Positions 1-24,712 of a stretch of 24,712 nt of DNA are shown here, piece by piece; position 1 is the stretch's first letter; each line of letters starts with the position of its first letter. Source of the DNA: a virus; the IMG/VR virus record IMGVR_UViG_3300042924_002546, positions 1 to 24,712 of that record; one strand, given 5' to 3'. The position numbers were made by a program, and so were the translations under genes. Below the pieces are notes generated by a model. It had not been told where the DNA came from. It made no database searches and saw only the letters and a program-made list of their open reading frames with translations.

Positions 1-323
1 TTAAAACTTACGTCGTTGGTGGTATTACCCTGCACAAAACGCAGTCGAAAGTTGACCGTATCGGTATCTGTTACGCCTCCAACTTTTAGGATTTTTTTGA
101 GTGCCGTTGCTGCGTCATTGCGGCCGGTGGCGTCGCTGTAATACAGAAGAGTTGCACTGCCGCTAAATTCTTGGACGCCTGGTGCATAGGTGCGCTGCGA
201 GTCACCAAGACTCGTAGTCTCAAGCGCTTCAAGATTGCCGGTTAGATTCCAGCTGGTGACTTTGATTTGTTCGGAGCCGTCGATCAGCAGGCGGCCGTCG
301 CGTCCGGTATATGCTTTCAGCAT
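1..323 (-). CDS. Tail-tube-like protein, partial (C-terminus outside window)
   Basis: A minus-strand frame opens at ATG 323 and stays open for 107 codons to the left edge, so the C-terminus is missing. The ATG overlaps the stop of the upstream tail gene as TAATG, which supports the start and suggests translational coupling. The protein (MLKAYTGRDGRLLIDG...) carries a VTSWNL segment, then TTSLGD, then YAPGVQEFSGSATLLYY. The same order of motifs occurs in the major tail protein of this window (VQSWSF, VTTIG, YIPGFADGTGTATIYV). I infer a tail-tube fold and a paralogue of the tube protein. Its place downstream of the tail tip gene suggests a role at the distal tail or in an accessory tail structure. 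Family membership is by motif resemblance only. Confidence 0.7.
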   Translation of the reverse strand, partial: MLKAYTGRDGRLLIDGSEQIKVTSWNLTGNLEALETTSLGDSQRTYAPGVQEFSGSATLLYYSDATGRNDAATALKKILKVGGVTDTDTVNFRLRFVQGNTTNDVSF

Positions 324-697
324 TAGATCACAGCCACCAAACTTACTGTAACGCTACTGCGCCCAGGCCTTACTGCCTGTATCACAGGAGCAGAGTCGTA
401 GCGCCAGCGAGCAGATGGTGGAGCATCAATCGTGGCTGCTGATCCAGTCCAGCCAGCCCGCACATCGCTAGGCAAAGTAAACGTACGGAAGGTGCCAAGT
501 TGCGCCTCGTAGTCAGCAGTAAACAGCTGAGCGTTGGCATCCGTGATGTTGTCGTAACTCAGGCTGAGTGTCGCGTTGGTGCGGCGGTTGCCGTACAGGA
601 TGCGGATCTCGGCTCCTGACTGAGCGTTATACCGTTTGATCGGCCAATCGCCAGGATTGAATTCGCGGCCGGTCGGTTTTAAGGTCGGGAACGCCAT
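323..697 (-). CDS. Minor tail protein, about 124 aa
   Basis: This frame follows the tail tip gene directly. The stop of the tip gene (TGA 699-697) overlaps ATG 697 as TGATG, so I take ATG 697 rather than the GTG three bases upstream. The protein begins MAFPTLKPTGREFNPGDW and has the segments GAEIRILYGNR, LSLSYDNI and LGTFRTFTLP. The pattern of an N-terminal FPxLxPxxR segment followed by beta-rich sequence recalls lambda gpM-type and related minor tail proteins. No catalytic motif or membrane segment is visible. Position between the tail tip and a tail-tube-like gene supports a tail-tip role. The exact family is uncertain. Confidence 0.75.
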   Translation of the reverse strand: MAFPTLKPTGREFNPGDWPIKRYNAQSGAEIRILYGNRRTNATLSLSYDNITDANAQLFTADYEAQLGTFRTFTLPSDVRAGWTGSAATIDAPPSARWRYDSAPVIQAVRPGRSSVTVSLVAVI

Positions 698-3600
698 CAC
701 TCGGTGTACGTAAAGTTGCCGGGAGTCAGCACGTCCTTTGCAACAATGCTAGCTCCAGAGGAATCGACGGGTACTTGGATCGCCGATACGTTGATGAGGC
801 CATCTTCATCCAAAGTCAACTGTTCGACTTGGTAAATGCTGCTGTTGTTTTGCTGGCTCATCAGCGTGAACAGTGTCCCACGCAGGGCAGGATCGCTAAC
901 GGTGTTATTTGAAATTGTTAGAGAGCGTTCAAATGTTTCCTGTGTTGTGGGGTTGTAGACCATCGCGTTATACGTTCCATTCGGTAGGGGGTTGATCGTT
1001 ACCAAGGATCCAGCGTCGGTGATTACGCCGTTTGTGTTGGCGTTGAACGTTGTGGCTGTGGTCATCACGCGGATGTATGAGCCGGGTTGGATGCTGAGTG
1101 CGTCCGGCACTGTTTTGAAGGTCACGGTTTGAGTGACTCGGCGGCGGATGCTCAACAGGAAGCGGGCAGTCCGCAAAGCCTGTTCGCGGTTGGTGCAGAA
1201 GTCGGTCAGATCGAAAACCTGCTGAGTTGGCGGGCGGTCGTTGCTGACTACATCGGCCCAGTCGACAATCACCGAAGCTTGGGTGGGCAGATCGTTTTCA
1301 ACTGTTTGACGCCAGGTGACTAGAGCGCGGAAGTTTGTCCGCTGGGCAATATCGATGTACTGGAGCTGCAGCGAATCTTCGATGATGTTGCCCGAGGTGA
1401 AGATCTGTTCGACTGGAACTGGGCCTGTGCTGATTCTGAAGTTGCTGTCGTAGGGCAGCGCTGGAATCAGGCCGAAACGACCGTTTTTAATTGTGAAGTT
1501 GCAGAGTTGTAGTGGCGCTAGGTTGAAAATGAACGAGCGCAGGGCTTCGCTGTCTTCGATCACGCCGTCGTAGAAGATCTTGTTTGCTCGCAGGAAGCGA
1601 GCGGTAATCTGCAGCGACTGAATATCGATCAGTTCTTCCGGGACAATGTTACCTACACCTTGTGACTGATCCAGCAGCAGGTAGTACAACAAGTCGGCAA
1701 ACAAGTTGCTTGGGCCAGCGCCGCTATCGATTAGGCGTGGAACATTGATGCCGCTAGGCAGCCAAGCGCGGATTTGACCAACGCTGCCGATTTGGCCGCT
1801 GGATTTAACAGCGATGGCCAGTGTAGAAAGATCGGTGTAGTTCGCTGGTGTTTGGTTGGCGATGTATTCGTTGATGTAAACGACTTCATGCTCTGGCCCC
1901 GACTCGTTGGACTTGGTTAGTTCTTGATAGAAGCTGACATCAGCTAGTTGGGATTGCTGCTCAAAAATCCGTGCTGCCCGAGATACGCCATCCGGTGACG
2001 TAGGTGTATTAGGCGTTGGGCTGCCGGTGCTAGTTGTGGTTGAAACGCTAGAGACACGGAAGTTAAACGTTACACTTGAAACCGAGCTTGTCTTAAATAC
2101 GTTTACAGCAGACAACGCTCTTGTAAAGTCAAAGGTACTATTTAGCGGCCAATCACCTGTAAAAGACTGTACTGAATAGACTATATCTCTCCAGACTTTT
2201 GTGCCACCAGTAAGCGCCACGTAAGCGGAGCTTAGGTTTATGTTAGGAGTGCCGTTAGCAAGGTTTGCCGTTGCGCGTATGGTGATCGTTCTAGTTGCTT
2301 GAGTGACAGTAAATGTTGCAACTTTAACTGTGCCGACTACTGCTGTTCTTGGATCACCAAAAAGCTCAAAATAAACTGCATTATCGGGAAACCTGAATTC
2401 AGCTGTACTCGCTGGGCCGCCAAGAAATACGACGGCTGTAGGGTTATTTGTGGTTGTAGTTGTGCCTGGAGTTACAGGTGTTCCGCCCGTAAAGGCGGTG
2501 CTCGCATTGGTAGTTAGTTCTTTATTTTTTGTGAGTTCACCAACTGAGATCAGCTTGCCTTTGGTGCTAATACGGAATGCGCCGTAAGCGGTCGAATAGT
2601 CCTGACCAAAGTTTGTATCGCCCAGGATTCCTTCGGCATCTAACTGGAGAACCAGCTGGCTTTGGACTGCGCTCTGACTGCTGTCGTCGCTGGTAGGCGG
2701 ATTGACTTGGGCGCCAGGTGACGGAACAATTCGATACTCGTAGTAATCAGTGACACGCGGGCGAATCCTGATCAAGTTAAATTGATCGATTGGAGCACTT
2801 CCGGTAACGCAGAAAAAGATGGGGATTCGCACCCATGCAAGTTCTCCTTGCCCAAACTTTTGGACTGGACGTACCAGGATTGAGAAGAATGAACTACGTG
2901 CGAGATAGCGATCAAGTCGTGGAGTTGTAAGTGCAATATTTTTTTGATCCAGTCTCAGCAACTTGGCCGGAGTCACAAGAGCGTTGAAATTTGTCAAGCC
3001 GCTAGCGCGATTCCAGACTTGGCTCTTAATGCCGATTTCGATAACTTCCGTGTCTCTGCGAACAGGTCGAATAGCCGCTTCGCTGTAACGGCATAGGGGA
3101 TAGAAGCCTGTACCGATATTGGTATTGGGGTCAAAATCACGGCCGTCGTAACCGGCTAGTGGCTCAGTAATGGCGCGTGTGCCAGCAGCTCCAATCTGGC
3201 CTGTACCGATAACTTCTGTGCAACGAAGATTTACGTCGACTTGGCTATTGGGAATGCTGCCCGTGCGGCTTTCTACAACCCAAACAGTTCCACCGATAAT
3301 CCAACGAGATCCAACGGTCAAAATATCGTCTGCTCGTGTGCGCCAGGCATCAGCAGAAGATTCAAGATCGGTGAGGTTTACTTCTGTATCTTTAAAATCA
3401 GATGCTGCAAAAGCATCCCAGTTATTGGGATTGATTGTAAATACTGCTGTAGCTCCGACGGTTACGTTTACAAACGTACGCACTGAATACGGCTGTCCAT
3501 TAATTCTCGTGATGCCCATCCGCTTGGAATACTGCCGTCCCACGCCGGGCTGGCCTACTGCTGCAATCGACTCGGGGGACTGATTATCAAAGAGAGTTAG

Positions 3601-4566
3601 CACATCAGCTTTTGCGCCAGCAATCTTTCTGCGTCGCGCTTTAATTTCAGCGCGTTGTTCTTGGTTTTCAGAGCCAAGCGTCGAAGCTTCAGGAGCACTA
3701 ACAATCTCCCAGTTAAACCGGAACGCTGTGCCGTTTTGTATTGGCGAGAAAGTACCGAACTGCGACTGGTTTTGCGGGTTGTAGGCAAAAGAAAAACCGC
3801 TGCTGAATTGACCGTCAGCTGTAGGCGAGGTGAAAACTTGGCGGCCTAGCGTGGCGCTAGATGAGCCAGCAATAATTGCACTCGGCCTGTTGCTTCCTGC
3901 TTTTGAAGACCAGTACAAGGCATATTCGTTGTTATCAAGAATTGATAGGGCAGTGGTGCCAACACGAATGCCGCCGAGTTCTGGAGTTGTCAGCCCAAAC
4001 TGTCCGGCAACATAAATGCCTTCGTAAGATTGGAACGAGCCGTTGGCGAATAAGCGGCTCCAGACAAGAGCGGGGGCAATGATGATGCCGCCAGTGCTCA
4101 AACTATCAGCGCCTACATCCCGCTTGCCGAAAGGAATAGGAATGGGCTGATTGTATTCAGCGAGGCTGCTGACGTTATCGAAGCTAGTAGTTTGATTGAA
4201 ACGCGTGGGGCCGATCTGATCGGAGAGTTGACGGCTACGGATTCGCGGCTGATTTTCGAGCGTTGGTACTTTTGGTGCCAGCAAAATGCTGACTGCTGTA
4301 CTGGCAAGGCCAATAACAAGGCTGACAACTGCGATAATTGTGCTTGGCTCGTTATTGATATCGGGTACATGGTCATATTCAGCAGGGCGGACACGAGCCC
4401 GTAGCTGAGCGTGGCGTATGAATTTGCGGTATTCCTCTTCTGTGCAGCCGAGTGTTTCGATTAACGCGATTTCAAACGGTAACAGCGGCGGATCGAAAGG
4501 ACGGACGCCGGTTTCCAATCCACGCTTTTGGTCAGGTTGTTGATGTACAGAATTCCCGTCTGCCAT
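697..4566 (-). CDS. Tail tip / host-specificity protein, gpJ-like, 1289 aa
   Basis: This is the second longest gene of the window. It lies after tape measure, L-like and NlpC-like genes, which is the lambda J position, so it probably forms the central tail tip that contacts the host surface. Residues 1-70 are charged and end in RPAEYDHVPDINNEPS. Residues about 76-97 (IIAVVSLVIGLASTAVSILL) form a hydrophobic stretch like the one in lambda gpI/gpJ-type N-termini. The next region, with IPIPFGKRDVG and IYVAGQFG, is typical of gpJ-like proteins. Thr/Ser/Asn-rich linkers near residues 690-710 and 840-860 bracket a probable inserted beta domain. The C-terminal third (FIFNLAPLQLCNFTIKNGRFGL onward) resembles the hub part of gpJ-like proteins. 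The annotated ATG overlaps the NlpC-like gene by 106 nt, so a later start cannot be excluded. Confidence 0.88.
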   Translation of the reverse strand: MADGNSVHQQPDQKRGLETGVRPFDPPLLPFEIALIETLGCTEEEYRKFIRHAQLRARVRPAEYDHVPDINNEPSTIIAVVSLVIGLASTAVSILLAPKVPTLENQPRIRSRQLSDQIGPTRFNQTTSFDNVSSLAEYNQPIPIPFGKRDVGADSLSTGGIIIAPALVWSRLFANGSFQSYEGIYVAGQFGLTTPELGGIRVGTTALSILDNNEYALYWSSKAGSNRPSAIIAGSSSATLGRQVFTSPTADGQFSSGFSFAYNPQNQSQFGTFSPIQNGTAFRFNWEIVSAPEASTLGSENQEQRAEIKARRRKIAGAKADVLTLFDNQSPESIAAVGQPGVGRQYSKRMGITRINGQPYSVRTFVNVTVGATAVFTINPNNWDAFAASDFKDTEVNLTDLESSADAWRTRADDILTVGSRWIIGGTVWVVESRTGSIPNSQVDVNLRCTEVIGTGQIGAAGTRAITEPLAGYDGRDFDPNTNIGTGFYPLCRYSEAAIRPVRRDTEVIEIGIKSQVWNRASGLTNFNALVTPAKLLRLDQKNIALTTPRLDRYLARSSFFSILVRPVQKFGQGELAWVRIPIFFCVTGSAPIDQFNLIRIRPRVTDYYEYRIVPSPGAQVNPPTSDDSSQSAVQSQLVLQLDAEGILGDTNFGQDYSTAYGAFRISTKGKLISVGELTKNKELTTNASTAFTGGTPVTPGTTTTTNNPTAVVFLGGPASTAEFRFPDNAVYFELFGDPRTAVVGTVKVATFTVTQATRTITIRATANLANGTPNINLSSAYVALTGGTKVWRDIVYSVQSFTGDWPLNSTFDFTRALSAVNVFKTSSVSSVTFNFRVSSVSTTTSTGSPTPNTPTSPDGVSRAARIFEQQSQLADVSFYQELTKSNESGPEHEVVYINEYIANQTPANYTDLSTLAIAVKSSGQIGSVGQIRAWLPSGINVPRLIDSGAGPSNLFADLLYYLLLDQSQGVGNIVPEELIDIQSLQITARFLRANKIFYDGVIEDSEALRSFIFNLAPLQLCNFTIKNGRFGLIPALPYDSNFRISTGPVPVEQIFTSGNIIEDSLQLQYIDIAQRTNFRALVTWRQTVENDLPTQASVIVDWADVVSNDRPPTQQVFDLTDFCTNREQALRTARFLLSIRRRVTQTVTFKTVPDALSIQPGSYIRVMTTATTFNANTNGVITDAGSLVTINPLPNGTYNAMVYNPTTQETFERSLTISNNTVSDPALRGTLFTLMSQQNNSSIYQVEQLTLDEDGLINVSAIQVPVDSSGASIVAKDVLTPGNFTYTE

Positions 4567-4805
4567 GTCACCCCAAAAGCCAGCGGAGCCGCTGTCAAGA
4601 TTGCAATGTCCCCATCGTAGATGGGCTCGTCAATCACAGTGCAAAACCTTCGCAGGTCTTGAAGCACCTGCCGGGGCGTCATCTCGTACCAGCTGGGATT
4701 GAACGGCGGCGGGTTCATGCCCATGTCGTTTAGGGCGTCGATCACCAGTCGGATGCAGTCGTTGCCGCCATATTCGTAGGGCCTGCCGATCAGGTGGTTA
4801 CACAC
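4461..4805 (-). CDS. NlpC/P60-like tail assembly protein (lambda gpK position)
   Basis: I choose GTG 4805, which overlaps the end of the previous gene (GTGTGTAA); the frame open further upstream is a shadow of that gene. The 114-aa protein has GRPYEYGGNDCIRLVIDAL near its N-terminus, the NlpC/P60 pattern in which the Cys of NDC is the nucleophile. GDIAIL follows at mid-length. Where family members usually have a catalytic His before a Gly-rich strand (HVGIY-like), this protein reads FGVTWQTGILY, with no His. It may be a divergent or inactive peptidase with a structural role. In lambda, gpK acts in tail tip assembly, and the order L-like, K-like, J-like matches here. Confidence 0.78.
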   Translation of the reverse strand: MCNHLIGRPYEYGGNDCIRLVIDALNDMGMNPPPFNPSWYEMTPRQVLQDLRRFCTVIDEPIYDGDIAILTAAPLAFGVTWQTGILYINNLTKSVDWKPASVLSIRRCYRLKSR

Positions 4806-5250
4806 GAATCTGCGCTGTAAATGGAATGTTGCCCACCAAGCTGCGGGATAAACGGCGGGCCGGTACGTTTGCCTGCACTGAATCCAGCACAGAGTTAAGG
4901 CTGATCTGCAAGGTCGTTTCGTCCCAGCCACCGCTGGCGCAGCTGCCGAAATACTGGTACAAATTCCGCTGGACAGCGCCGGTGCTGGGCTCCCACAAAA
5001 TCGTGGTGACCTTGGCGACCCAGAGGTTTTCCAGCGCTTGTGTTGCCCAGGCGCGGGTCATGTCTGTATTAGGCAGCTGCAGCGTCGCGTCTAGGTTGTC
5101 GCCCTGCAGCGTTGCGACTGCTCCACCGAAGCCGAAGCCGAGGAACATGTAGCCACTCACGTTTTGGGCGATGGCGTAGTTCTGGAAGCGGAAGCGGGCG
5201 GCCTGCCCGGAAGGGCCAACGTCTAATAGGTGGCCGTAGGCAAATTCCAT
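4798..5250 (-). CDS. Minor tail protein (lambda L position), 150 aa
   Basis: The frame starts at ATG 5250, three bases after the tape measure stop, and ends by overlapping the NlpC-like start. The protein (MEFAYGHLLDVGPSGQAARFRFQ...) is rich in beta-type sequence, with GYMFLGFGFGG, DNLDATLQLPN and a Gln/Ser-rich C-terminal half (LQISLNSVLDSVQANVPARR). No membrane segment or catalytic motif is seen. Its place between tape measure and NlpC-like genes is that of lambda L or a distal tail protein, which connects the tube to the tip. The functional name rests on gene order; I do not recognise a named domain with certainty. Confidence 0.75.
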   Translation of the reverse strand: MEFAYGHLLDVGPSGQAARFRFQNYAIAQNVSGYMFLGFGFGGAVATLQGDNLDATLQLPNTDMTRAWATQALENLWVAKVTTILWEPSTGAVQRNLYQYFGSCASGGWDETTLQISLNSVLDSVQANVPARRLSRSLVGNIPFTAQIRV

Positions 5251-5253
5251 AAA

Positions 5254-8200
5254 TCAACCTAATCCGATGCGACGGCGATTGGCTGGGCTATTACTAAGCG
5301 TACGCAGAGCGCGGCGTTCGCCTTGCACAGCACCTTGCTGCGCCGCTTGCGCCAGGCCACGCTGGAACTGATCGGTGGTCACGTAGTCCACGTTGTTGAT
5401 GCGTTCCACGCTGTAGCGGACATCGATGGGCTCCATTGTGGCGACACCATTGCCAAAGCCCGAGCCACCTTGTTCGCCACTGCTTGGAATTACAGATGCT
5501 CCACGATTGCCGGCTGCATAACGCCCCATGGCGGTTCGCATTTTGCTGGCAGGAATGATGTACTCAGGCTCTCCACCTTCACCAACCATTCCCATCGTTG
5601 GACTTGTTACTAGCCCACCCTCGGCGAAAGCCTTAAACCCACCTGTCCAATAGGCGCCTTCAGCAGCAAAGGCACCGGGGAAAGCAGCGCGCAAACCAAG
5701 ATTGACGCCAAAACGCAATAGCTGTTGTCCAATGTCTTTGAGGATCCCAGACGCGATTTCCTTAAGGGCATCGCCAAGATTTTTTGTTCCCGTGATCAAA
5801 CCTTCAATGCCAGCACTCAAAGCATTAACAATTCCATCTTCAATTGTGTCAACAATGCCGCGATACAAAGCCTGGAGTCTTTCGGCTTGGTCAATAGCAT
5901 TTTGCGCTTTCTTTTCTCGCTCCTGTCTTTTGCTTGCCTCTTCTTCTGTTTCTTTTTTTGATTTATCAACTTGACCTTGCTGTAGTTGCAAGATCTCTCT
6001 GATTTTATTGATTTGATCTTGCAGTGCTTTCGCTACTTCACTTTCGGCATTCAATTTGGCTTTGGCAGCTTCAAGTTCGGCAAGTCGCAAGGTCAAAAGT
6101 TCTGATTGCTTTTCCGCTGCAAGCTCAAGTTGCGCAAACTCTTCCGCTAGCTGAGGATTGATGCCATCAGTTAAGAGTTTTTGGTATCTATTTTCAATTG
6201 CTAAACGCTCCGCAGAAGCTTTGGTTAACTCATCAAGTGGCTGGGTTAACTGATCGATTTCTTGTGCCAGTGCCTTTTGTAACTCAAGGCCATTTGTCTG
6301 TAATGCATTCTTTTGCGCTAACTGCAAATTGAGTGTTTCTTCGGCGCTTTTTGACTCTTGTAATCTGCCGTTGAATTCGCGCTGAATGTCGTTTTGCTTG
6401 ACGATTGCGGAAGTAATCTGCTGCTGAAGTGGATTGGCTGTTTCGGCAATCTGCAACCTTCCTTTTTCAATCGCAAGCGTTTCCGCTGCCGCCGCTTTTT
6501 GCTTTGCAATTTCCTCTGTCAAGCGCTTTGCTTCACGTGCCGCTTTTTCTGCCGCTCGCTCGGCGTCTGTTTTTCCTTTCTTCTTTGAACTTTCTTCACC
6601 TCCGGGCAAGCCTGCCTGAGGCGTTGCGGCGGGAGGCAGTAATCCAGTGGATTCAACCCTGGTTGGCAAGGCCAAAATTGCTTCGGCCCTGCGTGCGCGT
6701 TCTTGCAGCAGAGGTCGACGCGCTCCGGCTTGAGCAGTAGTAGGAACGCCAGCCAATGGTGCCAAAGGCCCAAGCAGGGTTTGCTTAGCAATAACCCCGC
6801 CGCTTCTCAATCTTTGCTGCTCTTTTCTGATAGCTTCCAGCGATTTTGTAGCGGTAGCCTTTTGTTCCGCAGTTGCACTTCCGCCAAAAATTGCAGCAGC
6901 GCCTCCCGCAGCTCTTTCGCCACGAAGCCGGCGCACTTCTGCGGCCGCTGTCAATGCTTCTTGTAAGCCAGTGACAATTAAATTGATGCCAACCGTAATG
7001 ACGCCAATAGACGCAAGGTTCGCGAGCACAGCACGAAGACCTGCAAGGACAGGTGTTGTTGTTGCCGCTGCGGCTTGAAGCGTTTTTGTGTTGGCGGCAT
7101 ACAAAGCAAAAGCGCTTGAACTTGCAGTTGCCGCAGTGCCAGTGGCTGCCGTAGTTGTCGCGAAACTTGTAAGTGTCGCTACGACCGCTGCACGAAGAGC
7201 AATGATTGCCTGAATTGCCTTTTGCAATAAAAGTATTTGAACAACAACTTTCGCTACGGCAGTTGCTGCGGTGATAACAGGCTGAGGAATTGCTTTTATG
7301 GCATCAGCAAATCCATTAACAAGTTTGGTTACACTTGAAAGCGCGTCCGCTACAGCGGGCCCAAAGGCCTGACCTAGTGCTTCGCTTAAATTTTTGAAGG
7401 CTGTATCTAGCGCCTTAATTTGATTTTCTAAGCTGCCCTTTAACTTATCAAAATCACTTTGTGTTTTACCTGTAGCATCCCCAAGTGCTTCCAAAATTGT
7501 CTGATAATCTTTGCCAGCTTTTGAATTAGCTGCAAGCACGCCACGAAGGGCTTCCTGTGAGCCAAGCAGCCTTGCAACCGTTTCCTTGTTGGCATCTTGT
7601 TTTTTGGATAACTCCTCAAGTAACCCAGTAAATCCTTTTGCCTCTAATCCTCCAATATTCCACTGAATACCAAGCGCAGCCGCTGCCTCTGTGCTTTCCT
7701 TGGTCGGCTGCAGCAAGGTATTGAATGCCGCGCCAAGACCAGTAAAAGCGATCTCAGCAGTTGCGCCGTTTTTAGTTGCGGCCGCAATAAATGCGTTTAC
7801 CTCGTCAAGGCTTACGCCGGCAATAGCAGCAATTGAAATAACGCGGCCAAGCTGGCTGGTGTAATCCGACCATTCTTGGTTTCCAAGTTCAATGGCCTTT
7901 GAAATACTGTCGGTTACTTTGCTTGCTTGCGTGCCAGCCAACCCGTAGGCGTTAAGTGTTTTTACTAAAACTTCGGTCACAGCTTGGGTATCGGCTAGCC
8001 CACCAGTAGCCGCCTTGGTTGAAGCTCTAAGAATTTCAATGTTGCCAGCTGTATCACTAAAACCAGCCGAAGCCGCTTGGTAAGATGCGGCCGCCAATTC
8101 CGCCTTACTGGCAACACCACCTAGCTCTTTGCTTAGGGATGACAGCGCTGGGCTAATTCGGCCAACGTCAACTCCGACGGTGCCTAGACGCCTCAGATTT

Positions 8201-8385
8201 GTGTCTAATTCTTTTACATCCTGGATGACCCTTCCAATAGCAAAACCCGCGCCAAATGCCGCCGCTGCAGAAGTCAGCGCGTTAAAAGCCTGCTCAGTAG
8301 CTTTGGCCCCAACTTGAACTTCACGTAGCTTTTGGGTTGCGCCACGGCTATCAACATTGATGGCAACGTTAGCTACAACAGACAC
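5254..8385 (-). CDS. Tail tape measure protein, 1043 aa
   Basis: This long protein sets tail length and threads the tail tube. It starts at GTG 8385 (MSVVANVAINVDSRGATQKL), 26 nt after the stop of the chaperone frameshift product. The N-terminal third is alanine-rich and contains TAKAATGGLADTQAVTEVL-type sequence found in TP901-family tape measures. Two hydrophobic stretches occur near residues 370-400 and 450-475. A long charged, coiled-coil-like part (LAELEAAKAKLNAESEVAK) covers about residues 600-850. The C-terminus has the common tape-measure motif EGGLVTSPTMGMVGEGGEPE followed by YIIPASKM. Using the general rule of about 0.15 nm of tail per residue, 1043 aa suggests a tail near 150 nm, which is an inference. 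Confidence 0.95.
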   Translation of the reverse strand: MSVVANVAINVDSRGATQKLREVQVGAKATEQAFNALTSAAAAFGAGFAIGRVIQDVKELDTNLRRLGTVGVDVGRISPALSSLSKELGGVASKAELAAASYQAASAGFSDTAGNIEILRASTKAATGGLADTQAVTEVLVKTLNAYGLAGTQASKVTDSISKAIELGNQEWSDYTSQLGRVISIAAIAGVSLDEVNAFIAAATKNGATAEIAFTGLGAAFNTLLQPTKESTEAAAALGIQWNIGGLEAKGFTGLLEELSKKQDANKETVARLLGSQEALRGVLAANSKAGKDYQTILEALGDATGKTQSDFDKLKGSLENQIKALDTAFKNLSEALGQAFGPAVADALSSVTKLVNGFADAIKAIPQPVITAATAVAKVVVQILLLQKAIQAIIALRAAVVATLTSFATTTAATGTAATASSSAFALYAANTKTLQAAAATTTPVLAGLRAVLANLASIGVITVGINLIVTGLQEALTAAAEVRRLRGERAAGGAAAIFGGSATAEQKATATKSLEAIRKEQQRLRSGGVIAKQTLLGPLAPLAGVPTTAQAGARRPLLQERARRAEAILALPTRVESTGLLPPAATPQAGLPGGEESSKKKGKTDAERAAEKAAREAKRLTEEIAKQKAAAAETLAIEKGRLQIAETANPLQQQITSAIVKQNDIQREFNGRLQESKSAEETLNLQLAQKNALQTNGLELQKALAQEIDQLTQPLDELTKASAERLAIENRYQKLLTDGINPQLAEEFAQLELAAEKQSELLTLRLAELEAAKAKLNAESEVAKALQDQINKIREILQLQQGQVDKSKKETEEEASKRQEREKKAQNAIDQAERLQALYRGIVDTIEDGIVNALSAGIEGLITGTKNLGDALKEIASGILKDIGQQLLRFGVNLGLRAAFPGAFAAEGAYWTGGFKAFAEGGLVTSPTMGMVGEGGEPEYIIPASKMRTAMGRYAAGNRGASVIPSSGEQGGSGFGNGVATMEPIDVRYSVERINNVDYVTTDQFQRGLAQAAQQGAVQGERRALRTLSNSPANRRRIGLG

Positions 8386-8411
8386 GGCACAACCCTGTTC
8401 TTACAAGCAGT

Positions 8412-8940
8412 CTACCGACGCTGCTTTGACCGCCGCTCCTGCTCTTCGTTTTGCAGCTCAAAATAGCTAGACCACAACAGCAGTTCCTCCAAGGTCACTT
8501 CTTTGGCAAGGCGAGACAATGTATATCCCAGCTCTTTAGCGACCCCGAGCTGCAGCAGCAATAGGTTGTCTTTTTTGAGCTCAGCCTTTACGGCTTTTCA
8601 TGTCCAACTCTTGACCTTCCTCAGGATTGGTAATTATGGCCAGCATCAGAGCCTGCAGATCGGCATCCATCACTTCGTTCTTCAGCTCAGCAATTTCACC
8701 CGTCTGAAACAAGCGCTGACCGGCATCGTCAACTGCCTTGGTGACCAGCAAGTTCAACGCAAAGCCATTTGGGTCATCGCCTCCTGGCATCTTCTGCGCC
8801 CGCTCACGCTCGGACATGGTCAACGGTGCTGCGTAAAACTCAAAGATCTCGCCGTTAGCCAAAGTAACCACACGCTTGATGGGCGTCAGGTTGGCTGCTT
8901 TTTTCAGGCGGGCAAGAGCTGACGATGCAGGCGCGGGCAT
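8412..8940 (-). CDS. Tail assembly chaperone, frameshifted long form (gpGT-like), about 175 aa
   Basis: A second frame, open from 8594 to TAG 8414-8412, follows the short chaperone without an ATG or GTG at its beginning. It reads AELKKDNLLLLQLGVAKELG and then TLEELLLWSSYFELQNEEQE, with charged ERRSKQRR at the end. This is the kind of helical, acidic extension seen in gpGT-type fusion products. Relative to the short form it is in the +1 frame. The shift must fall between TGA at 8600-8598 in the extension frame and TGA 8583-8581 in the upstream frame. Within that window, AAAA at 8598-8595 lets a lysine tRNA slip AAA to AAA, and AAA-G at 8589-8586 lets it slip AAA to AAG. Either gives about 175 aa. 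The alternative is a separate gene starting at TTG. Confidence 0.72.
8581..8940 (-). CDS. Tail assembly chaperone, short form (gpG-like), 119 aa
   Basis: This frame lies between the tail tube and tape measure genes, the invariant position of the tail assembly chaperone. It starts at ATG 8940 (MPAPASSALARLKKAANLTP) and includes GEIFEFYAAPLTMSERERAQ, which is typical of these proteins: a segment setting out the feature to be assembled followed by a helical part. It ends ELDMKSRKG at TGA 8583-8581. The chaperone is expected to coat the tape measure protein before the tube polymerises. The downstream frame, read after a shift near the end of this gene, gives the long form described in the next entry. 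Confidence 0.88.
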   Translation of the reverse strand: MPAPASSALARLKKAANLTPIKRVVTLANGEIFEFYAAPLTMSERERAQKMPGGDDPNGFALNLLVTKAVDDAGQRLFQTGEIAELKNEVMDADLQALMLAIITNPEEGQELDMKSRKG

Positions 8941-8972
8941 AAAAACTAGATGATTGTTGTCACTTTAGGCAT

Positions 8973-9000
8973 AAAAAAGCCCCTGGCGCAACCCAGAGGC
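8973..9000 (-). terminator. Intrinsic terminator after the tail tube gene
   Basis: On the minus strand, GCCTCTGG and CCAGGGGC form an 8-bp stem with one G.U pair and loop GTTGCG. Six T residues follow at once. It lies 27 nt after the tail tube stop and before the chaperone gene, so it would end most tail tube transcripts and lower expression of the chaperone and tape measure. Confidence 0.88.
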
Positions 9001-9026
9001 CCGATCAACGCAACTAAGCGATCGTA

Positions 9027-9785
9027 TCAAGCGGTAGTGCTGAAATCGAAAGTAGGAGTTGCGGTAGGACGGAAGGTAATCTCTACCTGTTGAGCGTCGT
9101 CAGGGTTGACGTTCTGAGTAGCGCTGATGATCACGGCATCGAGGGCAATGCTGCGGCTCAGGGCTTCAGAGCTCTGCTTGTCGGTATACAGCTTGAAGCC
9201 GCAACCAACCTGCTGACGCTGCACCACATCTTCAACCATACGGTTGGACAGGGCGCTGTCTTCGTTGGTCACGTAGATGGTGGCGGTGCCAGTGCCATCA
9301 GCGAATCCGGGGATGTAAGCACGGAAGGGTGCATACTGGCCAGCGGTTTGACCAATGGTGGTCACGTCAATCTCGGCTCGGCTGATTTCAAAAGACCAGC
9401 TTTGAACCTGACCGACCGCAGCGAAGTCAGCGTAGAAGACCTCGAACTCGTTGGGAGCTGCAGCGGTGCCATCGTCAGTGATGTTGACGGCAGAGCCACC
9501 AGCCGTAGCAGACACCTGAAGTGCGCCAGAGCTAGCGGTGTAGGCAATCACGTAATACGTGGTATCAGCCGAGAGACCAGCGGGCAGGGTGCCTGTACCA
9601 GATCCACCGGTTTGGCTATTAACCAGACGGAATTTAACGGGATCGCCAACCTTGAAATTCAGGTAGGGCTCGGTAGTAATGGTTTCAGTAGAAACGTTGA
9701 CCCCAGACTCACCGAATGTACCGGTGGTTCCAGCGGGCTTGTAGTAAAGGGCGCCGGACGTACCGGACAAAACAGTGACAGCCAT
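9027..9785 (-). CDS. Major tail (tube) protein, 252 aa
   Basis: The gene starts at ATG 9785 and lies between the tail terminator and chaperone genes, the usual tube position. The core fold shows as VQSWSFEISRAEIDVTTIG, YIPGFADGTGTATIYV and a C-terminal QQVEITFRP strand, features of tail-tube proteins. Between about residues 40 and 110 there is an extra beta-type module, GDPVKFRLVNSQ to SAVNITDDGTA, containing LPAGLSADTTYYVIAYT. Modules of this kind occur in many phage surface proteins and probably decorate the outside of the tube. The intrinsic terminator immediately downstream fits a highly expressed structural gene. The protein shares motifs with the partial product at the left edge of the window. 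Confidence 0.92.
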   Translation of the reverse strand: MAVTVLSGTSGALYYKPAGTTGTFGESGVNVSTETITTEPYLNFKVGDPVKFRLVNSQTGGSGTGTLPAGLSADTTYYVIAYTASSGALQVSATAGGSAVNITDDGTAAAPNEFEVFYADFAAVGQVQSWSFEISRAEIDVTTIGQTAGQYAPFRAYIPGFADGTGTATIYVTNEDSALSNRMVEDVVQRQQVGCGFKLYTDKQSSEALSRSIALDAVIISATQNVNPDDAQQVEITFRPTATPTFDFSTTA

Positions 9786-9814
9786 TTTTGTAAACGGTAT
9801 TGGCTGATCAGATT

Positions 9815-10246
9815 CTAGCTTTGCTCGTAAGCCTCAAAAGTTATCACCACTTGCATCTGCGAGAACCCTTCTGGCGACGAGGGCTCAATGACTCGCGGAC
9901 CATTTGCGGCGTCAAACTTTATATTTTCTAGCTGCAAACGTGAAAACAGGGTGATGCAACGCTGGGAGATTGTCAGACCAGCTCCGGGGCCACCACCACG
10001 CGGCGTAAAGATGTTGAATACCAGTGTTCCATTGCGCCGATCAAAGCCAGCGCCAGTGCCACGCGTAGACGTGGTAAGCATCGTCATATAAGCAGAATCG
10101 CCCCAGATGATGCTGGTTTGCACCCAGCTCGCATTGTTGGGTGGCGTAAAGGGTACGTTTTGATAGGAAACCTGCAGCGCAGGCGAAGCGGCAAACTCCG
10201 TCGCAATACGGTTTTCGATGTAGGCGCGGACGGTGTTAAGGCTCAC
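9815..10246 (-). CDS. Tail terminator protein, gpU-like, 143 aa
   Basis: The start is GTG 10246, overlapping the previous stop as GTGA. The protein begins MSLNTVRAYIENRIATEFAA and continues with VQTSIIWGDS and RRNGTLVFNIFTPRG. This is the pattern of short tail-completion proteins in which an N-terminal helix is followed by a beta sheet, with a phage-typical FxxRNGxLxVxxFxPxG strand. In lambda-like phages this protein caps the tube at the correct length and joins the head. The place between the gp10-like and tube genes agrees. A DUF4128-type assignment is plausible but was not tested. Confidence 0.85.
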   Translation of the reverse strand: MSLNTVRAYIENRIATEFAASPALQVSYQNVPFTPPNNASWVQTSIIWGDSAYMTMLTTSTRGTGAGFDRRNGTLVFNIFTPRGGGPGAGLTISQRCITLFSRLQLENIKFDAANGPRVIEPSSPEGFSQMQVVITFEAYEQS

Positions 10247-10647
10247 GATGATCGACCAATACGGTCCGCTTCGGCGTTGACGTAAGTCTGAATGTCTTTG
10301 GCGATTGAATCAACCCAGCCATCAGGTGCTTGCTTGCTGCGGCCACGGGCCAGTGGTTCAGCGTAAATCAGGTTGTTATGGATGCTGTAGACATTGCCAA
10401 TTTTTTCGTTGCCCAGCTGATAATTGACGGCGTTTGGCGGCAGATTGCCTTCGTATTCACCTTCTGGTTGCCCCTTGAAAGGTGCGGCATTTTCGCCTAT
10501 TGCCCAGCTTGCACGGAAACGGCCAGTGTCCACCGGACTTGCCAGCTTTAATCTTCTGTCGGCAGTAAGCACTGCGGCTTTAACCAAAAGGTTGAACTGC
10601 CGTTCTGCATACTCTCCAATGTCGCCAATATCAATGGTTTTTGCCAT
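10243..10647 (-). CDS. HK97 gp10-like neck / tail completion protein, 134 aa
   Basis: The start ATG 10647 lies two nucleotides after the preceding stop, with AGGGAG at a good ribosome-binding distance. The protein has SPVDTGRFRASWAIG near residues 37-51, the hallmark of the HK97 gp10 family, and ends with YAEPLARGRSKQAPDGWVD, the second conserved block of that family. Such proteins sit in the neck or connect the head completion and tail terminator proteins. Neighbouring head closure and gpU-like genes are in the expected order. Confidence 0.9.
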   Translation of the reverse strand: MAKTIDIGDIGEYAERQFNLLVKAAVLTADRRLKLASPVDTGRFRASWAIGENAAPFKGQPEGEYEGNLPPNAVNYQLGNEKIGNVYSIHNNLIYAEPLARGRSKQAPDGWVDSIAKDIQTYVNAEADRIGRSS

Positions 10648-10648
10648 A

Positions 10649-11005
10649 TCACTCCCTTAGGAAGATTTCAAACACAATAGGCGTATTATCCTGCTCAATC
10701 TTTCGCACCTCAACCACCTGCGTGATCCGGTTTGATACGGTCACCTGATCTGAAATGGCCGGTTCGTAGGCAAGATCAGCGGCGGCGATAGTCAGCTTTT
10801 TATCAGTGCTCTTAATCAGATCGTTGATCTCCCGTTCGTTCACATCCTCCAACAGGCCACGTATCACCGATTCAGACGCAGTGGGTGTCGCAACGCCCGT
10901 GGTTGGGTTGTAAGCGCCAGTCGTAACACGCCTGATGGTGACAAGACCACCGAACCTCAGCATCAGCTTGCTGGCCGTCTTGCGAAGTGAAGTAGCAAGT
11001 GCCAT
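10649..11005 (-). CDS. Head closure (stopper-like) protein, 118 aa
   Basis: The gene starts at ATG 11005. The protein begins MALATSLRKTASKLMLRFGG and includes TIRRVTTGAYNPTTGVATPT, then VIRGLLEDVNEREIN. The middle reads like head-tail joining proteins of the SPP1 gp16 / HK97 type, where a basic N-terminus precedes an OB-like beta barrel with a GxYxPxxGxxxP loop. The C-terminus, DQVTVSNRITQVVEVRKIEQ, fits the closing strands of the same fold. The protein would plug the portal after packaging. The position before gp10-like and gpU-like genes supports this. Confidence 0.82.
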   Translation of the reverse strand: MALATSLRKTASKLMLRFGGLVTIRRVTTGAYNPTTGVATPTASESVIRGLLEDVNEREINDLIKSTDKKLTIAAADLAYEPAISDQVTVSNRITQVVEVRKIEQDNTPIVFEIFLRE

Positions 11006-11008
11006 TTA

Positions 11009-11542
11009 TTAAGCCACCTGCACTGCAGTCAGGATAATGCCAGGGATAGATGGATGCGCCGGCCCTGATGGCGACGATGGCAGTGATTGGATACTAGCGG
11101 CAACGTTAGTGGTTGACCAGATCAATTCCAAGTAATCGTTGGCGGCAAGTTTTAGGACGTAATTTACGCAGCCAATAACGTGACCATCGACGCCACCATG
11201 ACTGGAGATAATACTGAACTTGCTGTCACTAGCCGGCACGTCACCAGCGCTGCCTTCATTGTTCTTACGCAGCCAGATATTGATATCGTGAATCGAGTTG
11301 CTTGTGTTCACAAACTGGACAGAGTAAGTGACGCTGTAAACGCCTGCCCTAGAAAAGGTGACTCGTGAGCCAGAGACAATGCTTATCCCACGGCTATCAG
11401 CATCCGTTGAATTAATGCCAATCGAATAGGCAGTGTTAGCAGCCGCTGCAATCTGCTGAGTCGTGTCATAAAACGACCCCCACAACATTTGGTTGCGGAC
11501 TGTATCAAGACCACTTGTGAACGGATTGAGCTTAAAGGCCAT
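11009..11542 (-). CDS. C1q/TNF-like beta-sandwich structural protein, 177 aa
   Basis: This frame starts at ATG 11542, with GAGGAG seven bases upstream. The protein has the run RVTFSRAGVYSVTYSVQFVN followed by DINIWLRKN, NYVLKLAANDYLELIW and a proline-rich end. This alternation of Gly-Val-Tyr strands with a WLRKN loop is typical of phage C1q-like trimeric heads. I infer a fibre or decoration knob on the head or neck, because the gene sits in the head-completion cluster instead of after the tail tip. The N-terminal MAFKLNPFTSGLD could be the particle-binding peptide. The exact location on the virion is not determinable from sequence. Confidence 0.7.
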   Translation of the reverse strand: MAFKLNPFTSGLDTVRNQMLWGSFYDTTQQIAAAANTAYSIGINSTDADSRGISIVSGSRVTFSRAGVYSVTYSVQFVNTSNSIHDINIWLRKNNEGSAGDVPASDSKFSIISSHGGVDGHVIGCVNYVLKLAANDYLELIWSTTNVAASIQSLPSSPSGPAHPSIPGIILTAVQVA

Positions 11543-11545
11543 TGC

Positions 11546-11755
11546 TCAGCTCCTCGTGACGGTCATCAAATTGTTGTTACCGTCGTAAGTCATTGTCAAC
11601 GTGGCAACGGTTTTACCGCTCGCGCCACCACGCTTATAGGTCGCAGTCAACAAATTATTGGCGCCGTCGTAAGTATTCACAATGTAGTCATGCGTAGGAA
11701 TCTCAAGCCCCTCGCGTGCTACCGCATCACCACCACCTAGGAGAACGTAAGACAT
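11546..11755 (-). CDS. Small protein with two YD-like repeats, 69 aa
   Basis: The start ATG 11755 overlaps the previous stop as TGATG, and the stop lies three bases before the start of the C1q-like gene. The C-terminal 45 residues hold two repeats, TYDGANNLLTATYKRGG and TYDGNNNLMTVTRS, which resemble the YD-repeat motif of shell-forming proteins. The DNA is also repeated, with caaatt-N(6-8)-ccgtcgtaagt around 11567-11590 and 11650-11675. With only two repeats it is more likely a short fibre or linker piece than an RHS-like shell. The association with fibre-like neighbours suggests a part of the same accessory structure. Confidence 0.65.
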   Translation of the reverse strand: MSYVLLGGGDAVAREGLEIPTHDYIVNTYDGANNLLTATYKRGGASGKTVATLTMTYDGNNNLMTVTRS

Positions 11756-11994
11756 CAGATTTTGTAGGCAACAACCTTGCCTGAGGCCAGCGTCACGCTG
11801 GTAAATACACCTTCAATGCTGTCGCCCGCGTCCAACGGAACAGACGTAAAAGCGTTTCCACTGGCATTTTGCACAGTCGCGGCACTGATCACGGCATTAG
11901 CCAAAGCGTACAGCTTGTAAAAGCGGCCAGTGTGGGCGGCAGTGTCGCTGATGTACTCAAAGCCAATGTTGTAGGAGTCGTTGTCAGCCATCAT
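11755..11994 (-). CDS. Small fibre/decoration-like protein, 79 aa
   Basis: Two adjacent ATG codons (11994 and 11991) are possible; the first overlaps the upstream stop as TGATG. The protein reads DNDSYNIGFEYISDTAAHTG, then a middle strand-rich section, and ends with SIEGVFTSVTLASGKVVAYK. The pattern of a conserved N-terminal DTxxHTG, a central variable part, and a C-terminal GxFTSxxLASGKVxAY occurs in small phage virion proteins. I infer a trimeric decoration or fibre-base protein. No enzymatic motif is seen. Confidence 0.65.
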   Translation of the reverse strand: MMADNDSYNIGFEYISDTAAHTGRFYKLYALANAVISAATVQNASGNAFTSVPLDAGDSIEGVFTSVTLASGKVVAYKI

Positions 11995-12560
11995 CAACTC
12001 CGTTTGATTGCAAAGTTACCCGGTCCGCTAATTCTAAGCCCAGTCAGATACCGCTCAAAAATCGGCGGAACACGATCAGCGCCCGTGGCCATACTGCTGG
12101 CGCCTGCAGATTCAATGCGCAACGTACCGATCTGAACAGATCGATAATCCTCAATGCCGCTCAGGCTCAGGCCGTCTTTGTTGTTGTTCAGGTAAACGGC
12201 TAGGACAACCTGCGCCTTTTTGACCTGATCTGGGATTTCAGTATCGGTGAAATAGTCGGTTGTGATCCGAAACGGAAAACCAACAGCGTAGGTATTGATG
12301 TACGTATCAGGCTTGCGAACGCCGGTACGTGGCCATTGCAGCGACTGAGTATCCGTTGCTCGCGCTCCTAAAAAACGTTCGCGATCCAGGCGCTCGGTTG
12401 CGCTGTAGAGGGCGCGGTTCTTTTGATCAGTCGTAGCAGATGCCCATGCCACCACGTCCTCATCTTCCACGAAGCCATCAACAATGGCCTGCGCATCAGC
12501 CAGCGTCAGATAGGAGTTTGCCGAGGCTGAACCAACCGTGGCGTTAATCGTGATTGGCAT
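11994..12560 (-). CDS. Head-tail adaptor protein, 188 aa
   Basis: The start is ATG 12560, inside the end of the upstream 54-aa gene. The N-terminus MPITINATVGSASANSYLTL with LADAQAIVDGF, and WASATTDQKNRALYSATERL followed by LQWPRTG, is the signature of phage head-tail adaptors often labelled DnaT-like. The all-helical core covers residues 30-150. It would form the first ring below the portal. The next virion genes downstream are three accessory proteins and then the head closure protein, so the accessory genes interrupt an otherwise standard adaptor-stopper order. Confidence 0.88.
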   Translation of the reverse strand: MPITINATVGSASANSYLTLADAQAIVDGFVEDEDVVAWASATTDQKNRALYSATERLDRERFLGARATDTQSLQWPRTGVRKPDTYINTYAVGFPFRITTDYFTDTEIPDQVKKAQVVLAVYLNNNKDGLSLSGIEDYRSVQIGTLRIESAGASSMATGADRVPPIFERYLTGLRISGPGNFAIKRS

Positions 12561-12708
12561 CGGTGGCCTCCGCCTTGGGCTTTACAGTGCGACGTTTTTT
12601 AGGCGCCGGTTCTTCTGTTTCAAGTTTAGGTGTGGGCTCTGCATTAGAAAAAGAGGCCCCAGCCGTAGCCAGAGCCTCCCGTTCACGCAGTCGCCGAAAG
12701 GCGATCAT
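12544..12708 (-). CDS. Small charged protein of unknown function, 54 aa
   Basis: This short gene begins at ATG 12708 and ends at TAA 12546-12544, overlapping the adaptor start by 17 nt. The protein begins MIAFRRLREREALATAGAS, continues with EPTPKLETEEPAPKKRR and ends EATDANHD. It is helical at the start, then proline, lysine and glutamate rich, with no membrane segment. GGAG occurs upstream but 13-14 nt from the ATG, which is long. The position between the decoration and adaptor genes and the overlap with the adaptor support a real gene. Its function is unknown; it could be a short connector or assembly factor. Confidence 0.6.
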   Translation of the reverse strand: MIAFRRLREREALATAGASFSNAEPTPKLETEEPAPKKRRTVKPKAEATDANHD

Positions 12709-12727
12709 GCCGATTTCCCCGCTCCTT

Positions 12728-12738
12728 TGCTATAAAAT
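12728..12738 (+). promoter_or_regulatory. Candidate extended -10 promoter for the HNH gene
   Basis: The plus strand reads TTGCTATAAAAT, containing TGnTATAAA, an extended -10 pattern. A good -35 is not visible. It lies about 50 nt upstream of the plus-strand HNH gene, which needs its own promoter because its neighbours run the other way. Confidence 0.4.
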
Positions 12739-12743
12739 AATGC

Positions 12744-12768
12744 GACTGGCGAGTTGGCGCTCCCAGTC
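12744..12768 (+). promoter_or_regulatory. Stem-loop in the leader of the HNH gene
   Basis: GACTGG and CCAGTC, extended inward by GAG and CTC with one bulged C, form a nine-pair hairpin between the candidate promoter and the HNH start codon. Leader hairpins that limit translation are known for homing endonuclease genes of T4-like phages; that role here is an inference. Confidence 0.4.
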
Positions 12769-12790
12769 CTGCCCAACCTGAGCTACCAGG

Positions 12791-13285
12791 ATGAGAACTC
12801 CATTATGGCTTGCTGGCCAAAAGCTTGGCAACTGGACAGTTATAGGTACCGAGCCAATCAGAAAAACCTTGCCCAATGGCCACAAGCGGTGCTATTGGCT
12901 TTGTTCCTGTATTTGCGGCAGAACAAGAGAGGTTGAAGGCACAAGTCTTAAGCGAGGCAAAAGCACGTCTTGTGGATGCGTTTCAGGGGTGCCTCGCTAC
13001 GAATTTCATGGATTAGCCAAAAAAATGCCTGAATACAGGGTTTGGCAAGGAATGCGAGAGAGGTGCAACAACCCTAACCATGTTGCCTTTAAATACTATG
13101 GCGCAAAAAATGTTTCCGTTTGCAAGCGGTGGGAAAGTTTTACAGCATTCTTGGAAGACATGGGAAGAAGGCCAGAAGGAATGACAATTGATAGGATTGA
13201 TCCGCTTGGCAATTACGAGCCGCAAAATTGCAGGTGGGCTTCCTGGTTAACCCAGGCAAATAACAAGCGCAAAAATAAACAATAA
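12791..13285 (+). CDS. Free-standing HNH homing endonuclease-like protein, 164 aa
   Basis: The gene runs on the plus strand inside a minus-strand structural operon. The N-terminus has LAGQKLGNWTVIG and a zinc-finger-like pair, CSCICG (38-43) and SCGC (60-63). The C-terminal half (81-160) is the HNH module of phage homing endonucleases: YRVWQGMRERC, YYGAKNVSVCKRW, FLEDMGRRPEGMTIDRID and GNYEPQNCRWA followed by QANNKRKN. These proteins cut DNA and promote spread of their own gene or a nearby intron. The start ATG 12791 lacks a strong ribosome-binding site; AGG lies only two bases upstream. The stop TAA sits in the A-tract of the terminator that serves the opposite strand. Function in homing is inferred from family and context. 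Confidence 0.88.
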   Translation: MRTPLWLAGQKLGNWTVIGTEPIRKTLPNGHKRCYWLCSCICGRTREVEGTSLKRGKSTSCGCVSGVPRYEFHGLAKKMPEYRVWQGMRERCNNPNHVAFKYYGAKNVSVCKRWESFTAFLEDMGRRPEGMTIDRIDPLGNYEPQNCRWASWLTQANNKRKNKQ

Positions 13286-13304
13286 AAAAGGGGGCGATGC
13301 CCCC
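13284..13304 (-). terminator. Intrinsic terminator after the decoration gene
   Basis: On the minus strand GGGGGC, loop ATC and GCCCCC are followed by TTTTTTATT. It lies 25 nt after the decoration-protein stop and would end the capsid and decoration transcript. On the plus strand the hairpin follows the HNH stop but lacks a T-tract, so it would work poorly in that direction. Confidence 0.88.
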
Positions 13305-13329
13305 CGTTGTTGCACAAAGCGATTCAAGC

Positions 13330-13743
13330 TCAGCCGTTCTTGCGGTAGACAGTAAAGGCAGGGGTGCCCACTGCAGTACAAACAAAAACGTAGCTTCCGC
13401 TAGTGGCAGCAGCAATAGTTGCCATGGCAGCAGCGCCACCCAGGGTGATGCCAGAGGCAGCAGCAGTGAAGGTGATCGCGTGAGTAGCGGCGGCCGCGTT
13501 CACAACGGTCACTTCAAAGCTGGTACCGATCTCAAGTTGCCCACCGAAGAAGGTCTTGAGTTCAGCGCCCGTGGGGGTGGTCAGAGCACGACCCGTGGAA
13601 GGGGTCATGGTCACAACGCCCTCAACACACTGTGCAGCGGTGAGGGTGGTTGCTTCGTTACCGGCGGCGGTAACAACCTTCTGAGAAGCCTTGACGTTCA
13701 GGACGGCAAGATCAGAAGTCAACTCAAAAATGGAGGATGGCAT
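13330..13743 (-). CDS. Putative capsid decoration protein, 137 aa
   Basis: This gene starts at ATG 13743, 15 nt after the capsid stop, and is followed by a strong terminator. The protein (MPSSIFELTSDLAVLNVKAS...) is rich in Ala, Thr and Gly, with short beta-type runs: VEGVVTMTP, LEIGTSFEVTVVNAAAATHA, ITFTAAASGITLGG and SGSYVFVCTAVG. Repeated small-residue strands of this kind are common in head decoration and fibre proteins. It contains no catalytic motif. Tight coupling with the capsid gene and shared termination indicate that it is made in large amounts, as for a decoration protein. The family is not recognised, so the role is inferred from position and composition. Confidence 0.72.
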   Translation of the reverse strand: MPSSIFELTSDLAVLNVKASQKVVTAAGNEATTLTAAQCVEGVVTMTPSTGRALTTPTGAELKTFFGGQLEIGTSFEVTVVNAAAATHAITFTAAASGITLGGAAAMATIAAATSGSYVFVCTAVGTPAFTVYRKNG

Positions 13744-13758
13744 GACTCGTTACTCCGA

Positions 13759-15048
13759 TCAGTCGTAATTCGAGACTAAAGAACAACGAACAATTCCGAT
13801 GTTCTTTGTCTCATAGACCTTGCTCCAGTTACCCACGGTGGCCAGTTGAGCGCGAGTGGGGTTCGTGGTGGTCACGTTCCACTTTGCACCAACGGGGTGG
13901 TGGATGTAGTGCATGTCAACCGACATTGCATCACTCTTGGCGAGGATGTCTCTATCTACCTCTGTCCTCATGGACGCTTGCTCACCTGTGGCGATTGCCC
14001 CATTGGTGAAGAAATAAGCGGCATAAGTACCGGCCGAATTTGTAATATCATCGCTGATAATTACACGAAGCCCCATATAAGTTGGAACTCGATAATCGGC
14101 GCTATAGGCAGAAGCGACAGAACCACCGAATGCGTCAGGCATGGCGGTATCAGGGGTAATACCCAGATCCGAAGCCAGAACGTAATCGATTGCCTTGCGC
14201 TCAACCAAGTCGTAGTAGCAAGCGCTGTGGAGGGCCACGGCACTCAGTTTCTCGCCTTGGTCGCCCAGGATGGCGCGGGCCTTAGACACCTGACGGGGGC
14301 CAAGTGCAGTAGCACCGCTGGTATCAAAACGCAGATCAGCGAAAGCAGGAGAATCGCCACCGGTCAGGGAGCCGAAGACGCCTTCAAGGCACTTGTAAAG
14401 ATCGACCTGCTGTTGGTTGGCAAGATACTCACCAACTTTGGCGCCGATAGCGGCCATGGGGTCCGAACCTGCAGCAAGAGCTGCGAGATCACGGGATTCC
14501 CAAGCACGCGCACGGTGCAGGATCACGCCAACTTGCTTATCGGCAACAATCTTGCCGGGGGTCAAGCTGGTGGAATCAGACATCACCTCCAGGTCGCCAG
14601 TGAGATTGGCTTTCCAGAAGGGAACATTCACGAAATCTCCGCCTTCGGTTGCATTGAGTGCAGCCAGAGGTTGAGCAACGCCGCTAGCGAGAAATGCATT
14701 CCGCTGGGTGGTTTGCTCAATCAGATACACGGTTGTTATCCCAAGGGCTCTTTATCCCTTAGTTCTGCGCCTTTGCCATCGGTCGCAGGTCAGACTATAT
14801 CTTCACCCCCTAGTCAAAGACCGGTTGGGTGCGGGGCACTCGTGGGACCGTTACTGAGTTTCCTCTCGGGTCCTAGTCGTTGAACCTTCCAGCTTGTCGG
14901 CTGGCTTGGCTGCTGATTGGCCTGTCCTTTCGGATGGTGGCTTTCCCAGCAATTCACCCCGTTATCCCTAGGAATTACGCCCTAGGGGCCCTTCTGATTA
15001 AGGCGTAAAGATTTCGGGAATGATCACGTCGGAGCGAAGAGTCGCCAC
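13759..15048 (-). CDS. Major capsid protein, split by a group I intron (two exons)
   Basis: Exon 1 is 15048-15001 (16 codons, GTG start, AGGAG at 15061-15057, eight bases away). Exon 2 is 14727-13759 (322 codons plus TGA or equivalent stop). Joined, they give a 338-aa protein whose N-terminus reads VATLRSDVIIPEIFTP then YLIEQTTQRNAFLASG, the conserved start of this capsid family. Unspliced RNA stops at TAA right after exon 1. Exon 2 alone lacks the start and N-terminal arm, although the intron's last codon happens to be GTG. The rest (WKANLTGDLEVMSDSTSL, ARAWESRDLAALAAG, PTYMGLRVIISDDI, YIHHPVGAKW) fits an HK97-fold coat protein of the gp13-like group. Location after the scaffold gene agrees. 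Confidence 0.93.
14728..15000 (-). ncRNA. Group I intron (ribozyme), 273 nt, no ORF
   Basis: The minus strand carries the four conserved core elements in order. P is AATTGCTGGGAA (14954-14943) and Q is AATCAGCAGCC around 14919-14909; TGCTG of P pairs with CAGCA of Q (P4). R is GTTCAACGACTAG, and S is AAGATATAGTC; GACTA 14878-14874 pairs with TAGTC 14797-14793 (P7). The exon end TTACGCCT (15008-15001) pairs with the internal guide GGGCGTAA (14982-14975), giving an 8-bp P1 with the required U.G pair at the splice site. CTGCG/CGCAG and AAGGG/CCCTT form P9-type hairpins near the 3' end. The last base is G (14728). P10 appears short (two pairs). The intron lies in phase 0 and encodes no protein. 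Confidence 0.93.
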
Positions 15049-15131
15049 GGTGAAAACTCCTAAATTGATTTACGGTGCGGGCGTAACCCAATGCGCCTTA
15101 GGCGTAACCTTTAAGCGCTAACGGTTACATA
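15049..15131 (-). promoter_or_regulatory. Capsid gene leader with repeats
   Basis: The 83 nt between scaffold and capsid genes contain GGTTACGCC twice on the minus strand (15109-15101 and 15088-15080). GTAACC 15128-15123 can pair with GGTTAC 15109-15104. CGCCTAAGGCG (around 15105-15095) is a self-complementary 11-mer. The TTACGCC copies also match the intron's 5' splice site. AGGAG at 15061-15057 is the ribosome-binding site. No terminator T-tract is present. Confidence 0.5.
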
Positions 15132-15827
15132 TTAAGCATTGTTTGCCGAAGCTTTCAAGCGTTCGTACAAATCACGGTCAGTCCGGTACAGCCGCGATTG
15201 CTCGGTCAGGTTGAAATGTTCACGCACAAACGGATTCTTGGTGCCTGCTGGTACTTCGTTTGATGTGGCACGAACGCCAACCGGTGCGCCTGAACCTTTG
15301 ATGGTCGGAGCCTTGAACAGATAGCCACGCTCATTCTTGAGCCGTTCCACCCACTGATCCATCGGAATCTCGTTGTAACCGTCAACGGCTACAGGGTTTC
15401 CGCTTTCATCCAGCTTGAGCTGATCACGAACCAAGCGCAGAGCATCGTGTGGATTGTGGGCGCCCTGTTCAGCAAGGATCGCAACAACGCGATTATCAAG
15501 CTGATTAACAGTGAGCTTTGACTCAAGTTCAGAGATGCGGCGCTTATATCCTTCCTCGCGCTCTTGAAATTGTTGAGCGTATTGCTTCAGGGCCTCATCG
15601 TATTTGCCCTTCGATTCCAGCTCCTCCTGTTCCTTGCGCCGCTTGAAATCCAGAAGCTCCTGAACATCAATACCATCAGGCAATGCAGGTGCCTTTTCCT
15701 TTTGATCTTTGAGTTTGCCAATCAGCTCAAAGTTTTTACGCTCCAAACCTTCGATGCTGCGCTTGAGCTTTCCCAGCTCATCACCATTTGCAGTCTGCGT
15801 AGCTTCCTGCAGTTGTTCGTCGGACAT
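15132..15827 (-). CDS. Capsid scaffolding protein, 231 aa
   Basis: The gene lies directly upstream of the capsid gene on the same strand. The protein is highly charged: MSDEQLQEATQTANGDELGK, then about residues 18-110 of coiled-coil type (LKRSIEGLERKNFELIGKLK, YAQQFQEREEGYKRRISELE). The C-terminal part has HNPHDALRLVRDQLKLDESG, a block typical of phage scaffolds of the gp11-like group, and YLFKAPTIKGSGAPV. It ends REHFNLTEQSRLYRTDRDLY, a basic helix that would bind the coat protein. Scaffold proteins shape the procapsid and are released before packaging. No protease is found nearby, so removal without cleavage is possible. Confidence 0.9.
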   Translation of the reverse strand: MSDEQLQEATQTANGDELGKLKRSIEGLERKNFELIGKLKDQKEKAPALPDGIDVQELLDFKRRKEQEELESKGKYDEALKQYAQQFQEREEGYKRRISELESKLTVNQLDNRVVAILAEQGAHNPHDALRLVRDQLKLDESGNPVAVDGYNEIPMDQWVERLKNERGYLFKAPTIKGSGAPVGVRATSNEVPAGTKNPFVREHFNLTEQSRLYRTDRDLYERLKASANNA

Positions 15828-15884
15828 TGTGACCCGTAGGGTTTACCAGCAAACTGTATAAGTAAAAGATGCTTTTTGCACGTC

Positions 15885-16079
15885 ATGTCCCGGCGCGAAT
15901 GGGATACACCGGTACGTGGCCCATGGAATCCGATCATTCACCACTGTTTGAAGGCGGTGGATCTGCACATGATGGAATACCTGGCAACCGGTGATCCGTG
16001 GCACGCAAGGAATGCCCAGGCACTACGGGCTTACGTGAGCTGCCTTAAAGATTGGATCCACAAACAAGAACAGAGCTAG
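15885..16079 (+). CDS. Small conserved-looking protein on the opposite strand, 64 aa
   Basis: I take ATG 15885 as start; a TTG nine bases upstream is the only earlier choice. The protein reads MSRREWDTPVRGPWNPIIHH, then LKAVDLHMMEYLATGDPWHA and ends LRAYVSCLKDWIHKQEQS. It is amphipathic helical and has His residues in HHC and DLH, with no membrane segment. It is the only plus-strand gene between scaffold and the small-protein cluster, and it runs toward a minus-strand gene so that the two stop codons overlap in the palindrome GAGCTAGCTC. A TATAAG at 15857-15862 could be a -10 element. I recall similar small proteins in cyanobacterial phages, but the function is unknown. Confidence 0.6.
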   Translation: MSRREWDTPVRGPWNPIIHHCLKAVDLHMMEYLATGDPWHARNAQALRAYVSCLKDWIHKQEQS

Positions 16080-16351
16080 CTCCACTTGCTGCGGTCAGCC
16101 CAGAATGCAGCAGACATCTTGCCCTTGGCAATGTTCTCAGCGTGGCGAGCCTTAAATGATGCCCTTCGTGTTTTGTCTGCTGCCGATTCTGATTTTCGTG
16201 GTGGTGAGCCTGATACGCCCTGCTGACCGAACCTGATCAGTTTTACCTTGTCGCCTTCCTTGGCCAAGACGACGTGGGATTTGGTCGGATGATCCGGCGT
16301 GCGCTTGGGCTTGTTGTAACCCTCAAACTTTTCGCCGCGATATTCAATCAT
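16076..16351 (-). CDS. Conserved phage protein, DUF6321-like, 91 aa
   Basis: The start ATG 16351 overlaps the stop of the upstream gene. The protein begins MIEYRGEKFEGYNKPKRTPD and has SHVVLAKEGDKVKLIRFGQQ followed by GVSGSP, then RRASFKARHAENIAKGKMSA and a C-terminal WADRSKW. This arrangement matches a family common in phage head gene clusters, which I believe is the one listed as DUF6321. It is basic and probably DNA or capsid associated, but its function is not established. Its stop shares a palindrome with the converging plus-strand gene. Confidence 0.8.
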   Translation of the reverse strand: MIEYRGEKFEGYNKPKRTPDHPTKSHVVLAKEGDKVKLIRFGQQGVSGSPPRKSESAADKTRRASFKARHAENIAKGKMSAAFWADRSKWS

Positions 16352-16532
16352 CGTCTTCCTCTTCGTCGTCGTTGTCGGTACAGGTGATTACTTCAACGCC
16401 TTCAGCAAGACGACCCATCAAAGCGCCGAGGCTTTCAGGTGTGCTTGGCACTGGGAAAAGGAAGCGGCCCTCAATCAAGCCATCAGAACACTTCAAGTAG
16501 CTGCAGCTTCCTTCCCAGATTTTGCCCTTCAT
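16344..16532 (-). CDS. Small acidic-tailed protein, 62 aa
   Basis: The frame starts at ATG 16532, overlapping the upstream stop as ATGA, and ends overlapping the next gene by eight bases. The protein is MKGKIWEGSCSYLKCSDGLI, then EGRFLFPVPSTPESLGALMG and a tail DNDDEEEDDD. Two Cys residues sit near the N-terminus (SCSYLKC). The acidic tail could mimic DNA or bind a basic partner such as its lysine-rich neighbours; this is speculation. I do not recognise a family. Tight packing in the cluster supports a real gene. Confidence 0.65.
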   Translation of the reverse strand: MKGKIWEGSCSYLKCSDGLIEGRFLFPVPSTPESLGALMGRLAEGVEVITCTDNDDEEEDDD

Positions 16533-16696
16533 TTTTTGGGCTTCCGTTTTTTGGCGGTTTTAGCAGCAGCCTTGAAGGCGCCAGCTTCAGGGTAGTCAGC
16601 TTCGCCGCGACGCGCTTTGCGTTCCTTGGAGCCTTCCTCCATCCGCTTGCGTTTGGCGTTGATTGAGTCGTACAAGCCCGGTTTTTTTGGTGCCAT
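16529..16696 (-). CDS. Small basic phage protein, 55 aa
   Basis: ATG 16696 overlaps the upstream stop as TGATG, and the TGA overlaps the next start as ATGA. The protein reads MAPKKPGLYDSINAKRKRME, then EGSKERKARRGEADYPEAGA and ends FKAAAKTAKKRKPKK. The N-terminal GLYxxINAKRKRxxxGS pattern occurs in small proteins of many phage head gene clusters. Its high lysine and arginine content suggests binding to nucleic acid or to an acidic partner. The function is unknown. Confidence 0.75.
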   Translation of the reverse strand: MAPKKPGLYDSINAKRKRMEEGSKERKARRGEADYPEAGAFKAAAKTAKKRKPKK

Positions 16697-16881
16697 CACT
16701 TTTTACCTTTGGGCTTACGTGTTTTGCCGGCTTCGCTCAGTGCGATGGCGATTGCCTGCTTACGGCTTTTTACCTTTGGACCCTTGCCAGGGCCGGGCTT
16801 GCCGGATTGCAGAGTTCCTGCCTTGTATTCAGACATTACCTTCCCGATTTTCTTTTCGGCCTTGGTCGGCTTCTTTGCCAT
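16696..16881 (-). CDS. DUF6496-like small basic protein, 61 aa
   Basis: I choose ATG 16881 (MAKKPTKAEKKIGKVMSEYK); the open frame continues upstream only as a shadow of the preceding gene. The core AEKKIGKVMSEYKAGTLQSG and PKVKSRKQAIAIALSEAGK matches the short phage and bacterial family that I know as DUF6496. It is strongly basic with a Lys-rich tail. The gene overlaps the previous one by 53 nt and the next by TGATG. A role in DNA compaction or head maturation is possible but undemonstrated. Confidence 0.8.
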   Translation of the reverse strand: MAKKPTKAEKKIGKVMSEYKAGTLQSGKPGPGKGPKVKSRKQAIAIALSEAGKTRKPKGKK

Positions 16882-17041
16882 GACGCCATTCGGTAACTGC
16901 AACCAATTTAGTGGCCAGATCAAAAGTAAACCAGCCTTCATTGGTGTAGATGGCATTGATCCACGTTTCGCCAACTAAGGCTTCTACAAGATCACTGGAA
17001 ACGTAACCGTCCTTGAAGTGTTTAAGGCTCGGGTTTTCCAT
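16829..17041 (-). CDS. Hypothetical protein, 70 aa
   Basis: The start ATG 17041 lies 20 nt inside the end of the minor head gene. The protein begins MENPSLKHFKDGYVSSDLVE and continues ALVGETWINAIYTNEGWFTF then DLATKLVAVTEWRHGKEADQ. The first two thirds look like a small alpha-beta domain; the last 20 residues are charged and overlap the DUF6496-like gene in another frame. The GYVSSDLVEAL segment loosely recalls KTSC-type domains, but the later pattern does not fit, so I leave it unnamed. Confidence 0.65.
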   Translation of the reverse strand: MENPSLKHFKDGYVSSDLVEALVGETWINAIYTNEGWFTFDLATKLVAVTEWRHGKEADQGRKENREGNV

Positions 17042-18326
17042 ACCTTTGCTGCAACTGTTTCAGGCTAACTTCGCTGCCGTCTTCACGTACAAAGCGGGAC
17101 AGGGCGCCTTCAGGGCCATATTTTTCTAACAGCATTGTGTAATAAGGCTGCTTGCTACCAAAGATTTCGCGTTGCACTTCGGGGCGATCACGCAACCATT
17201 GCGCATAGTTGGTGTCCGCTGAAACCTGACCGCCTTCTGATGCACGCCTTGCTGGGCCGATTACTTCCTCTGGTGGCCGCAGGCCAAGGGCGCGGTAATC
17301 AATGACAGGAATTGTGGTACTGCGGCAATTGAAATGAACAGGAGGAGTCGGGCCATCGCCATATTTGAATGTTTTGCCGTCAAGGCTGCGGCAGATCGCT
17401 GAGGTGCGGCTGTCGAGCGTGGCAAGGTATTGATACTTTTGCGTTACGTCTTGATTGGCTTTGTATACCTGCTGGCTTGCTTCATTGGCCACCTGCTGCA
17501 CGCTCGTGCGAACAACGGTTAAAACCTGATGATCAGCCACGCGGGTTAGTTCGCCACCGGCCAATGCTTGCTGTCGCGCTGTCTTGGCAAGCTGCCCAAA
17601 CTCAAGGCTTCCAACCATGCGCCGTGCAATCTGCGGTGTTGGTTCGCCGGAAAGAATGCCAGTGCGAACAATGGCGTTAAACCGCTGCGCTTGAGATTCG
17701 GCTAGGCCGCGAAACGCCTTCTGCACGACTTCACCATTAGGCAAAGTTATTGATGACCCTTGAGCTGCCGTCAGGTTGAAGCCACCAGTGCCAGGCAAGG
17801 TGAAATTCAAATCGGTCGGATCAACACTGGCGACACTGGCTGCAAAGTTCGGTGCCACCTCAACTGTGTTAACAGCCTGCTGAGCCACAACGCTCGGTTC
17901 AATGCCGCGGCCACCAACTTCGCCACCGGCAACAGCTAGGCGTAATTGCTCAGTGACAAATTCAGTTTGCAATTCAGCCAAGCCCTGCAGTTCGCGTGAG
18001 GCATAAGCAGTGCTGCGATCCGCCCAGTTGTCTAACGAATCTTTCAGCTGAGCAAGAATGACGCGAAGACGCTGAGCCTGCACAGATGAAGGGCTGACAA
18101 TGCCTGCGCCTGCTGTGGCCTCGCCAAAATCAATGCGTTTCAGGTCATCTACAGCGCTGAGAATGATCGCGTTGTAATCACGGACGATCTGTTTGGCGAC
18201 AGCATTACTGAAGCGATTCAGATCAATGGCATTGCGATAAATGTTGGCAACAGGATTACTGCGGTCAATCTTCCGCTTGAATTGCTCAACGTTGAGCAGG
18301 CGAGGTGTAACGCCTGATTGCGTCAT
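17022..18326 (-). CDS. Minor head protein, SPP1 gp7 / Mu F-like, 434 aa
   Basis: The gene follows portal with an ATGA overlap. The N-terminal half is helical (FKRKIDRSNPVANIYRNAID). The C-terminal half holds the gp7/F domain: LTRVADHQVLTVVRTSVQQV, then YLATLDSRTSAICRSLDGKT and PPVHFNCRSTTIPV. TSxxCRxxDG and the HxxCRxxxxP block are the conserved Cys/His features of this family. Such proteins are injected or sit near the portal and help head assembly and DNA entry. Residues after 350 (ARRASEGGQVSADTNYAQWL) match the usual C-terminal extension. Confidence 0.92.
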   Translation of the reverse strand: MTQSGVTPRLLNVEQFKRKIDRSNPVANIYRNAIDLNRFSNAVAKQIVRDYNAIILSAVDDLKRIDFGEATAGAGIVSPSSVQAQRLRVILAQLKDSLDNWADRSTAYASRELQGLAELQTEFVTEQLRLAVAGGEVGGRGIEPSVVAQQAVNTVEVAPNFAASVASVDPTDLNFTLPGTGGFNLTAAQGSSITLPNGEVVQKAFRGLAESQAQRFNAIVRTGILSGEPTPQIARRMVGSLEFGQLAKTARQQALAGGELTRVADHQVLTVVRTSVQQVANEASQQVYKANQDVTQKYQYLATLDSRTSAICRSLDGKTFKYGDGPTPPVHFNCRSTTIPVIDYRALGLRPPEEVIGPARRASEGGQVSADTNYAQWLRDRPEVQREIFGSKQPYYTMLLEKYGPEGALSRFVREDGSEVSLKQLQQRYGKPEP

Positions 18327-19807
18327 TGCATTTCATCGTCGAGGCTTTGACCGTCTGGCGTTTCTTCGCCCATCACATCTTCGGAGCCAAGATTTTCAGG
18401 GCCGCCAATTTCAATCAGACCACCGGATTGCGTGGCTTCTAGTTCTTCCTCAACGTCGAAATCATCGCCAAGTACTTCACCTTGAGCAAGTTGATCGAGC
18501 AATGTCTTTTGACTGATCACACCAGCGGTATAGGTCTGCAGCAGTGCAGTAATTTCCGCCGGCTCAAGACGTGCGCCGATGAAATCACGGTTGACGTAGC
18601 TGCTACCAGATTGAGCTTGGCCAAGGTAATCAGCGTGATACCGCAGGCAATTGTCGATCAGGTCTTGCACCTGCTGAGCAATCACCATCATTGTGGAATC
18701 GCCTTGGCTGCGATCGATTCGTTTTGCCTCGGCAGTTTCAGCGCTTAGCTTCTGGCCCAGCACGGCAGACAGGCCAAGTTCATTGATCTGCATCTCAAGC
18801 TGCTTGAGCCGATCAAACTGCGAACGGAAGCTGTTGCCGCTCGGTTCAATGTATTCAGCACGGCCCTCAGATGGGAATGCAATCGCTTCACCGGGACCGG
18901 CGCTAACTTCCTCGGCGCTAAATGAAAAGCCAAAGAACGCCAGCATGGGCACCGCTGAGATGTGAAGCATGTTGTCCAAATCGCTTTGGATCTGATACGT
19001 CTTCAGGTTCAGCTCAGCAATATCTTCCAACGGCGGGCGAGATTCAAGCAGGCCAACGCGATTGGAGTAGGCAACGGAAAAGGGAATGTAATCAAGGCTG
19101 GTGGTTCCTTCGGCTACCTGCTCAAAACTGCCGCGTGTGTCGTCCTGACGGAACAATGCGTAAGAACCTGGCTTCAGGACTCTGACCTGTTGGATTTCCT
19201 TTTCGCCATATTCCCCGTCAGCAATAGTGACCTGCTCCATCAAGCGGAGTTGTGTTAGCTGCTGTGCTCCGTTGATGATTTCAGAGCGCCATCCAAGTAT
19301 GTCTCTTGGCGTGTAAGTACACCAATAAGGGCGAAGCTGTGAAACATCAGTAATGTTCTGAATTTCGCTGTCGTCTTGGGTTGGGAAATCAACAAGCACG
19401 CCAACGTGGCCGTAACGCACCATTTTGCGGGCCAGTTCGTAGATGTAAATGTTCAGGTCATTGCCCTGAAGGTCTACATCGAAAAGCTGCTCACGAATTA
19501 CATCGGGTACGTCATCGAGACGCACCGGCTTACGGGTCAACATGCCCGCCAGCATCCGCTCTAGCCGCTGGTAATAAGGCGGGCAAACTGATCGAGCCAG
19601 GCGGTTGTCGTAGCTTTCGTCTTGCTCGCGTGGTTCCTGTGGCAGGTAACGACGATGCTTACGCCGCATTCCATAAGTGCCGTGCAGCAGATCTTCGATC
19701 AGGATCCAATGGGCTTCCTGTGCCTGCCATGCAGCATTGGGATCTTGAACCTGCGTGGCTTTGCGCGCCAGATTCCGGTCATAGTGCCTGAAACCGGTGT
19801 ACGTCAT
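18323..19807 (-). CDS. Portal protein, DUF4055-like, 494 aa
   Basis: The protein begins MTYTGFRHYDRNLARKATQV and has the helical and mixed segments of portal proteins: GTYGMRRKHRRYLPQEPREQ, RLERMLAGMLTRKPVRLDDV and YELARKMVRYGHVGVLVDFP. The middle includes LRPYWCTYTPRDILGWRSEI, and the crown-like C-terminus has SAETAEAKRIDRSQGDSTMM. Length and motifs fit the DUF4055 portal group. It forms the 12-subunit ring at the head vertex through which DNA is packaged. The 123 nt upstream (19808-19930) contain no gene that I can support. Confidence 0.92.
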   Translation of the reverse strand: MTYTGFRHYDRNLARKATQVQDPNAAWQAQEAHWILIEDLLHGTYGMRRKHRRYLPQEPREQDESYDNRLARSVCPPYYQRLERMLAGMLTRKPVRLDDVPDVIREQLFDVDLQGNDLNIYIYELARKMVRYGHVGVLVDFPTQDDSEIQNITDVSQLRPYWCTYTPRDILGWRSEIINGAQQLTQLRLMEQVTIADGEYGEKEIQQVRVLKPGSYALFRQDDTRGSFEQVAEGTTSLDYIPFSVAYSNRVGLLESRPPLEDIAELNLKTYQIQSDLDNMLHISAVPMLAFFGFSFSAEEVSAGPGEAIAFPSEGRAEYIEPSGNSFRSQFDRLKQLEMQINELGLSAVLGQKLSAETAEAKRIDRSQGDSTMMVIAQQVQDLIDNCLRYHADYLGQAQSGSSYVNRDFIGARLEPAEITALLQTYTAGVISQKTLLDQLAQGEVLGDDFDVEEELEATQSGGLIEIGGPENLGSEDVMGEETPDGQSLDDEMQ

Positions 19808-19930
19808 CTTTTGCGCCTAGCCATGCACAAATTCTATGGCTCTAGGTTAATCGTGAATGATGGCCGGGCCTCCGAACAGCCACACGCTGCGTTCAACCTT
19901 ACGGAAAGAACAGACCCGGCAGGTCAAAGT

Positions 19931-20119
19931 TTATTCGGCCTGATCAGCGCGAACAATTTCATCCTCTAGGGCGTCGCCAGCTTCATCAAAGTCGTTGTCG
20001 TATAGCCATTGCTGAATGGCTGTGAGCATGGCGGATGCGGCTTGGCTGAAATCGTAAGAGCCGTCGTCTTGGACGGAATCAAAGGCGGCTTCCAGATCGT
20101 GCCAGAGGGGTGCGGACAT
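19931..20119 (-). CDS. Small acidic protein, 62 aa
   Basis: ATG 20119 gives MSAPLWHDLEAAFDSVQDDG, SYDFSQAASAMLTAIQQWLY and an acidic end DEAGDALEDEIVRADQAE. The longer frame from TTG 20173 would overlap the upstream gene, and its extra residues copy that gene's DNA in another frame, so I prefer ATG. No Shine-Dalgarno sequence is clear. The protein looks helical and acidic. It lies between terminase and portal with no recognised domain; small genes of this sort occur in cyanobacterial phages. Confidence 0.65.
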   Translation of the reverse strand: MSAPLWHDLEAAFDSVQDDGSYDFSQAASAMLTAIQQWLYDNDFDEAGDALEDEIVRADQAE

Positions 20120-20150
20120 AAGGAAAAGCACGGCCACCGGAATCTTATTG

Positions 20151-20381
20151 CTACGAGGCGTAAAAATCGCCAAGCTTCAACGGGTAGCCATACTCGTCGA
20201 CTTCAAGTACGCAAGGTTTTGCGTCGAGCAATTCCTTTTCATGCTGGTCGTAGCCCCACTGAGCAGCGCACCAAGCAACGTGCATCTCCTCGGGGCTCAC
20301 TTCGCCAAGATCGCCGCCGTAATACTCCCGTAGCCACTGCCTTACCAGCTCCGGCGGTGGGGTTATGGGGTGTTGTGTCAT
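20151..20381 (-). CDS. HPITPPPELV family small protein, 76 aa
   Basis: The start ATG 20381 is chosen because MTQHPITPPPELVRQWLREY is a start I recall from many small proteins of Synechococcus and Prochlorococcus phages; the upstream part of the frame is a terminator-like hairpin. The rest reads GEVSPEEMHVAWCAAQWGYD and CVLEVDEYGYPLKLGDFYAS. GAGGG lies eight bases upstream, inside the hairpin. The function is unknown. Its presence is one reason to suspect a cyanobacterial host. Confidence 0.78.
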   Translation of the reverse strand: MTQHPITPPPELVRQWLREYYGGDLGEVSPEEMHVAWCAAQWGYDQHEKELLDAKPCVLEVDEYGYPLKLGDFYAS

Positions 20382-20404
20382 AAGAAAAAGCCCTCGAAGG
20401 GGCC
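20382..20404 (-). promoter_or_regulatory. Terminator-like hairpin covering a ribosome-binding site
   Basis: Minus-strand GCCC and GGGC enclose CTTCGA and are followed by TTTTTC. The stem is only four pairs, so termination may be weak. GAGGG on its 3' arm is the best ribosome-binding site of the next gene, whose ATG follows the T-tract by three bases. A second inverted repeat, GGTTG/CAACC, lies at 20410-20425. Confidence 0.5.
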
Positions 20405-20533
20405 AAATAGGTTGCCGGGCCAACCGGCGGAGCGGGCTTATTCAGGCCCTGTTGCGCTCGGGTTTAACGGCCTCGTGTGCGCTGTTCGGCCGGCGGTTGA
20501 GTTTTGCGAGTGAGCCGCTCCCCTCGTATTGAG

Positions 20534-20542
20534 AGTATACCC
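20534..20542 (-). promoter_or_regulatory. Candidate -10 element GGGTATACT
   Basis: TATACT on the minus strand lies just after the terminase stop, in the gap before the 76-aa gene. A convincing -35 is absent. The same 9-mer GGGTATACT occurs upstream of the small HNH gene on the plus strand, which is the main reason to record it. Confidence 0.3.
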
Positions 20543-20550
20543 CATGATGA

Positions 20551-21876
20551 TCAATACAGCCTGATGCCCGTGCCCTTGCCGGCGTTCGCGTACAGCGGGT
20601 TGTACTCAGACATGACCAAATACCCCAGGCCATCCGTCCAGTGCTCGATCCCAGCCGATTTGTCGATCACATAATCATCGGCGCCCTGCTTGTACGTCAC
20701 ATTGCGCAGCGCCTTGATCGTGTTCTTGCAGCGTGGATGGATGAACAGGCGCACTTGGCCGTTGGCGTTGCGGATCAGGCTGTTGGTGGCGTTGATCTTG
20801 TCCTTCACTGCCCAGGGCGCCTTGGGGCTGACGCAGCCAAGCCCGTACTGACGAATGATCTCGTGATCAGTGCGGCCAGCCGACGAAGTTTTACGGGCGC
20901 TACCGGTGGGATCCGGGTAGGCGATCAGCTTTCGATCCCTGAACCGCTCACGCAGCATGGCGCACACCTCATCGGTGTTGGTCTGCGTTACGGACACCTC
21001 ATCCCATATATGCAGTGTGTCGCCCACGCGGCTACCGAGCACACCGGCCAGCACACTCACGTTGAAGTCAGTGCCCCACAGGATGGGACCGCCGGTATCG
21101 CGGACGGTATCGGAAATGTTGTCGTCGCTGAAATCGGGGTAGACACGGCCCGACAGGGTTTCAAAGCTGGCTAGGTATTCCTGGCGAAAGGTGCGGTCGT
21201 CGAGCGTGCGGCGTGCAGCTTCAACCTCATCCTCAGGAACGTTGCCGCCTTGAATCGTGGTGAAGCTAAAGGTTGACCAGTCCGGCTGATCCCCCGCTTG
21301 TTCCCATAGGTCGTGAAACCAGTTCAGGCCAGCGGGCGTCGTGATGAACCATGCCGGGCCACCTTGATCAGACAGGGCCGGGCGCAGCACCATCTCCCAT
21401 GCTTCCTGCTTGACGTATGCGGCTTCGTCAACGATCAGGCTGCTGAGCGAAACACCACGCAGGGCATCGGCGGATTCGGCGCCTTTTAGGGCGATCACAC
21501 TGCCATTGCTTAATTCAACGGACAGTTCGGATTCGTTTTTCCTGGCAAACATTTCGGGCGGCACCATGGCACGAAGCTGGCGCCATGCAATTTGTTTTGC
21601 CGATTTGTAGGTTTGCGTTACGTACCAGTTCAGGCTGCCGGGGTGCTCAATGGCCCAGGCGACCAGGCGGCTGATGCAAAGGTATGTTTTGCCAAAGCGG
21701 CGGCCAGAACACAGCAGCTTGAAACGCTCAGGTGCATCCCATACCTGACGTTGCGGACCGGTCAGACCTTGATAGAGCTGCTCAGCGAAGGGCAGCCAGT
21801 CTTTCTGATTTTGAAGGTCTGCCGGGATGACCGGTTCAAGCAGGAAGCCACCAGGGGCATTGGCAAGCAGGCTCAA
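20551..21876 (-). CDS. terL: Terminase large subunit, 441 aa
   Basis: The packaging motor and nuclease. Walker A is CSGRRFGKT (56-64), Walker B is LIVDEAAY (147-154, D150 and E151), and the coupling motif is TTPAG (179-183). The C-terminal RNase H-like nuclease has WGTDFN with its first metal-binding Asp, then YPDPTG and, near the end, HWTDGLGYLVM. The start is TTG 21876, overlapping the TerS stop as TTGA, so the two subunits are probably coupled. The length and motif order fit large terminases of siphophages. Confidence 0.96.
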   Translation of the reverse strand: MSLLANAPGGFLLEPVIPADLQNQKDWLPFAEQLYQGLTGPQRQVWDAPERFKLLCSGRRFGKTYLCISRLVAWAIEHPGSLNWYVTQTYKSAKQIAWRQLRAMVPPEMFARKNESELSVELSNGSVIALKGAESADALRGVSLSSLIVDEAAYVKQEAWEMVLRPALSDQGGPAWFITTPAGLNWFHDLWEQAGDQPDWSTFSFTTIQGGNVPEDEVEAARRTLDDRTFRQEYLASFETLSGRVYPDFSDDNISDTVRDTGGPILWGTDFNVSVLAGVLGSRVGDTLHIWDEVSVTQTNTDEVCAMLRERFRDRKLIAYPDPTGSARKTSSAGRTDHEIIRQYGLGCVSPKAPWAVKDKINATNSLIRNANGQVRLFIHPRCKNTIKALRNVTYKQGADDYVIDKSAGIEHWTDGLGYLVMSEYNPLYANAGKGTGIRLY

Positions 21877-22190
21877 ATTTCAAGGCCGATCAGTTTGGCT
21901 TGGAGCTGGATGGCGTTTAGGGCGACTTGGGTTTGCCCACGCTTATAGGCGGACTGTTCGTAGGTGCGAGCACGACCCAGGGCTTCGGCAATCCATGAAG
22001 GTCGGGTCATGGCTGCATCTTCTTCTAGGCGAATTCTGGCGCGTTGAATGTATTCATCAACTTGACGCGGAGTGATATTCCATTGTTTCGATCCGAATTG
22101 AACAATTTGACCACGCGATTGTCCTTCGGTCAAAAGACCGTAAATAGTGTCAACACGGAAGTTGACTTCGGCAGCGGTTGAACGCGCCAA
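21873..22190 (-). CDS. terS: Terminase small subunit, about 105 aa
   Basis: The open frame is much longer (to 22559) but its upstream part overlaps the plus-strand replication gene and looks non-coding. I choose TTG 22190, giving MARSTAAEVNFRVDTIYGLL, a start that I recall from cyanophage TerS proteins. The body has FGSKQWNITPRQVDEYIQRA, a helix-turn-helix-like DNA-binding part, followed by a helical RTYEQSAYKRGQTQVALNAI that would mediate oligomerisation. TerS recognises viral DNA at the packaging site and brings TerL. No Shine-Dalgarno sequence is visible, so the start is uncertain. Confidence 0.82.
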   Translation of the reverse strand: MARSTAAEVNFRVDTIYGLLTEGQSRGQIVQFGSKQWNITPRQVDEYIQRARIRLEEDAAMTRPSWIAEALGRARTYEQSAYKRGQTQVALNAIQLQAKLIGLEI

Positions 22191-22246
22191 TGTTGCAGAA
22201 AAACGAATGAATAAAGGATAAACCCAAAACGAGAGAATGGCGAGGA

Positions 22247-22268
22247 TGAGACGCGGGTGAGACGGGCG
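22247..22268. repeat. Adjacent 11-bp tandem repeats upstream of terS
   Basis: TGAGACGCGGG (22247-22257) is followed at once by TGAGACGGGCG (22258-22268). The pair lies in the divergent gap between TerS and the replication-like gene. Such iterons may bind TerS, a repressor or a replication protein. Confidence 0.5.
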
Positions 22269-22269
22269 A

Positions 22270-22284
22270 GCCTGTGGAAAACCT
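22270..22284 (-). other. DnaA-box-like site, copy 1
   Basis: The minus strand contains TTTTCCACA, the DnaA box described for cyanobacteria. It sits within the 15-mer gcctgtggaaaacct (plus strand), which also occurs at 22745-22759. Copy 1 lies in the divergent intergenic region beside the tandem repeat. Confidence 0.4.
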
Positions 22285-22304
22285 TGCCGAAATAAAGGTG
22301 TTAT

Positions 22305-22324
22305 GGGCTTGCCAGCCCGTTTTT
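22305..22324 (+). terminator. Terminator-like hairpin in the replication gene leader
   Basis: GGGCT (22305-22309), loop TGCC and AGCCC (22314-22318) are followed by GTTTTT. It lies upstream of the replication-like gene on the same strand and downstream of no plus-strand gene, so it may attenuate leader transcription. The stem is short. Confidence 0.5.
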
Positions 22325-22325
22325 C

Positions 22326-22394
22326 ATGGCTAAGGTGTACCCGACGTTTCCCGGGGAATCCCGGACAAACCCGAAAACCTCCGATGCGCCTTGA
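22326..22394 (+). CDS. Possible leader peptide, 22 aa
   Basis: ATG 22326 starts right after the terminator-like T-tract. The peptide MAKVYPTFPGESRTNPKTSD ends AP, and its stop overlaps the replication-like start (ATGCGCCTTGA) by 11 nt. A coupled leader peptide is possible. There is no clear ribosome-binding site and the ORF is very short, so it may be a chance frame. Confidence 0.3.
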   Translation: MAKVYPTFPGESRTNPKTSDAP

Positions 22395-23046
22395 ACTGCA
22401 AATTCCCGATGATTTGGCCGAAGACCTGCTTAGGTTCAAGCCCAAAACCCTGTCCCTGCCTATGTTTTGCGCCTTTTTACTGGAGCTAGGGGTTGACAGG
22501 GAGACTAAGCTACCCGCGTACCGTGTCGGTGCGGGGACACCACCTCTAGGTAACTCCACACCGAAGCAGGTTCAAGGATCTACGCCTCAGCAACCTTCCA
22601 GCGAAGGGAAGGCTGTTTCGGCTGTTGGTTCAGATGGCTGTTTAGATCTTCCGCTCTTGCCCAAAGAATGCGACACAAAAAAAGAAATAGGCTGTAAAAA
22701 GCCTAAAAAATCGGCAAAGGTTGAGTACAGCGATGCGTTCACCTGCCTGTGGAAAACCTATCAGTCAGCGCCTGAGCGAGTCTCAGCACAGTCCAAGCCA
22801 AAGGCATTTGACGAATGGAAGAAGGTCGTCAAGGAAGAGGGCGAGGAGCGCCTGCTAGGTGCCGTCAACAACGCCATAGCCGAACAGAAACGGCGCAAGG
22901 GCGCTGGCGACTTTGTGGGCAGCCTTCCTGACCTGTTCCGCTGGCTTCGTGACGGAAAGTACGAGGTGTACCTGGAAGAGCACAAGGCGCAGGTTGCCGG
23001 GCGGACGTGGAGCGCCGATATGGGCTGCTGGATTGAGAACGACTAA
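22384..23046 (+). CDS. Replication-like DNA-binding protein, 220 aa
   Basis: I take ATG 22384, since MRLELQIPDDLAEDLLRFKP begins a compact N-terminal domain; the longer frame from 22303 would run through a terminator-like hairpin. Residues 1-45 have a short beta strand and two helices, as in ribbon-helix-helix proteins. A Pro/Ser/Lys-rich linker follows (residues about 50-130). The C-terminal part has AFTCLWKTYQSAPERVSAQS and KPKAFDEWKKVV, then FVGSLPDLFRWLRDGKYEVY. The pattern FxxxWxxYPxxxxxxxAxxxW is found in C-terminal parts of phage replication initiators and helicase loaders. I infer replication initiation. No Shine-Dalgarno sequence is seen. Confidence 0.68.
   Translation: MRLELQIPDDLAEDLLRFKPKTLSLPMFCAFLLELGVDRETKLPAYRVGAGTPPLGNSTPKQVQGSTPQQPSSEGKAVSAVGSDGCLDLPLLPKECDTKKEIGCKKPKKSAKVEYSDAFTCLWKTYQSAPERVSAQSKPKAFDEWKKVVKEEGEERLLGAVNNAIAEQKRRKGAGDFVGSLPDLFRWLRDGKYEVYLEEHKAQVAGRTWSADMGCWIEND
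22745..22759 (-). other. DnaA-box-like site, copy 2
   Basis: This is the second exact copy of gcctgtggaaaacct, inside the replication-like gene where it encodes CLWKT. Phage origins inside replication genes are known from lambda. Here the codons alone could also explain the sequence. Confidence 0.3.
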
Positions 23047-23078
23047 CCGCGTCCTTTGTTAATCATCTGAGACTCACC

Positions 23079-23366
23079 ATGAAACTGTATTCACCTGACG
23101 CCAGGGGTAAGTACATCTGGCAGGTTGCTGACAGCAAAACCCGCGCCGTGTCCTACACGGTTACAACGACGCGCACGCCACCTCTGGACGCCTGCTACGG
23201 GCACCCGATGGGCAAGTACGACGATCAGGGCCTGTACATGACCTTCTGCCCGAACGTGGGCGCTGATGACCCCAAAAGCCCGTTAGCAGCGCGTTACGTG
23301 GTGCATCCAATGGCCGCGTCAGAGCGTGACAACGCGGATAAACAGCGGATCTGGCGCGAGATATAG
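23079..23366 (+). CDS. Hypothetical protein, 95 aa
   Basis: The gene follows the replication-like gene by 32 nt and begins ATG 23079. The protein reads MKLYSPDARGKYIWQVADSK, then TVTTTRTPPLDACYGHPMGK and CPNVGADDPKSPLAARYVVH. It is rich in beta-type sequence with two Cys residues, and has no membrane segment or known motif. Position in the early cluster suggests a DNA metabolism or host-takeover role, which is only guilt by association. Confidence 0.68.
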   Translation: MKLYSPDARGKYIWQVADSKTRAVSYTVTTTRTPPLDACYGHPMGKYDDQGLYMTFCPNVGADDPKSPLAARYVVHPMAASERDNADKQRIWREI

Positions 23367-23374
23367 GGTATACT
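23366..23374 (+). promoter_or_regulatory. Candidate -10 element GGGTATACT
   Basis: TATACT (23369-23374) begins just after the stop of the 95-aa gene and lies 36 nt upstream of the HNH start. A -35 is not evident. The same 9-mer occurs on the minus strand at 20542-20534. Confidence 0.3.
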
Positions 23375-23410
23375 TCAGCACCCGCCCATTGAGGCGGCGC
23401 CATTGAGCAC

Positions 23411-23623
23411 ATGCGACGACTGGCCACTCGCACTGAGCGAGACCTGCTAGCGATCCTTCAGGATTTTCGGTGCGCCATCTGCGGATGCGATTTGCCGGAT
23501 CAATTTGAATGTGACCATTTGGTGCCGTTTTCGAAGGGAGGTCCAACGACCTTGAACAACCTTCAGGCACTATGTCCGAACTGTCATTTAGAAAAAACCC
23601 GCGCCCAGGTCAGGCAGAAGTAA
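23411..23623 (+). CDS. Small HNH endonuclease, 70 aa
   Basis: A complete compact HNH protein. C21 and C24 (CAIC) with C55 and C58 (CPNC) form the zinc-binding pair of the Cys4 type. D35-H36 in CDHLVPFSKGG holds the catalytic His, and N49-N50 precede the second Cys pair. The start ATG 23411 gives MRRLATRTERDLLAILQDFR. The last 52 nt overlap the beginning of the helicase gene in another frame. Small HNH proteins in phages act in packaging, recombination or genome degradation; the adjacent helicase suggests they work together in DNA metabolism. Confidence 0.9.
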   Translation: MRRLATRTERDLLAILQDFRCAICGCDLPDQFECDHLVPFSKGGPTTLNNLQALCPNCHLEKTRAQVRQK

Positions 23624-24712
23624 TTCGTACGGCAATGGAAACAGGGCGCAACAAACTGTGCGCAAAACTTCCAACTGGTTACGGCAAAACATTTACTGCA
23701 GCTGCTGTTTATTCAAGTCTTCAGCATGAAGGGCGAGTGAATCGACTCCTTTATTTGGTGCCTACGGTTAGCCAATTAGATCAATTTGTTCAAGACGGCA
23801 AAAGCGATCTTGAAGATGCCTGCGTTGATGGACCTCTTTATATATGTGATATCAGATTTTGCGGTGCGGCGGTCGCGTTAAAACAGCATCGTCAAAATTC
23901 GCACCAAGTCTTTGCCGCGACGATTCAAGGGCTCAGTTCTCAAGGATTGAACTCAACCGTAAAAAGTTTGATGGAAAACGGAAGCTGGATGATTTGCGTA
24001 GATGAATATCATCATTACGGCGCAGATAAAACTTGGGGAAGAACGGTTTTAGATCTTCAACGAATGCCGTCATGCAAATACTTACTAGCCATGTCGGCAA
24101 CGCCCAATCGGCCGGATGATGACGGCGCATTTGGCAAACCAGACAAATCTGTTACTTATCGACAGGCAGTTAAAGAGGGATGCGTTAAGCCACTGAAGTG
24201 TCACTCTTATACATATCGAGTAGATGCGCTCGAAGAGGATGGCGATGTGAAAAGTTACACAATGGATGAAATTTATGAAATGGCGGGAGGAACGGAAGAG
24301 CACAAGGTTCAAAAGATTTTTAAATTGATGAGGTTTTTGCCGAAATACATCAGCCCTTTGGTTGACATCCCGCTTTCACGAATGATCAGAGAACGTTCAG
24401 TCTCAGGACCGTTACAGGCTTTGATTGGGGCAAGTTGCTGTTCTCACGCAAAACTGGTCTGTGATCAAGCTCAAGCAATGTTTCCTGAGTTGCGCATTGA
24501 TTGGGTCGGTACAGGAAAAGATGGCAGAAGCGAGGGCGAAAATCAATCAGTTTTAAAAAAGTTTTGCCCGCCAAAGGTGAACGGCAGACGTGATCCAATG
24601 GACATCAAGCTTGATGTTTTAGTCCACGTTGGCATGGCAGGGGAAGGTTTGGATACGGTTTACGTTTCTGAGGTTATTCACTTAAACCCAGCCAATAAAA
24701 ACAACAGCAATG
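23572..24712 (+). CDS. SF2 helicase, partial (cut by window end)
   Basis: The frame opens at ATG 23572 and remains open for 380 codons to the right edge. The start keeps RKNPRPGQAEVIRTAMETG, the usual segment before motif I. Motif I is LPTGYGKT (33-40), motif II is VDEYHHYG with DEYH at 144-147, motif III is MSATPNRP (174-181) and motif V is VHVGMAGEGLDT (351-362). Motif VI would lie beyond the window. The DEYH box places it in superfamily 2. It may serve replication or act with the preceding HNH protein. By eye its DNA is more AT-rich than the genes at 22384-23400. Confidence 0.92.
   Translation, partial: MSELSFRKNPRPGQAEVIRTAMETGRNKLCAKLPTGYGKTFTAAAVYSSLQHEGRVNRLLYLVPTVSQLDQFVQDGKSDLEDACVDGPLYICDIRFCGAAVALKQHRQNSHQVFAATIQGLSSQGLNSTVKSLMENGSWMICVDEYHHYGADKTWGRTVLDLQRMPSCKYLLAMSATPNRPDDDGAFGKPDKSVTYRQAVKEGCVKPLKCHSYTYRVDALEEDGDVKSYTMDEIYEMAGGTEEHKVQKIFKLMRFLPKYISPLVDIPLSRMIRERSVSGPLQALIGASCCSHAKLVCDQAQAMFPELRIDWVGTGKDGRSEGENQSVLKKFCPPKVNGRRDPMDIKLDVLVHVGMAGEGLDTVYVSEVIHLNPANKNNSN

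Follow-up and report, generated by a model that had tools for sequence, protein, structure and literature searches.

A group I intron in the major capsid gene of an uncultivated cyanophage-related virus and its relatives at two positions of the same gene

Background

Group I introns of phages have usually been described in genes of nucleotide and DNA metabolism, a preference that has been termed mysterious (PMC12350094). In the mycobacteriophage LittleE, splicing of an intron in the major capsid gene was established by RT-PCR and N-terminal protein sequencing, and the same report cites a case in the lactococcal phage Tuc2009 (PMC3706429). The DNA analysed in this work, hereafter the window, is a virus record of 24.7 kb (24,712 nucleotides). 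As in LittleE, a group I-type intron splits a phage major capsid gene, with a U before the intron and a G at its end. The virus and the capsid gene are different. The LittleE intron spans ~819 bp, hosts an endonuclease ORF and has been called "most likely" group I, whereas the intron of the window measures 273 nt, has no ORF and meets the Rfam group I model.

Results

The capsid gene and its intron

The window carries, on the minus strand, a siphovirus-type row of structural genes, made of terminase, portal, head morphogenesis, scaffold, capsid and tail genes. The major capsid gene is split. Exon 1 (15001-15048, minus strand) has 16 codons, starts with GTG and ends with TTT ACG CCT; a Shine-Dalgarno-like AGGAG is read in the sequence 8 nt upstream of the start codon (15057-15061, minus strand). 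Exon 2 (13759-14727, minus strand) has 322 codons plus a stop, and matches phrog_247 and PF20036. The 273 nt in between (14728-15000, minus strand) are assigned to a group I intron by the match to RF00028, the absence of the segment from the relative L003, and covariation. RF00028 is the sole Rfam RNA in the window, and the full model is covered (15010-14765, minus strand) at 66.1 bits (E 5.8e-15), the gathering score being 50 bits. The intron opens with TAA, a stop in frame with exon 1, and its last base is a G. An endonuclease ORF was looked for within the 273 nt and none was found, nor was any long ORF. Excision of 15000-14728 joins 16 and 322 codons in frame into a 338-aa protein, whose junction reads VATLRSDVIIPEIFTP|YLIEQTTQRN. 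The product matches the phrog_247 major head protein from residue 3 to 331 (E 9.3e-78) and PF20036 (E 1.8e-14); it falls by a whole-length match in the phrog_247/SPP1 gp13-like major capsid family, and is an HK97-type capsid protein.

An earlier note, based on inspection of the letters, had proposed that a group I intron interrupts the major capsid gene, a view now backed by Rfam, an empty-site relative, covariation and an intact spliced protein family. The covariance search that it suggested gave a score above the cut-off. Its further statements, that the exons join in frame to FTP-YLIEQTTQRN, that the unspliced frame halts at the first intron codon, and that an ordinary ORF call begins the capsid at GTG 14730, all hold. 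As judged from sequence, the intron very probably excises itself from the capsid message. We infer that splicing takes place in the cell, and the capsid gene would then depend on ribozyme activity. In every close copy of the intron, whatever the insertion site, the first codon past the 5' splice site is a stop in frame (TAA or TGA), which possibly keeps ribosomes off the ribozyme.

Fold and splice-site helices

The fold was assessed on an alignment of nine introns, with 73 pairs in 16 helices and 500 shuffles. Over the 73 pairs, 99.5% of cells form. Nine pairs are changed on both sides, a number reached by 2 of the 500 shuffles, and none of the 500 reaches the covariation score. Support is located in P2, P5a, P6a, P7.1, P9.2 and P9.0. 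The P2 hairpin (CCCUAGG/CCUAGGG, 14966-14987, minus strand, as are all intron elements) shows two compensatory pairs and 100% pairing, and the P9.2 hairpin (14741-14762, strands 14762-14756/14747-14741) has compensatory changes in L062 and L234. The catalytic core (14832-14961), delimited by the Rfam match and the nine-intron alignment, includes P3 (14961-14955/14838-14832), P4 (14951-14947/14915-14911), P5-P6, the P7 5' strand (14878-14874) and P7.1 (14873-14869/14849-14845); the P7 3' strand, UAGUC, maps by the same evidence at 14793-14797. All core helices (P3-P8, P4-P6, P7) form in the nine introns. P1, P3, P4 and P7 are invariant, hence consistent with the fold and devoid of independent covariation support. 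The P7.1/P7.2 region, bounded by the 5' strand of P7 and the 3' strand of P3, has two stems, and one of them shows compensatory change in two pairs; by this anatomy the intron is IA2-like. The P, Q, R and S-type elements, P4 (TGCTG/CAGCA), P7 (GACTA/TAGTC) and the terminal G listed in the earlier note were all found.

The P1 proposed in that note has to be replaced. An 8-bp helix, UUACGCCU paired with GGGCGUAA, forms in 84.7% of cells and shows zero compensatory change; GGGCGUAA (14982-14975) was discarded as the guide, as it sits in the covarying P2 hairpin. P1 (14988-15004) is rather a 5-bp helix, in which GCCU (15004-15001) and the first intron base, U1 (15000), pair with AGGGC (14992-14988), the U at the end of exon 1 forming the U.G pair at the 5' splice site. 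This helix is paired in 100% of cells and in 9/9 introns, at both insertion sites, and is the one found in Rfam's own alignment. At the other end, the intron closes with GUG (14728-14730, 14728 being the terminal G), and GU (14730-14729) pairs with AC (14790-14789) to form P9.0. In L074, AC/GU is changed into AG/CU, a compensatory C-G to G-C replacement. Because P9.0 covaries in L074, the 3' splice site is tied to the terminal G.

P10 is formed by UCUGAUU in exon 2 (14719-14725) and AAUCAGA in the intron (14999-14993), for 7 bp. The bases between splice site and guide complement exon 2 of their own site in most lineages. P10 has 7 bp in the window and in L238/L237, and 6 bp in L074, L062/L234 and L235; it is reduced to 3 bp in L226/L231, where it fails. 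Placement of the 3' splice site is assigned to P9.0, with its compensatory change in L074, and to P10, which forms in every lineage except L226/L231. Taken one by one, the P10 matches have modest shuffle values (0.002 to 0.04), and it is their recurrence at different exons that makes the case for P10.

Empty sites

For comparison, 80 relatives were fetched. In L003 the site is empty, and the sequence is 99.0% identical to the joined exons over 400 nt. About 74 full-length capsid homologues lack the intron, and almost every one reads FTP-Y across the junction, in accord with the contiguity across FTP-YLIEQ expected in the earlier note; the 16 residues of exon 1 are conserved among them. The closest cultured capsid proteins are those of Synechococcus and Prochlorococcus phages, and the capsids of KBS-S-2A, S-H1, MED4-184, P-HS2 and MED4-117 are 59-70% identical to that of the window. 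Unlike the window, KBS-S-2A and S-H1 have no intron at either of the sites described below, FTP-Y being contiguous, and the capsids of MED4-184, P-HS2 and MED4-117 align whole-length in one piece, in contrast to the split gene. Bacterial genomes were scanned for copies of the intron and none was found; the scan revealed no prophage relative of the capsid.

Two insertion sites

A search for close copies by a P3-P5 pattern identified ten contigs in addition to the window. The introns of the eleven contigs measure 271-278 nt, and none has an endonuclease ORF inside. Six (window, L074, L233, L236, L237, L238) carry the intron after capsid codon 16 (site 1), and five (L062, L234, L226, L231, L235) after codon 52 (site 2), 108 nt downstream in the same gene; L235 has a divergent capsid gene. 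Both sites end in GCCU, and the guide sequence is unchanged between them. Empty sites are common among relatives, and two flank changes accompany the site-2 intron in two backbones. L062 and L234 have separate capsid backbones, ~9% apart, and, compared with their nearest intronless relatives, share the same two silent changes beside site 2, GTTCCC into GTGCCT. This is what donor flanks imported along with the intron would look like. The changed bases are those required by P1, and selection for P1 is an alternative cause. At site 1, no clustered differences near the site were detected between the window and L003. Positions -19 and -28 were considered as co-converted, and dismissed because L008 already carries those bases.

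The L234 intron is a mosaic. Its ends are identical to those of L062, at site 2, while the core follows the site-1 intron of the window (pattern 222WWWWWWWWW22222222, runs test p = 1e-4). Exchange between introns located at different sites is the simplest reading, though mis-assembly in a sample hosting both alleles could in principle give the same picture. The mirrored comparison of the window intron with those of L074 and L234 fell short of significance (p = 0.13).

Host genes of the core

A core pattern derived from the capsid intron, CAATCAGCAGCCAAG...GAAGGTTCAACGACTA, matched at least 120 stretches in IMG/VR, and host genes were assigned by scanning and clustering the ORFs ending just before, or following, the core. 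Among the IMG/VR matches listed, at least 32 of the 114 loci, or 30 once redundancy is removed, have the core beside capsid exons. The earlier note had regarded introns as uncommon in phage capsid genes, which fails for this lineage in uncultivated viruses. Where exon pairs were checked, the two members in most cases cover successive parts of a single capsid profile (for example 15-125 and 123-321 in L136, 27-125 and 124-325 in L188, 14-72 and 73-327 in L116, 3-60 and 58-308 in L182), and interruption is confirmed only in the loci so checked. The hosts of AATCCGCAGCC, a control core with a single base changed, include genes for terminase, portal and the DNA and RNA polymerases, and capsid matches are only ~5 out of 86. 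Among the matches listed, capsid adjacency is ~six times higher (odds ratio) than for the control core (Fisher p about 4e-5), with the reservation that the first pattern stems from a capsid intron, that virus contig sets favour structural genes, and that the counting differed somewhat between the two cores. We infer a preference for capsid genes as a biological rule. The broader notion of a group IA lineage specialised on phage capsid genes, which would have invaded several unrelated capsid families, and would shift between neighbouring sites in a gene, refit P10 to each and swap cores from site to site, all with no endonuclease of its own, is tentative and somewhat short of even odds.

Clustering of related elements was noticed in some contigs. 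In L187, whose capsid belongs to a different family (phrog_1357), apparently two related introns reside in or beside one capsid gene (4581-4628 and 6132-6408). Two to five group I cores per contig, within a few kilobases, occur in L113, L268, L272, L285, L307 and L315.

Discussion

The data are best accounted for, with a probability of roughly 0.93, by a cyanophage-related virus in which the capsid gene is split by a self-splicing group I intron of 273 nt, spread via recombination. The virus is a relative of cyanobacterial siphoviruses. The short P1, formed by exonic GCCU with GGGC, would set the 5' splice site, which the guanosine bound in P7 would attack; the end of exon 1 would next attack after the terminal G, positioned by P9.0 and P10. 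The joined message would direct synthesis of the normal capsid protein, the unspliced message that of a 16-residue peptide only. The intron belongs to a lineage that occurs in many phage capsid genes, and at two positions of this one. Recombination between co-infecting phages, perhaps with the aid of nucleases acting in trans, would best account for its spread, along with a rare shift to site 2 and subsequent tuning of P10.

How the intron moved can be envisaged in different ways. The homing endonuclease of its own by which mobile group I introns are recognized is lacking in the window intron (273 nt, no long ORF). Collaborative homing would keep the intron, itself spliced, in capsid genes, in that a free-standing HNH enzyme would cut intronless alleles and repair would copy the intron in. 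Such homing has precedents in T4 mobE, T7-like phages and a cyanophage (PMC2988022, PMC10448857), and a free-standing HNH gene (12791-13285, plus strand; phrog_374, E 1.6e-54) lies 0.5 kb beyond the capsid gene. Genes of the same family are found in 3/6 intron-bearing and 5/24 intronless records, a weak difference confounded by record length. Yet this gene resides within an insertion of ~616 nt (about 12716-13331), antisense between structural genes just past the capsid, which is absent both from the intronless L003 and from L074, a record with this intron at site 1 as in the window; the cassette is moreover 99% identical in L043, which lacks the intron. The HNH genes of the L074 and L062 contigs are different genes, 38-41% identical and located elsewhere. 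The HNH gene at 12791-13285 and the intron are not linked, the absence from L074 rules out this gene as a required partner, and homing in trans is on the whole unlikely. No GIY-YIG (PF01541) or HNH_3 (PF13392) domains were found in the six intron-bearing records. The window hosts, past the end of the head-gene row on the terminase side, a small HNH protein of the PF01844 type (23411-23623, plus strand); matches to PF01844 occur also in the L074 and L234 records, and are not linked to the intron.

A switch of site mediated by RNA is hardly more attractive, and doubtful. The excised intron would have reverse-spliced into another GCCU of the capsid mRNA, to be copied into DNA by reverse transcription and enter the genome by recombination. 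The unchanged guide and the GCCU at both sites fit such a route, as does the lack of an endonuclease ORF, reverse splicing requiring in general 4-6 nt (PMC3984707). No reverse transcriptase is known in this setting, however; the intronless allele of the L062 and L234 backbones reads GUUCCC, which indicates that these two probably gained the intron through DNA exchange, together with donor flanks, and site 2 could be older than site 1. That the intron is decayed, and a shortened capsid protein is made from GTG 14730, is very improbable. In most copies the last intron codon is a GTG in frame with exon 2, which the gene caller picks, but the codon is accounted for by P9.0, since L074 has CTG plus the matching change across the helix. 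The conservation of the first 16 residues in intronless homologues, the start codon and ribosome site of exon 1, and the covarying helices of the intron equally oppose decay. Still more remote is an assembly artefact: all intron contigs come from metagenome assemblies, but ten other contigs, each with its own metagenome identifier, have the intron at one or other of the two sites, mostly with a site-matched P10.

Cores which differ by one base and are unlike in capsid adjacency provide a natural comparison to learn what sets host-gene preference. Alleles at two sites, with a shared guide, swapped cores and site-fitted P10, make relocation of an intron within a gene directly testable. Automatic annotation shortens capsid genes of this kind. 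In the literature searched, covered in part, no description of this lineage or of its capsid preference was found.

Similarities to known introns can be recognized in part. The tail-gene intron of BAKA and Optimus is short (265 bp) and has no endonuclease gene, as in the window, and is similar in sequence to an intron of another structural gene (PMC3706429). The two Cluster J introns reside in different genes, whereas the lineage of the window occupies two sites of the same gene. The introns of S-PM2 psbA and of the Pf-WMP3 DNA polymerase gene are, like that of the window, group I introns of cyanophages, but are associated with free-standing or intron-encoded endonucleases (PMC6083498, PMC3428280), and interrupt photosynthesis or replication genes, rather than a capsid gene. 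The phage capsid-gene intron is already known as a kind, and the window adds a further example.
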